NCBI GenBank assembly: GCA_000341795.1
Contig: AODO01000073.1
Coordinates: 1 to 64,000, forward strand
Direction: 5' to 3'
Length of the DNA stretch: 64,000 bases
DNA from: Rhodococcus triatomae BKS 15-14
GTDB taxonomy: Bacteria; Actinomycetota; Actinomycetes; Mycobacteriales; Mycobacteriaceae
Each line of letters starts with the position of its first letter. Position 1 is the first letter of the stretch. A program made the translations under genes and the position numbers. The notes beneath the pieces are model-generated. The model was not told where the DNA came from. It searched no databases and worked only from the letters and a program-made list of their open reading frames with translations. This document shows, one piece after another, positions 1-64,000 of the stretch.

Positions 1-50
1 CGACCTCTGGGTTATGAGCCCAGCGAGCTACCGAGCTGCTCCACCCCGCG
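1..50 (-). tRNA. Initiator tRNA-fMet (CAT), partial, cut by window start
   Basis: The 50 bases are identical to the 5' two thirds of the complete copy at 239-315. They show the CAT anticodon in a stem with three consecutive G-C pairs (GGG/CCC), the hallmark of initiator tRNA. The 3' part (T arm and acceptor strand) lies outside the window. It is the downstream member of a tandem pair read on the minus strand. Confidence 0.9.
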
Positions 51-193
51 TTGCATCACCTACTGTACACGACTCACGGAGCGCTCCCGACCACCCCCTC
101 GACCCACCCGACGGGCCCACCATGGACACACGCGAGGGCGCCGCCGACAGCCGACCCCGACATCGAGCCTCGAACGCCACAGTCGCGGAACGG

Positions 194-234
194 AAACGAC
201 GAAGGCCCGGTCTCGAATGAGACCGGGCCTTCGT
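194..234 (-). terminator. Intrinsic terminator after the upstream tRNA-fMet
   Basis: A 16-bp perfect stem (199-214 with 219-234) closes a 4-base loop. On the minus strand it is followed by a short T tract (TTTCC). It starts five bases beyond the encoded CCA end of the tRNA at 239-315, so it probably ends that transcript and makes the two tRNA copies separate units. Confidence 0.8.
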
Positions 235-238
235 ACCG

Positions 239-315
239 TGGTAGCGGGGACAGGATTTGAACCTGCGACCTCTGGGTTATGAGCCCAGCGAGCTACCGAG
301 CTGCTCCACCCCGCG
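239..315 (-). tRNA. Initiator tRNA-fMet (CAT)
   Basis: This is a complete 77-nt cloverleaf with CCA encoded at 241-239. Initiator features are visible: the first acceptor position is an unpaired C1-U72, the anticodon stem carries GGG/CCC, and the anticodon is CAT. The sequence closely resembles other bacterial initiator tRNAs. A second near-identical copy starts at position 50 and runs out of the window. Confidence 0.95.
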
Positions 316-1426
<1,111 letters not shown>

Positions 1427-1440
1427 CCTGTCCAGCACAC

Positions 1441-1485
1441 ACGAAGGCGCCCTGCCGATCGAGTCGATCGGCAGGGCGCCTTCGT
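1441..1485. terminator. Bidirectional intrinsic terminator between rpf and the UPF0182 gene
   Basis: A perfect 22-bp stem (1441-1462 with 1464-1485) lies between two convergent genes. The outer arm ACGAAGGC resembles that of the hairpin at 199-234. It probably terminates both transcripts. Confidence 0.85.
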
Positions 1486-1515
1486 TGCGTTGCCCGGGTC
1501 CTGCTCCGGTAGTCC

Positions 1516-4485
1516 CTACTTCGGCAGGTTCTGGTACGCGGTCACCGCCTTCTGCAGCCGATCGAGCGCGGCACCGTACGCGGCGAAGTCACCACTCTGC
1601 TGACTCTGTCGCATCTGGGCCATCGCGGCGTCGAGTTCGGCGACGACGGCGTCCCGATCACCTGCCGGGGCCGTCGGCGCCGGTGCCGGCGCCACCTGTG
1701 TCTGCCCGTCGGACGGCTGGCCGGTCGACTCCGAACCGTCCGTGGTGCCCGGCGGCGCCGTGGCCGCGGAACCCGTCCCCGGTCCGAACACCTGATCCAG
1801 TGCCTCGGACAGCGTCGGCGCGTACCCGACCCGGACGCTGTTGCTCGGGGGCGCCTCGCGGTAGCTCACCAGCACTCGCGACAACTGCGGGAAGGTCGAA
1901 CTGTCCTGGCTCGTCGAATTGCGTTCCGTGTACATCGGTTCGACGTACAGGATCCCGCCCTCGGCGATCGGCAGCGTCAGCAGGTTGCCGTACTGGATTC
2001 GGTTCGACCGTTCGAGCAGCGTCCGCTCGGATGCCACCCGTGGATCCGAGATCATCGAGTTCTGCGTCTGCTGCGGACCCTGTGTCGTGGTGTCCGTCGG
2101 CAATCTGAGCACCGTGATCTTGCCGTAGTTCTCGGGATCCGACTGCGCCGAGATGTACGCCGACAGGAACTGCCGGTTGAATCCGACCATCGCGCTCGTC
2201 AGGTTGAACTGCGGTTCGGCCGTCTCCGGGTCGCCGACCGACACGTAGTACGGCGGCTGGTTGGCGGTGGTGTCGATCGTCGGATCGCTGGGCACCGACC
2301 AGAAGGCGTTGTTGGTGAAGAACTCACGCGGATCGTTCACGTGGTACTTCGCCAGCATCTCCCGCTGGACCTTGAACAGATCCTCCGGGTAGCGGAAGTG
2401 CTGCCGGAGTTCGTCCGAAATCGTGTCGTTGCCCTGCACCGTGCCGGGGAACACCTTCATCCACGCATCGAGGACCGGATCGTTCTGGTCCACCTCGTAC
2501 AGGGTGACGGTGCCGTCGTAGGCGTCGACGGTGGCCTTGACCGAGTTGCGGATGTACGAGACCTCCTTGCGCGGCAGGGGCCGACCGGTCGTCTGGTCGA
2601 TGCTGTCCTCGACGAGCCCGTCGAGCGAGCTGCGCTGCGCGTACGGGTAGTTGTCGAGCGTCGTGTACGCGTCGACGATCCACTTGATCCTGCCGTCCAC
2701 GACCGCGGGATAGGTGTTGCCGTCCGCGGTCAGCCACGGCGCGACCTTCGTCACCCGTTCCCGCGGGTCGCGGTTGAAGATGATCTTCGAATCGGATCCG
2801 ATCGCGCTGGAGAACAGGATGTTCCGCTCCGCGTACTTCGCCGCGAACGCGAGCCGGTTGAACCAGTTGCCGATCGAGACACCACCCGCACCGGTGTACG
2901 TGTACTGGGACGTGTCGGTGTCGTACTCGCGAGGGCCCTCGCCCTCGACCGCGCCGACGATCGAGTAGTCGACATCGGTGTCCGCGATGACCTCGCCGTA
3001 GTAGATGCGCGGCTGCTCGACGGGAATGACCTGGTTGCCCGCCTGCTGCGAGGCGATGTCGCTGACCGTGTAGACCGGGTAACCGCTGTTGGAGTTGGCG
3101 GCCTCCTCCGCGGAGTTCGACGCGGCCGCGTTGACCTTGTTGGCCGGCGCCGCGACGAACCCGTTGCCGTGGGTGTACACGGTGTGCCGGTTGATCCAGT
3201 CGGTCTGGTTGCCGGTGAGGCTACGCGGGGAGAGTTCGCGTGCCGCGACCACGTAGTCGCCCTTCTCGCCGTCGACGTCGTAGCGGTCGATGTCGAGGGC
3301 AGGCGGGAACCCGTAGAAGTTCTTCAGCTGCTGCTGCTGGGTGAACGTCGGCGACAGCAGGTTCGGATCGAGCAGCCGGGCGTTCGCGATCGTGGTCTGG
3401 TCCGCGGGGATGTCGCGCGGCGATTTGGTGCTGTACCCCGGATAGTCCTCATACGTCACCTGCTCGTCGGTGATGCCGTACGCCTCCCGCGTCGCCGCGA
3501 TGTTGCGCTCGATGTAGGTGCTCTCCTTGTCCGCGGCATTCGGCCGGACCGAGAACTGTTCGACGACCAACGGGTACACGGCGCCGACGAGGATCGACGA
3601 CAGCAGCAGCAGCGCCGTCGCCATCGCGGGAATCCTGAGGTCACGCAACACGATCGCCGCGAAGAACGTGATCGCACAGACCACCGCGATCGCCATCAGG
3701 ATCAGTTTCGCGAGCAGCACCGCGTTGATGTCGGTGTAGCTCGCACCGGTGAACGTCGGCTCCTTGCGGCTGCTCGAGAGCAGCGAGTACCGATCCAGCC
3801 AGTACGCGATGGCCTTGAGGAGGAAGAACGTGCCCGCGAGCACCGCGAGCTGGATTCGCGCGGCGTTGCTCAACGCACCCTCACGACCCGCGAGTCGGAT
3901 TCCGCCGAACACGTAGTGCGTGACCAGGTTCGCGATGAACGCGAGGATCACCGCGACGAACAGCCAGTTCAGGACGAACCGGTAGAACGGCAGGTCGAAG
4001 GCGTAGAAGCCGACGTCGAGATTGAACTGCGGATCCCGCTGTCCGAACGACCCACCGTGCAGGAACATCTGCACCGCAACCCAATTGGACTGTGCGACCA
4101 GCCCGGAGAGGGCGCCGATGACGACCGGGACGACGACCCCGAACAGCTTGAGCCTGCTCATCACCGCCGTCCGGTACCGGGCGATCGGATCGTTGGGTCC
4201 GACGGCGGGAATGAAGACCGGCCGGGACCGGTAGGCGAGCAGCAACCCGCCGAACACCGCGCCGCCGACGATCAGGGCGACGACGACGAAGAGCGCGAGC
4301 CGGGTGATCAGAACCGTCGAGAACACCTCGCGGAATCCGACCTCGCCGAACCACAGCCAGTTCGTGTAGCCGCCGATCAGTCGCGGTCCGATCAACAGCA
4401 GGACTGCCACGACGAGTGCCAGTACCAACAACACTCGGCTCCGTCGGGACAACGAGGGAAGTCCGGTGGGGGGCCGCATGCCCAC
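1516..4485 (-). CDS. UPF0182 family integral membrane protein (Rv3193c-like)
   Basis: The 989-residue protein has an N-terminal third with about seven hydrophobic segments (VLLVLALVVAVLLLIG and others up to about residue 300). A large extracytoplasmic domain follows, rich in Tyr, Asp and Pro. A low-complexity Ala/Pro/Ser/Thr tail lies near 880-945, then a predicted helical end. Length and layout fit the UPF0182 family found across actinobacteria; its function is not established. GTG at 4485 and ATG at 4479 are both possible starts, two codons apart. It is transcribed divergently from the PPA1309-type gene. Confidence 0.9.
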   Translation of the reverse strand: MGMRPPTGLPSLSRRSRVLLVLALVVAVLLLIGPRLIGGYTNWLWFGEVGFREVFSTVLITRLALFVVVALIVGGAVFGGLLLAYRSRPVFIPAVGPNDPIARYRTAVMSRLKLFGVVVPVVIGALSGLVAQSNWVAVQMFLHGGSFGQRDPQFNLDVGFYAFDLPFYRFVLNWLFVAVILAFIANLVTHYVFGGIRLAGREGALSNAARIQLAVLAGTFFLLKAIAYWLDRYSLLSSSRKEPTFTGASYTDINAVLLAKLILMAIAVVCAITFFAAIVLRDLRIPAMATALLLLSSILVGAVYPLVVEQFSVRPNAADKESTYIERNIAATREAYGITDEQVTYEDYPGYSTKSPRDIPADQTTIANARLLDPNLLSPTFTQQQQLKNFYGFPPALDIDRYDVDGEKGDYVVAARELSPRSLTGNQTDWINRHTVYTHGNGFVAAPANKVNAAASNSAEEAANSNSGYPVYTVSDIASQQAGNQVIPVEQPRIYYGEVIADTDVDYSIVGAVEGEGPREYDTDTSQYTYTGAGGVSIGNWFNRLAFAAKYAERNILFSSAIGSDSKIIFNRDPRERVTKVAPWLTADGNTYPAVVDGRIKWIVDAYTTLDNYPYAQRSSLDGLVEDSIDQTTGRPLPRKEVSYIRNSVKATVDAYDGTVTLYEVDQNDPVLDAWMKVFPGTVQGNDTISDELRQHFRYPEDLFKVQREMLAKYHVNDPREFFTNNAFWSVPSDPTIDTTANQPPYYVSVGDPETAEPQFNLTSAMVGFNRQFLSAYISAQSDPENYGKITVLRLPTDTTTQGPQQTQNSMISDPRVASERTLLERSNRIQYGNLLTLPIAEGGILYVEPMYTERNSTSQDSSTFPQLSRVLVSYREAPPSNSVRVGYAPTLSEALDQVFGPGTGSAATAPPGTTDGSESTGQPSDGQTQVAPAPAPTAPAGDRDAVVAELDAAMAQMRQSQQSGDFAAYGAALDRLQKAVTAYQNLPK

Positions 4486-4622
4486 GTGTCACACTCCGGT
4501 TGTTGGGCGGCCGTCGGGCAGGCCGCGGGGGTGTTTTGTCCCACTCTACGTGGGCTCCGAAACTGTGTGCGGCCGGTCGTCCGGGTTGTCCGGATGTGCG
4601 CCCCGGGTGCGAGGATGGTCGG

Positions 4623-5270
4623 GTGAACGACTTCGACGCCGCCGACCACCAGGCCCCGATCTCCTCCGACGCCCTGACGCGGTGTGTCCAGGAAGTCGCC
4701 GCCCACGTCGGCGCGGACGGCTGGGGACAGCCCCCGAAGATGTTCGCGCTCGTGCCGACCGCGCAGATCGCGATCGCCGAGCCGCACCTGCTCGATCAGC
4801 TCGAGGACGGCTCCGAGCTCACACCGATCGAGCAGCACCCGCTCCCCGAGGACCTGCACGGCGGCAGCGCCGCCCTCGAGGAGTACCTCGGGACCACCAG
4901 CTGGGCGGCCGGGGTCGCCGGATGCCTGGTCGTACAGGAAATCCTGGTGCTGCCGCCGAGTGCTGCCGCCGACCTCGACTCGGCCGTCGGCGGCGCCGAC
5001 CTCGGTGCAGCGGTCGGCGCAGCGCTCGGCCGTGACAACTCGGCCGACGACGTCATCCGCGCCGCGGCCGGGGCGCATCCGGACCGGCGCGCAGCCCGCC
5101 TGATCGCGGCCGTCCTCCGCGACGGGCGGTCCGAGTGCGCGATCGCACTGGCCCCCGAAGACGACGACGATCCGTTCGCCGAGCCGGAACTGCGCACCGG
5201 CGACAACCTGGCCCCCGGCCTCGTTCACGCACTGCAGGCGACGCTGGAGGCCGACCCCGAAGACTGGTGA
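4623..5270 (+). CDS. PPA1309 family protein, function unknown
   Basis: The 215-residue acidic, soluble-looking protein has no signal peptide or membrane segment. The core (about 15-150) reads like the actinobacterial PPA1309 family, which usually sits beside the UPF0182 gene as it does here; the family has no assigned role. GTG at 4623 follows GAGGATGG and fits the start of the conserved part. An upstream in-frame extension would overlap the divergent gene and lacks family character. The C-terminus is rich in Asp/Glu. Confidence 0.8.
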   Translation: MNDFDAADHQAPISSDALTRCVQEVAAHVGADGWGQPPKMFALVPTAQIAIAEPHLLDQLEDGSELTPIEQHPLPEDLHGGSAALEEYLGTTSWAAGVAGCLVVQEILVLPPSAAADLDSAVGGADLGAAVGAALGRDNSADDVIRAAAGAHPDRRAARLIAAVLRDGRSECAIALAPEDDDDPFAEPELRTGDNLAPGLVHALQATLEADPEDW

Positions 5271-5300
5271 CCGGTCCGCCGCAACCGACCGCGGCGTGGA

Positions 5301-6323
5301 TCAGCAGGCCGGCGCGTCCTCGCCCCTGTTGAGCGAGTCCAGCGCGTCGACGGCGCCGGTCAGGTCGTCGACCCGGACCAGCCGCAACCCGTCCGGGATC
5401 TGCTGCTTCGCCTCGTCGCAGTTGTTCGACGGCACCAGGAACGTCGTCGCTCCCGCCTCCCTCGCGGCGGTGAGCTTGTACGGGATGCCCCCGATGGGCC
5501 CGACCTTGCCGTCCGAGTCGATGGTGCCGGTGCCCGCCACGAACTGCCCGCCGTTGAGCTCGCCCGGTGAGAGCTTGTCGACGACGGCGAGGGCGAACAT
5601 CAGTCCCGCGGACGGTCCGCCGACCTCGGCGAGGTTGAACTCGACGGTGAACGGCACGTCGGGCTTCTCGACCGGAGTGATGCCGAGATATCCGACGTCG
5701 TCGTGTCCGGGGCGGGCACCGAGCGTGACGGGCACGGTCTGCTCCGCACCGTCCCGCACGACGACGACGTCGGCGACCGTTCCCGGCGCGAGATCCGCGA
5801 CCGCCCGCTGCACGTCACCGACGGTGCGGACCGGCGAGCCGTCGACGGCGACCAGCCGGTCCCCCACCCGCAACGCGTTGTTGGACGGCCCGTCCTCCGC
5901 GACGTCCGCCACCTCGAGTGCGACGGGCTCACCGAGGTAGTGCAGCGCTGCGAGTTCGGCGGACTCCTCGGACTGCGCGAAATCCGCGGCGTTCTCCTCC
6001 TGGACCTCGTCGCGACTGCGGTTCGACGGATAGACCTCCTCGCGCGGCACGATTCCGTAGCGTCCGCTGAGCCAGAACCCGAACGCGTCGAACACGGTCA
6101 GCCCGTCGCGCACCGAGACGGTGGTCATGTTCAGGTTTCCCGAGGTCGGGTCCAGTTCGGTGCCCGTGATGTCGACGACCTGCTCGCCCTCGACCTCGCC
6201 CAGGGTGTTGAAGGTGGGGCCGGGACCCAGTGCCACGAACGGCACCTGCACCACCGTTCCGAGTCCGAGCAATGCCACGACCGGAACCAGTGCCGCGACC
6301 AGGGTGACCATCCGTCGATTCAC
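5301..6323 (-). CDS. YlbL/Lon-like PDZ-domain serine protease (Rv3194c-like)
   Basis: The 340-residue protein has an N-terminal signal-anchor (about 5-27), a PDZ domain (about 130-200, GPSNNALRVGDRLVAVDG), and a C-terminal Lon-type protease domain. The Ser-Lys dyad is visible: Ser238 in GGPSAGLMFAL and Lys283 in IGGIPYKLTAA. The catalytic domain is predicted outside the membrane, suggesting degradation of membrane or envelope proteins. The GTG start at 6323 is taken because it begins just before the anchor; ATG at 6311 is an alternative. It converges on the PPA1309 gene with a 30-bp gap. Confidence 0.9.
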   Translation of the reverse strand: MNRRMVTLVAALVPVVALLGLGTVVQVPFVALGPGPTFNTLGEVEGEQVVDITGTELDPTSGNLNMTTVSVRDGLTVFDAFGFWLSGRYGIVPREEVYPSNRSRDEVQEENAADFAQSEESAELAALHYLGEPVALEVADVAEDGPSNNALRVGDRLVAVDGSPVRTVGDVQRAVADLAPGTVADVVVVRDGAEQTVPVTLGARPGHDDVGYLGITPVEKPDVPFTVEFNLAEVGGPSAGLMFALAVVDKLSPGELNGGQFVAGTGTIDSDGKVGPIGGIPYKLTAAREAGATTFLVPSNNCDEAKQQIPDGLRLVRVDDLTGAVDALDSLNRGEDAPAC

Positions 6324-6465
6324 TCGGCCAGCGTAGAGGTCGGTGGAGCGCACCCTGTTCGGACCTCCCGGCGCGCCGCGCGCATCGCCGGTGGCGGAGT
6401 CGATGTTCGCGCTCGGCGTGATTTCCGCCGCCACTGCCCGGCGGCGAGCCTTGTACCGTGGACGT

Positions 6466-7899
6466 ATGAGCAATCTGCCGTTTGGTTTCTCGAACTCCGA
6501 CGACGATCCCGACCGCGACAAGAACACGGGCGGGGGCACGTCGGGTGGCGACAGCACCGGCGGCGGCCCGACCGGCCCGGGTGGAACACCGTTCGGCTTC
6601 AGCGCCGAAGGCTTCGATCCCGCTGCACTCGGCCAGATGCTCACCCAGTTCGGCCAGATGCTCAGCGGCATGGGCAGCGCGATGGGCCCGGGCGGCCAGT
6701 CCGGTCCGGTGAACTACGAGGTCGCGAAGAAGCTGGCCCTGCAGCAGATCGGCTCGGTCACACCGGTCTCCTCGACCACCGCGACGGCGGTGGCGGATTC
6801 GGCCCACCTGGCGGAGCTGTGGCTCGACGGCGCGACCACCCTGCCCGCCGGCGCCACCCGGACGGTCGCGTGGACTCCGGTGGAGTGGCTCGAGAACACC
6901 CTCGACACCTGGAAGCGCCTGTGCGATCCGGTGGCGGAGCAGGTGTCGGGGATGTGGGTGTCGGGTCTGCCCGAGGAGGCCCGGCAGATGGCCGGTCCGA
7001 TGCTCGGCATGATCGGGCAGATGGGCGGGCTCGCCTTCGGCTCTCAGGTCGGACAGGCGCTCGGACAGCTTGCGTCCGAGGTGCTGACGTCGACCGACAT
7101 CGGCCTGCCGCTCGGCCCGAACGGCATCGCCGCGCTGCTGCCGAGCGCGGTCGAGAAGTTCAGCGAGGGACTCGAGCAGCCCGACCGCGAGATCCTGGTG
7201 TTCCTCGCGGCCCGTGAGGCCGCCCACCAGCGCCTGTACGTGCACGTGCCGTGGCTCCGGCAGCGCCTGCTCGCGACCGTCGAGGAGTACGCGCGCGGCA
7301 TCAAGATGGACTTCTCGGCGATCGAGGAGGCGGCCCAGAGCATCGACCCGAATTCGCTGACCGACCCGTCGAAGATCGAGGAGTTGTTGCAGCAGGGCAC
7401 CTTCGAGCCGCAGACGACCCCGGAGCAGAAGCAGGCGCTCGATCGCCTGGAGACCCTGCTCGCCCTGATCGAGGGCTGGGTGGAGACGGTGGTTGCGCAG
7501 GCTCTCGGCGAGCGCCTCCCCGGTGTCGGCGCGCTCAGCGAGACGCTGCGCCGCCGCCGCGCGACGGGTGGACCGGCGGAGCAGACGTTCGCGACCCTCG
7601 TCGGCCTGGAGCTGCGTCCACGCAAGGTGCGGGAGGCGGCGCAGCTGTGGCGTCAGGTCACCGAGGCCGCCGGGATCGACGGCCGCGACGGTGTGTGGGC
7701 CCATCCCGATCTGCTCCCCGACTCCAGCGACCTGGACAACCCCGCGGCGTTCGTCGATCGGGTGGTCGGGGGCGGGACGAGCACGTTCGACGACCCGATC
7801 GCTCAACTGGAGGCGCTCCAGGCCCGCGAACGCGCGGAGCGTGAGGGCACCGACGGGGACGACGACGCACAGGGCGGCACCGCCAACCCGAGCAATTGA
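6466..7899 (+). CDS. Zinc-dependent metalloprotease-like protein, DUF2342 family (Rv3195-like)
   Basis: The 477-residue protein has a Gly/Asp-rich low-complexity N-terminus (about 10-60) and then a helical domain with Gly/Met-rich stretches (MLGMIGQMGGLAFGSQVGQ). The segment FLAAREAAHQRLYVHVPWL (about 245-263) corresponds to the zincin-like motif region described for DUF2342. Family members are called putative zinc metalloproteases, but the canonical HExxH is not present. ATG at 6466 is used; upstream in-frame sequence is intergenic in character. It is divergent from ylbL and followed by the Rv3196- and Rv3197-like genes, a conserved order. Confidence 0.82.
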   Translation: MSNLPFGFSNSDDDPDRDKNTGGGTSGGDSTGGGPTGPGGTPFGFSAEGFDPAALGQMLTQFGQMLSGMGSAMGPGGQSGPVNYEVAKKLALQQIGSVTPVSSTTATAVADSAHLAELWLDGATTLPAGATRTVAWTPVEWLENTLDTWKRLCDPVAEQVSGMWVSGLPEEARQMAGPMLGMIGQMGGLAFGSQVGQALGQLASEVLTSTDIGLPLGPNGIAALLPSAVEKFSEGLEQPDREILVFLAAREAAHQRLYVHVPWLRQRLLATVEEYARGIKMDFSAIEEAAQSIDPNSLTDPSKIEELLQQGTFEPQTTPEQKQALDRLETLLALIEGWVETVVAQALGERLPGVGALSETLRRRRATGGPAEQTFATLVGLELRPRKVREAAQLWRQVTEAAGIDGRDGVWAHPDLLPDSSDLDNPAAFVDRVVGGGTSTFDDPIAQLEALQARERAEREGTDGDDDAQGGTANPSN

Positions 7900-7998
7900 T
7901 GTGAGCTGACGAAGTCCCAGCTCAGACACGCCGCAGCCCTGTGGACAACTGGGTTTCGGCGCGCGTGACCGACGGTGTCGGCTGACACCCTCACGGGT

Positions 7999-8874
7999 AT
8001 GAGTCGCCACGTTTCCGCCCCACGCCCGGCCGTTCCCCGGCTGGATCCGCGCATCGTCGTCCTCACCCGGCCCAGCGGCGCGGTCCAGTTGGGCTGGGAT
8101 CCCGAGTCCGCCCTCCTGGTGCGGCCGCCGGCAGGGGTGACGACGACCGCCCTGGCCGACCTGTTGCGGATGCTCGACGGTCGGCGCACCCGCTCCGAGA
8201 TCGTCTGGGAAGCCGGTCGGGTCGGTGTCGACCCGTCGGACATCGATCAGATCCTGGCCGAGTTGGCAGCGGCGGGGGCTCTGATGCCACCCCGGCCCGA
8301 TCCGGCCGATCCGGCCGGCCCGCTACCGCAGGTCCACGTACACGGCCGCGGTCCGCTCGCGGAGGGCGTCGCCGCGATGCTGAGTGGCAGTCCCCTCCGG
8401 GTGGTCCGGACCGGACCCGAGCATGCGACACATCCACCCGCGTTCCATCGCTCGCACTGTGTGATCCTGACCGACAGCCTGGTTCCGGACCCGTGGACGG
8501 TCGCCGCGCTGATGGACGTGGCGACTCCCCATCTCGCGGTTCGTCTGCGCGACGGACGTGGCGTCGTCGGTCCGCTGGTGCTCCCGGGCCGGACCAGTTG
8601 CCTGCGGTGCGCGGACCTGACGCGGACGGCGGCCGACGCCGACTGGCCACATCTGGCGGCGCAGCTGCTGGGCCGGGTCGGATACGCCGAACCCGGCACC
8701 GTTCGGGCGACGGTGGCACTCGCGGTCAACGAGGTCCGCGTCCTGCTGGACGCCGACGTCACGCGGGCACCGTCGTGCCTGGACACGACGCTGGAGTTCG
8801 ATCTGCGAGCGGCGCGCCTCCGGCGCAGGAGATGGTCGCGGCATCCGGACTGCGGGTGCTCACCTGCGGTGTAG
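7999..8874 (+). CDS. ThiF/cyclodehydratase-like protein (Rv3196-like), function unknown
   Basis: The 291-residue protein has an N-terminal winged-helix-like part (about 45-95, LADLLRMLDGRRTRSEIV). A middle alpha/beta part follows. C201 and C204 (TSCLRC) and C285 and C287 (DCGC) look like a split zinc site. This layout resembles the 'bacteriocin biosynthesis cyclodehydratase' domain class (TOMM leader-binding or E1-like proteins), but I see no ATP-binding GxGxxG, no YcaO partner and no precursor-peptide gene nearby. Its biochemical role is open. ATG at 7999 is chosen over GTG at 7975; neither has a strong ribosome site. Confidence 0.7.
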   Translation: MSRHVSAPRPAVPRLDPRIVVLTRPSGAVQLGWDPESALLVRPPAGVTTTALADLLRMLDGRRTRSEIVWEAGRVGVDPSDIDQILAELAAAGALMPPRPDPADPAGPLPQVHVHGRGPLAEGVAAMLSGSPLRVVRTGPEHATHPPAFHRSHCVILTDSLVPDPWTVAALMDVATPHLAVRLRDGRGVVGPLVLPGRTSCLRCADLTRTAADADWPHLAAQLLGRVGYAEPGTVRATVALAVNEVRVLLDADVTRAPSCLDTTLEFDLRAARLRRRRWSRHPDCGCSPAV

Positions 8875-8907
8875 GCGAAGTCGGGGATCGTCCGCCATGA
8901 TGGGGAC

Positions 8908-10236
8908 GTGCCTGACATTCCCCGCCGCAGCTCAGCCCGCACCGCCAAACTTGCGAGCATCCCGTTGGGGATCGCGGGGCGCGCGGCCGTCGGCTTCGGC
9001 CGCAAGCTCGCGGGTGGCGATCGGGACGAGATCGACGCGAAGCTCACGCAGCAGGCCGCCGAACAGTTGTTCACGGTTCTCGGCGAGCTCAAGGGCGGTG
9101 CCATGAAGCTCGGCCAGGCACTGAGCGTGATGGAGGCGGCGGTTCCCGAGGAGTTCGCCGAGCCCTACCGGGACGCGTTGACCAAGCTGCAGGCCGAGGC
9201 CCCGCCGCTGCCCGCCCGCAAGGTGCACCGGGTCCTCGACGAGCAGCTCGGCACCCGGTGGCGCGATCGGTTCACCAGATTCGACGACGCCCCGACCGCG
9301 TCCGCGAGCGTCGGGCAGGTGCACCGCGCGGTCTGGTCGGACGGACGGGACGTCGCGGTGAAGGTCCAGTACCCGGGCGCCGACGAGGCACTGCGCTCCG
9401 ACCTCAAGACCCTCTCCCGGATGGCGGGCATGTTCACAGCGGTGATGCCGGGCGTCGACGTGAAGCCGGTTCTGGACGAGCTGAGCGCTCGCACCGAGGA
9501 CGAGCTGGACTACCGGATCGAGGCGAACAACCAGCGCGCGTTCGCGGCCGAGTTCGACGGTGACCCGCAGTTCGCGGTGCCGAAGGTCGTCGCCAGCGCC
9601 CCGAAGGTGGTGGTGACGGAGTGGATGTCGGCGACACCACTGTCGTCGATCATCGCGACCGGCACCGCCGAGCAGCGCAACACGGCAGGCGCCCGCCTCG
9701 CCGAATTCCACTTCGCGTCACCCGCTCGCGTGGGACTTCTGCACGGTGACCCGCACCCCGGCAACTTCATGCTCCTCGAGGACGGCCGCCTCGGCGTCCT
9801 CGATTTCGGTGCCTGCGCCCCGATGCCCGGTGGTCTGCCCCCGGTCCTGGGCCGGATGGTCCGCCTCGCGCTCGACGAGCGGTTCGACGAGCTCACCGAG
9901 TTGTTGCGCGCGAACAACTTCGTCCTGCCGGGCCGGCACGTCACCGACGAGGAGATCGCGAACTACCTACGGCCGTTCACCGATCCGATCCACACCGAGT
10001 CGTTCCACTTCACGAGGTCCTGGCTGCAGCGTGCTGCGGGGACCGCGACCGACTTCTCCTCCGAGCACTTCCGGACAGCTCGGGCACTGAACCTGCCGCC
10101 CGAGTACGTGATGATCTTCCGGGTCCTCCTCGGATCGGTCGGGATCTGCGCCCAGCTCGACGCGGAGGCGCCGTACATGGGGATCCTCACCCAGTGGCTG
10201 CCCGGTTTCACCGAGGACGTGCGCCGGGCGGAGTGA
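8908..10236 (+). CDS. ABC1/ADCK (UbiB) atypical kinase family protein (Rv3197-like)
   Basis: The 442-residue protein has family marks in order: the Lys/Gln signature GAMKLGQALS (about 68-77), the Ala-rich loop TASASVGQVHRA, the ion-pair Lys in DVAVKVQYPG, the catalytic loop HGDPHPGN and the metal-binding GVLDFGA. ABC1 proteins are ATPase/kinase-like and support isoprenoid-quinone metabolism; the mycobacterial homologue has also been linked to intrinsic macrolide resistance near whiB7. Start GTG at 8908. No transmembrane segment is evident. Confidence 0.9.
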   Translation: MPDIPRRSSARTAKLASIPLGIAGRAAVGFGRKLAGGDRDEIDAKLTQQAAEQLFTVLGELKGGAMKLGQALSVMEAAVPEEFAEPYRDALTKLQAEAPPLPARKVHRVLDEQLGTRWRDRFTRFDDAPTASASVGQVHRAVWSDGRDVAVKVQYPGADEALRSDLKTLSRMAGMFTAVMPGVDVKPVLDELSARTEDELDYRIEANNQRAFAAEFDGDPQFAVPKVVASAPKVVVTEWMSATPLSSIIATGTAEQRNTAGARLAEFHFASPARVGLLHGDPHPGNFMLLEDGRLGVLDFGACAPMPGGLPPVLGRMVRLALDERFDELTELLRANNFVLPGRHVTDEEIANYLRPFTDPIHTESFHFTRSWLQRAAGTATDFSSEHFRTARALNLPPEYVMIFRVLLGSVGICAQLDAEAPYMGILTQWLPGFTEDVRRAE

Positions 10237-10273
10237 CTCGCGGATCGGCCCTCTCGACCGGTCCCACAGGGCG

Positions 10274-10891
10274 TCAGGCGCTCGTCCCGGCCGCCCGCAT
10301 CCGGTCGACGGCGGGCGCGACCCAGGTCCGCAGGTAGTTCCGGAGTTCCGCTCCGGAACGCGGCGGCCTGCCCGGATCGATGACGAACGACTGCACGATT
10401 CGCAGCATGTGCTCGACGAGTTCGTCGAGGTTTCCGCCGGAGAGTCCTGCGGCCGCCCAGTCCACACCGAACCGCTCGAGGATTGCCCGGCCGAACGTCA
10501 CGGCCGTGTCCGAGGTGACGCCGGCGGAGAAGGCACTGGCCCGACCGGGCGCGAGCACCATGTTCAGGTACCTCTCCTCGGAGATCTGCTCGAGGGTGTA
10601 GGCGATGCCCTCGACGACGGCGTCGGCGGGATCGGTGAGCCCGTCGAGATGCGCGGCGAGCAGGTCGAGAAACGGTCCCACCTGCGCGACCGCGGTCGCG
10701 ACGAGCAGCGCCTCCACGGTGGGAAAGTAGCGGTAGACGGTCTGCCGGGTGACACCGAGTCCGCGGGCCACCTCGGTGATGCTGATGTCCGCTCCGGTCC
10801 GGTCCAGCGCCCGCCGTGCCTCGGCGAGGATGCGCGCGACGGCTTCACCGTCGTCTGCCGGCGTGGATCCGGACCACCCGTGTGTGCGCAT
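10274..10891 (-). CDS. TetR family transcriptional regulator
   Basis: The 205-residue protein has an N-terminal TetR helix-turn-helix (about 20-65, ITEVARGLGVTRQTVYRYF) and a divergent helical ligand-binding part. ATG at 10891 is preferred over GTG at 10921 because GGAGGA lies nine bases before it. It is divergent from the Rieske oxygenase gene, with a 6-bp inverted repeat between them (10995-11016) that is a plausible operator. It likely represses the oxygenase operon and itself; the inducer is unknown. It has no counterpart in the recalled mycobacterial gene order. Confidence 0.88.
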   Translation of the reverse strand: MRTHGWSGSTPADDGEAVARILAEARRALDRTGADISITEVARGLGVTRQTVYRYFPTVEALLVATAVAQVGPFLDLLAAHLDGLTDPADAVVEGIAYTLEQISEERYLNMVLAPGRASAFSAGVTSDTAVTFGRAILERFGVDWAAAGLSGGNLDELVEHMLRIVQSFVIDPGRPPRSGAELRNYLRTWVAPAVDRMRAAGTSA

Positions 10892-10994
10892 GCTCGCTGC
10901 TCCTCCGTTCTTGCTGCCCACCCCTGTGCGCCTGGCCGCGCCGCACTCGGACGTCGGGGGAACCCTACCCGTGCGTCTTCACGGAAACCCGACA

Positions 10995-11016
10995 ATACAA
11001 ATGGATCGAGTTGTAT
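10995..11016. promoter_or_regulatory. Candidate TetR operator between TetR and oxygenase genes
   Basis: ATACAA at 10995-11000 and TTGTAT at 11011-11016 form a perfect 6-bp inverted repeat with a 10-base spacer. It is AT-rich against a GC-rich background and sits 42 bp before the oxygenase start, where a promoter would be expected. Confidence 0.55.
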
Positions 11017-11057
11017 GGTCTGGGCATCCGACGAACACCAAGCGAAGGGCCTCGACG

Positions 11058-12230
11058 ATGTCGACCACGCACGACGCCTCCACGACCGGACTCCCCGACG
11101 AGCTCACCCGGCGTGCACTGCGGCACGTTCTCGACGGCACGACCGACATGGCGCCCTCGCCGTTGAAGGTGCCGCTGCACTACTACCGCGACCCGAAGAT
11201 CCACGAGGTCGAGGAGAAGCAGATCCTGAGGCGCACCCCGCTGGCGATCGTGCCGAGCGCGCAGATCCCGAAGCCCGACGACTACGTGGTCCGCAGTGTG
11301 CTCGGCGACTCGTTGCTCGTCACCCGGGACAGCGCGGGCACCGCGCACGTCCTGCTCAACTACTGCCGTCACCGCGGCGCCATGCCCGCGTGCGGGTCGG
11401 GCAGCGCCCGCCGATTCACCTGCCCGTACCACGCGTGGACGTACAAGAACACGGGCGAGCTGGCGGGCGTACCCGGCAAGGAGGGCTTCGACGGCATGAA
11501 CCGTGCCGAGTACGGGCTCGTGGAACTGCCCAGTGAGGAGAAGTACGGCTTCGTGTGGGCGGTGCTGACCGACGGCGAGACGATCGACGTCGACGCTCAC
11601 CTCGGCGACATGGGACCCGAACTCGCGCAATTCGACTACGCCTCGTACGGATACCACGACCAGCGCGAGTTCGTCTCCGAGGTGAGCTGGAAGGGAGCAC
11701 TCGAGGCGTTCGCCGAGAGCTACCACTTCCCGTTCGTCCACGGGGAGAGCGTCATCGGGCAGAACACCGTCGCCAACACCTCCATCCACGACACCTTCGG
11801 ACGCCATCACCGGATGGGCTTCCCGTTCAACTGGGTCACCGCCCTCGACGAGAATCCCGACGGCGACTGGGATCCCGTCGCCAACATGGGCGTCATCTAC
11901 TGGATCTACCCGAATCTCGTTCTCGCGAACAGTCCGGTGGGTGTCGAGGTGCTCGACATGCTGCCGGCGGGGTCGCCGACCTCGTGCACCCTGCGGCACA
12001 GCTGGATGGCGAAGTACCCGGCGACCACCGACGAACAGCGCGAGCTGTACGACACCGTGTTCGCACAGGTGCACGGCGCGGTACGGGACGAGGACTTCGC
12101 GATGCTTCCGCAGTGCGGCGAGGGCGTCCGACGCGGCCAGCACGACCACATGATCATCGGCCGCAACGAGATCGGCGTGCAGCACATGATCACGACCTTC
12201 GCCACCGAACTGGGCATCGCCCTCGCGTGA
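11058..12230 (+). CDS. Rieske non-haem iron oxygenase, large (alpha) subunit type
   Basis: The 390-residue protein carries a Rieske [2Fe-2S] site C103-x-H105 ... C122-x2-H125 (NYCRHRGAMP and FTCPYHAW). The mononuclear iron site includes H223 and H228 in ESYHFPFVHGE, with the third carboxylate expected further on. This is the layout of ring-hydroxylating dioxygenase alpha subunits and related mono-oxygenases or demethylases. No beta subunit, ferredoxin or reductase gene is adjacent, so electrons must come from elsewhere. The following nitroreductase-like gene starts 20 bp downstream, so the two probably form an operon under the divergent TetR. The substrate cannot be read from the sequence. 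Confidence 0.9.
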   Translation: MSTTHDASTTGLPDELTRRALRHVLDGTTDMAPSPLKVPLHYYRDPKIHEVEEKQILRRTPLAIVPSAQIPKPDDYVVRSVLGDSLLVTRDSAGTAHVLLNYCRHRGAMPACGSGSARRFTCPYHAWTYKNTGELAGVPGKEGFDGMNRAEYGLVELPSEEKYGFVWAVLTDGETIDVDAHLGDMGPELAQFDYASYGYHDQREFVSEVSWKGALEAFAESYHFPFVHGESVIGQNTVANTSIHDTFGRHHRMGFPFNWVTALDENPDGDWDPVANMGVIYWIYPNLVLANSPVGVEVLDMLPAGSPTSCTLRHSWMAKYPATTDEQRELYDTVFAQVHGAVRDEDFAMLPQCGEGVRRGQHDHMIIGRNEIGVQHMITTFATELGIALA

Positions 12231-12250
12231 CACCACACCAGGAGACTCCC

Positions 12251-12766
12251 GTGACCAACCGGACGCCGCCGCGGCCCCGTCAACTCGATTCCCCGGTCCT
12301 GCCGACGATCTTCAAACACGTCGGGAGGTGCCAGGTCTGGCTCTACCGCCGCACCGGAGGACGGGTCGGGGGAAAGTGGCGCATCGGGGCCGGGTTCCGC
12401 AAACCCGTGCCGACGCTGCTCCTCGAGCACCGGGGCCGCAGGTCGGCCACCCTGTACACGACCCCGCTGCTGTACATCGAGGACGGGGACGACGTGATCG
12501 TGGTCGCCTCGCAGGGCGGCCTGCCGAAGCATCCGCAGTGGTATCGCAACCTGTGCGCCGACCCGGACACCCGGATCCAGATCGGCAGTCGTATCCGCGA
12601 GGTCACCGCGGAGACCGCCGACCCCGCCCGGCGCGCCCGACTGTGGCCGCTGCTCGTCGACGCCTACGCGGACTTCGACACCTACCAGGCGTGGACGGAG
12701 CGGGAGATCCCCGTGGTCGTCCTACGGCCGCGCTCCCCCGAACGGCCGGGCGGCGCCGCTGCCTAG
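12251..12766 (+). CDS. Deazaflavin (F420)-dependent nitroreductase family protein
   Basis: The 171-residue protein matches the Ddn-type family: an N-terminal amphipathic/basic part (WLYRRTGGRVGGK), then TLLLEHRGRRSATLYTTPLL, GLPKHPQWYRNL and the closing EREIPVVVLRP. These split-barrel enzymes bind F420H2 at the inner membrane face and reduce quinones or nitro compounds. GTG at 12251 has AGGAG seven bases upstream. It follows the Rieske oxygenase by 20 bp, suggesting joint expression, perhaps as a reductive partner in one degradation route (inference). Confidence 0.88.
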   Translation: MTNRTPPRPRQLDSPVLPTIFKHVGRCQVWLYRRTGGRVGGKWRIGAGFRKPVPTLLLEHRGRRSATLYTTPLLYIEDGDDVIVVASQGGLPKHPQWYRNLCADPDTRIQIGSRIREVTAETADPARRARLWPLLVDAYADFDTYQAWTEREIPVVVLRPRSPERPGGAAA

Positions 12767-12777
12767 ACTGGGCGATC

Positions 12778-13716
12778 GTGCGGATTGCGACGTTCAACAT
12801 CAACGGAATTCGGGCCGCGCAGCGCCGCGGTTTCGAGGAGTGGCTGCGCGACAGGGAACCCGACGTGGTCGCCTTGCAGGAGGTACGAGCCCGGGCCTCG
12901 GCGATCCCGCCCGGGGTGTTCGGTCCCTACCATCTCGCCTACGACGAAGGCGTCCTCGCAGGCCGCAACGGCGTCGCGGTGCTGACGCGGCACGCCCCCG
13001 CCGCGGTGCGGACGTGGAACGGGACTGCCCTGCTGCGCGACCCCGGCGAGGTTCACGTCGACACGACCGGGCTCGACTCGGTACCACTGGCGCGTGGCCT
13101 CCGCGAATTCGCCACGCAGGGCCGGTACATCGAGGTCGACCTCGCCGACGCGCCGATCACCGTCGCGTCGCTGTACCTGCCGAAAGGTGGCCTCCCCGAA
13201 CATCTCCAGAAACCGGGGCGAATGCGGGAGGCGCCGGACGGCGGTGCCCGCTACGAACGCAAGATGCGGTTCCTCGACGCGTTCGCACGACAACTGACCC
13301 GGTCACGCCAGAACGCCAGGGCACGCGGCCGCGAGTTCCTGCTGATGGGTGATCTCAACATCGCACACACCCGCCACGACGTGCGGAACTGGCGGCGCAG
13401 CAACCAGGTCGAGGGCTACCTCCCCGAGGAACGCGAGTGGTTCGGTTCGATCCTCTCCCCTCGCACCCTCGTCGACGTGGTTCGCAGTCGTCACCCCGAC
13501 ACCGACGGACCGTATTCGTGGTGGTCGTGGCTGGGACAGTCGTTCGCCAACGACACCGGATGGCGCATCGACTACCACCTCGCCACTCCCACGCTGGCCA
13601 GGTCGGCCACCGCGGCGGGCACTGACCGGGAACCGTCCGCGGACCGCCGGATCAGCGATCACGCCGCGGTCGTCGTGGACTACGACCACGATTCGCTCGG
13701 TCCCACCCCCGGCTGA
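12778..13716 (+). CDS. Exodeoxyribonuclease III (ExoA/XthA family AP endonuclease)
   Basis: The 312-residue EEP-fold nuclease has metal/catalytic motifs in order: TFNINGIRAA at the start, the metal Glu in VVALQEVRA, LYLPKG, MGDLNIAHT and the terminal SDHAAVVVDY. It cuts DNA at abasic sites and trims 3' ends in base-excision repair. GTG at 12778 begins exactly at the conserved first beta strand. It starts 11 bp after the nitroreductase gene, so it may be co-transcribed. Its stop codon lies inside the left arm of a 21-bp hairpin. Confidence 0.92.
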   Translation: MRIATFNINGIRAAQRRGFEEWLRDREPDVVALQEVRARASAIPPGVFGPYHLAYDEGVLAGRNGVAVLTRHAPAAVRTWNGTALLRDPGEVHVDTTGLDSVPLARGLREFATQGRYIEVDLADAPITVASLYLPKGGLPEHLQKPGRMREAPDGGARYERKMRFLDAFARQLTRSRQNARARGREFLLMGDLNIAHTRHDVRNWRRSNQVEGYLPEEREWFGSILSPRTLVDVVRSRHPDTDGPYSWWSWLGQSFANDTGWRIDYHLATPTLARSATAAGTDREPSADRRISDHAAVVVDYDHDSLGPTPG

Positions 13717-13759
13717 AGGTCACCTTCATGCGCGTGATGCGCATGAAGGTGACCTTCAG
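13713..13759. terminator. Bidirectional hairpin overlapping the exonuclease III stop codon; repeat-family member
   Basis: A perfect 21-bp inverted repeat (13713-13733 with 13739-13759) has a 5-base loop. Each arm contains the self-complementary GAAGGTCACCTTC. It stands between two convergent genes (exonuclease III and whiB7) and probably terminates both. The arms resemble the TGAAGGTGGCCTTCA elements at 16878-17006, so it also belongs to a local palindromic repeat family. Confidence 0.75.
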
Positions 13760-13809
13760 CCGGACAACGGTGCGGCGTCGACGGTGCGACACGGCGGTGC
13801 GGCGCCATG

Positions 13810-14103
13810 TCAGGCGCAGACCGCGACCTTGCGCGGCCGACCCCGGGGACGCTTGCGGGCGATCACGACGCCGTGATCGAGGATCTCCCCTCCCCACACG
13901 CCCCACGGCTCGGCGCGGTCGAGCGCCTCACTCAGGCAGAGGGCGCGCACCGGGCACGCCGCGCACAGGGACTTGGCGAGTTCCAGTTCGGCTGGGGTTT
14001 CGCCGAACCAGAGGTCGGGATTGTCGGCACGGCAAGGCAATTCGCGCTGCACCGGCCCGGGGGTGGTGGGTTCGGTGATGGTGCGGACTGTCGCGGTGGA
14101 CAC
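13810..14103 (-). CDS. whiB7: WhiB7, redox-sensing transcriptional activator of intrinsic antibiotic resistance
   Basis: The 97-residue Wbl protein has four [4Fe-4S] cysteines C24, C47, C50 and C56 (CxxCxxxxxC spacing), the G(V/I)WGG turn and a C-terminal AT-hook RGRPR. The AT-hook is specific to WhiB7 and recognises AT-rich DNA just upstream of -35 elements. WhiB7 binds the primary sigma factor and activates ribosome-protection, efflux and modification genes. GTG at 14103 has AAGGAG eight bases upstream. The 460-nt leader with a promoter, a possible small ORF and a terminator hairpin is annotated separately. The gene lies downstream of uvrD2, as in mycobacteria. Confidence 0.95.
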   Translation of the reverse strand: MSTATVRTITEPTTPGPVQRELPCRADNPDLWFGETPAELELAKSLCAACPVRALCLSEALDRAEPWGVWGGEILDHGVVIARKRPRGRPRKVAVCA

Positions 14104-14189
14104 GTCGTGCTCCTTACGGACTCGTCGAGGTTCGGATGGTGCGAACCGGTGACCTGTCCTGGAACGACGTTTCCGATGGAAACGGTCCT

Positions 14190-14230
14190 GGAAACAAGAA
14201 TGGCCACGGTCCGCTGGGGCGTCCGTGGCC
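14190..14230 (-). terminator. Transcription attenuator in the whiB7 leader
   Basis: The 8-bp stem GGCCACGG/CCGTGGCC (14202-14209 with 14223-14230) is followed on the transcribed strand by ATTCTTGTTTCC, a T-rich release tract. It lies 86 bp before the whiB7 start, so it would stop most leader transcripts unless an alternative fold forms. whiB7 leaders of related bacteria are known to be attenuated in this way and relieved by ribosome-targeting antibiotics. A smaller hairpin (14169-14183) follows. Confidence 0.7.
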
Positions 14231-14242
14231 TGGTGGAGAGTG

Positions 14243-14284
14243 CTACCGAGTGTGGTCTCGGCTTCCGATCCGGGGCACGGACAT
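14243..14284 (-). CDS. Candidate whiB7 leader peptide (upstream ORF), 13 aa
   Basis: ATG at 14284 opens a 13-codon frame, MSVPRIGSRDHTR, whose stop is 12 bases before the attenuator stem. That is the position expected for a ribosome-stalling sensor. The ribosome site is weak (AAGG about 13 bases upstream), and longer in-frame readings exist on the same strand. The call rests on position and on the known uORF-dependent control of whiB7 in mycobacteria, not on peptide similarity. Confidence 0.35.
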   Translation of the reverse strand: MSVPRIGSRDHTR

Positions 14285-14568
14285 GAGGGCTGCTGCCTTG
14301 GGGCGACGGCGGACGACGCGCGTCAGCGCTTCCCCCGCCCACAAGGCTGCGGGCAGGTGAGCGGCGGCATCGATCCGAGCGGGCGCATAGCCCGACATGC
14401 CTACTGCGCCCTGCGCGCTGCTGATCCGATCGATCATCGGTCCGATCACCTCCTGTCCCATCCTGACGGCTCCGCCCTGCGGCACCTGTCGTCCATCTTC
14501 CCGCGCCACGCAACTGCGTCGGCCCGGCCGGTCGTGACGGTGAGCCCTCGCCCACAACGTCGGGAACC

Positions 14569-14610
14569 AGGGTAGGCGCTGCCGCCCGAACCGCACAACC
14601 TATTTTCTAC
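14569..14610 (-). promoter_or_regulatory. whiB7 promoter with WhiB7 AT-hook target
   Basis: On the minus strand the AT-rich GTAGAAAATAGG (14610-14599) directly precedes TTGTGC (-35, 14598-14593). An 18-bp spacer and TACCCT (-10, 14574-14569) follow. An A/T tract just upstream of a -35 is the known signature of WhiB7-activated promoters, so autoregulation is expected. Transcription would begin near 14562, giving a leader of about 460 nt. The rest of 14104-14616 holds only the leader elements listed here. Confidence 0.7.
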
Positions 14611-14616
14611 CTGCGG

Positions 14617-16782
14617 TTATGCCTCGTCGACGAGACTCAACTGGGCGACGGCCACCGGATCCTCGCCCCGGACCACCGCCAGCACGTCGGGACCGAACCG
14701 TTCGAGCTTCTTCGCGCCGATACCGGGAATCGCCACCAGGGCCCGGTCGTCGCCGGGCTGCTGCTCGGCGATCGCGATCAACGTCGTGTCGGTGAACACC
14801 ACGAACGCGGGCACCTTCATCGCCGTCGACTTCTCCTTGCGCCACGCCTTGAGCGCGTCGAAGAGCGCGGCATCGAGGTTCGACGGGCAGCCCGTGCAGC
14901 GGCCGAGCATCGTCGCCGACGCATCCAGCAGCGGCTTGCCGCACACGCGACAGCGTGGACGCTTCTTCGACGGCCCGGCGGACTCGGCGATCCGCGATGC
15001 CGGCGAGTCGTCGGGCACCAGCCCGAGAAGGAATCGAGACCTGCGACGGGACCTGCGCCCCCCGGCGTTGCGGGCCAATGCCCAGGACAGCTGCAGATGC
15101 TCGCGGGCGCGCGTCACCCCGACGTACAGCAGTCGTCGCTCCTCCTCGACCGCGGCCTGGTCCGGCGGAGTCGACTTGTCCCCCAACGCGTGCTGAATCG
15201 GCAGCGTGCCGTCGGTGAGCCCGGCCAGGAAGACGGCGTCCCATTCGAGACCCTTCGCGGCGTGCAGCGACGCCAACGTCACGCCCTGCACCGTCGGAGG
15301 GTGCCGGGCTTCGGCGCGGGCGGCGAGGTCACGCAGCAGTGCCGCGAGATCGAGTTCGGGATCGTGGGTGAGCAGTTCCTCGGTCAGCTCGACCAGCGCG
15401 GTCAACGACGCCCATTTCTCGCGGGCCTGGGCGCCCGACGGCTCGGTGTCGGTCAGTCCCATCGGCACCAACACCGCGCGGACGAGGGTCACCAGGGCCT
15501 CACCGCGGTCGGCACCGACGGGCAGGTCGTCGCGGGCGGCCGTCTGGCGGAGCGAGTTCACCGCCTGACGCACCTCCGGCCGGGTGAAGAAGCCCTCGCC
15601 GCCGCGCACCTGGAACGGTATACCGAGCTCGGTCAACGCCTGCTCGTGCGCCTCCGACTGGGCGTTGATGCGGTACAGCACCGCGATCTCCGCGGCCGGG
15701 GTCCCGGCGTCGACGAGCTTCTTGATCCGAGCCGCGATCGCGGCCGCCTCGGCCGGTTCGTCGTCGAACTCCGCGAACGCCGGCTCCGGGCCGGAGGGTC
15801 GCTGACCGATCAACTCCAGCCTGGTCCCCGCGATCCGACCGCGTGCTTCGCCGATCACCCGGTTCGCGAGAGCCACCACCTCGGGAGTCGAGCGGTAGTC
15901 CCGTTCGAGCCGAACCACCGTCGCGTCCGGAAACCGCCGGGAGAAGTCGAGCAGGTAGCGCGGCGTCGCGCCGGTGAACGAGTAGATCGTCTGGTTCGCG
16001 TCGCCGACGACGGTCAGGTCGTCTCGGTCCCCGAGCCACGCGTCGAGGACCCGCTGCTGCAACGGTGTGACGTCCTGGTACTCGTCGACCACGAAGCAGC
16101 GGTACCGCTCGCGGAACTCCTGCGCGACCGCCGGGTGGTCCTCGAGTGCCACCGCGGTGTGCAGCAGCAGGTCGTCGAAGTCGAGCATCATCGTCTCGCC
16201 GCGCATCTTGAGGGACTCGTACGCCGCGTACACGGCCGCGACCTTCGCGGGATCTGCGGGTGCGTCACGACGGACCCTGGCCACGGCGGCCGGGTAGTCC
16301 TCGGGTGCGATCAGCGACGCCTTCGACCACTCGATCTCGCCCGCGAGGTCGCGGACGCTGTCGGTGCTGGTGGACAACCCGACCCGGTTCGCGGCCTGCG
16401 CCACGACCGCGAACTTGCGGTCGATCAGCTCCCAGGAGGTGTCCCCGACGACCTGCGGCCAGAAGTACCGGAGCTGCCGGAGCGCGGCAGCGTGGAACGT
16501 GCGGGCCTGCACCTGGTTCGCACCCTCGCCGATGCCGAGCCCGCGCAGTCGAGACCGCATCTCCCCCGCGGCCCGGGCGGTGAACGTCACGGCGAGTACC
16601 TGCCCGGCGGCGACGTGGCCGTCGGCCACCAGACGAGCGATCCGATGCGTGATGGTGCGGGTCTTTCCGGTGCCCGCGCCCGCCAGCACGCACACCGGGC
16701 CACGAGGCGCGAGGACCGCCGCCGACTGCTGCGGATCGAGTCCTGATGAGTCCGGTGCGTCCGCTGCCATGCGGTCCATCAT
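14617..16782 (-). CDS. uvrD2: UvrD2-type superfamily 1 DNA helicase with HRDC domain
   Basis: The 721-residue protein has the SF1A core: Q motif LDPQQSAAV, Walker A GAGTGKT (about 35-41), [22 protein letters not shown] (Walker B) and [13 protein letters not shown] tetracysteine zinc module (CRVCG ... GRCTGC) follows, then a C-terminal HRDC domain (about 640-710). This combination defines UvrD2 rather than UvrD1/PcrA. It is a 3'-5' helicase needed for DNA replication and repair in mycobacteria. ATG codons at 16782, 16779 and 16770 are all possible starts; none has a clear ribosome site. The stop lies right before the whiB7 promoter. Confidence 0.92.
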
Positions 16783-16846
16783 GGCAGGGCCGGCCGACAC
16801 CCGATCACACCCGCGGCGCCCACCCCCGATTCCCCGGCGCCCACCT

Positions 16847-17006
16847 GGCCGAAGGCCCCCTTCGGCCTCCCCATCGAGATGAAGGCCACCTTCAGCCGTT
16901 GCCGCCGAGTAGCCGCTCACTACTGGCCGCCGCCAATGCGGGACCCGCGCCGCCCGGCTGAAGGTGGCCTTCGTTCGGCCCACTGAGATGAAGGCCACCT
17001 TCAGCC
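16847..17006. repeat. Cluster of palindromic repeats in the uvrD2-mycoredoxin divergent gap
   Basis: There are three elements. The first is a 9-bp hairpin GGCCGAAGG/CCTTCGGCC (16847-16867). The second is a single copy of ATGAAGGCCACCTTCAGCC (16879-16897). The third is a 17-bp inverted pair of the same sequence (16956-16972 with 16990-17006). The unit is close to the arms of the hairpin at 13713-13759. Because both flanking genes point away from the gap, these are not ordinary terminators; they look like a short dispersed palindromic repeat. Confidence 0.7.
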
Positions 17007-17055
17007 CGCTCAGGTGCGGGGAACAATCCGTGGCGACCGCGGTGTTGTGATTCTC

Positions 17056-17313
17056 GTGACTGCTACCGAACCCGCCACCGCACTGACCATGTACTCGACC
17101 ACCTGGTGCGGGTACTGCCGACGACTCAAGAAGCAACTCGACGAGAACGGCATCGGCTACGTCGAGATCGACATCGAGGACGATCCCGCCTCGGCCGAGT
17201 TCGTCGGAAGCGTCAACGGCGGCAACCACGTGGTCCCGACCGTCAGGTACGCGGACGGCAGCACTGCCACCAATCCGTCGCTGGCCGACGTGAAGAAGGC
17301 TCTCGGTCTCTGA
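17056..17313 (+). CDS. mrx1: Mycoredoxin 1 (glutaredoxin-like, mycothiol-dependent)
   Basis: The 85-residue glutaredoxin-fold protein has the active site CGYC ([12 protein letters not shown]), cis-Pro VPTV and the family string [16 protein letters not shown]. Mycoredoxin 1 removes mycothiol from protein cysteines in actinobacteria. GTG at 17056 matches the short N-terminus of the family; GTG at 17047 is three codons earlier. The repeat cluster occupies its upstream region. It converges with nudC, with four bases between stops. Confidence 0.92.
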
Positions 17314-17317
17314 CCCG

Positions 17318-18217
17318 CTAGCCGGCCCACGCCTCGAGCATGCCGCGGGCGATCGACACGGAACCCGGGACGAGGAGGCGCGCGTCCGCAGGCGACGTCC
17401 AGTCGCCCAGTGCCAGCGCGGCGCGCACCTCCTCGCGCTCGAACCAGTGCGCCTCGGCGATCTCGCCGTCGTGGAACACCAGTGGAGCCTCGGGATCGGC
17501 GACCGCGGAGAATCCGATCATCACCGACCGCGGGAACGGCCACGGCTGACTTCCGAGGTAGCGGATGTCGGAGACGACCACTCCGACCTCCTCCTCGATC
17601 TCGCGCGCCACGCACGACTCCAAGGACTCGCCGGCTTCGACGAACCCGGCGAGAACCGAGAACCGACGTTCGGGCCAGGTGCCGTTGCGTGCGAGCAGCA
17701 CCCGGTCGGCGCCGTCGTGCACCAGACAGATGACGGCGGGGTCGGTGCGGGGAAACTCCTCGTGTCCGGTCGCGGTGCTGTGCCGTGACCACCCCGACAT
17801 CGTCGGCGTGGTCGGGGAACCGTCGAGCGCGCTGAAGCCGGCGGAGTCGTGCCACGCCAGCACCGCGACCGCGGTGGTCAGCAGGCCGGCGCTGGAATCG
17901 TCGAGGCGATGACCGATCATCCGCAGATCGGCGAGCTCGCCGATCATCGCGGGAACCCGCACCGCCCACAGGTGGGTGCCGTCGGGCTTGCGGCCCAGGA
18001 ACACCGCGCCCGCGACGGGCTCGGTTCCCAACGACGACGCAGGCTCCAGGACGAGGTCGGTACCGTCGACCCGCGCCTGACCGCGGTGATTCACCTTGAG
18101 CACCAGAGCGTCGACCCACCCCGACCGCAATGCGTCGGTGTCGGACCGCAACTCCTCCGCTCGGTCCAGTGCCGAACGGGACAGCAACGGAACCTCGGTC
18201 ATCACGAAATCAGTCAC
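17318..18217 (-). CDS. nudC: NAD(+)/NADH diphosphatase NudC, without the usual zinc cysteines
   Basis: The 299-residue protein has the full Nudix box [20 protein letters not shown] followed by VG. It also has the NudC signature SQPWPFPRS that selects NAD(H) and the FPRTDPAVI segment. The enzyme hydrolyses NAD(H) and can remove NAD caps from RNA 5' ends. The stretch that normally carries a four-cysteine zinc ribbon (just before FPRTDPAV) has no cysteine here ([13 protein letters not shown], then [12 protein letters not shown]). GTG at 18217 is chosen by fit to the family N-terminus ([14 protein letters not shown]); GTG at 18223 and ATG at 18202 are alternatives. Confidence 0.9.
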
Positions 18218-18291
18218 GCGCACCACAGTAGGGCGTGCGACGGCGGCACCGGTCCACGGGCAGGAACGTGAGAACGGCGCCGCGGCCGGAG

Positions 18292-19359
18292 TCAGTTCCC
18301 GACGCGCCTGATGTAGAGGAGACGGTCGCTCTCCTCGACGGCATCGACCTCGGGTGAGCCGACACGGACCAGGCGGCCGTCGCGGACCACGGCGAGGACG
18401 ATGTCGGACAGGTGCCGCGGGGACCCGCCGATCTCGTCGTGCTCGACCTCCCGTTCCGCGATGGCGAAGCCCGCCTCGGGGGTGAGCAGGTCCTCGATCA
18501 TCTCCACGACGGTCGGGGTGGTGCGGGCGATGCCGAGCAGCCGACCCGCCGTCTCCGAGGAGACGACCACCGAATCGGCGCCGGACTGCCGGAGCAGGTG
18601 GGCATTGTCGGTCTCGCGGATCGCGGCGACGATCTTCGCCTTGGGATTGACCTCGCGGGCGGTCAGCGTCACCAGGACGGCGGTGTCGTCGCGGTTCGCC
18701 GCGACGATCACCGAGGCGGCGTGCTGCACGCCTGCCAGTCGGAGAACGTCCGACTTGGTCGCGGAGCCGGTGACGGTGACCAGGCCGAGGGACGCCGCGG
18801 AGTCCAGGACGGTCTGATCGGTGTCGACGACGACGATGTCGGCCGGCTTGATGCCGTCGCCGAGCATGGCGTCGACCGCGGTCCGACCCTTGGTGCCGTA
18901 TCCGACGACGACGGTGTGGTTGCGCACGGATTGCCTCCAACGCTGGATCTTGAATGCCTGCCGGGACCGTTCGGTTAGCACCGACAGCGTGGTACCGACC
19001 AGGATGATGAGGAACAGGACCCGCAGCGGCGTGATCACGATGACGTTGATCAGGCGCGCGCTCGGGGTGATGGGCGTGATGTCGCCGTAGCCGGTCGTCG
19101 AGAGCGACACCGTCGCGTAGTAGAGACAGTCGAGGAACGACAGCGGGTTGTCCTGCGCGTCCCGGTAACCGTCCCGGTCGAGATAGACCACGAACACGGC
19201 GAGGAACAGCACGGCGACCGCCATCATGACGCGTCGGAAGATCAGGTGGAACGGGCTGCGCATCGCCTCGGGAATGCGCAGGACCCCGACCAACGCGAAG
19301 TCGGGCCGCTCGGTCAGGTTCTCCTGATCGTTCAGCCGCTGGCGCAACTTACCGGCCAT
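18292..19359 (-). CDS. Potassium channel family protein with RCK (TrkA-N) domain (Rv3200c-like)
   Basis: The 355-residue protein has a two-TM pore module (TM about 43-60 and 103-125) with the K+ selectivity filter TTGYGD at 88-93. A Rossmann-type RCK domain follows (VVVGYGTKGRTAVDAML, about 150-260), then a C-terminal TrkA-C-like part. This is the architecture of ligand-gated prokaryotic K+ channels of the MthK type; the ligand is unknown. ATG at 19359. It lies 74 bp upstream of nudC and may share its transcript, as in mycobacteria. Confidence 0.9.
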   Translation of the reverse strand: MAGKLRQRLNDQENLTERPDFALVGVLRIPEAMRSPFHLIFRRVMMAVAVLFLAVFVVYLDRDGYRDAQDNPLSFLDCLYYATVSLSTTGYGDITPITPSARLINVIVITPLRVLFLIILVGTTLSVLTERSRQAFKIQRWRQSVRNHTVVVGYGTKGRTAVDAMLGDGIKPADIVVVDTDQTVLDSAASLGLVTVTGSATKSDVLRLAGVQHAASVIVAANRDDTAVLVTLTAREVNPKAKIVAAIRETDNAHLLRQSGADSVVVSSETAGRLLGIARTTPTVVEMIEDLLTPEAGFAIAEREVEHDEIGGSPRHLSDIVLAVVRDGRLVRVGSPEVDAVEESDRLLYIRRVGN

Positions 19360-19517
19360 GGATTGTGCTCCCGTTCGCAGACATCGGCTCGGAGCCTAGC
19401 CAACGATCGGCCGGGCGTACGACGGACCACGCGGACGGAAGCGGACCGACACCGACCGGCACGTGAACACGCCGCGATTCGCTGGCGCCGCGGCGCCGGG
19501 TACACCAGTGTGGTGCC

Positions 19518-19892
19518 ATGAAGTTCTCACCCGCACCCGCCCTGGCCGCACTGTTCCTCGGGGCCGGCACGCTCCATTTCGTGACGCCGAAGCCGTTCGA
19601 CTCCATCGTTCCGCGCCAGCTCCCCGGTGAGGCGCGCACCTACACGTACGCGTCGGGTGTCGCCGAGCTCGCGGTGGGCACGGCGCTCGTGGTTCCGCGC
19701 ACGCGCCGGCTGGGCGGAACCCTCGCCGCGGCCCTGCTCGTCGCGGTGTTCCCCGCGAACGTGCAGATGGCCGTCGACTGGATTCGCAGCGACAAGGTCG
19801 CCCCGCCGCTCAAGGCGGTCGCGCTGGCGCGGCTTCCCCTGCAGCTTCCGATGGTCGTCGGTGCGCTGAAGGTTCGCCGCCAGGCGTCCTGA
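19518..19892 (+). CDS. DoxX-like small membrane protein
   Basis: The 124-residue protein has about four hydrophobic segments (LAALFLGAGTLHF, GVAELAVGTALVV, TLAAALLVAVFPANVQMAV, LPLQLPMVVGAL). The pattern TLHFVTPKPFDSIVPRQLPG matches DoxX/MauE-like actinobacterial membrane proteins. The family is linked loosely to redox and thiol metabolism; no catalytic residue can be assigned. ATG at 19518. It is divergent from the potassium channel gene and convergent with adnB, with a 9-bp gap. Confidence 0.8.
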   Translation: MKFSPAPALAALFLGAGTLHFVTPKPFDSIVPRQLPGEARTYTYASGVAELAVGTALVVPRTRRLGGTLAAALLVAVFPANVQMAVDWIRSDKVAPPLKAVALARLPLQLPMVVGALKVRRQAS

Positions 19893-19901
19893 ACCCGCCG
19901 A

Positions 19902-22900
19902 CTACGCGTCGTCCGGACGGCGCCCGTCGCCCGCCGACTCGACGAGCCGGGAGAGTGTGGCGGCGTCGGGCAGATCGTCGGGGGCGATGGTCCGCCCGGT
20001 GCGCACGTAGTGGAACGCTGCGCGCACGACGGCCGGGTCGACGGGATCACCACCGCGGGCCAGTGACCGGGCGGTCATCAGCTCCGCCCAGGCGAGCCGA
20101 TAGGCGGCGAGCTGCATCGCGACGGCGTGCTCGTTGGCCGCGCTCGGCTCGGCGCCGGTCTTCCAGTCGATGACGGTCCATCCGCCGTCCGGGTCGGCGA
20201 AGACAGCGTCGATCCGGCCGCGCACGACGGTTCCCGCGATCGAGGTCTCGAACGGCACCTCCACCTCCACGGGATTGCGGTGCGCCCACCTCGAGCGCAG
20301 GAAGGCGGCCTGCAACACTTCGAGGTCCTCGTCGGCCGCGCCGTCGGTGTCGGCCGCGCCGGGAAGCTCGTCCATGTCCAGCAGACGCGTCGCCCCGAAC
20401 CGACGCTCGACCCAGGCGTGGAAGGCCGTTCCCCTGCGCGCCAGCGGGTTCGGAGGAAACGGCAGCGGACGACGCAGCCGCGCCGCCAGCTCGTCGGGAG
20501 AGGCGGCCAGGTCGACGAGCTGACTGACCGACAGCTGACCGGGCAGCGTCACCTCGGCGCGGGCGGCGGCACGTGCCGCGCGTTCGGCGAGGAGCGCATC
20601 GACATCGGCAGCCCAGCCCTCGGGATCGCGGTCCGGCCCGCCGAGGGAATCGTCCTCGCCCGCACGACGGTCGACATCCCCGCGCAGCGACACGGCGGGC
20701 TCGGCGTTTCGCGTGCCTGTGGCGGCCCCGAGTTCCGCGAGCGCGGCGAGCACGAGGTCCGCGCCCCGCGACACCCCCGGCCTCCTGTCGCCCAACGGAT
20801 CACGCGGCCACTCCGCGACGACGACATCCGCGGTCAGCGGGTTCGCGGACTCCGCCTCGGGATCCGGTTCCCAGTGCTCGACAACGCCGAGAGCCCGCCC
20901 GTGCTCCGCAGCGGACGTGACCACCGCGCGCATCTCCTCGAGGAACTCGGACGGCCCCTTCGGGGTGGCACCTGCCTCACCCCAGTGGTGCCCCGACACG
21001 TAGAGCGCCCGCTCCGTCCTCGTCAGGGCGACGTAGAAGAGCCGCCGATCCTCGTCGAGCTTGCGGCGCGCGAGCGCGTCCTTGTGGGCGGAGAGCGCCT
21101 CCTCGAGATCCTTGCGGTCGTAGACGCTCTCGAAGTCCGGGACCGGGACCCCGTCCGATCCGTCCGCGTCGTCGGCCCGGTCTCCCCGCAGGTGCGGTGG
21201 CAGTTCCGCGATCGCGCCGAGCCACGTCCCGCTCGCGGTGCCGGAGGGGAACACTCCGTCGACCACATGCGGGACCGCGACGACCTCCCATTCGAGCCCC
21301 TTCGCCGAGTGCACGGTGAGCACCTGCACCCGATCGCGGGCGACCTCCACTTCGCCGGGGGCGAGGCCGTTCTCGACGGTGTCGGCCGCGGCGAGGAACG
21401 CCAGCAGGCCGGTCAGCGTCGCGGAGGTGTTGCGTGCGTATCCCGCGACGACGTCGGCGAACGCGTCGAGGTGCTCGCGACCGGCACCGCCGGCACGCAA
21501 CCACGGCAACCGCGCCTCCGCCTCGATGCCGATTCCGAGTACCCGTTCGACCTCCGCGACGAGTTCGGTCAGTGGCTGACCGATTCGTTCCCGAAGCGAC
21601 GTCAGTTCCGCCGCCAGGGAACCGATGCGCCGGAAGCCGACCTCCGAGTACCGCTCCCTGGCACCGGGATCCGAGATCGCGTCCGCCAGCCCGGCCTGTT
21701 CGGCGAACTCGCCGGGAAGCGCGGCGTCGAGTGCCCTGTCGAGGCTGTCGGGGTCGGTGACCGCTCCCCCGGCGCTCCGCGCGGCCCCGACGGCGAGTTC
21801 CCGCGCCCGGCGCCACAGCGCCGCGAGATCGGCGACGCCGAGTTGCCATCGGGCGCCGGTGAGCACCCGGACCGCCGCGCTGCCCGCCATCGGATCGGCG
21901 ACGAGGCGCAGCATCGCGATGACGTCCGCGACCTCGGGAACGTGCAGGAGCCCGCCGAGTCCGACCACCTCCACGGGGAGGCCGCGCCGTCGCAGCGCCG
22001 CGGCGATCGGGGCGGCGTCGGCGTTGCGCCGGATCAGCACCGCGGAGGTGGGCGGGTCGTCGCCACGCTCGTTTGCGGCGGCGTACTCCGCGGCGATCCG
22101 GTCGGCAACCCAGTCCCGTTCACGCTCGACGTCGAGATGCAGCGCAATCCGGACGTCGCCCGGCTGCGCGTCCGGTTTCGGCCGCAGCTCTGGGACCGGT
22201 ACGCCCCGCTCGCGGAGGGGGGCGGACGCGGAGTTGGCCAGTTCCAGCGCCTCCGCGGGATTGCGCCAACTGGTGAGCAGTTCCAGCCGCGGCGCGGGCC
22301 GCCCGTCCGGGAGCGGGAAGTCGGTGGCGAAGCGGGGCAGGTTCGCCGCGGACGCCCCGCGCCACCCGTAGATCGACTGCATCGGGTCGCCGACCGCGGT
22401 CAGAGCCAGCGAGCCGTCCTCGCCCCCACCGAACAACGCGGACAACAGAACCCGCTGGGCGTGGCCGGTGTCCTGGTACTCGTCGAGCAACACCACCCGG
22501 TACCGCTCGCGTTCCGATCGGCCGACCTCGGGGTGTTCGGCGGCGACCCGCGCGGCGAGCGACATCTGACTTCCGAAGTCGAGCGCGCCCTCTCTGCGCA
22601 GCGTGTCCGCGAGCCGCTGTACCAGCGGAAGCAGAGCGACCCGCTCGTGCTGGGTGGCGAGGATGTCGAGGAGGTCCTTCTTCGGGCCGCCGCGTTGCCG
22701 CGGCCCCGCAGGGAGGGTGTGGATCAGCTTGTCGAGTTCGGTGTGCGCCTCGCGGAGGTCGTCGGCCTCCACGAGGTGTTCGGCGAGCTGACCGGACAGT
22801 GCCAGAACCGATTCGGTCAGCGACGTGGGGTTGCGGTCGGTGTCGAGATCGCCGTCCCAGGAGCTGACGACGCGATGCGCGAGCTGCCACAGTGCCGTCT

Positions 22901-23348
22901 CGGACAGCAGGTCCGACGACGGCTCGATCGGCAGCAGCAGACCGTGCTCGGTGAGGAGCCGGCCCGCGTAGGAGTGGTAGGTGCTGACCTCCGGTTCGCT
23001 GGAGAGGATGCGATTGCGCAGCTCCTCGCTCAGGCCGAGCCGCCGGGTCACGCCCGGGTCGGCGAGCCGCGCGAGACGTTGACGAATCCGGGACGTCAAC
23101 TGCTGTGCGGCTTTTCGCGTGAAGGTCAGTCCGAGTACCTGCTCCGGACGGACGAACTCGTTGGCCACCAGCCAGACGACGCGCGCGGCCATGGTCTCGG
23201 TCTTGCCCGCTCCGGCCCCGGCGACGACGAGCGTCGGACCGACGGGCGCCGAGATCACGGCGGCCTGCTCGGACGTCGGCGGGAACTGACGCAGCGCGGC
23301 CGCCAGGTCGCCGGGGGTGACGCGGGCACGTGACGTCCGGTCGCTCAC
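19902..23348 (-). CDS. adnB: AdnB, helicase-nuclease subunit of the AdnAB double-strand-break resection motor
   Basis: The 1148-residue protein has the UvrD-type motor: Walker A AGAGAGKT (about 43-50), TFTRKAAQQL, DEYQDTGHAQ and VQVLTVHSAKGLEWEVV. A C-terminal PD-(D/E)xK (RecB-like) nuclease follows, with GTAFHAWVERRFG, GRIDAVFADPDG and VIDWKTGAE. AdnB is the lead motor of the mycobacterial AdnAB complex that unwinds and resects DNA ends. GTG at 23348 overlaps the adnA stop as GTGA, indicating translational coupling. It is somewhat longer than recalled mycobacterial AdnB. Confidence 0.93.
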   Translation of the reverse strand: MSDRTSRARVTPGDLAAALRQFPPTSEQAAVISAPVGPTLVVAGAGAGKTETMAARVVWLVANEFVRPEQVLGLTFTRKAAQQLTSRIRQRLARLADPGVTRRLGLSEELRNRILSSEPEVSTYHSYAGRLLTEHGLLLPIEPSSDLLSETALWQLAHRVVSSWDGDLDTDRNPTSLTESVLALSGQLAEHLVEADDLREAHTELDKLIHTLPAGPRQRGGPKKDLLDILATQHERVALLPLVQRLADTLRREGALDFGSQMSLAARVAAEHPEVGRSERERYRVVLLDEYQDTGHAQRVLLSALFGGGEDGSLALTAVGDPMQSIYGWRGASAANLPRFATDFPLPDGRPAPRLELLTSWRNPAEALELANSASAPLRERGVPVPELRPKPDAQPGDVRIALHLDVERERDWVADRIAAEYAAANERGDDPPTSAVLIRRNADAAPIAAALRRRGLPVEVVGLGGLLHVPEVADVIAMLRLVADPMAGSAAVRVLTGARWQLGVADLAALWRRARELAVGAARSAGGAVTDPDSLDRALDAALPGEFAEQAGLADAISDPGARERYSEVGFRRIGSLAAELTSLRERIGQPLTELVAEVERVLGIGIEAEARLPWLRAGGAGREHLDAFADVVAGYARNTSATLTGLLAFLAAADTVENGLAPGEVEVARDRVQVLTVHSAKGLEWEVVAVPHVVDGVFPSGTASGTWLGAIAELPPHLRGDRADDADGSDGVPVPDFESVYDRKDLEEALSAHKDALARRKLDEDRRLFYVALTRTERALYVSGHHWGEAGATPKGPSEFLEEMRAVVTSAAEHGRALGVVEHWEPDPEAESANPLTADVVVAEWPRDPLGDRRPGVSRGADLVLAALAELGAATGTRNAEPAVSLRGDVDRRAGEDDSLGGPDRDPEGWAADVDALLAERAARAAARAEVTLPGQLSVSQLVDLAASPDELAARLRRPLPFPPNPLARRGTAFHAWVERRFGATRLLDMDELPGAADTDGAADEDLEVLQAAFLRSRWAHRNPVEVEVPFETSIAGTVVRGRIDAVFADPDGGWTVIDWKTGAEPSAANEHAVAMQLAAYRLAWAELMTARSLARGGDPVDPAVVRAAFHYVRTGRTIAPDDLPDAATLSRLVESAGDGRRPDDA

Positions 23349-26300
23349 GACTGGGTCACCTGCCTGCCCTCGTCCCGCGCAGGACAGCTCGACCGAACCG
23401 GGCAGTGACGGCATCCGTCGTTCGGCCGCGCGAGGAAGCGCGGCCCCTGGGTCGCGGCGGCCGCGGCGTGCACCGTGTCGAGCCACTGCTCCTCGGTCTC
23501 CTCCGTCAGCGGCGCCTGCACGCGCTGGGTGGCCCCGTCCGCACGGTTCGCCTTCGCCACGAACACCAGCCGCGCGCCACCTGCCGGTCCGGCGGGCTCG
23601 CCGTCGATCGCGCCGCGCGTCGCCGCCAGCTGGTAGGTGGCGAGCTGGGCGTGCGACTGTGCGTCCTCCTTGCTCACCGGGTTGCGGCCGGTCTTGACGT
23701 CCACGACGACGGGCCGCCCGTCCACGTCGCGTTCGAGTCGGTCGACACGGCCGCGCAGGTGCACGGCGGGCTCCCCCTCGACCCGCGCCTCGAGCACTCC
23801 GTCGACGGCGACCTCGACACCCACCTCGGTCAGTTCCCCTCGACTGCGGCGCAGCCACTCCGAGAAGGTGTCGATCATCTGCTCGGTGCGGCTCATCTCG
23901 CGCTTCGAGTACCACGGTGACCCGAGATCGACGGCGTCCCAGGCACTCGCGAGCGCACGGCGCACCTGATCGGGCGGCATCTTCCCGGCGACGGCCTGAA
24001 CCAGGGTGTGCACCAGGGTTCCGGCGACGGCGTGCGTGTTGTCACCGTCGCTGCCGCCGTGCCGCTCCAGCGCCCACCGGAGGGGGCAGGTGTCGAGTTG
24101 CTCGATCGTCGACGGCGACAGGGGTACCGCGCCGTCCTCCGGGCGCCACAGCGGATCGGTTGTGCTGGGAGCGTCGACGCCGTACCACTGCTCGGGGTGG
24201 GCCCCGCGCACGCCGGCCGCGGCCAGCCGCGCCAGCTGGAGCGCGGCGCGCTGTTGCTTGTCCGGGTCGGTTTCGGCGAGGTCGGGGTCGCAGACGACTC
24301 GTCGGAGCTCGGCGATCAGGGTGGGCAACGCGAGCACCCGGTTCGGCAGCGCGGGTTCGAGATCGGCGGCGGGCTCGTCGAGTTCGGTGTCCGCGCCGAG
24401 AAGTTCGTCGACGAAGCGGGAGGGCTCGAGGTCGTTGTCGCCGCCCGCCGAACGCACCGCCGTGACGAGCAGGGTGCGACGCGCTCGACTGCAGGCGAGC
24501 AGGAACAGGCGACGTTCCTCGGCCAGCAGCGGCGCGGTGCGGGAGAGGGTGTGGTCGCCGGGGTCGGCCACACCGGCGGTGAGGTCGACGAGAAGTTCGG
24601 TGCCGAGCAGCGTTCCGCGGGGGCGCAGGCCGGGCCACAGCCCTTCCTGAACGCCCGCGACGACGACGACGTCCCATTCCCGGCCCGCGGCGGCGTGCGC
24701 GCTGAGCACCGAGACCGCTTCCTGCCCTGCGACCGCCGACCGCGGATCGCTGGGGATCTCCTGATCGGCCAGGTATTCCACGAACCCGAGGAGGCTGGCG
24801 CGGGGAAGCCGGTCGACGTGGTTCGCGGCGGCATCGAACAGGGCGACGACGGCATCGAGGTCCCGGTCGGCCTGGGCGCCGATCGGTCCACCCCGGAGCG
24901 AGGCGGCCGACCAGCGCTTCTCGAGTCCGGTCGCCTGCCAGCACGCCCACAACACCGCCTCGACGCCCCGGCCCTGCGCATGCGCGGCGCGGGCACGCGA
25001 CAGGACGGTGAGCAGGCGGCGCAGCGCCCCGAACTCCCCTTCGGTGAGCCCGGCGACGAGCTCGGGGTGTGCCTCGTCGCCGTCGACGACGAGGACGCGA
25101 ACCAGTTCCGCGGAGTCCCGGTCGCCACCCGCCGCGAGTTCGACGCGGCGCAGCCCGCGACGCAGCCGGCGCAGCGTCACCGGGTCGGCCCCGCCGACGG
25201 GGCCGGACACCAGCGCCAGCGCGTCCTCACCCGTGAACGGACCCCCGGCGGTCGCGCGCAGCGCCAACAGGAGGCCGGCGACCGCGTGCTGACGCGCCAG
25301 CGGCAGTTCCGATCCCGCGGTGGTGAGCGGCACGCCTGCTGCCAGCAGCGCACGGCGCAGGGGCGGCAGCACGCGGGGCACGGACCGCACGATCACCGCC
25401 ATCCGCGACCACGGCACGCCGTCGTGCAGATGCGCCCGGCGCAACGTGTCGGCGATCAGCGCCGATTCCCTGCCCGCCGCGGGCAGGACGGCGACCGAGG
25501 CGCGCCCCTGCTCGTCGATGGCGGTGACCGCGTCGCGCTGTGGCGACACTCCGGGCAGACGCCGCGACACGCGTGCGGCGACCCTCGCGATCCGGGGCGC
25601 GTTGCGGTGGTTCGTCGCCAACACGATGCGATGGTCGTCGCCGGGCTCGGCGAGTTCGGTGAGGTACCGAGCGTCGGCGCCGCGGAAGCCGAACACCGCC
25701 TGGTCCGGGTCGCCGGCGACGACGGCGAGGTCGGCGCCGACGCCGAGGAGCCGGACCAGTTCCGCGGCCTGCGGATCGAGGTGTTGCGCGTCGTCGACCA
25801 GCAGGCACCGGATCCTGGCACGTTCACGGGCCAGGAGATCCGGGTCGGTCGCGAAGGCGTCGAGCGCGGCACCGACCAGTTCTGCCGCGTCGAGCGCAGG
25901 CGCGGTCGCCTCCGGCGCCTCCACCCCGACCGACCCCCGCAGGAGCATCACCTGCTCGTATCGCGTCACGAACCGACCGGCGGCAACCCATTCCGGCCGG
26001 TCGTGTTCGCGCCCGAGGCGCACCAGGTCCTCGGGACCGAGGCCGCGTTCCCCCGCGCGCAGCATCAGGTCTCGCAGCTGGGCCGCGAAGCCCACCATCG
26101 GGAGTGCCGGGCGCAGCCGCTCCGGCCAGTCGCGGGCGCCGTCCTCGACGTCTCCGCGGAGCAGTTCACGCAGCACCGCGTCCTGCTCGGCGCCGGTGAT
26201 CAGTCGTGGCGGCGGATTGGAGTGCGCCGCCGCCTGCAGCCGCAGCACCGCGAAGGCGTACGAGTGCACGGTCCGCACGAGTGGTTCGCGGGTGGCCCGG

Positions 26301-26632
26301 GAGGATCCGACGCCGAGGAGCGCGGCGGTGACCTCCTCGCGCACCGACGCCGCGGCCTTCCTCGAATGGGTCAGCACCAGAACGGATTCCGGATCACCGT
26401 CCGGTCCGCCGATACGCGATGCCGCCAGGTCGACGATCAACGAGGTCTTTCCGGTTCCCGGCCCCCCGAGCACCTGCCACGGGCGGCGAGCGGTCCTGGT
26501 GACGGCGGCGGATGCCGCGAGCAGGGACTCGACCTCGGGCCCCCACCGGCGGACAGGCGAAACGCGCGGAGCGCGGCGCACCAGCGTGGTGGCCGGCCGC
26601 TCCGTCCGCTCCCGCGCCCGCTCCCGACTCAT
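23345..26632 (-). CDS. adnA: AdnA, helicase-nuclease partner subunit of AdnAB with Fe-S nuclease
   Basis: The 1095-residue protein has Walker A GGPGTGKT (56-63), then LVLTHSRKAAASV and a Walker B-like CLLVDDAQHLD, where the usual DExQ is DDAQ. SF1 motifs VSVLSAHAAAGREWDVV follow. The C-terminal RecB-type nuclease (RVDRLERDVDG, VVDVKTGRN) and a closing cysteine cluster (CRHCPVRSSC) fit an AddB-style [4Fe-4S] nuclease. It works with AdnB in DNA-end resection. ATG at 26632 is chosen; GTG at 26656 is possible. First gene of the adnA-adnB operon. Confidence 0.92.
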   Translation of the reverse strand: MSRERARERTERPATTLVRRAPRVSPVRRWGPEVESLLAASAAVTRTARRPWQVLGGPGTGKTSLIVDLAASRIGGPDGDPESVLVLTHSRKAAASVREEVTAALLGVGSSRATREPLVRTVHSYAFAVLRLQAAAHSNPPPRLITGAEQDAVLRELLRGDVEDGARDWPERLRPALPMVGFAAQLRDLMLRAGERGLGPEDLVRLGREHDRPEWVAAGRFVTRYEQVMLLRGSVGVEAPEATAPALDAAELVGAALDAFATDPDLLARERARIRCLLVDDAQHLDPQAAELVRLLGVGADLAVVAGDPDQAVFGFRGADARYLTELAEPGDDHRIVLATNHRNAPRIARVAARVSRRLPGVSPQRDAVTAIDEQGRASVAVLPAAGRESALIADTLRRAHLHDGVPWSRMAVIVRSVPRVLPPLRRALLAAGVPLTTAGSELPLARQHAVAGLLLALRATAGGPFTGEDALALVSGPVGGADPVTLRRLRRGLRRVELAAGGDRDSAELVRVLVVDGDEAHPELVAGLTEGEFGALRRLLTVLSRARAAHAQGRGVEAVLWACWQATGLEKRWSAASLRGGPIGAQADRDLDAVVALFDAAANHVDRLPRASLLGFVEYLADQEIPSDPRSAVAGQEAVSVLSAHAAAGREWDVVVVAGVQEGLWPGLRPRGTLLGTELLVDLTAGVADPGDHTLSRTAPLLAEERRLFLLACSRARRTLLVTAVRSAGGDNDLEPSRFVDELLGADTELDEPAADLEPALPNRVLALPTLIAELRRVVCDPDLAETDPDKQQRAALQLARLAAAGVRGAHPEQWYGVDAPSTTDPLWRPEDGAVPLSPSTIEQLDTCPLRWALERHGGSDGDNTHAVAGTLVHTLVQAVAGKMPPDQVRRALASAWDAVDLGSPWYSKREMSRTEQMIDTFSEWLRRSRGELTEVGVEVAVDGVLEARVEGEPAVHLRGRVDRLERDVDGRPVVVDVKTGRNPVSKEDAQSHAQLATYQLAATRGAIDGEPAGPAGGARLVFVAKANRADGATQRVQAPLTEETEEQWLDTVHAAAAATQGPRFLARPNDGCRHCPVRSSCPARDEGRQVTQS

Positions 26633-26758
26633 GCCCGAAATTGCATCACGCGCCACCGACAGTCCCGCGCCCCGCCCGGCCGTCCCGACCCGGGTGACCT
26701 GCGCCACCGAGATCGGGGCGACCGCGCGTCGCGGCGGACCGGTCGGCACAATGGCTGC

Positions 26759-27547
26759 GTGTCCGATCTGAAGGTTCATCATTTCGGCCCCGAGCGCGGG
26801 GCCGGCGTGCTCGCCCTGCACGGCCTGACCGGGCACGGCAGGCGCTGGCGGCACCTCGCCGACGAGCATCTGCCGGGTGTGCGGATGATCGCTCCGGACC
26901 TGCGCGGCCACGGACGCTCCACGTGGACCCCGCCGTGGGGCATCGCCGACCAGGTCGATTCCCTGATCGGCGTTCTGGACGCCGAAGCCGACGGTCCGGT
27001 CGTCGTGGTCGGGCATTCGTACGGCGGCGCGATCGCGATGCATCTCGCGGCCCGGGCCCCGGAGAAGGTGCGGGCGCTGATCCTGCTCGACCCCGCGACG
27101 GGGCTGGATCCGGCGCGCATGCTGGAGGTCGCCGACCTGACGATGCGCTACCCGGACTACACGGACGCCGCCGAGGCACGCTCGGAGAAGGTGCACGGCG
27201 CGTGGGCGGACGTCGCACCCCGGGTGCTGGACGAGGAGATGGCCGAACACCTCGTCGAGCTGGAGAACGGGCGGGTCGGTTGGCGCTACTCGGTGCCCGC
27301 CGTCATCGCGTCCTGGGGCGAGCTGGCGCGCCCCGCCGTGCTGCCACCCGCGATCTTGCCGACCGTGCTGGTACAGGCGATGCGGGTGCAGCCGCCCTAT
27401 GTGACGCCAGGTCTGCGCTCGGCACTGGCAGAGCGCCTCGGTGACAACCTGACCGTGCTGGAGATGGACGTCGATCACATGGTCGCGAACGCGCGGCCCG
27501 GTGAGGTCGCGGCGCTGATCGAGAAGCTGCTCGGGCATGACTCCTGA
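26759..27547 (+). CDS. Alpha/beta hydrolase (LipV-like, Rv3203 position)
   Basis: The 262-residue alpha/beta-hydrolase has the oxyanion region LALHGLTGHGRRW, PDLRGHGRS, the nucleophile elbow GHSYGG (about 81-86), a helical cap around 115-170, and the likely catalytic His in MDVDHMVANARP near the end. It is probably an esterase or lipase acting on small acyl esters; the substrate is unknown. GTG at 26759 begins the conserved part. It is divergent from adnA, with 126 bp between starts. Confidence 0.88.
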   Translation: MSDLKVHHFGPERGAGVLALHGLTGHGRRWRHLADEHLPGVRMIAPDLRGHGRSTWTPPWGIADQVDSLIGVLDAEADGPVVVVGHSYGGAIAMHLAARAPEKVRALILLDPATGLDPARMLEVADLTMRYPDYTDAAEARSEKVHGAWADVAPRVLDEEMAEHLVELENGRVGWRYSVPAVIASWGELARPAVLPPAILPTVLVQAMRVQPPYVTPGLRSALAERLGDNLTVLEMDVDHMVANARPGEVAALIEKLLGHDS

Positions 27548-27696
27548 TCCTTCTCGGATGCGCCCGGCGAAACGGTCGCCGTCCGGCGAGGCGGAGGAGG
27601 AGCCGATACCGGGGTTGTATCGGTGACGACGACAACGCAGCCGGTCGGCGATCGGGCGCCGGGGGCGCCGACCAGAGGATCGGGAGGTATGCGCTA

Positions 27697-27993
27697 GTGG
27701 CCGCCACCACCGAGGAGCAGGTCGAGCGCGTCCGGGAACTGGTCGCGGCGATACCCGAAGGCCGGGTGAGCACCTACGGGGACCTCGCGGCGGCCGCCGG
27801 CCTGAGCTCCGCGCGGACGGTCGGGTGGATCATGCGGACCGACAGCTCGGATCTGCCGTGGCACCGTGTCGTCCCGGCATCGGGACGACCGGCGCCCCAT
27901 CTCGCCCGCCGGCAGTTGGAACGTCTTGCAGCCGAGGGTGTTCCGATCACCGACGGCCGTGTCGACCTGAAGGTGTCGAGGCACACGCACTGA
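27697..27993 (+). CDS. Alkyltransferase-like (ATL) DNA-binding protein (Rv3204-like)
   Basis: The 98-residue protein has the MGMT C-terminal fold: IPEGRVSTYGDLA, the wing/helix SSARTVGWIM and the active-site loop. The methyl-accepting Cys of PCHRV is Trp55 here (LPWHRVVP). ATL proteins bind O6-alkylguanine and hand it to nucleotide-excision repair instead of repairing it directly, so that role is expected. GTG at 27697 is the start. It sits alone, 149 bp after the hydrolase gene. Confidence 0.9.
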   Translation: MAATTEEQVERVRELVAAIPEGRVSTYGDLAAAAGLSSARTVGWIMRTDSSDLPWHRVVPASGRPAPHLARRQLERLAAEGVPITDGRVDLKVSRHTH

Positions 27994-28119
27994 CCCGCGA
28001 CCACGCGCTCCAGGCACCCCAGCCTGCCCCGTTCTTCGACAGCCGGCACGCGCCGGCGACGAACCCACAGGCCACGACCTCGGAGTCACACCCCGACGAC
28101 GGGCGCGTCGGTGATCGGG

Positions 28120-28545
28120 TCAGGCGGGAAGCGGCACGTTCTGGAGCCGAACCTGCCCACGCGCGAGGGCCTTCCCGGTCTGTTCGCTGGTGACGGTCAC
28201 GAGCCACAACTGCTGCACCCTGCCCTGCTGCAGCGGCTCCGCGACGACCAGCGCCCGTTCGCCCCCGTTCGACGAGCGGAGGAAGTCGGTGGCGTTGTGC
28301 ACGCCGACCGCGAACTGTCCGCGATCGACGACGGCCGCACTGGCTCCGATGCTCGCGGCCGATTCGACGGCGGTCGCGTACACGCCACCGTGCACGACAC
28401 CCCAGGGCGTGAAGTGCTCGTCGGTGAGGTCGATGTGCCCGGCGACCCTGGTGCCGGTCACCTCGTCGACGACGAGGCCCGCGGCGGCGACGAAGGCCCG
28501 CTCGGGCTGGGAGCGGGCGGCGTCGAGGAAATCGGTCGATGTCAT
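28120..28545 (-). CDS. PaaI-type hotdog-fold thioesterase
   Basis: The 141-residue hotdog protein has the PaaI catalytic helix region HFTPWGVVHGGVYATAVESAA (HGG turn) and AVGVHNATDFLRSSNGG. These enzymes hydrolyse acyl-CoA or aryl-CoA thioesters as tetramers. ATG at 28545. It is divergent from an HxlR regulator gene with 51 bp between starts and a near-palindrome in the gap, so it is probably that regulator's target. It marks the left end of the accessory block relative to the mycobacterial order. Confidence 0.88.
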   Translation of the reverse strand: MTSTDFLDAARSQPERAFVAAAGLVVDEVTGTRVAGHIDLTDEHFTPWGVVHGGVYATAVESAASIGASAAVVDRGQFAVGVHNATDFLRSSNGGERALVVAEPLQQGRVQQLWLVTVTSEQTGKALARGQVRLQNVPLPA

Positions 28546-28557
28546 GCCTCGAGGCTA

Positions 28558-28574
28558 ACTTCTGAATTCACAGT
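28558..28574. promoter_or_regulatory. Candidate HxlR operator
   Basis: The 17-bp near-palindrome ACTTCTGAATTCACAGT is centred on GAATTC in the 51-bp gap between the divergent thioesterase and HxlR genes. It is placed to overlap both promoters. Confidence 0.45.
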
Positions 28575-28596
28575 CAGCAAGCGCTACCATGGCGCC

Positions 28597-29064
28597 ATGG
28601 AGTGGCTGGATACGAGCACCGAGAACTGCTCGGTGCAGCGCACCCTCGACGTGATCGGCGAGAAGTGGACGATGGTGGTCCTCCGCGAGGCGTTCAACGG
28701 GGTACGCCGCTTCGACGACATGCAGCGTCACATCGGCATGTCGGAGTCCGTTCTCGCCGACCGGCTCCGGAAGCTCGTGGCCGCCGGGATCCTGCGCTCG
28801 CAGCCGTACCGGGAGGAGGGCAGGCGCTCCCGGAACGAGTACCGGCTCACCGACAAGGGCATGGACCTGCTGCCCGTGCTGATCGCGCTGCTGCAGTGGG
28901 GCGATCGGCATCTGGCCGACGGCGACGGCCCCGCCATGGTGGTGCGCGAACGGGTCAGCGGAAACCCCGTCCACGCGGTCGTCCGACCGGTCACCGACGA
29001 AGGCCTCACCGCCCGCGAGACGGTCGGAACCGTCGGCCCCGGAGCCCGGGCACTCACCCGCTGA
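28597..29064 (+). CDS. HxlR family winged-helix regulator
   Basis: The 155-residue protein has the HxlR winged helix in residues 10-100: a Cys near the start (TENCSVQRTLDVIGEKWT), FNGVRRFDDMQRHIGMSESVLADRL, and the wing PYREEGRRSRNEYRLTDKG. HxlR proteins sense electrophiles or thiol stress through this conserved Cys. ATG at 28597 begins the conserved part. It likely controls the divergent thioesterase and itself. Confidence 0.9.
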   Translation: MEWLDTSTENCSVQRTLDVIGEKWTMVVLREAFNGVRRFDDMQRHIGMSESVLADRLRKLVAAGILRSQPYREEGRRSRNEYRLTDKGMDLLPVLIALLQWGDRHLADGDGPAMVVRERVSGNPVHAVVRPVTDEGLTARETVGTVGPGARALTR

Positions 29065-29094
29065 CGCCCGGCGCCGCCGTGCGACGATGAGCGC

Positions 29095-30846
29095 ATGACC
29101 GCGGAACCCTGTGACGCCATCGTCCTCGCCGGCGGGTCCGGCAGTCGCATGGGCGGCGTCGACAAACCCGCGATCGAAGTCGGCGGGCGAAGCATGCTGG
29201 CCACCGCACTCGCCGCGGTCGAGGACGCCGACGTGACCGTCGTCGTCGGACCGCATCGCGACGACCTCGACCCGACGGTGCGGCAGGCGCAGGAGTCTCC
29301 CCGCGGCGCCGGCCCCGTCGCCGCGCTCGCCGCGGGACTGCAGCAGTGCGGCACCGCTCCGATCGTCGCGGTGCTCGCCGCAGACCTGCCCACGCTCACC
29401 GCCGAGGCCGTCGACCGACTCCGTGAAGCGGTCGACTCCTCGGGCGCGGACGCCGCGTTCGCCGTCGACGAGTCCGGTCGCGTGCAGTTCCTGCTCGGAG
29501 TCTGGCGGACCGCCGCACTGACCGACCGCCTCGCCGCGCTCGGCGGTCTCACCAACCAGCCGATGAAGTCCCTGGTCCCGGACAACGTCACGACCGTCGT
29601 GATGTCGGACGTCTCCGACTGCGACACCGAGGCCGATCTGATCGCCGCCCGGGCCCGGCTCGCACACACACCCGCGACGATCGCCGAGGCCCGCAGTATT
29701 GTGCACGGCGCGGTCGAATCGCTTCCGGCCCTGGAACAGTCGCCGATCGACGCGATCGGTGGCGCACTCGCTCAGCCCCTGATCGCGGCCGATGCCCTGC
29801 CGCGCGTCGACGTGTCCGCCATGGACGGCTACGCAGTCTCCGGCCCCGGGCCGTGGCAACTCGACACCGCGGTCCGGTACGCCGGGGCCACCGACGAGGT
29901 CGCCCTCGACCTCGGCCACGCGGTGCGGATCGCCACCGGCGCACACGTCCCTGCCGGTGCGACCGCCGTCATCCGCGACGAGCACACCGATCTGGACGGC
30001 ACGACACTGTCCCGCAAGGACGACGCACCCGACCGTGACGACACTCGCCGGCGCGGCGAGGACTGGACCCCCGGCGTCGTTCTCGCGGCTCCCGGCACCC
30101 GAGTGACGGCGGCGCTCGCCTCGCTCGCGCGCAGCGCGGAGGTCTCCGAACTCCTCGTGCGGGGGCCCGTCCGCGCTCACGTCGTCGTGACCGGCGACGA
30201 GATCCGCCGCGACGGCCCCCTCCGTGACGGCCAGACCAGGGATTCACTCGGACCCGTTCTCCCGCACTACCTTTCCTGGTGCGGCATGAACGCCTCGGCG
30301 AGCACACACCTGCGCGACACCGCAGGTGGATTCGACGAGCTCCTCGCGCCGGGTTCGACGGACACCGACGTCATCGTGATCGTGGGAGCCACCGGCGGCG
30401 GCGCCGCCGACCACCTACGGCAGGCTCTCGACCGGGCCGGCGCGCGTATCGTCGTCGGTAGGGTGCTCTGCCGGCCGGGCGGCTCGCAGGTCGTCGCCGC
30501 GCTGCCCGACGAACGCATCGTCGTCGGACTGCCCGGCAACCCGTACGCCGCGGTCGCGACGATCCTGCTCACCGCACCCGCGGTGACGGCGGCACTGATC
30601 GGCGCCCCGCGCCCCGCCGTGGTCACCGGTGTCGTCGCGAACGCAGCCGCCGTGGCCCCGAACGGAAGCCGTGGCCGGACGCCGCGCATCGTTCCCGTGC
30701 ACCGGCGGCCCGACGGGACCCTGGTCGCCGTCGATCAGGTCCGGACAGCGCACCTGGGCGCCCTGGTCGGGGCCGAGGCCCTCGCGGTCATCGAACCGGC
30801 AACACCCGACGGCGGTGTCGTGGAGCTGCTCCCGCTCCCGCGGTGA
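29095..30846 (+). CDS. MobA-MoeA fusion, molybdenum cofactor nucleotidyltransferase and insertion protein
   Basis: The 583-residue protein joins two normally separate activities. Residues 1-190 are a MobA-like nucleotidyltransferase with LAGGSGSRMGG (11-21) and the metal Asp in VLAADLPTL. Residues about 195-583 are MoeA-like, with VDVSAMDGYAV, VVTGDEIRRDG and GLPGNPYAAVATILL. MoeA inserts molybdate into molybdopterin and MobA adds GMP, giving MGD for nitrate reductase-type enzymes. The usual MoeA GGxSxG motif appears as GATGGGAAD, a divergence. Next to the nitrite assimilation cluster, it probably serves a molybdenum nitrate reductase encoded outside the window. Its 3' end overlaps the convergent chelatase gene by 59 bp. 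Confidence 0.87.
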   Translation: MTAEPCDAIVLAGGSGSRMGGVDKPAIEVGGRSMLATALAAVEDADVTVVVGPHRDDLDPTVRQAQESPRGAGPVAALAAGLQQCGTAPIVAVLAADLPTLTAEAVDRLREAVDSSGADAAFAVDESGRVQFLLGVWRTAALTDRLAALGGLTNQPMKSLVPDNVTTVVMSDVSDCDTEADLIAARARLAHTPATIAEARSIVHGAVESLPALEQSPIDAIGGALAQPLIAADALPRVDVSAMDGYAVSGPGPWQLDTAVRYAGATDEVALDLGHAVRIATGAHVPAGATAVIRDEHTDLDGTTLSRKDDAPDRDDTRRRGEDWTPGVVLAAPGTRVTAALASLARSAEVSELLVRGPVRAHVVVTGDEIRRDGPLRDGQTRDSLGPVLPHYLSWCGMNASASTHLRDTAGGFDELLAPGSTDTDVIVIVGATGGGAADHLRQALDRAGARIVVGRVLCRPGGSQVVAALPDERIVVGLPGNPYAAVATILLTAPAVTAALIGAPRPAVVTGVVANAAAVAPNGSRGRTPRIVPVHRRPDGTLVAVDQVRTAHLGALVGAEALAVIEPATPDGGVVELLPLPR

Positions 30847-31546
30847 CCCGGACCGCCTCGACCCCGGCACGGTAACGCGAGACGAGGAGCCGGACCAGTT
30901 CGGCATGAACACCGAGCGGCTCGGCGACACCGTCCGCCCCCGCGTCGGCGAGCCGCGAGTGGAACAGCCCGTGTGCCAGCAGATACGACGCGACGAACAC
31001 CCGGCGGCCACTCTCGTCACGCACTCGGGCGACGACGTCCGGAACACGCGGTTCGCCCGTCGCGACGTAGCCGATCTCGACGCGGTCACCGGTCAGCTCG
31101 GCGAGCATCGCCGCGGCCCGGCGCACGTCCGTCAGCGCCCGCGGATCGGACGACCCCGCGGCGGCGAGCACGACGGCGTCGCCCGACTGCCACCCCGCCT
31201 CCCGAAGCCGGTGCAGGAGCACGGCGGCCAGGACGGGATCCGGTCCCAGCGCCGGCGTCACGTGGACGTCGGCGTTGCCCGAGTCGGCGACCTCGCGGGG
31301 CACGTCGGTGTGGACGTGATAGCCCGAGGCCAGGAATGCGGGGATCACCACGGCGGGAGCGTCGAGTTCGCGCAGAACCTCCGACGGGGACGGCCCCAGG
31401 ACGTCGACGAACGCGACGCGGGTCGGTCCCACCGAGGCGGCCACCTCTTCCGCGAGTGCGGCCACGAGTTCGACGCCGCGGGGGCTGCGGGTGCCGTGTG
31501 CGACCAGAACCAGCGCGGGCCGTCCCGAATTCGATCCGCTCATCAT
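30788..31546 (-). CDS. CbiX/SirB-type sirohydrochlorin chelatase
   Basis: The 252-residue protein has two repeated CbiX half-domains. The metal-site His residues lie in VLVAHGTRSPRG and PAFLASGYHVHTDVP, with a second copy around VFVASYLLAHGLFHSRLAD. It would insert Fe2+ into sirohydrochlorin to make sirohaem, the cofactor of the NirB in this cluster. ATG at 31546 overlaps the upstream gene's TGA (ATGA). It is the last gene of the minus-strand cluster, and its 3' end overlaps the MobA-MoeA gene. Confidence 0.87.
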   Translation of the reverse strand: MMSGSNSGRPALVLVAHGTRSPRGVELVAALAEEVAASVGPTRVAFVDVLGPSPSEVLRELDAPAVVIPAFLASGYHVHTDVPREVADSGNADVHVTPALGPDPVLAAVLLHRLREAGWQSGDAVVLAAAGSSDPRALTDVRRAAAMLAELTGDRVEIGYVATGEPRVPDVVARVRDESGRRVFVASYLLAHGLFHSRLADAGADGVAEPLGVHAELVRLLVSRYRAGVEAVRVTAGAGAAPRHRRRVLPVR

Positions 31547-32715
31547 CGTTTCCCGTCGTCGTCGCAGTCCGCGGGGTCGTCGACGGCCAGCCGATACCCG
31601 CGCTTGACCACGGTCTGCACGATCTTCGGCGCGCCGAGGCACGAGCGCAGCCGGGCGATCGCCGTCTCGACCGCGTGCGTGTCGCCTCCCCCGCCCGGAA
31701 GCACGGACAGCAGCTCCTCCCGGGAGACGACCCGGCCGGGTCTCCGCGCGAGGGTTCTCATCAGCGACATGGCGGCGGGCGCCAGCTGACGAACTTCGTC
31801 GTCGACCACGACGCAGCTGCCGCGCACACTCAGGTCGTGTCCGGCGGCGCGCACCTTCATCGCACGGCGCGGGAGTTCCTCCGCGATGTGCCGGGCCAGC
31901 GATCCCAGGCGAGCACGTGTCGGCATGGTCGTGTGGACGCCGAGCGCTTCGAGGGGGGCCGCCGTCACGGGCCCGACGCACACGGCCAGCACGCGCCCTC
32001 CGAACGCCGCGAGCAACGGCTCCACGAGCCCGATCTCCTTGGCGCGCATCAGCATCGAGGCCACGGCCGGCGCACTGGTGAAACTGACCGCGTCGAGTCC
32101 GCCGGTGACCGTCAGTTCGATCAACCGGTCCATCGCGCCCTGCTCCGGTGGCGGGGTCCAGCGATAGACGGGGACGGGCACGATCTCGGCGCCGGCCAGT
32201 CGGAGCACCTCACAGAAGTCGGGAAGTGGCTCCCACTCGGTGGTGGCGCCGTGCAACTGCACCGCGATCCGCTTGCCCTCCACCCCCTCGGCGAGCAGGT
32301 GGTCGAGGACCTCCGCCGAGGACTCGGACGCCGGCGACCACTCCTCCCGCAGATCGGCGGCCCTGATGGCACCCTTCGCCTTCGGCCCGCGGGCGAGGAT
32401 CCGGGACTCCGCCAGCGCCTCGCCGAGTTCCTCCGCGAGCCCCCAGCCGTCGACCGCTTCCATCCAGCCGCGGAATCCGATCCCCGTGGTGGCGACGGTG
32501 ATCTCCGCCGGCCGCTCGATCAGCTCCCGGCTGACCCGCTCCAGCTCGGCGTCGTCGACGAGCGGAATGATGCGGATGGCAGGTGCGTTGACGACCGTCG
32601 CCCCCCGCCGCGTGAGCAGAGTGGTGAACTCTTCCGAACGTCGGGCCGCGGTCACCCCGACGGTGAATCCCTTGAGGGGTTCACCGATCCGCGTCTCGTC
32701 GGTCGTCACGGTCAC
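31543..32715 (-). CDS. Uroporphyrinogen-III synthase-like protein fused to an OmpR-type DNA-binding domain
   Basis: The 390-residue protein has a HemD-fold two-lobed region (about 15-265, GFTVGVTAARRSEEF ... VSFTSAPAVASMLM). It then carries a winged-helix trans_reg_C domain (about 285-380, SREELLSVLPGGGGDTHAVE, VKRGYRLAV). Similar proteins (Rv0260c-like) accompany nirBD in mycobacteria and are thought to regulate nitrate/nitrite assimilation; whether the HemD part is catalytic or senses a tetrapyrrole is unknown. GTG at 32715 overlaps the nirD stop as GTGA. It links sirohaem supply with nitrite reductase expression. Confidence 0.88.
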   Translation of the reverse strand: MTVTTDETRIGEPLKGFTVGVTAARRSEEFTTLLTRRGATVVNAPAIRIIPLVDDAELERVSRELIERPAEITVATTGIGFRGWMEAVDGWGLAEELGEALAESRILARGPKAKGAIRAADLREEWSPASESSAEVLDHLLAEGVEGKRIAVQLHGATTEWEPLPDFCEVLRLAGAEIVPVPVYRWTPPPEQGAMDRLIELTVTGGLDAVSFTSAPAVASMLMRAKEIGLVEPLLAAFGGRVLAVCVGPVTAAPLEALGVHTTMPTRARLGSLARHIAEELPRRAMKVRAAGHDLSVRGSCVVVDDEVRQLAPAAMSLMRTLARRPGRVVSREELLSVLPGGGGDTHAVETAIARLRSCLGAPKIVQTVVKRGYRLAVDDPADCDDDGKR

Positions 32716-33200
32716 TCGCCAGTGGTGGCCGCGGTGCCACCCGCGGGCCCGCGCAGGGGACTGTGGACCTGAACGACGCCTGCCCACACCCGGACCCCGT
32801 ACACGGGCAGGGACACCGACTCGTCATCCAGGCAGCGCCCGTCGACGAGCGAGAACGGCTGCTTGAGCAGCGGCGACGTGACGATCGGCTCCCCGGCACG
32901 GTCCCCGACCAGGCCACGCGACATCACCGCGGCACGGCCGAACGGGTCGATGTTGCCGACGGCTCGCAGCGACCCGTCGTCGAGCAGGAAGAGGGCCACC
33001 TGCTCACCCCCGCGGAGCAGGACCGCGACGCCGCGGCCCGGAATCAGCCGGCTGAGCGGGCACGCCGAGGTCCACTCGAGCCTGCCGTCGTTCACGCTGT
33101 CGCGCCCGGAACTCCGAGCGGCCCCGCCCTCGTCGTGTCGAGCGGCAGCTCTGCTCCCCGATTCTGCGTCTGGTGGCGTCGTCGAATCGATCACGGTCAT
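32712..33200 (-). CDS. nirD: Nitrite reductase small subunit NirD
   Basis: The 162-residue protein has a Rieske-like fold without Rieske ligands, as in NirD: CPLSRLIPGRGVAVLLRGGEQVALF, GNIDPFGRAAVMSRG and LLKQPFSLVDGRCLDD. It carries a longer than usual, Asp/Arg-rich N-terminus (about 1-45). NirD partners NirB in the cytoplasmic NADH-dependent reduction of nitrite to ammonium. ATG at 33200 is chosen for the strong AGGGAGG before it. A 95-bp gap with a small hairpin (AGCCGG/CCGGCT, 33239-33256) separates it from nirB. Confidence 0.88.
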   Translation of the reverse strand: MTVIDSTTPPDAESGSRAAARHDEGGAARSSGRDSVNDGRLEWTSACPLSRLIPGRGVAVLLRGGEQVALFLLDDGSLRAVGNIDPFGRAAVMSRGLVGDRAGEPIVTSPLLKQPFSLVDGRCLDDESVSLPVYGVRVWAGVVQVHSPLRGPAGGTAATTGE

Positions 33201-33295
33201 CGGTGGTCCTCCCTGTAACAACTGCCCTCAATTTCTACGGAGCCGGTGTTACCCGGCTGTTAAGGGCCGATTCCCTCGCGGTAAGCAGGTGCGTT

Positions 33296-35794
33296 TCACG
33301 CCGGCATCGGGGGCATCCCCATCAGAACCGGAACCTTGCGCGCCCCGGACTCGTCGAACGCGACCGTCGGGTCGGCCTCGTCGGGCGCGTTGACGAAGGA
33401 GACGAAACGGGCGAGCTTCTCCGGATCCTCGAGCACCCCGGCCCACTCGTCCTGGTAGCCGTCGACGTGCTTCGCCATCGCCGCCTCCAACTCGTCGGCG
33501 ATACCGAGGCTGTCGTTGCAGACGACGTCCTTGAGGTGGTCGAGGCCACCGTCCATCGCCTCCAGCCACGGCGCGGTCCGCTGCAGCCGGTCGGCGGTGC
33601 GGATGTAGAACATCAGGAACCGGTCGATGTACCTGACCAGTGTCCCGTCGTCGAGCCCACCGGCGAGCAGGACCGCGTGCTTGGGCGACTGCCCGCCGTT
33701 TCCGCACACGTAGAGGTTCCAGCCGCTCTCGGTGGCGATGACGCCGACGTCCTTGCCGCGGGCCTCCGCGCACTCTCGCGCGCAACCCGAGACGCCGAAC
33801 TTGATCTTGTGCGGCGAGCGCAGGCCTCGGTAACGCATCTCGAGGTCGACGGCCATCCCCACCGAGTCCTGCACGCCGTACCGGCACCACGTCGAACCGA
33901 CGCAGCTCTTCACGGTGCGCAGCGACTTGCCGTACGCCTGCCCGGACTCCATACCCGCATCGACGAGCCGCTTCCAGATCTGTGGCAGCTGCTCGACCCG
34001 GGCACCGAACATGTCGATGCGCTGACCGCCGGTCATCTTCACGTACAGCCCGAAGTCGCGGGCGACCTCGCCGATCACGATCAGCTGTTCGGGAGTGCAC
34101 TCACCGCCGGGCATCCGGGGCACCACGGAGTAGGTGCCGTTCTTCTGGATGTTCGCGAGAAAGTGGTCGTTGGTGTCCTGCAGGCCCGCCTGCTGGCGGT
34201 GCAGGATGTGGTCCGAGTCCGTGGACGCGAGGATCGAGGCGACGACGGGCTTGCAGATGTCGCAGCCGGTTCCCTTGCCGTACTTGGAGATCAGCGACGA
34301 GAAGGTGCGGGTGCCGGTGGCCTGGACGATCTGGAACAGCTCCGCACGGGACTGCTCGAAGTGCTCGCACAGCGCCTTCGACAGCACGACACCCGACGAC
34401 GCCAGCAGTTGCTTGATCGTCGGAAGACAGCCACCGCAGGTGGTTCCCGCGTTGGTGCACGACTTGACCTGAGCGATGTCGCAGGCGCCGTCGGCGATCG
34501 CACCACAGATGGCGCCCTTGGTGACGGCGTTGCAGGAGCAGACCTCGGCGTCGTCCGGCAGCGCGCCCGCGCCCGGCTTCTCCCCCGCGGGCGAGATCAG
34601 CGCGGCAGGGTCGCCGGGCAGTTCGCGGCCGACGAGCGGGCGCAGCGAGGCGTAGGCGGACGCGTCGCCGACGAGGATGCCGCCGAGCAGCGTCTTCGCG
34701 TCGTCGGACACGACGAGCTTGGCGTAGGTGCCCTTCGCGGCGTCGTTGAGGACGACCTCGAGCGCACCCGGCGCCTGCGCGTGGGCGTCGCCGAAGCTCG
34801 CCACGTCGACGCCCATCAGCTTGAGCTTGGTCGACAGGTCGGCGCCCGGGAACTCGGCGCCACCGCCGAGCAGGCGGTCGGCGACGACCTCGGCGGTGCT
34901 GTAGCCGGGGGCCACCAGGCCGTAGCAGACGCCCTCGACCGCGGCGCACTCCCCGACCGCGTAGATCGCCTCGTCGGAGGTGCGGCAGCCGATGTCGGTG
35001 ACGATGCCTCCGCGGGGACCGACCTCGAGGCCGGCGTCGCGGGCGAGCCCGTCCTGCGGGCGGACACCGGCCGAGAAGACGAGGAGCGCGGCGTCGATGA
35101 CGGAACCGTCGGACAGTTCGACCGCGATCCCGTCGGGGCCCTCGGCGATCGCCGCGGTGCCGACTCCGGTGTGCACGCTGACGCCGAGGTTCTCGACGAG
35201 GCGGGCGAGCAGGGCGCCACCGCCCTCGTCCACCTGGATCGGCATCAGGCGCGGCGCGAACTCGACGACGTGCGGGGTCATGCCCATGAGCCGCAACGCA
35301 TTCGCCGCCTCCAGACCGAGCAGGCCACCACCGACCACGACGCCGACGGCGCCGGGACCGGCGGCTTCGGCGCGGGCGCGGATGCCGTCGAGATCGTCGA
35401 TGGTGCGGTAGACGAAGCACTCGGGGCGGTCGTGTCCGGGGACCGGCGGCACGAATGCGTACGAGCCCGTCGCCATCACGAGTGCGTCGTAGGAGAGGGT
35501 GTCGCCCGCGGAGGTGGTGACGGTACGGGCACCGCGGTCGATCGCGTCGGCGCGGACACCCGTGCGCAGGTCCACCAGGGTGTCGCCGTCGTACTCGTTG
35601 CCGGCGAGGGCGAGTTCCTTCGGATCCCAGGCCCCGACGTAGGACGACAGGCCGACGCGGTCGTACGCGGGCAGGGTCTCCTCGCAGAGGACGGTGACCT
35701 TCCAGTCGCCGGCCTCGTCGCGGGATCGCATCGCCTCGACGAACCGGTGTCCGACCATTCCGTGGCCCACGACCACTACAGACTTGTGGCTCAT
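33296..35794 (-). CDS. nirB: NADH-dependent nitrite reductase large subunit NirB
   Basis: The 832-residue flavo-haemoprotein has an FAD/NAD module (VVVVGHGMVGHRF near the start, second Rossmann GVVVGGGLLGLEAA). Two [2Fe-2S]-type cysteine segments follow (CSCNAVTKGAICGA, CTNAGTTCGGC and CDICKP). The sirohaem/[4Fe-4S] half has CVGSTWCRYG and the four-Cys set ending GVSGCARECAEARG. It reduces nitrite to ammonium for assimilation. ATG at 35794 has AGGAAGAGGG upstream. It lies between narK (135-bp gap) and nirD; its sirohaem is presumably supplied by the downstream chelatase. Confidence 0.94.
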   Translation of the reverse strand: MSHKSVVVVGHGMVGHRFVEAMRSRDEAGDWKVTVLCEETLPAYDRVGLSSYVGAWDPKELALAGNEYDGDTLVDLRTGVRADAIDRGARTVTTSAGDTLSYDALVMATGSYAFVPPVPGHDRPECFVYRTIDDLDGIRARAEAAGPGAVGVVVGGGLLGLEAANALRLMGMTPHVVEFAPRLMPIQVDEGGGALLARLVENLGVSVHTGVGTAAIAEGPDGIAVELSDGSVIDAALLVFSAGVRPQDGLARDAGLEVGPRGGIVTDIGCRTSDEAIYAVGECAAVEGVCYGLVAPGYSTAEVVADRLLGGGAEFPGADLSTKLKLMGVDVASFGDAHAQAPGALEVVLNDAAKGTYAKLVVSDDAKTLLGGILVGDASAYASLRPLVGRELPGDPAALISPAGEKPGAGALPDDAEVCSCNAVTKGAICGAIADGACDIAQVKSCTNAGTTCGGCLPTIKQLLASSGVVLSKALCEHFEQSRAELFQIVQATGTRTFSSLISKYGKGTGCDICKPVVASILASTDSDHILHRQQAGLQDTNDHFLANIQKNGTYSVVPRMPGGECTPEQLIVIGEVARDFGLYVKMTGGQRIDMFGARVEQLPQIWKRLVDAGMESGQAYGKSLRTVKSCVGSTWCRYGVQDSVGMAVDLEMRYRGLRSPHKIKFGVSGCARECAEARGKDVGVIATESGWNLYVCGNGGQSPKHAVLLAGGLDDGTLVRYIDRFLMFYIRTADRLQRTAPWLEAMDGGLDHLKDVVCNDSLGIADELEAAMAKHVDGYQDEWAGVLEDPEKLARFVSFVNAPDEADPTVAFDESGARKVPVLMGMPPMPA

Positions 35795-35929
35795 GCCGCA
35801 CCCTCTTCCTGGATCAGTTCTGTGCATGTGTTTGTGGTGGTTGTCCCGGGACCGCGACCGAGCGGCTCCCGGCTCGTGGGCCGCGTACCGGTCGCCCGTT
35901 CGCCGGGCGACCGGGACGGTGCGGCCGAG

Positions 35930-37396
35930 TCAGTCGGCGACGAGCGCCGGGGTCTGCCGGGTGTCGGTGATCACGCCGTCCCGCGGGCGGCGCAGGAAGA
36001 CGAACCAGGTGACGGCCATGCAGGCGACGTAGAAGGCGAGGAACACCCAGAACGCCATGGTGGCCGACTTCGCGTCGCTGAGGTACGACGCGCGCAGCAC
36101 GAGGTTGATGCCGACGCCGCCGAGTCCACCGATCGCGCCGGCGAAGCCGATGAGCGCACCGGACATGTTCCGCGACCACATGGCCTTGCCCTCGGCGTCG
36201 AGGTGGTCGAGACCCTGGGCCTTGGCCTCGAAGATCGACGGAATGATCTTGTAGACGGAGCCGTTGCCGATTCCCGACAGCAGGAACAGTGCGATGAAAC
36301 CGCCGACGAGCATCACGAGGACGCCGGTGCTCGCGGCGCCGGGGGTGCTGTCGTCGATCATGCTCGCGGTGACGAGTACGCCCGCGGCGAGGGTCATGGC
36401 CGCGAAGGTGTAGAGGGTGATCTTGCCGCCACCGATGCGGTCGGCGAGCTTGCCGCCGTAGGGACGGGCGATGGAGCCGAGCAGCGGGCCGATGAACGCG
36501 ATCTGCGCGGTGTGCAGCGCCGCCTGCGCCGGAGTGTCGCCGCCTGCGAGGAAGTTGATCTGCATGACCTGGCCGAACGCGAAGCTGTAGCCGATGAAGG
36601 ATCCGAACGTGCCGATGTAGAGGAAGGCGATGACCCAGGAGTCACTGAACTTGAGGGTCTTGCCCATCGCGGTCAGATCGGCCTTCTGGTTGCCGAGGTT
36701 GTCCATGAACAGAGCGGCACCGACGGCCGCGACACCGCAGAACACGAGGTAGATCGCGCACACGATCCAGGCTTCGGTGTTGCCGACGGTGGCGATGACG
36801 AGCAGGCCGACGAGCTGGATCACCGGGACGCCGATGTTGCCGCCGCCCGCGTTGAGGCCGAGCGCCCAGCCCTTGAGCCGCTGCGGGTAGAAGGCGTTGA
36901 TGTTCGTCATCGAGGAGGCGAAGTTGCCGCCGCCGACACCGGCGATGGCCGCCACCACGAGGAACGTGGTGTAGGAGTGGCCGGGGTTGAGCATCAGGTA
37001 CAGGGTGCCGAACAGCGGCACCGCCAGAACGAGCGCGCTGAAGACCGTCCAGTTGCGTCCTCCGAACCGCGCCGTCGCGACGGTGTAGGGGATCCGGAGG
37101 ATCGCGCCCACCAGCGTCGGGACCGCGACGAGGAAGAACTTGCCTGCGGCGTCGATTCCGTACACGTCCGTCGGCATGAACAGCACCATCACGGACCAGA
37201 TCGACCAGACCGAGAATCCGACGTGCTCGGCGACCACGGACCAGATCAGGTTGCGCTTGGCGACGTCCTTGCCGCCGGCCTCCCATGCCTCGACATCCTC
37301 GGCATCCCACTGCGCGATGTAGTGCTTGGGCGTCGCGACGGTTGTCGGGGCGCCCACGGTCGCTGCTGTGTCGTCGTCCGAACGTGTGCTGGTCAC
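35930..37396 (-). CDS. NarK-type nitrate/nitrite MFS transporter
   Basis: The 488-residue MFS protein has about 12 membrane helices and the nitrate-signature stretches GVGGGNFASSMTNINAFYP and LGLNAGGGNIGVPVIQ in the first half. The second is GALIGFAGAIGGLGGVGINL in the C-terminal half. These Gly-rich helices line the nitrate path. The N-terminal 45 residues are hydrophilic. GTG at 37396 has GAGGAGG just upstream. As first gene of the nirB-nirD cluster it most likely imports nitrate for assimilation and/or exports nitrite. Confidence 0.92.
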   Translation of the reverse strand: MTSTRSDDDTAATVGAPTTVATPKHYIAQWDAEDVEAWEAGGKDVAKRNLIWSVVAEHVGFSVWSIWSVMVLFMPTDVYGIDAAGKFFLVAVPTLVGAILRIPYTVATARFGGRNWTVFSALVLAVPLFGTLYLMLNPGHSYTTFLVVAAIAGVGGGNFASSMTNINAFYPQRLKGWALGLNAGGGNIGVPVIQLVGLLVIATVGNTEAWIVCAIYLVFCGVAAVGAALFMDNLGNQKADLTAMGKTLKFSDSWVIAFLYIGTFGSFIGYSFAFGQVMQINFLAGGDTPAQAALHTAQIAFIGPLLGSIARPYGGKLADRIGGGKITLYTFAAMTLAAGVLVTASMIDDSTPGAASTGVLVMLVGGFIALFLLSGIGNGSVYKIIPSIFEAKAQGLDHLDAEGKAMWSRNMSGALIGFAGAIGGLGGVGINLVLRASYLSDAKSATMAFWVFLAFYVACMAVTWFVFLRRPRDGVITDTRQTPALVAD

Positions 37397-37528
37397 CGAG
37401 CCTCCTCGTGGTGTTGGGGTGTGGCCCAAAACTACGAGCGGGATGTTGCCTCGGTGCTGCCGTCAGTGACCCTGCAATGAACTTGCTCTCACCCGGACGA
37501 GACCGCCGGTGTGAGAACATTTGCGCAG

Positions 37529-37544
37529 GTGAACGGCATGTTAC
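37529..37544 (-). promoter_or_regulatory. Candidate GlnR box upstream of narK
   Basis: GTAACATGCCGTTCAC on the minus strand fits the AC-n9-AC pattern of GlnR half-boxes (GTnAC-n6-nnnAC), about 130 bp before the narK start. GlnR is the known nitrogen regulator of nitrate assimilation in actinobacteria. The pattern is short and can occur by chance. Confidence 0.3.
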
Positions 37545-38809
37545 GGAGTGTGACGCGAACCTCGGTCGGTGCTGTGAGCGTGCCACGAGTCCTCGAGGAA
37601 GCGGGGTTTGCAGGCAACCCGGCCCGCGATCATGACCACGCAGACCGCGCACAGCAGCAGCGCGAACGGCCACGCCCACCCGCCCGTGGCGTCGTGCAGT
37701 ACACCGAACATCAGGGGGCCGACACAGGCGACCGCGTACCCCAGCCCCTGCGTGAAACCGGACAGTGCGGCCGACCCTGCCGCGGTGCGAGTGCGCAGGT
37801 TGATCAGTGTCAGGGCCATCGGGAAGGTGCTCGGCCCGAGTCCGACGGCGATGATCCACACGATCGGGGCGGACATCGGCGCCCACAGCAGGCCGGCGAA
37901 CCCGATCAGGTAGCTGACCCCGCACGCGACGACCGCCGGGTACGGGTTGGCGATGCGGATACACAGTGAGGGCGCCCCGAGAGCGGCGATGAATCCGACC
38001 GCGCTGAACAGGGCGACCATCGAACCACCGAATCCGGCGCTCGCGCCCGCCTCGGTCAGGATCTTCGGGATCCACGTGAACATCGAATAGGTGATGAGCG
38101 AGGTCATGCCGAACATCCCGGCCATGCCCCAGGCCACCGGTGACCGCCAGACCCGACCCGTCGCCTCTGCGTCGGGATCGACCAGGGTGTCGCCGCCGGA
38201 GCGGCCCCGCCGTCCGGCGAGCACGGTCAACCAGGGCAGGACCGCGGCCACCGGCAGCAACGCCCAAACTCCGAGGGAGACCCGCCAGTCGTGGGCGTCC
38301 GCGAGCGGCACGGCGACCAGGGCGGGCAGGGTGGTACCGATTTGCACGCAGAGGATGTAGACGGTGCTCACCGCGCCGATCCGGTCCGGGAAGTAGCGCT
38401 TGACCAGCGGCGGAACGACCACGTTGCCGATGCCCATACCGCCGAGGGCGAGCGCCGAGAACACCAGCAGAGCGGCGGTTCCGGACATGGCGGGGCGCAC
38501 GGCGAGCCCCACCCCCGTCATCACCATCGCGGTGAGGACGACCACTTCCAGGCCGAATCGCCTGGTCAACCGCGGAGTGAGGATGCCGGACACCGCGAAC
38601 ATCGCGGTGGGCAACATTCCGAACAGTCCCACGACGGCCGAATCGAACCCGACGTCCTGACCGATCTCGTCGAGCAACGGCGTCAGCGAGGTGACCGCGG
38701 TGCGCAGCGTGAGCGCGGACAGGACGATCGCGACGAGTACGACGACGCGACCGGCGATCAGCGATCGCGTGCGCGTCTCGTTCGTCTGGTCCGCCGCCTG
38801 CACGGTCAC
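37541..38809 (-). CDS. MFS transporter, CynX/NimT family
   Basis: The 422-residue protein has about 12 hydrophobic helices: VVVLVAIVLSALTLRTAVTS at the start, ALGGMGIGNVVVPPLVKRYF, VYILCVQIGTTLPALVAVPL. The last matches the CynX/NimT (cyanate/nitroimidazole) subgroup. Substrate unknown; proximity to the nitrate cluster could suggest a nitrogen compound but this is weak. GTG at 38809. It is divergent from a GntR regulator whose likely operator lies between them. Confidence 0.85.
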   Translation of the reverse strand: MTVQAADQTNETRTRSLIAGRVVVLVAIVLSALTLRTAVTSLTPLLDEIGQDVGFDSAVVGLFGMLPTAMFAVSGILTPRLTRRFGLEVVVLTAMVMTGVGLAVRPAMSGTAALLVFSALALGGMGIGNVVVPPLVKRYFPDRIGAVSTVYILCVQIGTTLPALVAVPLADAHDWRVSLGVWALLPVAAVLPWLTVLAGRRGRSGGDTLVDPDAEATGRVWRSPVAWGMAGMFGMTSLITYSMFTWIPKILTEAGASAGFGGSMVALFSAVGFIAALGAPSLCIRIANPYPAVVACGVSYLIGFAGLLWAPMSAPIVWIIAVGLGPSTFPMALTLINLRTRTAAGSAALSGFTQGLGYAVACVGPLMFGVLHDATGGWAWPFALLLCAVCVVMIAGRVACKPRFLEDSWHAHSTDRGSRHTP

Positions 38810-38860
38810 GGTTCACCTCGTGTTCTGGTCGAAGAAGTTCCGCGAACGCGGACCGCAAAA

Positions 38861-38871
38861 TCATAGGATGA
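38861..38871. promoter_or_regulatory. Candidate GntR/FadR-type operator
   Basis: TCATAGGATGA (TCAT-n3-ATGA) is a short perfect inverted repeat in the 124-bp gap between the divergent MFS and GntR genes. FadR-subfamily operators are often short palindromes of this size. It is AT-rich relative to its surroundings. Confidence 0.4.
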
Positions 38872-38933
38872 CTGGATGAATCGGGGCAACCGGTTAAGCT
38901 CTCGGGCGACGAACGCCACCGAGGAAGGCCACC

Positions 38934-39626
38934 GTGCAACCCGTACGACGCACCAGTCTCATCGCGCAGGTCACCGAACAGCTGCGCGCCGAGATCACCT
39001 CCGGCCGCTGGCCGGTGGGCGGACGCATCCCCACGGAACCCGAACTCGCCGAACTCACCGGCACCGGCCGCAACACCGTCCGCGAGGCGGTGCAGGCGCT
39101 CGTGCACGCGGGCATGCTCGAACGACGGCAGGGCTCGGGCACCTACGTCATCGCCGTCAGCGACCTCGGCTGCACCCTCGGCAAGTACTTCGCCTCCGCC
39201 CACGAACGCGACGTCCTCGAACTGCGGCAGGCGCTGGACGTCACGGCCGCGGCACTCGCCGCGCGGCGCCGCGACGAGGCCGACGTCGCAAATCTGCGCA
39301 CCCTGCTCGAGCACCGCAACGTGCTGTGGAACACCGCAGTCGACGCGGGGCCGGCGGAACGACGGGCCGCGGTCGCCGCGGACCTCGCGCTGCACCGCGC
39401 GATCGTCGCCGCCAGCCACAACGAGGTCTATCTCGAGTTCTACGACTCACTGCTGCCCGCCATCGAGCAGACCATCGACCGTCACCCGGTCGACGCCGCC
39501 AACTCGTTCGAGCCACAGCACGCGGAACTGGTGCAGGCCGTCGTCGACGCCGATCCGGAACGCGCCGCATCCGCCGCCCGGCACTTCCTCACCGAACTGA
39601 TCGCGCTGCGCAGCCCCACCGACTGA
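38934..39626 (+). CDS. GntR family regulator, FadR/FCD subfamily
   Basis: The 230-residue protein has an N-terminal GntR winged helix (about 8-72, GGRIPTEPELAELTGTGRNTVREAV, RQGSGTYV) and a C-terminal all-helical FCD domain with the metal-site His residues (ALHRAIVAASHN; QHAELVQAV). FCD regulators sense small carboxylic acids. GTG at 38934 begins the conserved part. It probably represses the divergent MFS gene. Confidence 0.9.
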   Translation: MQPVRRTSLIAQVTEQLRAEITSGRWPVGGRIPTEPELAELTGTGRNTVREAVQALVHAGMLERRQGSGTYVIAVSDLGCTLGKYFASAHERDVLELRQALDVTAAALAARRRDEADVANLRTLLEHRNVLWNTAVDAGPAERRAAVAADLALHRAIVAASHNEVYLEFYDSLLPAIEQTIDRHPVDAANSFEPQHAELVQAVVDADPERAASAARHFLTELIALRSPTD

Positions 39627-39667
39627 CCGGCGTTGCGCGACCCGGCCGAGTGCTCCACGATCGAACC

Positions 39668-40171
39668 GTGTCGAACGCCGATACCCGTCCCCGGATCCGC
39701 CGCGCACCGCTCCGCGCGACCGACCCCGCCACCGTGTACCGGATCATGCGGCTGCGGACCGCGGTGTTCGTCCACGAGCAGGGCATCGTCGAGGAAGAGG
39801 AACTCGACGGACGTGACCTCGACCCGACGACGACGCTGTACTGGTACGAGAACTCGGACGGCGCCGTGCTCGCAACGCTCCGCCTGCTCGGTGACGAACC
39901 GATCGCGCACATCGGCCGGGTTGCGACCGCCACCGACGCGCGGGGACGGGGTCTCGCACGCGAACTCGTGCGCGCCGCCCTCGCGGACTCGTCCGGTCCG
40001 GTCGAGATCTCCGCGCAGGCCCACCTGGAGAACTGGTACACGGCACTGGGTTTCGTGACGACCGGGCCGGGCTACCTGGAAGCCGGGATCGCCCACGTCC
40101 CGATGCGGTGGACACCTCCGGCCAACGGGGCACCGGACACCGGGGAAGGAACGGCAGCCGACTCGCGTTGA
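39668..40171 (+). CDS. GNAT family N-acetyltransferase (ElaA-like)
   Basis: The 167-residue protein matches ElaA-type GNATs: LRTAVFVHEQGIVEEEELDGRD at the start, IGRVATATDARGRGLARELV (acetyl-CoA pyrophosphate loop) and AQAHLENWYTALGF. Acceptor unknown. GTG at 39668 starts close to the conserved region. It ends nine bases before the pirin gene start, so the two are probably co-transcribed. Confidence 0.87.
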   Translation: MSNADTRPRIRRAPLRATDPATVYRIMRLRTAVFVHEQGIVEEEELDGRDLDPTTTLYWYENSDGAVLATLRLLGDEPIAHIGRVATATDARGRGLARELVRAALADSSGPVEISAQAHLENWYTALGFVTTGPGYLEAGIAHVPMRWTPPANGAPDTGEGTAADSR

Positions 40172-40179
40172 CCTCGGAC

Positions 40180-41211
40180 ATGAGTGCGAACGATCCCGTG
40201 TTGCAGCTGTTCCGACTGGGCACGCCCTGGCAGGCCGTCGACCCGTTCCTGTTCGTCGCCTACCACCTCGACGACTATCCGGAGGGCACCACCGACCTCG
40301 GCCCCGACGCGTCGCTCGCCGGACGTCCACTCGGCCGGGATTTCGGCAACCCCGCGGGCTGGAACATGTACCACGGGCAGACGGTGCCCGGGTTCCCGCA
40401 GCACCCGCACCGCGGCTTCGAGACCGTCACCTACGTCCGGCAGGGTGTCGTGGACCATGCCGACTCCCTCGGCGCGACCGCCCGCTACGGTGACGGTGAC
40501 ACCCAGTGGCTGACCACCGGCCGCGGCGTGTCGCACTCGGAGATGTTCCCGCTGCTGGAACCCGACCGGCGGAATCCGCTCGAACTGTTCCAGATCTGGG
40601 TGAACCTGCCTGCCGCCTCCAAGACGGCCGATCCGCACTTCTCGATGTTCTGGAACGAACGGACACCCCGCGTCGTCCACGCCGACCCGGCCGGGCGCAC
40701 CACCGAGGTCACGGTCGTCGCCGGCGCGTTCGGGGACACCGACCCGCTCGCTCCGCCACCCGAGTCGTGGGCCGCGAACACGACCGCGGACCTCGCCATC
40801 TGGCACCTGGAATCCGAGGCGGGCGCCGAGTTCACCCTGCCGGCCGCAGCCGGACCGGACACCCACCGCGTGCTGTATGTCTATGCGGGTTCCTCGGTTC
40901 GCGTCGGCGACTCCGATGCGGACGAAATCCACACCGGCACAGGCGTACTGATGGACGCGAGCCAACCGGTGACCCTGACCGCCGGACCGGGCGGGATCAA
41001 GATCCTGGTGCTGCAGGGGCGGCCCATCGGCGAACCCGTCGCCCAGCACGGGCCGTTCGTGATGAATGACGCCACCGGACTCCAGGAGGCGTTCGACGAC
41101 TACCGCCGCACAGGTTTCGGCGGGTGGCCGTGGCCGTCCGACGACCCCGTCCACCCCTCCGATGCGGGCCGCTTCGCCCGGCATCCGGGTGGCCGCGTCG
41201 ACACCCCCTGA
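40180..41211 (+). CDS. Pirin family protein (cupin)
   Basis: The 343-residue bicupin has pirin-N motifs MYHGQTVPGFPQHPHRGFET with metal-binding His residues, VDHADSLG and GRGVSHSEMFP, and a pirin-C domain around 190-300. Bacterial pirins are Fe-dependent and some show quercetinase activity. ATG at 40180 is the first start at the conserved region. It sits downstream of the GNAT gene and converges with the catabolic operon's TetR gene. Confidence 0.88.
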   Translation: MSANDPVLQLFRLGTPWQAVDPFLFVAYHLDDYPEGTTDLGPDASLAGRPLGRDFGNPAGWNMYHGQTVPGFPQHPHRGFETVTYVRQGVVDHADSLGATARYGDGDTQWLTTGRGVSHSEMFPLLEPDRRNPLELFQIWVNLPAASKTADPHFSMFWNERTPRVVHADPAGRTTEVTVVAGAFGDTDPLAPPPESWAANTTADLAIWHLESEAGAEFTLPAAAGPDTHRVLYVYAGSSVRVGDSDADEIHTGTGVLMDASQPVTLTAGPGGIKILVLQGRPIGEPVAQHGPFVMNDATGLQEAFDDYRRTGFGGWPWPSDDPVHPSDAGRFARHPGGRVDTP

Positions 41212-41243
41212 GGTCACACGGGTTCCGCACGGCCCGCGCGCAT

Positions 41244-41861
41244 TCAGGCGTAGTCGCCGAGCACCAGCCTCGTCACGTCCTGGACGTTGCGGAGCGCCTC
41301 CGGAAACCCGATCCGCCCGGTGCTCCACAGCACGAGCGAGTTCAGCATCGTGCTGCCGATCGAGAGGGAGGCGAGCCGCGCACGTTCGGCGGGTACACCG
41401 TCCATCAGGTCGAACAGTGCCGTCCGGTTGGCGGCCGAACGCTCGTCGAGGGTGTCCCGGACGTAGGGGTCGTCTGAGGTCTGCAGCTCGACTTCGAGCC
41501 GGGCGAAGTTCGGGCCGCGCTGAAACGCCTTCATCTGCCGGGTGTAGAGGTCGAGCACGCGGTCCAGCACCGATCCCGTGTGACCCCGCCCGCCCGTTGC
41601 GCGTTCCTCCGCCAGCCGTTCCGCGAGGATGTCGTTCCACGCCGCCATCGACGCCGCGAGCAGGTGCTGCTTCGCGGGAAAGTAGCGATACAGCGTGCCC
41701 AGCGCCACCCCGGAGCGCTCGGACACCTCCCGCATCTGAATCCCGTCGGGCCCGGTCTCGGCGAGCATCTCGATCACCGTCGTGGTGAGATGTTGCCGTC
41801 GACGACGCTGTGCGTCGGTCATGTCGTCGGGGCTCAGCGGCGCGGCAACGGGTTCGGTCAC
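41244..41861 (-). CDS. TetR family regulator, last gene of the catabolic operon
   Basis: The 205-residue protein has a TetR helix-turn-helix (about 25-70, MREVSERSGVALGTLYRYFPAKQHLL) and a helical ligand domain resembling KstR-like steroid and acyl-CoA responsive regulators in outline only. GTG at 41861 is nine bases after the SDR stop, so it is cotranscribed with the five enzyme genes. It is the natural candidate to bind the repeated elements at 47931-48031 upstream of the first gene. Confidence 0.88.
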   Translation of the reverse strand: MTEPVAAPLSPDDMTDAQRRRRQHLTTTVIEMLAETGPDGIQMREVSERSGVALGTLYRYFPAKQHLLAASMAAWNDILAERLAEERATGGRGHTGSVLDRVLDLYTRQMKAFQRGPNFARLEVELQTSDDPYVRDTLDERSAANRTALFDLMDGVPAERARLASLSIGSTMLNSLVLWSTGRIGFPEALRNVQDVTRLVLGDYA

Positions 41862-41870
41862 GAGGGCAGC

Positions 41871-42752
41871 CTAATCCCCTGTGGCGACGGCACTCGCGGC
41901 CCTCGACGACGGCTCCACCAGGTGCGCACCGAGGACCGCGTGCAGCTCGTCCTGGTCCCACCGCGACTGCGACCTCAGACTGGCCGCCACCGCCGGCGCG
42001 GTCATCACGTCGATCCGATCGCCGTACGCCACCAGGACCCGTCCGGTGACGTGTTCGGCGACCGGGGACGCGAGATAGACGACGAGCGGCGCAACGTGCT
42101 CGGCGGACAGCGGGTCCGTGCCGTCCGCCGGCGCGGGACCGAACACCCCGCCGGTCATCGCGGTCCGGGCTCGCGGGCAGATGGCGTTGGCGCGCAACCC
42201 GAACGACGCGCATCCCCGGGCCGTCGACATCGTCAATGCGACGACGCCTGCCTTGGATGCCGCATAGTTCGCGGCGCCCGGCGGACCGGACGCGTACGCC
42301 TCCGACGCCGTGTTGACGATGCGGGCGTAGACCGGTCCCCCCGACGCCTTCGCGAGCCGCCGCCAGTGATCGGTGGCGGCCCGAGTGGTGAGGAACGTAC
42401 CGCGGAGGTTGACCCGCACCACCTCGTCCCACTCGGCGGCGGACATGGTGAACACCATGCGATCCCGAATGATCCCCGCGTTGTTGACCAGGACGTCCAG
42501 GCGTCCGAACCGTTCGATCGCGAGTGCGACGAGTCGGTCCGCGGTCGCCTGCTCGCCGATGTCGCCGACGCAGGTCACCACCGATCCGCCGAGGCGGCGG
42601 ATCTCGTCGGCGACATCGTGCAGCCGCTCACCGCGCGCGTTGATCACGAGATCGGCCCCGGCCCGCGCGAGGGCGAGCGCCTCCGCCCGGCCGAGACCCT
42701 CGCTTGCTCCGGTGACGATCGCGGTCCGGCCGTGGAGTGGTCGCACCGTCAC
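41871..42752 (-). CDS. Short-chain dehydrogenase/reductase
   Basis: The 293-residue classical SDR has the NAD(P) motif TGASEGLG (about 14-21), NNAG (about 90-93), the catalytic Tyr-Lys in NYAASKAG, and NAICPRARTAM. It carries a C-terminal extension of roughly 40 residues beyond the normal SDR end (YGDRIDVMTAPAVAASLRSQ and beyond), similar to extensions in SDRs of acyl-CoA catabolism. GTG at 42752 overlaps the acyl-CoA dehydrogenase stop as GTGA. Probably oxidises a hydroxyacyl-CoA or alcohol intermediate (inference). Confidence 0.88.
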   Translation of the reverse strand: MTVRPLHGRTAIVTGASEGLGRAEALALARAGADLVINARGERLHDVADEIRRLGGSVVTCVGDIGEQATADRLVALAIERFGRLDVLVNNAGIIRDRMVFTMSAAEWDEVVRVNLRGTFLTTRAATDHWRRLAKASGGPVYARIVNTASEAYASGPPGAANYAASKAGVVALTMSTARGCASFGLRANAICPRARTAMTGGVFGPAPADGTDPLSAEHVAPLVVYLASPVAEHVTGRVLVAYGDRIDVMTAPAVAASLRSQSRWDQDELHAVLGAHLVEPSSRAASAVATGD

Positions 42753-44950
42753 CGCGCCTCCCGCGGCAGCCCGAGAATCTGCTCGGAGATGACGTTCAGC
42801 TGGATCTCCAGGGTGCCGCCGCCGATGAGCAGCGACGGCGTCGACAGATACGCCTTGGCCGCGCGCCCGCCGCCGGTCACCTCCGGGCCGAGACTCCCGA
42901 CAGCCGCCTCCGGTCCGAACCACTCGAGAACCTGCGCGGCGGCCTCGGTGATGTGCCGTGCCGACGCCGCTTTCAGAGCACTCGCCTCGACTCCCGGATC
43001 CAGGCCGGACAGTCGCTTGAGCACACCGCGATGCGCGAGCGCGTCCAGCGCGCCGGTGGTGGCGGTGATCCGGCCGAGCGCGGGCAGCGCGTCGTACCGG
43101 ACCGCCGCATCGAGGGAACGCGCCACCGCCGTGGGATCGAGACGGTGCCCGCCCGCGACCGGGGTGGCGCCCATGGCGACCCGCTCGTTGGCGAGTGTCG
43201 TGCGGGCCACCGTCCAGCCCTCCCCCGGCGCCCCCACCAGGTCGCCGTCCGGTACGAAGACACCGTCGAGAGCGACCTCGTTGAACATGCTGTCGCCGTT
43301 GGCTTCCCGCAACGGACGAACGTCGACGCCGGAGGCCGACATGTCGACGAGGAAGAAGCTGATCCCGCGGTGTCTGGGTGCGTCCCGATCGGTGCGCGCC
43401 AGGCAGATCCCCCAGTGCGCCTCGTGCGCCCTGGACGTCCACACCTTGCGGCCGTCGATCCGCCATCCACCGTCCACCTTGGTGGCGAACGTCGTCAGCG
43501 ACGCCAGGTCGGATCCGGCACCGGGCTCCGAGAACAGCTGGCACCAGACGATCTCTCCACGCAGGGTCGGTGGGACGAGGCGTGTCATCTGCTCCTCGGT
43601 GCCGTACCGGAGGATCGACGGCAGTGCCCACTCCCCGATCACCGTGCCGGGCTGCGTGATCCCGGCGCGCTCGAACTCCTCGGCGATGATCAGCTGGCCG
43701 GCCGTGTCCGCGCCCAGCCCGTACGGCTGCGGATAGTGCGGGGAGACGAGACCTCGGTCGGCGAACAACACCCGAGCGGCGGTCTCGTCCAGAGACCGGG
43801 CCTCCGAGAGTGTCGCCGCCACCGCGGCACGGAACTCGGGTCGATCCTCGAATCCGAGGGCCGCGTCCCGCGTCGTGGTCAGGGCCAGTTCACCGGCCCG
43901 CCTCGACCACGCGTCCTGCGAGCCGCCGAGCGCGAGCAGACTCACCACCCGCCGCCAGTACAGGTGGATGTCGTGTTCCCACGTGTTGCCGATTCCGCCG
44001 AGGATCGTCAGTGAGTCGAGGACGACGTCGACGGCCTCGCGGCGCACGACCGTCGCGGTGCGCGCCGCGGCGAGTTCGACCTGGGCGAGATCCCCACCGT
44101 CCGCCGCCGTCGCCGCATCCCACACCGCGCTGGTCATCACCTCGACGCGGATGAACAACTGTGCGCACTTGTGCTTCACCGCCTGGAACGAGCCGATCGG
44201 GCGACCGAACTGCTCCCGGATCCTGGCGTAGGCGAGGCTGGTTTCCTGAGCCCACCGGGCGACTCCGACGGCTTCCGCGCACTGCAGCACCACCGCGAGC
44301 GCGGCAACCTCCTCGGCGGTGGCCGCCAGGACGTGCTCGGCCGGCACCCGCACCTCCGACAGTCGCACCCGGCCGATGTCGCGGGTGAGGTCGACGCCCG
44401 GCTCACCGACGGTCTCGACGCCCGCGTCGCCCGCCGACACGACGAACCACACCACCTTCTCCCGGCACCGGCCCGCGAGGACGAGAACATCGGCGCCGAG
44501 TGCACCGAGCACCGACGCGGTCTCACCCGCCGCCACGACCTCGTCGCCGTCGCCGTCGAGGACGACGGTGCCGGGGTCGAGGGCGACCGCTCCGGTCCCT
44601 CCTGTGGCCAGCCCCGGCAGCAGAGCCTTGCGGGCCGCGTCCGTGCCGTGGGCCTGGACGACGGCACTCGCGATGACCGTCGGCAGCAGCGGGCCCGGCA
44701 GCAGTCCGTGGCCGGATCGTTCGAGCGCGACCGCGAGTTCGAGGACACCCGCGCCGGCGCCGTCGTACTCCTCGGCGAGATGCAGCGCGGGAATTCCCAT
44801 GTCCACCAGGCGGTTCCAGAATGCGGGCCGTTCGCCGCGTCCGAGGGACTCGAGCTGTCGGCGCGTCCGTTCCACGGGTGCCTCGCGGGTGGCGAGCCGC
44901 GCGATCGCGTCCGCGAGCGCATCGTGATCTGCTCCGATACCGATCGGCAT
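42749..44950 (-). CDS. Two-domain (fused) acyl-CoA dehydrogenase, FadE34-like size
   Basis: The 733-residue protein contains two acyl-CoA dehydrogenase folds in tandem. The first (about 1-345) is degenerate (LHLAEEYDGAGAGVLELAVALE). The second (about 360-733) has canonical FAD/substrate motifs: IVWCQLFSEPGAGSDLASL, GWRIDGRKVWTS and GGGTLEIQLNVISEQILGLP. Such fusions occur in steroid side-chain and bulky acyl-CoA degradation. It would introduce a double bond into a CoA-activated substrate. It is separated by six bases from the amidohydrolase upstream and overlaps the SDR downstream. Confidence 0.9.
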   Translation of the reverse strand: MPIGIGADHDALADAIARLATREAPVERTRRQLESLGRGERPAFWNRLVDMGIPALHLAEEYDGAGAGVLELAVALERSGHGLLPGPLLPTVIASAVVQAHGTDAARKALLPGLATGGTGAVALDPGTVVLDGDGDEVVAAGETASVLGALGADVLVLAGRCREKVVWFVVSAGDAGVETVGEPGVDLTRDIGRVRLSEVRVPAEHVLAATAEEVAALAVVLQCAEAVGVARWAQETSLAYARIREQFGRPIGSFQAVKHKCAQLFIRVEVMTSAVWDAATAADGGDLAQVELAAARTATVVRREAVDVVLDSLTILGGIGNTWEHDIHLYWRRVVSLLALGGSQDAWSRRAGELALTTTRDAALGFEDRPEFRAAVAATLSEARSLDETAARVLFADRGLVSPHYPQPYGLGADTAGQLIIAEEFERAGITQPGTVIGEWALPSILRYGTEEQMTRLVPPTLRGEIVWCQLFSEPGAGSDLASLTTFATKVDGGWRIDGRKVWTSRAHEAHWGICLARTDRDAPRHRGISFFLVDMSASGVDVRPLREANGDSMFNEVALDGVFVPDGDLVGAPGEGWTVARTTLANERVAMGATPVAGGHRLDPTAVARSLDAAVRYDALPALGRITATTGALDALAHRGVLKRLSGLDPGVEASALKAASARHITEAAAQVLEWFGPEAAVGSLGPEVTGGGRAAKAYLSTPSLLIGGGTLEIQLNVISEQILGLPREAR

Positions 44951-44956
44951 CTCCGA

Positions 44957-45823
44957 TCACCCTTTCAGTTTGAGCACCTTGCGGGCGTTCTCGTGCAGGA
45001 ACTTGGGCCACACCTCGTCCGTGAAGGGCACGTGCGGCATGTCGGTGAAGATCCGGTCGAGTGTCAGTCCGGCCGGGAAGTAACCCGCGTAGATGATCTT
45101 GTCCGCGCCGCGTGTGTTCGCGTAGTCGACGATGGCCCGCGGGTAGTGCTTGGGCGCGAACGCGGAGGTCGAGTAGTACAGATTCGGCCACTTGAGCATC
45201 AGCTTGACCGCCAGGTCCTGCCACGGCTCGCACCCGTGCCGGGTGACGAACACCAGATCCGGAAAGTCGAACATCACGTCGTCGATCAGTTCGACGTGCT
45301 GCACGGCGGACTTGAGCCGCGGTCCCGCGATCCCGGCGCACGCGAAGATCGGGATGTCCAGTTCGACGCACTTGGCGTAGATCGGATACATCTGCGGGGC
45401 GTTGAGCGCCACCTGCGGGAAGGTGCCCGCCGCAAACGAACTCACCGAGACGATGCCGAACTCCTCGTACTCGCGTGTCATCCGGGTCAGGGTTCCCATG
45501 ATGTCGTTGGGGTCGACCGCCGAACCCTGCGGAACGAACCGGTCGGGGAACATGCGGACCGCCCGCTGCCCGGACTCCTTGGCCATGCTGACCATGCCGA
45601 TCTCGATGCCGTGCTTGTCCATCTCGTGCAGGGTCACCGAGACCGGATCGTCGGTGGGGAGGTCGTTGGGCACGCCCGTGAACATGTACTGGGCGGGCAT
45701 GCTGTACTCGTCGCGGCTCTGACGGTCCTTGGTCTGCCGCGTGATGAACGCGTACTCGTCGTACCCCGCCTCACGGAACCCGATGTGCGTGTCGATGACG
45801 GGGATGCCGTCGTAGGGCGTCAT
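44957..45823 (-). CDS. Amidohydrolase-family (amidohydrolase_2) protein
   Basis: The 288-residue TIM-barrel protein of the metal-dependent amidohydrolase_2 group, like ACMSD/gamma-resorcylate decarboxylases. The start IPVIDTHIGFREAG has DTH instead of the usual DxHxH. FVTRHGCEPW supplies a central His, and ADKIIYAGYFPAG stands where the metal Asp motif (GSDxP) normally lies. Altered ligands suggest a non-canonical or non-metal chemistry. ATG at 45823 overlaps the preceding gene's stop (ATGA). Confidence 0.82.
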   Translation of the reverse strand: MTPYDGIPVIDTHIGFREAGYDEYAFITRQTKDRQSRDEYSMPAQYMFTGVPNDLPTDDPVSVTLHEMDKHGIEIGMVSMAKESGQRAVRMFPDRFVPQGSAVDPNDIMGTLTRMTREYEEFGIVSVSSFAAGTFPQVALNAPQMYPIYAKCVELDIPIFACAGIAGPRLKSAVQHVELIDDVMFDFPDLVFVTRHGCEPWQDLAVKLMLKWPNLYYSTSAFAPKHYPRAIVDYANTRGADKIIYAGYFPAGLTLDRIFTDMPHVPFTDEVWPKFLHENARKVLKLKG

Positions 45824-46680
45824 GCCTTCTGCTCCTTCATGATCGGCCTGCCGCGCAGGTCCCGGACGGTCAGCCCTTCACGTTCGAGAATGTCCAGGCT
45901 CGCCTCGATCCTGCCGGTGTGGTGGAGCGGCGTGGCGCACAGCCACGTCACCGCCTCGACCATCTCCTCGAGCGACTCCGGGACGAACCACGGCGAGCCG
46001 ACCATGGTCGATGCCACCGACAGCGCACCGGCGGTGGCGACGGCGGAGCGCGGACGCACCGCGTTGACACGAATTCCGGTGCCGTTCAGTTCGGCCGCCA
46101 GACCAGCCGTCATCCGGTCCTGTGCGGCCTTGCTCATGCCGTACAGGGCGGTGCCGTGGATGTCGGCGTCCAGGTCGGTCTCACCCTCGGGCAGCGGCTC
46201 GACCGGACGGATCCGGGCGGTGCCGCTGGTGACGTTGACGATCCAGCCCTCGCGGCGGTCGAGCATCCCCGGGATCACGCGTTGCGCGAGGTCCAGCGGA
46301 GCGTGCACGTTCACCTCGAACGTCAGGTGCGCGCGCGTGGACGGGTAGTCGCGCAGCGGCTGGAAGATCGCGGCCGCCGCGTTGTTGACGAGGATGTCGA
46401 CCGGTCCGCCCAGCACCTTCTCGGCCTCGGGGACGATCCGCGCACGGGAGTCGGGATCCTCCAGGGCCGCGGGGACGATCGCGGCGGTGCCCCCGGAGGC
46501 GCGGATCGCCTCGGCGGTCGCGGCGAGGGTGCCCTCGAACCCGCGGTCCGGTTCGTCCACCGTGCGCGCGACGATCGCGACCGCGGCCCCCTCCGCCGCG
46601 AGCCTGCGGGCGATCGCGGCCCCGATGCCACGGCTCGCGCCGGTGACGATCGCCCGGCGCCCCTGGAACCGGCGCGTCAC
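45820..46680 (-). CDS. Short-chain dehydrogenase/reductase
   Basis: The 286-residue classical SDR has TGASRGIG (about 13-20), NNAAAAIF, the catalytic pair in LYGMSKAAQDRM, and IRVNAVRPRSAVATAG. It has a C-terminal end (EREGLTVRDLRGRPIM) resembling SDRs of acyl-CoA degradation islands. GTG at 46680 overlaps the first amidohydrolase stop as GTGA and its own stop overlaps the next gene. The second SDR of the operon; distinct from the one at 41871. Confidence 0.88.
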   Translation of the reverse strand: MTRRFQGRRAIVTGASRGIGAAIARRLAAEGAAVAIVARTVDEPDRGFEGTLAATAEAIRASGGTAAIVPAALEDPDSRARIVPEAEKVLGGPVDILVNNAAAAIFQPLRDYPSTRAHLTFEVNVHAPLDLAQRVIPGMLDRREGWIVNVTSGTARIRPVEPLPEGETDLDADIHGTALYGMSKAAQDRMTAGLAAELNGTGIRVNAVRPRSAVATAGALSVASTMVGSPWFVPESLEEMVEAVTWLCATPLHHTGRIEASLDILEREGLTVRDLRGRPIMKEQKA

Positions 46681-47912
46681 GCGCTCAGCTCTGCCTCGAG
46701 CTGCAGGGCGAAGGACTCCCGCAACAGCACGTCGTTGGGGTTCTCCGGCAGCTCGGTGAGCGGGCGCGCGACCTCGGACGGGGTGGGGCCGTACTTCACG
46801 GCGAGCGGAGCCAGCGCGTCGAGGTCGAAGTCGTAGAGTTCGGCCGCGTTCTCCGCGAACAGCTTCCGCAGCTCCGTCTCCTCGACGTCGTGCATGACCT
46901 GGCGGATGCACTCGCGAGTGAACGGGTACGTGCCCTCGTTGTGCGGGTAGTCGCTCCCCCACATGAACTTGCCCTCGCCGAGGGTGTCGCGCGACGCCAT
47001 GTCCTGTGCCGACGGCATCGTGGCGCCGACCCACACGTTGCGGCGGAAGTACTCGCTCGGACGCAGCGGCAACTGTTCGTCCTCGCTGTAGAACAGCTCG
47101 CCGATCCTTCCGGTGCGCTTGACGCGCAGGTCGACCGTGTCGAGTTGACGCATGAGGTCCGGAGCCCAGGCGCAACCCTGCTCCGAGACGGCGAACTTGA
47201 GCTTCGGGAACCGCTCGAAGACACCCGAGAGGATCATCTGCACCAGCGGGCGCATCGAGTAGAAGCCCACCTCGTTGATGTAGAGCATCGAGGCCGTCCG
47301 GTAGCGACCGTAGTCCGGCAGACCGGTGCCCGCATGACTGTTCACCGGCACTCCGAGGTCTTCGCAGACCTCCCACAAGCGGTCGTACCCGGGGTCGTAC
47401 AGCGGCTTCACCCACTTGACGTCGGGCGCGAGGTTGGGCAGCAGGATGCCGCCGCGCAGCCCGTTCTCCTTGACCCACGTCACGTCCGCGACGGCCTCGT
47501 CGACGTCGTTGAGGAAGATCTGCGCGACACCTGCGCGCTGCGCGGGGGCGTCGCTGCAGAAGTCCTTCAGCCACCGGTTGTGGGCGCGGATACCTGCCAG
47601 GCGCTTCTCGAAGTCCTCGCCGCGCGGCGGGCCGGCGAGCACCGCGGCGCTCGGAAAGAACGGCGGCACCGTGTTCGGGAAGAGCACCTCACCGACCGTG
47701 CCGTCCTGACGAGTCTCCGTGATGCGGCGCTCGTTGTCCCAGTTGCGAGTTCGGCCGTCGTCGACCAGGTCGCGATAGGGGTTCTTGTACCTGCCGCGCC
47801 ACGCGTCGAACTCCTCGTGCCACGTGGATTCGAGGTACTCGCGATAGGTGGCGTGGTCGGCGCCGGCGTGACTGTCGGCAGAGATGAGGATGTACGGGCT
47901 CTCGTTCGTCAT
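46677..47912 (-). CDS. Amidohydrolase-family protein, first gene of the catabolic operon
   Basis: The 411-residue protein of the amidohydrolase_2 type begins with ISADSHAGADHATYREYL (DSH instead of DxHxH). It has VPVNSHAGTGLPDYG, KFAVSEQGCAWAPDL and a canonical-looking GKFMWGSDYPHNEGTYP with the metal-type Asp. Related proteins decarboxylate or hydrolyse aromatic and carboxylic substrates. ATG at 47912 has GGAGAG ten bases before it. It is followed without gaps by the other five genes; two repeated elements stand upstream. Confidence 0.87.
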   Translation of the reverse strand: MTNESPYILISADSHAGADHATYREYLESTWHEEFDAWRGRYKNPYRDLVDDGRTRNWDNERRITETRQDGTVGEVLFPNTVPPFFPSAAVLAGPPRGEDFEKRLAGIRAHNRWLKDFCSDAPAQRAGVAQIFLNDVDEAVADVTWVKENGLRGGILLPNLAPDVKWVKPLYDPGYDRLWEVCEDLGVPVNSHAGTGLPDYGRYRTASMLYINEVGFYSMRPLVQMILSGVFERFPKLKFAVSEQGCAWAPDLMRQLDTVDLRVKRTGRIGELFYSEDEQLPLRPSEYFRRNVWVGATMPSAQDMASRDTLGEGKFMWGSDYPHNEGTYPFTRECIRQVMHDVEETELRKLFAENAAELYDFDLDALAPLAVKYGPTPSEVARPLTELPENPNDVLLRESFALQLEAELSA

Positions 47913-47930
47913 TGCGGCTCTCCTGATCAC

Positions 47931-48031
47931 CAACACAAAATGAAACCGTGTTCTATTTCTTCTCCTCGAGAGTATCGCGCATAGCCCGCTTGTCAAGGCC
48001 GAGTCTCGAACACAACTAGAACCGTGTTCCA
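47931..48031 (-). promoter_or_regulatory. Two repeated operator-like elements upstream of the catabolic operon
   Basis: Two copies of AACACAA-n4/5-AACCGTGTTC (plus-strand reading) lie at 47932-47953 and 48009-48029, spaced about 77 bp. The second contains the perfect palindrome GAACCGTGTTC. They stand 19 and about 97 bp before the start of the first amidohydrolase gene, where a repressor site would act. The likely binder is the operon's own TetR. The centre (n3) differs by one base from the KstR consensus (n2). Confidence 0.55.
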
Positions 48032-48060
48032 CACACGACGGACGGGACTCGAAACGCCCG

Positions 48061-48092
48061 GGAGCCCACCGGCCCACGGGCCGGTGGGCTCC
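48061..48092 (-). terminator. Intrinsic terminator after the DegT-family gene
   Basis: A 14-15-bp GC stem (48061-48075 with 48078-48092) with a minimal loop lies 18 bp beyond the minus-strand stop at 48110. It separates the DegT-family gene from the catabolic operon promoter region. Confidence 0.7.
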
Positions 48093-48109
48093 CCGCACGC
48101 CTCGGCGTA

Positions 48110-49333
48110 CTACTGCGCCGTCGTCGCGAACCCGGACGCGAATGCGTGGATGCTGGCGACCACGTGATCGAGTTCCTCGTCACTCATGCCGTGGCTCATA
48201 CCGAGCGACATGCCCCGCTCGAACACCTCGTCGGCGTTGGGCAGACCGCCCTCGGGAACGCGATACTCGACGTTCCGCATCATCGGATGGCGAGTGACGT
48301 TGCCGCTCCACACCGTTCGGGTGTCGATCCCGGCCCCCTCGAGCGACTCCTGCAGATCCGATCGATCGAAGCCGGCGCCCTCACGGATCGTCACCGGGTA
48401 ACACAACCACGCGGTGTGGAAGCCCTCCAGCGGCTTGGGCAGGCGGAACAGGTCCGGATAGGCACCGAAGGCAGCGCTGAAGGCATCGAAGATCTCGTGA
48501 CGGCGCTTGTAGTTGACCTCGAGCTTGCTCAGCTGCACCAGACCGAAGGCCGAACCCAACTCCGACGGTTCGAAGTTCCACGGCAGCACGTCGAAGATGA
48601 AGTCGTTGTCGTAGGCGACGCCGTCGAGTTCCTCGCGGAAGACCTGGCCGGTCCTCGCCTGCTCGGACCCGAAGAGGTGCGGCTCGGAACGGCGACCCCA
48701 GCGGCGCAGCATCAGACCCCTGTCACGCAGCTTCTCGTCGTCGAGGCACACCATGCCACCGTTCCCCGCGGCCGTGATGATGTGCGACATCGCGAAGCTG
48801 GTCACCGTGATGTCCGAGCGGGAGCCGGTCCTCGTACCACGCAGGGTCGTTCCGATGCAGTCACACGAGTCCTCGATCACCTTCAGGTCGTGCCGGTCGG
48901 CGATCGCCCGGATGACATCCCAGTCCGGGGCGTTTCCGGCGAGGTTCGGAACCAGGATCGCCTTGGTCCTGTCGGTGATCAGCTCCTCGATCTTCGAGGT
49001 GTCGACGTTGTAGGTGTCGGGCTCGACATCGACGAACACCGGAACCCACCCCCCGCGCACGATCGGCGAGACATCCGTGGAGAACGTGAGCGGCGAGGTG
49101 ATGACCTCGGACCCCTTCGGCAGATCCAGCAGCTCGAGCGCCAGGTACAGCGCGGACGAGCCCGAATTGCACATCAGGCCCAGTTTCTTGCCGTACAGGT
49201 CGGCTACCCGCCGCTCCATCTCGGCGACGTTCTTGCCGATCTTGAGCGCGAACGGGCCACCGCGCAGAACCTCGAGGCACGCCTCGATCTCACGCTCGTC
49301 GTGCACACTGCGGGCATAGACAACCCTGGTCAT
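48110..49333 (-). CDS. DegT/DnrJ/EryC1 family PLP enzyme, ColD-like sugar 3-dehydratase type
   Basis: The 407-residue sugar aminotransferase-fold enzyme has CNSGSSALYLAL, VFVDVEPDTYNVD and the PLP Asp region EDSCDCIGTTL. At the usual PLP-lysine position it has His184 (SFAMSHIITAAGNGG). Lys-to-His is the mark of ColD and E1-type dehydratases that remove a sugar hydroxyl. The [2Fe-2S] cysteines of E1/RfbH are absent after RRWGRR, so ColD-like chemistry is favoured. No other deoxysugar genes are adjacent. ATG at 49333 has GAGGAG seven bases upstream. A TTTGAA-n6-TTCAAT site upstream suggests control by the divergent TetR. Confidence 0.85.
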   Translation of the reverse strand: MTRVVYARSVHDEREIEACLEVLRGGPFALKIGKNVAEMERRVADLYGKKLGLMCNSGSSALYLALELLDLPKGSEVITSPLTFSTDVSPIVRGGWVPVFVDVEPDTYNVDTSKIEELITDRTKAILVPNLAGNAPDWDVIRAIADRHDLKVIEDSCDCIGTTLRGTRTGSRSDITVTSFAMSHIITAAGNGGMVCLDDEKLRDRGLMLRRWGRRSEPHLFGSEQARTGQVFREELDGVAYDNDFIFDVLPWNFEPSELGSAFGLVQLSKLEVNYKRRHEIFDAFSAAFGAYPDLFRLPKPLEGFHTAWLCYPVTIREGAGFDRSDLQESLEGAGIDTRTVWSGNVTRHPMMRNVEYRVPEGGLPNADEVFERGMSLGMSHGMSDEELDHVVASIHAFASGFATTAQ

Positions 49334-49515
49334 GGAATCTCCTCGTATCGGTGTCGAAAGGCGCCTGCAGTGCCGACCGGTTCGGGGTTCCGCCGGACCC
49401 GACGTCGATTCGGACCGGAAGCCGTCCGGCCACACACTCCAGGTACGCATGCATGCCCCGAGGGCAGCGGCGGCGGATGCACTTCGGGCGATCCGCTCGG
49501 TGAGTGAAGTGAACG

Positions 49516-49533
49516 TTTGAACGTTCATTCAAT
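49516..49533. promoter_or_regulatory. Candidate TetR operator in front of the DegT-family gene
   Basis: TTTGAACGTTCATTCAAT fits TTTGAA-n6-TTCAAW, the same pattern as the site at 49691-49708. The 362-bp gap 49334-49695 holds this site, a weaker relative (GAGCGATCGTTCGC, near 49631-49643), and no gene that I can support. Confidence 0.6.
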
Positions 49534-49689
49534 CGGAATATAGATCGACACGATCACACCGTCAAGACCGTGACGGCAACTCGACACCCGCAGGGTCGAC
49601 GCTCAAGGACACTGCTGCACAGGGTCATTGAGCGATCGTTCGCAGGCCACCCGAGCGCGATTGACCGTGCACCGTCCACCCCCTACAGT

Positions 49690-49709
49690 GTTTGAATGAT
49701 CGTTCAAAC
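49690..49709. promoter_or_regulatory. Candidate TetR auto-operator covering the TetR start codon
   Basis: GTTTGAATGATCGTTCAAAC is a 20-bp palindrome with one mismatch pair, and the TetR ATG (49696) lies inside it. A bound repressor would block initiation of a short-leader or leaderless transcript. It shares TTTGAA-n6-TTCAAW with 49516-49533. Confidence 0.65.
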
Positions 49710-50340
49710 GGAACGGGCCGGGGCGCACGGGAACCAGGACCGCAAGTCGGAGATCCTCGGCGCCGCCGCCACCGCGTTCGCGGCGGGCAGCATCGCGGGC
49801 ACCTCGATGCGCGAGATCGGCGACGCGGTCGGGCTGAACGCCGGCGCGCTCTACCACTACTTCCGGTCGAAGAACGCCATCGTCAACGAGTTGGTCACCG
49901 GATACCTGTCCGAACTACTCGCCGACTACCGTTCGACGAACCTCGACGACCTCGCACCGCGTGACAGGCTGAAGGCGATCGTGGACGTCTCGCTCGCCAC
50001 CGGCGCCGCACGACCCGACGCGACGAAGGTGTACCACGCGGAGTTCGCCAACCTGCGCAACCTCCGTGACTACGCCGAGGCCCGCCGACTCGCCGACTCG
50101 ATCCAGACCATCTGGCTGGAGGCGATCGACGCGGGCAAGGACGCCGGTGTCCTCCGGAAGGACGTTCCCTCCAAGGTCTTCCACCGGTTCCTGCGCGACT
50201 CCGTGTGGTTCAGCGTGTACTGGCGCAAACCCGACGACCCGTACACCCTCGAGGAACTCTCCGAGGACTGCCTGGCGGTGTTCCTGGACGGCATGGCCCT
50301 GCGACCCGCCGACGCGCACGCCCCCGATCCCGATCGGTGA
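49696..50340 (+). CDS. TetR family regulator divergent from the DegT-family gene
   Basis: The 214-residue protein has a TetR DNA-binding domain (about 15-65, TSMREIGDAVGLNAGALYHYFRSKNAIV) and a helical C-terminal domain resembling KstR2/FadR-like actinobacterial TetRs in outline. ATG at 49696 is the only start before the conserved helix and lies within its own palindromic operator; no ribosome site is evident, so translation may be leaderless. It likely controls itself and the DegT-family gene. Confidence 0.88.
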   Translation: MIVQTERAGAHGNQDRKSEILGAAATAFAAGSIAGTSMREIGDAVGLNAGALYHYFRSKNAIVNELVTGYLSELLADYRSTNLDDLAPRDRLKAIVDVSLATGAARPDATKVYHAEFANLRNLRDYAEARRLADSIQTIWLEAIDAGKDAGVLRKDVPSKVFHRFLRDSVWFSVYWRKPDDPYTLEELSEDCLAVFLDGMALRPADAHAPDPDR

Positions 50341-50379
50341 ACGAGGAATTCGGCGGCGCCGAAGCCGCCGATACTCGGA

Positions 50380-51228
50380 TCAGAGCATCAATCGGATCAG
50401 GTCTGCGGTGCGGACGAGTCCGGGCAGAGCCGCATCCGTCGATCGCGGATGCAACGCATGGACCGCGAGCCGGAACATCAAGGCCCGCAACAACATTTGT
50501 GGCCACTCCGGAAGATCCTCCCAGCGGCCGACGAGTTCCTCGTCGGCGCCGCCCCAGGAGATGGCGTCGACGACCACGACACCCGCGGCCCACGCGGCGG
50601 GGCGCCAGTACGGAGTGATGTCCGTCAGCCCCGGCGCCTCCGAGCCCTGGAAGAGCACGGTGCCGAACAGGTCACCGTGGACCAGCTGATCCGGGCTGTG
50701 CACCTGCTTGCGCAACGTCGCGAGTTGCCCGATCAATTCGATGCTGGTGCGGCCGTCGGCGGACGACGGCTCGAACTGCCCCTTCACACCCCGCAGCGGC
50801 ACCTGCTCCCAGGCGGATCGGTCCGCCGCGACGAACACGTCCACGTCCTGCCACGGCGGCACCGGCGGCTGCATCAGGAATCGGGGGCGTTCCAACGCGG
50901 CGGTGACCGCGTGCAACCGGAGTGACATCGACACCACCTCGTCGTGCCGGGGCTCCGCCGTCCCGTCGATGAACGTGTCCGCCCGCCAACCCGATACGAC
51001 GTAGCGGCCGTCGGTGGCCCGCACCGGACGCGCCAGCCGCACGCCGTCGGGGTTCAACGTCTCGCGCACCTTCGCCGACCAGGCCGCGCGAGCGTGATCG
51101 GCGACCGGCGACAGCACGACGTCGCCGCACCGCCAGCCGCCTTCCCAGTCCGGGCCGAGCGCAACCGGGGTCGTCTCCCGCAGCCCGAAGGTGGAACGCA
51201 CATGCAGAGGAGGTTCGACGGAGCTCAC
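50380..51228 (-). CDS. TIGR02569 family protein (Rv3205c-like), phosphotransferase-like
   Basis: The 282-residue protein has an aminoglycoside-phosphotransferase-like outline: DQLVHGDLFGTVLFQG corresponds to the HGDxxxxN loop, but the Asn is replaced, and DITPYWRP stands where a DxD metal motif would be. Kinase activity is therefore doubtful. Members sit beside moeZ in mycobacteria, as here. GTG at 51228 is chosen; the ribosome site is weak. It marks the return to the conserved gene order. Confidence 0.82.
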   Translation of the reverse strand: MSSVEPPLHVRSTFGLRETTPVALGPDWEGGWRCGDVVLSPVADHARAAWSAKVRETLNPDGVRLARPVRATDGRYVVSGWRADTFIDGTAEPRHDEVVSMSLRLHAVTAALERPRFLMQPPVPPWQDVDVFVAADRSAWEQVPLRGVKGQFEPSSADGRTSIELIGQLATLRKQVHSPDQLVHGDLFGTVLFQGSEAPGLTDITPYWRPAAWAAGVVVVDAISWGGADEELVGRWEDLPEWPQMLLRALMFRLAVHALHPRSTDAALPGLVRTADLIRLML

Positions 51229-51308
51229 GCCGCCAACGCTACCGCCGAGCCCGCCGCCTCTCGGCGCTGACGCGCCATAAAGTCGCCACGCCGATACACC
51301 GTGAACGC

Positions 51309-52508
51309 CTAGTAGGTGGGCAGGCTCGGGTCGACCTGCGCGGCCCACGCCGTGATGCCACCCTGCAGATGCCTGGCGTCGGAGAACCCGGCCTGCTTGA
51401 GAGCCGCCAACACCTCCGCGGAGCGGATCCCCGTCTTGCAGTACGCGACGATCGGTCGGTCCTGCGGTAACTCGGCGAGCGCCTCCCCGGAGAGGATCCG
51501 GCCCTTCGGCACGAGGGTTGCGCCGTCGATGTGCACGATCTCCCATTCGACCGGCTCGCGGACGTCGATCAGCGCGACGTCACCGGCCGTCACGAGTGCC
51601 GCCAGTTCGGGCGCGGTCACCGTCCCGTCCGCTGCCGCGTCGCGCGCGTCGTCGGTGACGACCCCGCAGAACGCGTCGTAGTCGATCAGCTCGGTGACCG
51701 GTGCACGGCCGGGATCGCGCCGCAGCCGGATCGTGCGGTAGTTCATCGACAGGGCGTCGTAGATCATCAGGCGCCCGAGCAGCGGTTCGCCGATCCCGGT
51801 GATCATCTTGATCGCCTCGGTCGCCATCACCGAGCCGATCGACGCGCACAGCACGCCGAGCACACCGCCCTCCGCGCAGGACGGCACCGTCCCGGGGGCC
51901 GGCGCCTCGGGGTACAGGTCGCGGTAGTTCAGTCCCCGATCGTCCGGAGCAGCCTCCCAGAACACCGACACCTGACCCTCGAACCTGTAGATCGACCCCC
52001 AGACGTACGGCTTCCCGGCGAGGATCGCGGCGTCGTTGACGAGGTATCGAGTCGCGAAGTTGTCGGTGCCGTCGAGAATCAGGTCGTACTGCGAGAAGAG
52101 GGCGACGGCGTTGCCGCTGTCCAGGCGGAACTCGTGCAGTCGGACGTCAACCCTGTCGTTGATCTCCAGGATGGAGTCGCGCGCACTGTGCGCCTTCGGG
52201 CGACCGACATCGGACCGGCCGTGGATGACCTGTCGTTGCAGGTTCGACTCCTCGACCTCGTCGAACTCCACGATGCCGATCGTCCCGACACCGGCCGCAG
52301 CGAGGTAGAGCAACGTCGGGGAACCGAGGCCACCGGCGCCGATGACGAGGACCTTCGCGTTCTTGATCCGCTTCTGGCCGGTCACGCCGACGTTCGGAAT
52401 GATCAGGTGTCTGCTGTACCGGGCCACCTCGTCGCGGTCGAGGTCCGCGGCCGGTTCCACCAGCGGCGGCAGTGGACTGCTGACGGAAGTCGATGCGGGA
52501 GACGCCAT
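51309..52508 (-). CDS. moeZ: MoeZ, adenylyltransferase/sulfurtransferase with rhodanese domain
   Basis: The 399-residue protein has an E1-like adenylation domain (about 20-270) with VIGAGGLGSP, DEVEESNLQRQ and DLILDGTDNFATR. A C-terminal rhodanese domain (about 290-395) has the persulfide Cys in VAYCKTGIRSAE. MoeZ adenylates and thiocarboxylates small sulfur-carrier proteins for molybdopterin, thiamin and cysteine synthesis. ATG at 52508 is used. It is followed 80 bp later by the TIGR02569 gene. Confidence 0.93.
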   Translation of the reverse strand: MASPASTSVSSPLPPLVEPAADLDRDEVARYSRHLIIPNVGVTGQKRIKNAKVLVIGAGGLGSPTLLYLAAAGVGTIGIVEFDEVEESNLQRQVIHGRSDVGRPKAHSARDSILEINDRVDVRLHEFRLDSGNAVALFSQYDLILDGTDNFATRYLVNDAAILAGKPYVWGSIYRFEGQVSVFWEAAPDDRGLNYRDLYPEAPAPGTVPSCAEGGVLGVLCASIGSVMATEAIKMITGIGEPLLGRLMIYDALSMNYRTIRLRRDPGRAPVTELIDYDAFCGVVTDDARDAAADGTVTAPELAALVTAGDVALIDVREPVEWEIVHIDGATLVPKGRILSGEALAELPQDRPIVAYCKTGIRSAEVLAALKQAGFSDARHLQGGITAWAAQVDPSLPTY

Positions 52509-52632
52509 ACGCCCATTGTCCCCGCCGCCGGCGTCGCCGCGGACGGTGCCCCCGGCGCGCGCATCCGTGCCGTCGCGCATTCGACTACCGTCCACCCCGT
52601 CACCCACCCGGCAGGCAATCCCGAGGAGCCCG

Positions 52633-53079
52633 ATGACCGAGTCCGCAGCCGATCCCGCCGTCCACCGGACGGCGATCACCGTGCGCTGGTCCGACATGGA
52701 CGCGTTCAAGCACGTGAACCACGCGCGGATGGTCACCCTGCTGGAGGAGGCGCGCATCGACTGGCTCGCCTCTGTCGATCCGGAGGTCGCGGCATTGTTG
52801 CGCCACTCGGTCGTCGCGCATCTCGAGATCCGGTACCGGACTCCCCTGGCCCACGCGGACAGTCCCCTGCAGGTGTCGATGTGGCTGGCGCGGGTGCGCA
52901 GCGCCGACCTCACCGTCCACTACGAGGTCCGGGCCGCGGGCGCCGCGGCGGATTCCCGCCCCGCGGTGGAGGCGTCCACCCAGTTGGCACTCGGCGATCC
53001 CTATGCGCGGACCCTCCGGCGGCTCACCGACGAGCAACGCGGCGTGCTCGCGCCGTGGGTGCGGCCGAACGGATCGTGA
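52633..53079 (+). CDS. Acyl-CoA thioesterase, 4-hydroxybenzoyl-CoA thioesterase-like hotdog fold
   Basis: The 148-residue protein has the hotdog/4HBT signature RWSDMDAFKHVNHARMVTLLEEAR, with the catalytic Asp and the HVNH turn, and IRYRTPLAHAD. ATG at 52633 has GAGGAG seven bases upstream. Substrate unknown; likely a broad acyl-CoA thioesterase. It is divergent from moeZ. Confidence 0.9.
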   Translation: MTESAADPAVHRTAITVRWSDMDAFKHVNHARMVTLLEEARIDWLASVDPEVAALLRHSVVAHLEIRYRTPLAHADSPLQVSMWLARVRSADLTVHYEVRAAGAAADSRPAVEASTQLALGDPYARTLRRLTDEQRGVLAPWVRPNGS

Positions 53080-53095
53080 TCTGCTCGCCCGGGCG

Positions 53096-54142
53096 TCAGC
53101 CCCGGGGGTAGGGCCAGGGGTTGAACCGGCAGGTCTTGCCGTCCATCGGCACGACGCCCTCGGGGTCGAGCTTGGCGATGTCGTTGTTCGAGGTGCCGAA
53201 CGTCTGCTGCATCATCACGGGCGCGAGGCCGCCGTCCGCTTCGCACGGCTGGTGCGCCTGGTAGCCGACTGCGTGCCCGACCTCGTGGTTGATCAGGTAC
53301 TGCCGGTACGACCCGATGTCGCCTTGGAACGCCACCGCTCCGCGCACCCAGCGTGGCTCGTTGAGGACGACGCGGTCGATGCCCGGGTTGTAGCAGGACA
53401 CCTCGAGCTGGATGTCGTATCCGCACGCCTCGCGAATCGTCATCTGCGACGTCAGCGAGATCCGGAACGTCGGCTCTCCCGCGTCGATCCGCTGGAAGGC
53501 GAACCGGGCGTCGTTGGTCCAGCTCTTCGGATTCGCAAGGGTCTGGTCGACCATCCGGGCGAACGACTCGTCGCCGCCGAATCCCGTGGTGTCGATGCCG
53601 TCCTCGACCTCGACCGTGTAGGTGAAGACCTGCTCGGTACCCTGGCCGACCTTGGGCGAGGTCCCCGGGAGCACTCGCCACGTGCCCGCCCCCTCGGCGG
53701 TGAACGGGCCGCCGTCGGGGAGGGTCCCGGAGGAGATCGACTCCGCGAAGGCGCCGTCCGCCTGCGGCGGCACGCCGATGATGCCCGTCCCGTCCACGCT
53801 CGTGCTCCGCGTCCCGAAACCGGGCAGCCCGTCCTCGGCGGTGTCGGTCGGTCCCCCACCGCGAAGCGCGTCGACCAGTACCAGCACCGTCACGACCGCG
53901 AGCACCGGAATGGCGTAGGCCCGCCACCCGTAGGTGGCGACGAATCGGCCCAGCCTGCTCTGCTTGCGGACCTGCCGATCCGGGCGTGGTCCACGTGTGC
54001 GCCCGGTGTCACCACTGACCGGGTCCCACAGCGCACGCAGTGGCTGATGCGATCCGACGCGGTTGTCCGTCCGGTCGTCGACCCGGCCCTCGCGGCCGGG
54101 ATGTCCACCACCCCGCAACCGCGGTCCACCTCCATCCGTCAC
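53096..54142 (-). CDS. DUF3152 membrane-anchored putative metalloprotease (Rv3207c-like)
   Basis: The 348-residue protein has a hydrophilic N-terminus (1-74), one membrane anchor (about 76-92) and an extracytoplasmic domain. That domain carries the zinc motif HEVGHAVGYQAH at 286-297, an HExxHxxGxxxH arrangement typical of metzincin-type proteases. Four cysteines (about 240-300 and near the end) could form disulfides. The family is annotated only as DUF3152. GTG at 54142 includes the cytoplasmic tail. It converges with the thioesterase gene. Confidence 0.88.
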   Translation of the reverse strand: MTDGGGPRLRGGGHPGREGRVDDRTDNRVGSHQPLRALWDPVSGDTGRTRGPRPDRQVRKQSRLGRFVATYGWRAYAIPVLAVVTVLVLVDALRGGGPTDTAEDGLPGFGTRSTSVDGTGIIGVPPQADGAFAESISSGTLPDGGPFTAEGAGTWRVLPGTSPKVGQGTEQVFTYTVEVEDGIDTTGFGGDESFARMVDQTLANPKSWTNDARFAFQRIDAGEPTFRISLTSQMTIREACGYDIQLEVSCYNPGIDRVVLNEPRWVRGAVAFQGDIGSYRQYLINHEVGHAVGYQAHQPCEADGGLAPVMMQQTFGTSNNDIAKLDPEGVVPMDGKTCRFNPWPYPRG

Positions 54143-54374
54143 GAACCCAGGGTCTCACAGTCGCCGCGGCGCTCCGGGCGGGCGCGCCGGGCGAGGCCAC
54201 CGGCGACGCGGCGCCGCAACACGCCACGACCTGCGCCGCAGCGCCACCGCACACACTGGAAACCAGCCCGTGACAGTGACCTGGAATACTCGGGGGCGGT
54301 TGCATCCGCCAATTCACGGATGCCCGGACGCAGGTTCGGTATTGTTCGATGACTTTGTGCACCCGGCGCCGTGA

Positions 54375-55079
<705 letters not shown>

Positions 55080-55108
55080 CACGACGGGCGGCACCGACCG
55101 GACCGACA

Positions 55109-55144
55109 CGAACGGGACGCGGAGACCTCTCCGCGTCCCGTTCG
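55109..55144. terminator. Bidirectional intrinsic terminator
   Basis: A perfect 17-bp stem (55109-55125 with 55128-55144) lies between the convergent TetR and DUF3107 genes and would stop both transcripts. Confidence 0.8.
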
Positions 55145-55169
55145 GCGTTCTCGGACCGTGCGGCGCCGA

Positions 55170-55397
55170 TCAGCTGGTGAAACCGACCTTGCGGCTGTCC
55201 GCCTGACCGATCTCCACGTATGCCACCTTCGCCGCCTGGATCAGGAACTTGCGGCCCTTCTCGTCGAGAAGCGTGAGCACGCCCGCAGCGTCGCCGCCGA
55301 TCGCCGCGGAGACGAGTTCGGTCACCTCGTCGGGGGTCTGCGCGCTGTTGACGATCAGCTCACGCGGGCTGTCAGAAATGCCGATCTTGACCTCCAC
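55170..55397 (-). CDS. DUF3107 family small protein (Rv3208A/TB9.4-like)
   Basis: The 75-residue protein begins MEVKIGISDSPRELIVNSA and ends YVEIGQADSRKVGFTS, matching the actinobacterial DUF3107 family of small ATP-associated or unknown proteins. GTG at 55397 has GGAGG nine bases upstream. Role not established; conserved position next to Rv3208-like TetR supports the call. Confidence 0.88.
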   Translation of the reverse strand: MEVKIGISDSPRELIVNSAQTPDEVTELVSAAIGGDAAGVLTLLDEKGRKFLIQAAKVAYVEIGQADSRKVGFTS

Positions 55398-55518
55398 GGC
55401 CAACCTCCGAAGTCTCGTGCCATCACTACCGGTGCCCAGGCTAGTGCAGTCGCATGCCCCGCCACCCGCACGCGGCGTGTGCTGATAGCGAACAGCGCCG
55501 CGACGTCGGTCGACCGCG

Positions 55519-56199
55519 TCAGACGAGACCGAGGACGGCCATCCGCTCGGCGTGCCGCTGCTGCATCCGGTCGAACAAGGCGGCCACACCGTTCAGGTCG
55601 CCGCTCGCGGTGAGCACCAGATCGGTGAGCTCCTCGCGCTGCGCCATCACGAACTGTGCCTGGGTGATCGCCTCGCCGAGCAGTCGACGCCCCCACAACA
55701 TGAGACGGTCCTTCTCCTTCGTGCTGGACCGGACGGCCTCGCTGACCTCGTGGACCACGAACTCGGAGTGACCGGTCTCGGCGAGCACCTCGCGGACCAC
55801 CGTCCCGACCGACGGGTCGAGCGCGCCGGCGATCTCCAGGTAGAAGTCCGCCGCGATCCCGTCACCGACGTGCGCCTTGACCAGCGACTCGAGCCACGTC
55901 GACGGGTGGGTGGACCGGTGGTAGTCGTCGAGCGCCTTCTCGTACGGCGCCATCGCCTCGTAGACGTCGAGCCCGCGCTCGGTCAAGGCGGTCTCCAGCG
56001 TCTCGAAGTGCCGGATCTCGGCACCCGCCATCCGCGCGAGCGCGACCCGCCCCGCGAGGGTCGGGGCCATGCGGGCATCGTCGGCGAGGCGGTAGAAGGC
56101 GGAGATCTCGCCGTACGCCAGCACGGCGAACAGCTCACTCACACCGGGGTGATCGGCGGCGACGGCGGGCGACAGCGAATCGGCGGAATTGGCTCCCAT
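55519..56199 (-). CDS. Ferritin-like fold protein (Rv3210c-like)
   Basis: The 226-residue all-helical protein of the ferritin-like/MiaE-like group has ARMAGAEIRHFETLETAL and FYLEIAGALDPSVGTVVREVLAETGHSEF, with Glu and ExxH residues that could bind a diiron centre. Function not established. ATG at 56199. It is divergent from the DEAD-box helicase gene and lies 121 bp from the DUF3107 gene. Confidence 0.87.
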   Translation of the reverse strand: MGANSADSLSPAVAADHPGVSELFAVLAYGEISAFYRLADDARMAPTLAGRVALARMAGAEIRHFETLETALTERGLDVYEAMAPYEKALDDYHRSTHPSTWLESLVKAHVGDGIAADFYLEIAGALDPSVGTVVREVLAETGHSEFVVHEVSEAVRSSTKEKDRLMLWGRRLLGEAITQAQFVMAQREELTDLVLTASGDLNGVAALFDRMQQRHAERMAVLGLV

Positions 56200-56313
56200 G
56201 GAGCACAGCCTAGACGCCGGTGAGCACGCGCCTACCTGCGAACTCGACGGGGCCAGCTACCATGGTCGTGGGGCGCCGCCCGATCACCCGGCCAATCGGA
56301 GGGATCACGAGGC

Positions 56314-58167
56314 GTGGCGACCCATGACAATGTGCGCGCACCTGATCCACAGGTCTTCATCCCGCGCCGCGCCGCGACCCGGATCTTCGAGACCCGGATC
56401 GCCGTGCAGGGCCGCAGGACCAGCGACCGGTGGACGAGGTCAACGGCGAGAGTCGGAACTGGGCAACGCCCAGCGCCCGGCAACCGGCCTGGCCCAGCTC
56501 GTGCGCGCGTGCCGACGAGGAAGGCCAGAGCACTGAGCAAGATCACGATCGACCACGAAGACGACGCGAGCGAGACGACCCTGTCCGCTCAGCTCGACAC
56601 CACCCACACCGCCCCCTCCTTCGCCGAGCTCGGCGTCCGCGACGAGATCGTCCGGGCACTGGCCGAGCTCGGGATCGAGCGCACCTTCGCCATCCAGGAG
56701 CTGACCCTCCCGCTGGCCCTGGCCGGCGACGACCTCATCGGTCAGGCGCGGACCGGCATGGGCAAGACGTTCGGATTCGGCGTCCCCCTGCTGCACCGCA
56801 TCTCCAGCGCGACCGGTTCGCCCGACGACGCCGACGTGGACGCCCGCCCGGGCACCGCGCCGCTCGACGGAACCCCGCGCGCCCTGGTGATCGTCCCGAC
56901 CCGCGAACTGTGCATCCAGGTCACCGAGGACCTGGTGAACGCGGGCAAGTACCTGCCCGGCAGCAACGGTCGCAAGCTCTCGGTGCTCTCGATCTACGGC
57001 GGTCGGCCGTACGAGACGCAGATCGAGGCGCTCCAGAGGGGCGTCGACGTCATCGTCGGCACCCCCGGCCGTCTGCTCGACCTGGCCAAGCAGGGCCACC
57101 TCATCCTCGGCAAGGTCGGCGTCCTCGTCCTGGACGAGGCCGACGAGATGCTCGACCTCGGCTTCCTGCCCGACATCGAGCGCATCCTGCAGATGGTGCC
57201 CGACGCCCGCCAGACGATGCTGTTCTCGGCCACGATGCCCGGCCCGATCATCACCCTGGCCCGCACGTTCCTCACGCAGCCGACGCACATCCGCGCCGAG
57301 GAGCCGGAATCGTCCGCCGTGCACGACCGCACGAGCCAGCACATCTACCGTGCGCACGCCCTGGACAAGGCGGAGATGGTCGCCCGGATCCTGCAGGCCG
57401 AGGGCCGCGGCGCCACGATGATCTTCACCCGTACCAAGCGGACCGCGCAGAAGGTGGCGGACGAGCTCAACGAGCGCGGCTTCTCGGTCGGCGCGGTGCA
57501 CGGCGACCTCGGCCAGATCGCACGCGAGAAGGCGCTCAAGGCGTTCCGCACCGGCAAGGTCGATGTGCTCGTGGCGACCGACGTCGCGGCCCGCGGCATC
57601 GACATCGACGACGTCACCCACGTCGTCAACTACCAGTGCCCCGAGGACGAGAAGACGTACGTGCACCGGATCGGCCGGACCGGTCGCGCCGGCCGCACCG
57701 GTACCGCCGTCACCCTGGTGGACTGGGACGACGTGCCGCGCTGGCAGCTGATCGACAAGGCGCTCGACCTCGGCGTCCCGGACCCCGTCGAAACCTACTC
57801 CAGCTCGGAGCACCTCTACGCCGAGCTGAACATCCCGACCGACGCCAAGGGAACGGTCCGGAAGCCGAGAACGGAACGCGCACAGAACGTTTCGACCGAG
57901 GACGCTCCGGCGGCCGGGGACGGCACCGCGGCATCCGAGGGCGGCGCAGCCGAGCGCCCGCGCCGCACACGCACCCGCAAGCGCACCCGCGGCGGCCGCA
58001 CCGCCGAGGCGGCCAGCACCGCTCCCGCGGACACCTCGTCGGAGGCGGTCGCACCGGAGCCGACCTCCCCCAGCGGTGACGCGGCACCGGCTCGGCGCCG
58101 TCGTCGTCGCCGGCGCAGCTCCGGTGGCGCCGGCGCCGACGCCACCACCGCAGCGGCCTCGGAGTAA
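56314..58167 (+). CDS. rhlE: DEAD-box RNA helicase (RhlE-like, Rv3211 position)
   Basis: The helicase core is clear: Q motif FAIQELTLPLAL, Walker A ARTGMGKT, PTRELCIQV, VLDEADEMLDLGF, FSATMPGP, VARGIDIDDV and HRIGRTGRAGR. A basic tail (TRKRTRGG, RRRRRRRR) for RNA binding follows. It unwinds structured RNA, often for cold or translation stress. The start is uncertain: GTG at 56314 has GGAGGG ten bases upstream but gives a 73-residue N-terminus without domain character. AGGAAGG sits eight bases before an in-frame CTG at 56533 that begins SKITIDHED; GTG at 56509 is a third choice. Confidence 0.9.
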   Translation: MATHDNVRAPDPQVFIPRRAATRIFETRIAVQGRRTSDRWTRSTARVGTGQRPAPGNRPGPARARVPTRKARALSKITIDHEDDASETTLSAQLDTTHTAPSFAELGVRDEIVRALAELGIERTFAIQELTLPLALAGDDLIGQARTGMGKTFGFGVPLLHRISSATGSPDDADVDARPGTAPLDGTPRALVIVPTRELCIQVTEDLVNAGKYLPGSNGRKLSVLSIYGGRPYETQIEALQRGVDVIVGTPGRLLDLAKQGHLILGKVGVLVLDEADEMLDLGFLPDIERILQMVPDARQTMLFSATMPGPIITLARTFLTQPTHIRAEEPESSAVHDRTSQHIYRAHALDKAEMVARILQAEGRGATMIFTRTKRTAQKVADELNERGFSVGAVHGDLGQIAREKALKAFRTGKVDVLVATDVAARGIDIDDVTHVVNYQCPEDEKTYVHRIGRTGRAGRTGTAVTLVDWDDVPRWQLIDKALDLGVPDPVETYSSSEHLYAELNIPTDAKGTVRKPRTERAQNVSTEDAPAAGDGTAASEGGAAERPRRTRTRKRTRGGRTAEAASTAPADTSSEAVAPEPTSPSGDAAPARRRRRRRRSSGGAGADATTAAASE

Positions 58168-58176
58168 CCGACCACC

Positions 58177-59412
58177 GTGCTCGCACCCGAGCGGCGCACC
58201 CGCGCCGACGTCCTGGCCGCGTGCGTCATCGCGGTGCTCGTCGTCGTGGCAGCCGGCGCGATCTGGCTGACCGGTGACGCTCACGGAACCGAGTCGGTCC
58301 TGGCCGACGAGCCCGCGCCACCCGCGCAGGGTGCCCTGGCCGTGCCCGGCACCCTCGTCGAGGCGTGGCGCGCCGACAGCGACGCCACCGCGACCCCCGT
58401 GGTCGCGGGCGGTGTCGCCGTCACCGGCGACGGCGACACCGTCACCGGCCGGGACGGGGTGACGGGCGAGCACCTGTGGCACTATCGGCGGGACCGGGCC
58501 CTGTGCGGGCTCGTCGGGGCGTGGAACACCGCTGTCGCCGTCTACCCCGACGGTCGCGGGTGCGGGCAGGTCACCCAGCTCGACGGGTCGACGGGCGCCC
58601 GCCAGGCCCAGCGGTCGAGCGACGCCGACGACTCCGTCACCCTCGCGGAGGACGGCACGTACCTCACCTCGTTCGGTGCAACGCGAATGGAGGTCTGGCG
58701 TTCCGACCTCGTGCGCACCCTCGAGTACGGCCGGGTGGACGCACCGGTGAACCCCGGCGCGCAACCCCGCGCCGGATGTGAACTGCTCTCGGCCGCGTCG
58801 AGCAGCAGCAGGCTCGCGGTTCTGGAGTCCTGCCCCGGTGACGCCGCGGTCCGGCTCAGCATTCTCGATCCCGCGCCGAAGGAGAACACGGCGCCCCAGG
58901 AACACGGGTCGGTCGTCCTCGACGTGGGCGGGGACCGAGCCGACGCCCACGTCCTCGCCGTCTCCGGTGAGCGGACCGCCGTCTACCTTCCGCCGTCCGC
59001 CGACGAGTCCGCAGCGGTCGTCGTGTTCGACGGCGCAGGCGCGGAGTCCGCGCGCTTCCCCGCCCCCTCGGACGTCTCCCCCACCACCACCGTGGCCCGC
59101 ACCGGGTCGTTCGTCGCCTGGTGGACGGGGTCGCAGGTGATCACCCTTCGCACAACCGATTTCGCCCCCGGGTGGACGGTGCAGGACGCCCTCGGCCCGG
59201 GCACCCAGATGGGCGGCCGGTACCTCGTTCCCGTCGACGGCGCCGTCGTCGTGATCGACACGACGACGGGAGCCGAGGTCGAACGCATCCCCGTCGCCCG
59301 CGACGAGAACCCACTCGCGTCGGGTGGCCGGCCGATCACCTCGGCCGCACTCGGTGACACCCTCCTCGAACAGCGCGGGGACCAACTCGTCGCCCTGCGG
59401 GCCGGCGCCTGA
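58177..59412 (+). CDS. Membrane-anchored beta-propeller protein (Rv3212-like)
   Basis: The 411-residue protein has one N-terminal signal-anchor (about 12-33, ADVLAACVIAVLVVVAAGAIW) and an extracytoplasmic PQQ/WD-like propeller. Repeated blade-like strands are visible (VTGRDGVTGEHLWHYRRD, LDGSTGARQAQ, VVVIDTTTGAEVERIPVARD). Function unknown. GTG at 58177 is ten bases after the helicase stop, so the two are probably one transcript. Confidence 0.85.
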   Translation: MLAPERRTRADVLAACVIAVLVVVAAGAIWLTGDAHGTESVLADEPAPPAQGALAVPGTLVEAWRADSDATATPVVAGGVAVTGDGDTVTGRDGVTGEHLWHYRRDRALCGLVGAWNTAVAVYPDGRGCGQVTQLDGSTGARQAQRSSDADDSVTLAEDGTYLTSFGATRMEVWRSDLVRTLEYGRVDAPVNPGAQPRAGCELLSAASSSSRLAVLESCPGDAAVRLSILDPAPKENTAPQEHGSVVLDVGGDRADAHVLAVSGERTAVYLPPSADESAAVVVFDGAGAESARFPAPSDVSPTTTVARTGSFVAWWTGSQVITLRTTDFAPGWTVQDALGPGTQMGGRYLVPVDGAVVVIDTTTGAEVERIPVARDENPLASGGRPITSAALGDTLLEQRGDQLVALRAGA

Positions 59413-59451
59413 GGAATCCCCGGCGCCGTCGCCCGGTCACGAACGCTCGAG

Positions 59452-60243
59452 TCACTCGGTGACGAACGTGCGCAACTCGGCGCCCTCGTCCCAGTGCGCG
59501 ACGAGGTTTCCTGCCAGTTCCCGGTACGCCTGGGCACCCTTGTTGCCGCGGCCGGCGAGCACCGTCGCCCCCGACGCGCTCGCCTCGGCGAACCGGACGG
59601 TGCGGGGAATCGGCGGCGCGAGCACCGGCAGGTCGTAGCGGTCGGCGACGTCGGAGAGGACGTCCCGGCTGTGGGTGGTGCGCGCGTCGTACAGCGTCGG
59701 CAACGCACCGAGCAGCGCCAGATCCGGGTTGGTGATCTGCTGCACCTCCGTCACGGTGCGCAGCAACTGCCCGACACCGCGATGCGCCAGCGTCTCGCAC
59801 TGCAGCGGCACCAGCACCGCGTCCGCCGCCGTGAGGCCGTTGAGCGTGAGCACCCCGAGTGACGGCGGGCAGTCAACGAGGACGACGTCGTAGTCGTCGT
59901 CGAGCGTCGCCAGGGCTCGTTTGAGAGTGAACTCCCGGCCCGGACGCATCAGCAGCACCGCCTCCGCTCCCGCCAGGTCGATCGTGGCGGGCACCAGCGC
60001 GAAGCCTTCGTCCGTGTCGAGCACCACGTCCCGCAGCGGCAGCTGCCCCGTCAGGACATCGTGCACCGACGCCTCGAGCCGGTCCGGGTTGTGACCGAGC
60101 GAGAAGGTCAGACAACCCTGCGGATCCAGGTCGACGACCAGGACCTTCCGGCCGAGTCCTGCCAGCGCGGCACCCAACGACGCCACAGTCGTGGTCTTCG
60201 CGACCCCACCCTTTTGATTCGCCACCGCGAGCACTGTCGTCAC
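59452..60243 (-). CDS. ParA-type ATPase (MinD/ParA family, Rv3213c-like)
   Basis: The 263-residue protein has the deviant Walker A KGGVAKTT at 11-18, LVVDLDPQGCL and VLVDCPPSLGVLT, all ParA marks. No ParB or parS is adjacent, so a plasmid/chromosome partition role is not implied; such stand-alone copies may position proteins or DNA. GTG at 60243 begins MTTVLAVANQ. It converges with the beta-propeller gene. Confidence 0.9.
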   Translation of the reverse strand: MTTVLAVANQKGGVAKTTTVASLGAALAGLGRKVLVVDLDPQGCLTFSLGHNPDRLEASVHDVLTGQLPLRDVVLDTDEGFALVPATIDLAGAEAVLLMRPGREFTLKRALATLDDDYDVVLVDCPPSLGVLTLNGLTAADAVLVPLQCETLAHRGVGQLLRTVTEVQQITNPDLALLGALPTLYDARTTHSRDVLSDVADRYDLPVLAPPIPRTVRFAEASASGATVLAGRGNKGAQAYRELAGNLVAHWDEGAELRTFVTE

Positions 60244-60322
60244 GGCAGTGATCTTTGCGCACTCGCGGCGCGCCCGCGACCGGCACACGGCAGCGCCGGC
60301 CCCGGCCTGAGATGATGCGCGG

Positions 60323-60919
60323 GTGGTTGCAACGGCGCAGGACCGACCGAACCGCCGCGTCGTCGTCCTCCGGCACGGTCAGACCGAGTGGGCGGCGACG
60401 GGCAGGCACACGGGGCGAACCGACGTACCGCTCACACCAGAGGGTGAGCGGGAAGCCCGCGAGGCGGGCACCCGAGTCGAGTCGCTGGCCCTGTACGAGC
60501 CGGCGGTGTTGTGCAGCCCGCGCGCCCGTGCCGAGAGGACGGCCGCGCTCGCAGGCCTGACGGCACGTCCGTGGGACGCCCTCGTCGAGTGGGACTACGG
60601 ACGCTACGAGGGCCTGACGAGCGCGCAGATCCGCGCCGAGGTTCCGCACTGGACGGTGTGGACACATCCCTGCCCCGGCGGCGAGGACGCCGACACCGTC
60701 GAGGCGCGCGCGGACATGGTGCTCGCCGTCGCCGAGTCGCACCTCCCCGAACGCGACGTCGTCCTGGTCGGGCACGGCCACTTCTCCCGCGCCCTGATCG
60801 CCCGCTGGGTGGGTTTGCCGCTCGCCGAGGGCCGGCGGTTCGCGCTGTCGCCGAGCGGACTGACCGTGCTCGGATTCGAGCACGGCGCGCGGCAGATCGT
60901 GTCGCACAACGTCACCTGA
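60323..60919 (+). CDS. Histidine phosphatase family protein (Rv3214-like acid phosphatase)
   Basis: The 198-residue protein has the phospho-histidine motif RHGQTEW (17-23) and the second His in VLVGHGHFSRAL, with Arg and Glu of the family. The M. tuberculosis counterpart was annotated as phosphoglycerate mutase (gpm2/entD) but acts as a phosphatase. GTG at 60323. It is followed by the GNAT gene 44 bp later. Confidence 0.9.
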   Translation: MVATAQDRPNRRVVVLRHGQTEWAATGRHTGRTDVPLTPEGEREAREAGTRVESLALYEPAVLCSPRARAERTAALAGLTARPWDALVEWDYGRYEGLTSAQIRAEVPHWTVWTHPCPGGEDADTVEARADMVLAVAESHLPERDVVLVGHGHFSRALIARWVGLPLAEGRRFALSPSGLTVLGFEHGARQIVSHNVT

Positions 60920-60963
60920 ACCGGGCCCGGGCGTGACGACATCGAAAGCGAAAGAGGTACAGC

Positions 60964-61437
60964 ATGATCCGCCGCATCGAACCAGCTGACGTGGCCGCCG
61001 CCACGGGACTGGTCCACGAGCTCGCCGAGTACGAGAAGGCCCCTCACGAGTGCTCGCTGACCGAACCGCAGCTCACGACCGCACTCTTCGGGGACACCCC
61101 GGCGCTGTTCGGACACGTCGCGGTCGAGAACGGCGCGGTCGTCGGGACCGCGCTGTGGTTCCTGAACTTCTCCACCTGGGACGGCGTGCACGGGATCTAC
61201 CTCGAGGACCTCTACGTCCAACCGGAGCATCGGGGTCGCGGCCACGGCAAGGCCCTGCTCGCGGCCCTGGCACGCGAGTGCGTCGAGCGGGGGTATTCGC
61301 GCCTGGCGTGGTCGGTGCTCACCTGGAACACGCCGTCGATCGAGTTCTACGAGTCCCTCGGCGCGGACGCCCAGAGCGAGTGGCTCGGCTACCGCCTGAG
61401 CGGCGAGGGACTGGCGCGACTCGCGGCGAACTCCTGA
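60964..61437 (+). CDS. GNAT family N-acetyltransferase (diamine acetyltransferase-like)
   Basis: The 157-residue protein has IRRIEPADVAAATGLVHELAE, HGIYLEDLYVQPEHRGRGHG (acetyl-CoA loop) and SRLAWSVLTWNTPSIEFYESLGA. It resembles spermidine/diamine acetyltransferases. The real acceptor is unknown. ATG at 60964 with AAAGAGG upstream. It converges with the small membrane protein gene, nine bases apart. Confidence 0.88.
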   Translation: MIRRIEPADVAAATGLVHELAEYEKAPHECSLTEPQLTTALFGDTPALFGHVAVENGAVVGTALWFLNFSTWDGVHGIYLEDLYVQPEHRGRGHGKALLAALARECVERGYSRLAWSVLTWNTPSIEFYESLGADAQSEWLGYRLSGEGLARLAANS

Positions 61438-61446
61438 CCGGCCGCG

Positions 61447-61878
61447 TCAGTCCTGCGGGGTGTCGTCGTCCGCGTCGCCGTACTCCTGCGCCATCCACCG
61501 GGAGGTGGGCACCGAGAACAACAACACGAGCGCAGGCACGACCACGAGCGCCGCGATCACCCCGAGCAGCGGTTGGTGCGAATCCGTCAGCAACGACCAC
61601 ACCACCGGTAGCAGCAACAGGTTCGCGACGACCGACACGGTGCGTCCCCACCGGCGACCACACAGCAGCGCGACGCCGGCGGCGAGGACCGCGCCACCGA
61701 GGATGACCAGCCAGGCGGCGTTGCCGTAGGGGTTCGCCGCGTCGTGGTCGTGCCCGGTGAGACCCCGCACGACGAACACGACGGCGACGACGACCGCAAC
61801 GCCACCTTCGAGGGCGGCGAGGCCACCGGCCCAGCGGACCGTGGCGGGAGTGAGCTGCGATGCGGGCGACTTCGGCAC
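61447..61878 (-). CDS. Small integral membrane protein (Rv3217c-like)
   Basis: The 143-residue protein has four hydrophobic helices (ALEGGVAVVVAVVFVVRGL, AAWLVILGGAVLAAGVALL, VSVVANLLLLPVVWSLL, LLGVIAALVVVPALVLLFSV) and an acidic tail. No catalytic or transport motif is visible; function unknown. Conserved position in mycobacteria supports it being a real gene. ATG at 61878. Confidence 0.85.
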   Translation of the reverse strand: MPKSPASQLTPATVRWAGGLAALEGGVAVVVAVVFVVRGLTGHDHDAANPYGNAAWLVILGGAVLAAGVALLCGRRWGRTVSVVANLLLLPVVWSLLTDSHQPLLGVIAALVVVPALVLLFSVPTSRWMAQEYGDADDDTPQD

Positions 61879-61941
61879 GACGCCAGCCTATAGAACGACG
61901 GTTCGGCGTCGTCGCGGGTGCTACGGCTAGGCTGACCTCCC

Positions 61942-62898
61942 GTGCGCGCGCTGCTGATCGTCAACCCGAACGCGACCTCGACCACCCCGGCGGCGCGGGA
62001 CCTCCTCGCTCACGCTCTCTCCAGTCAGGTGCAGGTGCGCGTGGTGCAGACCACTCATCGCGGACACGCCGCGGAACTGGCCCGGCGTGCCCACCTCGAC
62101 GGCACGGGACTGCTCATCGTGCACGGCGGCGACGGGACGGTGAACGAGGTCGTGAACGGCTTGCTCGGCGCTCCGGAGCCCACGGCCATGAGTGAGCTGA
62201 CCATCGGACCGGTTCCGCTTCTCGCAGTGGTGCCCGGAGGTTCGGCGAACGTCTTCGCCCGCTCCCTCGGCATCGACCCCGACCCCGTGATCGCGACGAA
62301 CCAGCTGATCGAACTGCTCGAGCTCCGCGAGCGCCGGAAGATCGGTTTGGCGCACTGCGACGGCCGCTGGTTCACGTTCAACGCGGGCCTGGGTCTCGAC
62401 GCGCAGGTGTGCGAGGCCATCGACGTCGCTCGCGCCAAGGGCCACGCCGCGACCCCGACCCGATACGTGCGCACGGCGGTCCGCTCATTCTTCCGGGCCC
62501 GCGGTCACGAACCGACGTTGACGGTGGAGGTTCCCGGACACGATCCCGTCGACGGGGTGCACTACGCGTTCGTCTCGAACTCGAGTCCGTGGACATACCT
62601 GAACCGGCGCCCGGTGGCCGTCAATCCGGACACCGGCTTCGACACCGGTCTCGGCGTCTTCGCGATGCGGTCGATGAGCGTGACGGGTAGCCTCCCGGTG
62701 GTTCGCCAGCTCCTCACGCCCGGATCGAACCCCAAGTCCCGCAATCTTTTCCGGGTCGACGACACGCCGCGGGTCCGGATCACCTCGAGCGCACCGATCG
62801 GACTGCAGATGGACGGCGACTACATCGGCAAGCGCACCGAGGTCGAGTTCGCCGCCGTGCGGGACGCACTGACGGTGATCGCTCCCAGCCGGGGCTGA
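61942..62898 (+). CDS. Diacylglycerol kinase-like lipid kinase (Rv3218-like)
   Basis: The 318-residue protein has the DAGK catalytic motif LLIVHGGDGTVNEVVNGLLG (GGDGT), VVPGGSANVFARSLG, and a C-terminal beta domain ending with MDGDY and a basic tail. It likely phosphorylates a lipid or sphingosine-like substrate; undecaprenol or diacylglycerol cannot be decided. GTG at 61942. It is followed by a 395-bp gap before whiB1. Confidence 0.9.
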   Translation: MRALLIVNPNATSTTPAARDLLAHALSSQVQVRVVQTTHRGHAAELARRAHLDGTGLLIVHGGDGTVNEVVNGLLGAPEPTAMSELTIGPVPLLAVVPGGSANVFARSLGIDPDPVIATNQLIELLELRERRKIGLAHCDGRWFTFNAGLGLDAQVCEAIDVARAKGHAATPTRYVRTAVRSFFRARGHEPTLTVEVPGHDPVDGVHYAFVSNSSPWTYLNRRPVAVNPDTGFDTGLGVFAMRSMSVTGSLPVVRQLLTPGSNPKSRNLFRVDDTPRVRITSSAPIGLQMDGDYIGKRTEVEFAAVRDALTVIAPSRG

Positions 62899-63293
62899 GC
62901 GGACTCACCCGCGCGAGGGTCAACGGTCCGCGAACGCCGCCTGTGCGGGACCGGCCGCATCCGGCACGACGCCATCACCGGACGCTCTCTCAGAGAAAGT
63001 TCAGAAAAAAGGGTACTCCCATACTGCAAACTCGCAGTCGGCGGGGTACAAAGTAATGCAGACCACATCGGGTGACCGGCAATAGTGAGTTACCCCACGG
63101 ACGGGCCATTTTCTATTGACTTCCTGCGCGTTCGTGAAAGCATTCACAAGCAACAGCGCGGAAACATTTGGTCCTCTGCGCATGAACTACGCGAGACGGT
63201 TCGGTGTCACGGCACGAGAACCGCAGGTGCTCGAAGCACCACCATTGGACAACACACGACACGGTGCAATGCACCCGGTAAAGGAGCAGAAGG
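62899..63293 (+). promoter_or_regulatory. whiB1 upstream region with candidate CRP site
   Basis: No gene is supported in this 395-bp gap. AGTGAGTTACCCCACG at 63084-63099 resembles the cAMP-receptor-protein site recalled for the M. tuberculosis whiB1 promoter (AGTGAG-n4-CCCACG). Two AT-rich segments (about 62995-63020 and 63105-63125) and TTGACT at 63116-63121 are possible promoter parts. A strong ribosome site AAGGAG stands at 63281-63286. Confidence 0.55.
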
Positions 63294-63548
63294 ATGGACT
63301 GGCGCCACAAGGCAATCTGTCGGGACGAGGACCCGGAGTTGTTCTTCCCTGTGGGCAACAGTGGACCGGCCATCGCTCAGATCGCGGACGCCAAGCTGGT
63401 GTGCAACCGCTGCCCCGTGACCGCCGACTGCCTCTCGTGGGCACTCGAGTCCGGTCAGGACGCAGGCGTCTGGGGCGGAATGAGCGAGGACGAGCGTCGC
63501 GCCCTGAAGCGCCGCAACGCGCGCACCCGGGCCCGCAGCGCGGTCTGA
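63294..63548 (+). CDS. whiB1: WhiB1, essential nitric-oxide-responsive Wbl regulator
   Basis: The 84-residue protein has four [4Fe-4S] cysteines C9, C37, C40 and C46, the VWGG turn and a basic tail RRALKRRNARTRARS. Spacing and the start MDWRHKAICRDEDPELFFPVG match WhiB1. The cluster senses nitric oxide; the protein binds primary sigma factor and DNA. ATG at 63294. A GC hairpin 11 bases after the stop probably ends the transcript. The sensor kinase gene converges. Confidence 0.95.
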   Translation: MDWRHKAICRDEDPELFFPVGNSGPAIAQIADAKLVCNRCPVTADCLSWALESGQDAGVWGGMSEDERRALKRRNARTRARSAV

Positions 63549-63558
63549 ACCCCGAACC

Positions 63559-63600
63559 GCGACTGGGGCCCGGCACCGAAAGGTGCCGGGCCCCAGTCGC
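63559..63600. terminator. Intrinsic terminator after whiB1
   Basis: A perfect 19-bp stem (63559-63577 with 63582-63600) with a GAAA tetraloop, followed by GTTCGCGT. Placed between the convergent whiB1 and sensor kinase genes. Confidence 0.85.
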
Positions 63601-63664
63601 GTTCGCGTCGCGTGGGCCACAGCCCCACGGACGCTTCACCATTCGGGCGTGAGCCCAGGACTTC

Positions 63665-64000
63665 TCAGATCCGCGCGGGGGCGCGACGGCCGAGTGGAAC
63701 GCGGAGTGCGGCGTCCGTTCCGCCTCCGGGTGCGGGCCGAATCCCCAGTGACCCACCCAGTTCCGCCGACACGAGGGTCCGGACGATCTGCAGTCCGAGA
63801 CTGTCGGAGTTCTCGAGGCTGAAGTCCTCGGGCAGACCGGCGCCGTCGTCGTGGATCACCACGTCGAGCCACCGCGCGGACCTGGTTGCCCGAAGCGTCA
63901 CGGTGCCACCCTGCCCCGACTCGTAGCCGTGCTCGAACGCGTTCTGAACCAGTTCCGTCAGCACCATCACCAGTGGCGTCGCACGTTCCGCCGGGAACAC
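63665..64000 (-). CDS. Sensor histidine kinase, C-terminal part (PdtaS-like), cut by window end
   Basis: The visible 111 residues form a HATPase_c domain: N box TELVQNAFEHGYESGQ, G1 box IHDDGAGLPEDF, G2 box SDSLGLQIVRTLV and a C-terminal basic end. Position next to whiB1 matches M. tuberculosis pdtaS (Rv3220c), a cytoplasmic HisKA_2-type kinase partnered by the RNA-binding regulator PdtaR. The 5' part (sensor and phosphoacceptor) lies beyond 64000. Confidence 0.85.
   Translation of the reverse strand: MFPAERATPLVMVLTELVQNAFEHGYESGQGGTVTLRATRSARWLDVVIHDDGAGLPEDFSLENSDSLGLQIVRTLVSAELGGSLGIRPAPGGGTDAALRVPLGRRAPARI

Follow-up and report, generated by a model that had tools for sequence, protein, structure and literature searches.

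A predicted six-gene operon of Rhodococcus triatomae BKS 15-14 encoding a putative dinuclear oxygenase, a metal-less amidohydrolase-fold protein and a fused acyl-CoA dehydrogenase

Six minus-strand genes at positions 41244-47912 of the window, a stretch of 64,000 nucleotides from the genome of Rhodococcus triatomae BKS 15-14, form a predicted operon (Table 1). From the gene for AH1 to that for the TetR regulator, successive junctions are overlaps of 4 and 4 bp, a gap of 6 bp, an overlap of 4 bp and a gap of 9 bp. According to Pfam, the encoded proteins comprise two Amidohydro_2 proteins, two short-chain dehydrogenases (SDRs), one acyl-CoA dehydrogenase (ACAD) with repeated ACAD domains and one TetR. 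Coordinates, junctions and domain content agree with an earlier note on this DNA, which had described a tightly packed set of this composition; a family search of the six operon proteins found no CoA ligase, thiolase or hydratase families, again as stated there.

Table 1. Features of the operon and its upstream region
Feature	Position	Strand	Remarks
AH1	46677..47912	-	411 aa; predicted amidohydrolase-related dinuclear oxygenase by ligands, PtmU3-like
SDR1	45820..46680	-	286 aa; short-chain dehydrogenase, YxxxK read by eye
AH2	44957..45823	-	288 aa; metal-less amidohydrolase-fold protein
Fused ACAD	42749..44950	-	733 aa; two-unit acyl-CoA dehydrogenase
SDR2	41871..42752	-	293 aa; FabG-like short-chain dehydrogenase
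KstR-like TetR regulator	41244..41861	-	205 aa; last gene of the operon
Operator-like site 1	48017..48031	-	TGGAACACGGTTCTA; upstream of -35
Promoter-like element	47969..47996	-	TTGACA-16-TACTCT; between the two operator-like sites, read by eye
Operator-like site 2	47941..47955	-	TAGAACACGGTTTCA; between -10 and start codon
DegT-family PLP protein	48110..49333	-	His replaces the usual Lys; upstream of the operon
Divergent TetR	49696..50340	+	Accompanies the DegT gene in Prescottella-type loci

The centres of the two operator-like sites are 76 bp apart. Derived from 12 upstream regions, 11 of which belong to the 79 loci of the census described below, the operator-like motif was detected upstream in 43 of these 79 loci and in none of the reversed controls; the exact site was present in 9 of the 11 motif-source loci and in 34 of the remaining 68. 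The operon TetR scored 74 bits against NCBIfam NF033703 (KstR), below the cut-off of 280, and was hence rejected as KstR proper, the KstR of the same genome scoring 339. This KstR-like TetR would repress the operon from the two promoter-flanking operators and be released by an acyl-CoA intermediate.

The fused ACAD possesses E715, at the usual catalytic place, in its C-terminal half and R245 in its N-terminal half. Its layout corresponds to that described for CasC, in which two ACAD units are fused and the C-terminal unit bears the catalytic Glu. The fused units, this Glu and a neighbouring KstR-type TetR are common to FadE34 (cholesterol) and CasC (cholate), the defining activity of that group being on steroid acyl-CoA with a five-carbon side chain; the operon ACAD, however, belongs to a separate clade and is 44-45 % identical to its two paralogs in the same genome. 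In a tree of 23 ACADs (that of the window, its two paralogs in the same genome, 16 of the 45 operon ACADs and 4 of 6 outside loci with a protein >600 aa), the operon clade is the sister of FadE34/CasC-type enzymes at a split of 100/100; the references are the own-genome paralogs, which took their names from their context and one of which has a long branch. Orthology to FadE34/CasC was rejected, the operon ACAD lying on the opposite side of this split from the reference rows. FadE34/CasC-type sets contain a hydratase, a lipid-transfer protein and, in the cholate type, a thiolase, whereas the operon ACAD is accompanied by an amidohydrolase-related dinuclear oxygenase (ARO), AH2 and SDRs. Overall, the genome encodes three fused ACADs, and the three TetRs most similar to KstR each adjoin one of them: one pair belongs to a cholesterol-type set, one to a cholate-type set and one to the AH1-AH2 operon. 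The earlier note regarded close resemblance to a characterised pathway cluster as speaking against its view. Such a match was found in part: fused ACAD and TetR recur in the cholesterol- and cholate-type sets, but the oxygenase, AH2 and two SDRs do not.

From 386 relatives 80 loci were kept, 79 of which constitute the census (in L148 no AH2 was called); genes of the relatives were called by a simple script, so that some may have been missed. A 60-locus subset required at least 5 kb on both sides. Two loci (L067 and L068) duplicate L083 and L088 and were excluded from the 62-row ligand, 39-row AH2, ARO-near-AH2 and operator counts, but included in the AH2-ACAD neighbour count. The 26 rows of alignment A3 and the 39 of A4 were hand-picked, genome lists and positions were transcribed by hand, and contigs of genomes outside the position table were compared by eye. 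AH2 and ACAD are the most constant genes of the set; SDR1 and SDR2 are each missing in some relatives. Genes for steroid-24-oyl-CoA synthetase, steroid thiolase or KshA adjoin the set in several Rhodococcus-, Prescottella- and Nocardia-type relatives and do not stand beside the operon in R. triatomae itself. Those CasG-like ligases that adjoin the set score 814-867 (cut-off 750), and their acid may differ because the best family members reach up to 1024; the two CasG-family ligases of the own genome score 981 and 958. Genome G017 harbours a CasG-family ligase, an ACAD of the operon clade, SDRs, a thiolase and AH2 within about 14 kb; of the genes scanned in this region, none was recognised as serving hydration. 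In Nocardia, the set is followed by a second ARO plus a class II aldolase.

The operon is proposed, with a probability of roughly 0.6, to represent a third paralogous, KstR-like-regulated degradation module that accompanies the cholesterol- and cholate-type ones and acts on an acyl-CoA of steroid type or of a similar polycyclic kind. The earlier note had left the substrate unknown. The FadE34/CasC kinship of the fused ACAD, the KstR-like TetR and the steroid genes that adjoin in several relatives, though not in the own genome, allow it to be narrowed down to an acyl-CoA of steroid type. Substrate and reaction order are both inferred. The note's further proposals, CoA-linked oxidation of a bulky acid and dependence of the set on another route, are supported. 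The same enzymes could act on a non-steroid polycyclic substrate (diterpenoid resin acid or triterpenoid acyl-CoA), with AH1 hydroxylating beside a quaternary carbon and retro-aldol cleavage of a ring. The closest solved relatives of AH1, the diterpenoid β-hydroxylase PtmU3, whose hydroxylation site adjoins a quaternary carbon, and DitZ from Rhodococcus rhodochrous, would agree with such a substrate, as would the second ARO and aldolase in Nocardia and the comparatively low scores of the linked ligases; it is nevertheless unlikely, as KshA, steroid thiolase and CasG-family ligase adjoin the set in relatives and the own-genome pairing of fused ACAD with KstR-like TetR favours steroids.

AH1 displays the PF04909 TIM barrel and the ligand residues D13, H15, H193, E244, D321 and H324 plus E326, the ARO ligand list being taken from AibH2. 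The six ligands (Asp and His of β1, His of β5, Glu of β6, Asp and His of β8) are invariant in all 62 rows of an alignment of every ARO of the cluster minus one truncated protein. The acidic residue two positions past the β8 His, said to mark binuclear centres, is E in 57 and D in 5 of these rows. Judged by these residues, the nominal amidohydrolase AH1 is most likely an O2-using dinuclear oxygenase, a class defined by a redox-active Fe2 or Mn/Fe site and O2-dependent hydroxylation. The motifs do not support a hydrolase, the full metal-ligand set being that of PtmU3/AibH2-type oxygenases. PtmU3 (platensimycin pathway) and AibH2 have the fold and the six AibH2 ligands in common with AH1; PtmU3 (26 % identity over the aligned part) also has the Glu following the DxxH motif and an acyl-CoA context, accepting CoA-ligated substrates. 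In contrast to both, AH1 is encoded within a catabolic operon, alongside the fused ACAD and the KstR-like TetR, and without a small Rieske gene. An adjacent small Rieske protein accompanies ~90 % of AibH2-like oxygenases without being strictly defining, and is absent from the nine proteins of the operon region that were scanned.

In AH2, the β1 His is lost in 29 of 39 aligned rows, and none of the 39 has a His at the β5 place or an Asp at the β8 place (positions matched by eye), while H196 is invariant throughout. On the basis of this alignment AH2 is devoid of a metal site, identifying it as the amidohydrolase that had been noted earlier to lack the usual metal motifs. Among known systems, the uncharacterised BB4693 (3irs; 22 % identity) is listed as one of the closest. 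Of the 45 loci in which AH2 and fused ACAD were called near each other, 44 have them directly side by side, a pairing therefore beyond chance. In 57 of 79 loci an ARO is encoded no more than four genes away from AH2, some of these AROs being only about 23 % identical to AH1. This proximity, together with the oxygenase pair AibH1H2 as precedent, could indicate a heteromeric AH1-AH2 oxygenase like AibH2-AibH1 with AH2 as non-catalytic subunit, which appears improbable, however, since AH2 is without the metal site retained by AibH1, stays beside the ACAD, and occurs in G017 (complete, one contig) and G093 (81 % complete) without any ARO match at E 1e-20 genome-wide, G164 having one weaker match (3e-24). 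Assignment of AH2 as an AibH1-like auxiliary subunit was rejected, a mononuclear metal site being absent in 39 of 39 rows. Very improbable is the view, along the lines of the earlier note, that the two amidohydrolases hydrolyse or decarboxylate an aromatic or conjugated acid: Amidohydro_2 is found in both and the fold is common to LigW and dihydroxybenzoate decarboxylases, but such a role of AH1 is unsupported because it carries the dinuclear-oxygenase ligand set (Glu at β6, DxxH plus acidic residue at β8, versus His and no DxxH in LigW), and AH2 has no metal site.

In the proposed steroid-type pathway, activation by a CasG-like ligase and thiolysis would be supplied by genes outside the operon, such as those adjoining in several relatives. 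The fused ACAD would dehydrogenate the CoA-bound side chain, as its kinship to FadE34/CasC suggests. AH1 would hydroxylate the CoA-tethered substrate with O2 at the dinuclear site predicted from ligand conservation, by analogy to PtmU3, and the SDRs would convert the alcohol(s) so formed to ketone(s). AH2 may act on the ACAD product, or on one further downstream, as hydratase, aldolase or hydrolase, which is the weakest step. Genes for oxygenase, AH2 and SDRs take the places held by hydratase, thiolase or lipid-transfer genes in the other two modules. A tentative and rather doubtful extension is hydratase-free side-chain shortening or ring opening of steroid acyl-CoAs, in which either AH1 sets the β-hydroxyl with O2, or AH2 serves as metal-free, amidohydrolase-fold enoyl-CoA hydratase or aldolase in the hydratase place beside the ACAD; the latter, if true, would be unprecedented.

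No published description of this gene set was found in the literature. The cas (cholate) cluster of Rhodococcus jostii RHA1 likewise has the CasG-type ligase, steroid thiolase and KshA encountered near the set in relatives, but its hydratase CasD has no counterpart in the operon; the consulted part of a review covering the cas cluster contains 0 occurrences of "amidohydrolase". As far as described in the excerpt consulted, the bsd I cluster of Caenibius tardaugens (bile-salt side chain), a parallel in gene content, also combines a TetR with an amidohydrolase, an ACAD composed of two subunits rather than fused, and a monooxygenase whose role is unknown (PMC12882949). Excerpts from two further reviews name the hydratase after FadE34 as yet unknown (PMC6678751) and record that Sphingobium Chol11 is without a hydratase, aldolase and thiolase for breaking down the side chain (PMC8399759). 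The compact, separately regulated actinobacterial set of steroid-type ACAD, putative dinuclear TIM-barrel oxygenase and metal-less amidohydrolase offers concrete genes for alternative chemistry at such steps. It points to a directly testable degradation step, and also provides a likely class for some of the many PF04909 proteins named "amidohydrolase".

The DegT-family gene upstream of the operon occurs near AH2 in 15 of 79 loci. Most Prescottella-type loci examined have it together with the divergent TetR gene alongside the set; L062 has neither.

The six genes of the catabolic operon, whose substrate an earlier note had left open, would act on a steroid-type compound. They lie where that note had placed them, all on the minus strand, within the beginning of contig C72 of the 5.82-Mb genome. 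Pfam assigned the same gene families as had been named there, and the claimed tight packing is borne out, neighbouring genes either overlapping by 4 bp or being separated by 6 or 9 bp; the genes are presumably co-transcribed. The first amidohydrolase-family protein (AH1) carries the ligand set of amidohydrolase-related dinuclear oxygenases (ARO), counted across 62 aligned rows, and the second (AH2) has lost the metal residues. We infer O2 chemistry for AH1, and likewise a role for AH2 and a reaction order of the operon enzymes.

Genes of the operon in the window
Gene	Position	Strand	Place in operon
AH1	46677-47912	minus	first
SDR1 (short-chain dehydrogenase)	45820-46680	minus	second
AH2	44957-45823	minus	third
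Fused ACAD (two-unit acyl-CoA dehydrogenase)	42749-44950	minus	fourth
SDR2 (short-chain dehydrogenase)	41871-42752	minus	fifth
TetR (KstR-like regulator)	41244-41861	minus	sixth

The two halves of the fused ACAD match both chains of one heterodimeric ACAD (6wy8). The Glu of the C-terminal GGGTxEIQ and the Arg of the N-terminal REQFG are present in 46/46 aligned ACAD rows each, and the Glu of the N-terminal TWEHD in 43/46, with Asp in the other three. According to the review PMC8399759, the related CasC consists of fused ACAD domains, two in number, of which only the C-terminal one holds the catalytic Glu, and its substrates are CoA esters of bile acids with full side chain. In a midpoint-rooted tree of 23 rows, a group of 19, made up of the window row, 16 ACADs from operons and two (L180 and L183) from genomes whose AH2 has no adjoining ARO, split with support 100/100 from the own-genome paralogs on contigs C1 and C73, L184 and L185; two of these four rows are on long branches.

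At 1e-60, the own genome harbours three fused ACADs, namely that of the operon, C73:131389-133557 and C1:90471-92579. Each is located at most 1.5 kb from one of the three most KstR-like among 63 TetRs matching the KstR model: C1:92842 (339 bits), which passes the cut-off of 280 bits, C73:135023 (124) and the operon TetR (73.6). In the C1 set, KstR and the fused ACAD are accompanied by an ACAD pair, a ChsH2-type protein, a lipid-transfer protein that passes its cut-off and a 136-aa protein to which Pfam gave no match. In the C73 set, the fused ACAD is joined by a steroid 3-ketoacyl-CoA thiolase (689 bits, cut-off 515), a MaoC-type hydratase and a lipid-transfer protein that likewise passes its cut-off; a ligase of the CasG (steroid-24-oyl-CoA synthetase) family (score 958) is encoded on that contig at C73:119698. 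Based on this gene content, the sets were labelled cholesterol-type (C1) and cholate-type (C73). Pfam confirmed the hydratases of these two sets. The operon, as the third set, has ARO, AH2 and SDRs in place of the hydratase, thiolase or lipid-transfer genes of the other two. The hydratase acting after FadE34 is still unknown according to PMC6678751. A bile-salt side-chain cluster with TetR, amidohydrolase and monooxygenase of unknown role, outlined in PMC12882949, may, from its published description, be a parallel to the operon.

A search with AH2 over named genomes yielded 386 relatives, 80 of which were kept; AH2 was called in 79 of these loci by our gene calls. Within four genes of AH2, ARO was found in 57/79, TetR in 50/79 and fused ACAD in 45/79 loci, the latter directly after AH2 in 44 of the 45 with both called. 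When restricted to the 60 loci with 5-kb flanks on both sides, the counts were 44, 43 and 40, respectively; 51 of these loci had ARO or ACAD near AH2, 33 had both and nine had neither. Loci of Rhodococcus type, those of mycobacteria and Blastococcus, those of Streptacidiphilus and those of acidimicrobia differ in gene order, and the association has therefore outlasted rearrangement. The SDRs are inconstant: AH2 directly follows AH1 in Rhodococcus sp. SMB37, and AH1, AH2, ACAD and TetR are consecutive, without SDR, in Nocardia carnea-type loci.

The distribution of AH1 and AH2 is patchy, with AH1 matches (1e-60) in 25/201 family genomes and 0/5 other genus members drawn, and AH2 matches (1e-40) in 22/201 family genomes. 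Five genomes with AH2 but no adjoining ARO were searched for ARO elsewhere: G060 and G184 have AROs at other places, G164 has one match (3e-24), and no match at 1e-20 was found in G017, a complete genome on one contig, or in G093 (completeness 81 %). AH2 is therefore probably no obligate subunit of an oxygenase.

Steroid genes adjoin the set in several relatives. With NCBIfam models, N. carnea, Rhodococcus sp. SMB37 and N. vermiculata have above-cut-off matches to both CasG (849, 867 and 852, respectively; cut-off 750) and steroid thiolase (597, 608 and 596, respectively; cut-off 515). CasG is also matched above cut-off in the Prescottella-type (genus g10) genomes G091 (856) and G182 (855) and in G017 (814). 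In G091, a KshA relative (4qdf, 2e-186) is located between TetR and the CasG-family ligase. A 44 % relative of AH1 (L074) resides among HsaA (453.6, cut-off 450) and HsaD-like, HsaC-like and ketosteroid-dehydrogenase-like genes, the latter three each below cut-off. The CasG family occurs in 19/22 AH2 genomes versus 57/179 others (Fisher 1e-6, kinship ignored), within 9 kb of AH2 in 6/22, and on other contigs than the operon in the own genome. Ligases adjoining the set score lower than the best CasG-family members, and their acid may therefore be other than a C24 steroid acid.

The best named solved relatives of the operon TetR are KstR (2e-14), which responds to steroid acyl-CoA as stated in PMC6678751. 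Two TAGAACNNNGTTCTA-type sites, each departing from the palindrome at one or two places, flank a TTGACA-16-TACTCT promoter with centres 76 bp apart, and TetR would repress the operon. A candidate site between promoter and start was present in 11/12 upstream regions compared, including the window, and absent from L081; the core of the L089 site shows a departure. Exact TAGAACNNNGTTYYA was found in 43/79 loci no more than 250 bp upstream of a gene for AH2, ARO, ACAD or TetR (0 with the reversed pattern as control), and in 34 of the 68 loci outside the motif definition; allowing one mismatch raised the 43 to 52 (control, 1). Across all 1.44 Mb, there were 53 sites (control, 0). Ten whole genomes contained six exact matches, in five genomes and every one at this promoter (control, 3); the remaining five, with AH2 without adjoining ARO, had no exact match. 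In the own genome, a looser pattern matched both operon sites and four elsewhere (control, 0), and a small regulon beyond the operon may therefore exist.

Next to the operon, a DegT-family protein (48110-49333) is nearest to CDP-6-deoxy-4-hexulose-3-dehydrase E1 (3bcx, 5e-59). In 16/16 aligned rows, window included, the usual Lys is replaced by His; this form is found in Prescottella-type and acidimicrobial loci alike. Acidimicrobial metagenome-assembled genomes (L140-L155) show the order ARO, AH2, F420H2-dependent quinone-reductase family protein, DegT. The F420-family protein, which follows AH2 in 13 loci, could serve as electron donor. In 22, mostly mycobacterial, loci (e.g., L120:14297-14581), ARO is followed by a 94-aa protein to which Pfam gave no match. 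Elsewhere in the window (11058-12766), a Rieske ring-hydroxylating oxygenase gene, its product without NCBIfam match at 1e-60, is preceded by a TetR-like gene and followed by a gene of the F420H2-dependent reductase family.

Another own-genome PF04909 protein (G000:C4, L165:2996-8890; 25 % identity to AH1) keeps all six oxygenase ligands and neighbours ALDH, SDR, P450, F420-type reductase and TetR genes, with an operator-like GAGAACTATGTTCTA at the start of the ALDH gene. The six ligands are likewise kept in a second ARO of Nocardia (L065:15061-16281, L066:14005-15991; 28 % to AH1). A class II aldolase comes immediately after this ARO, and thiolase, SDR and a CasG-like ligase come next; the ARO and the aldolase represent a candidate hydroxylation/retro-aldol pairing.
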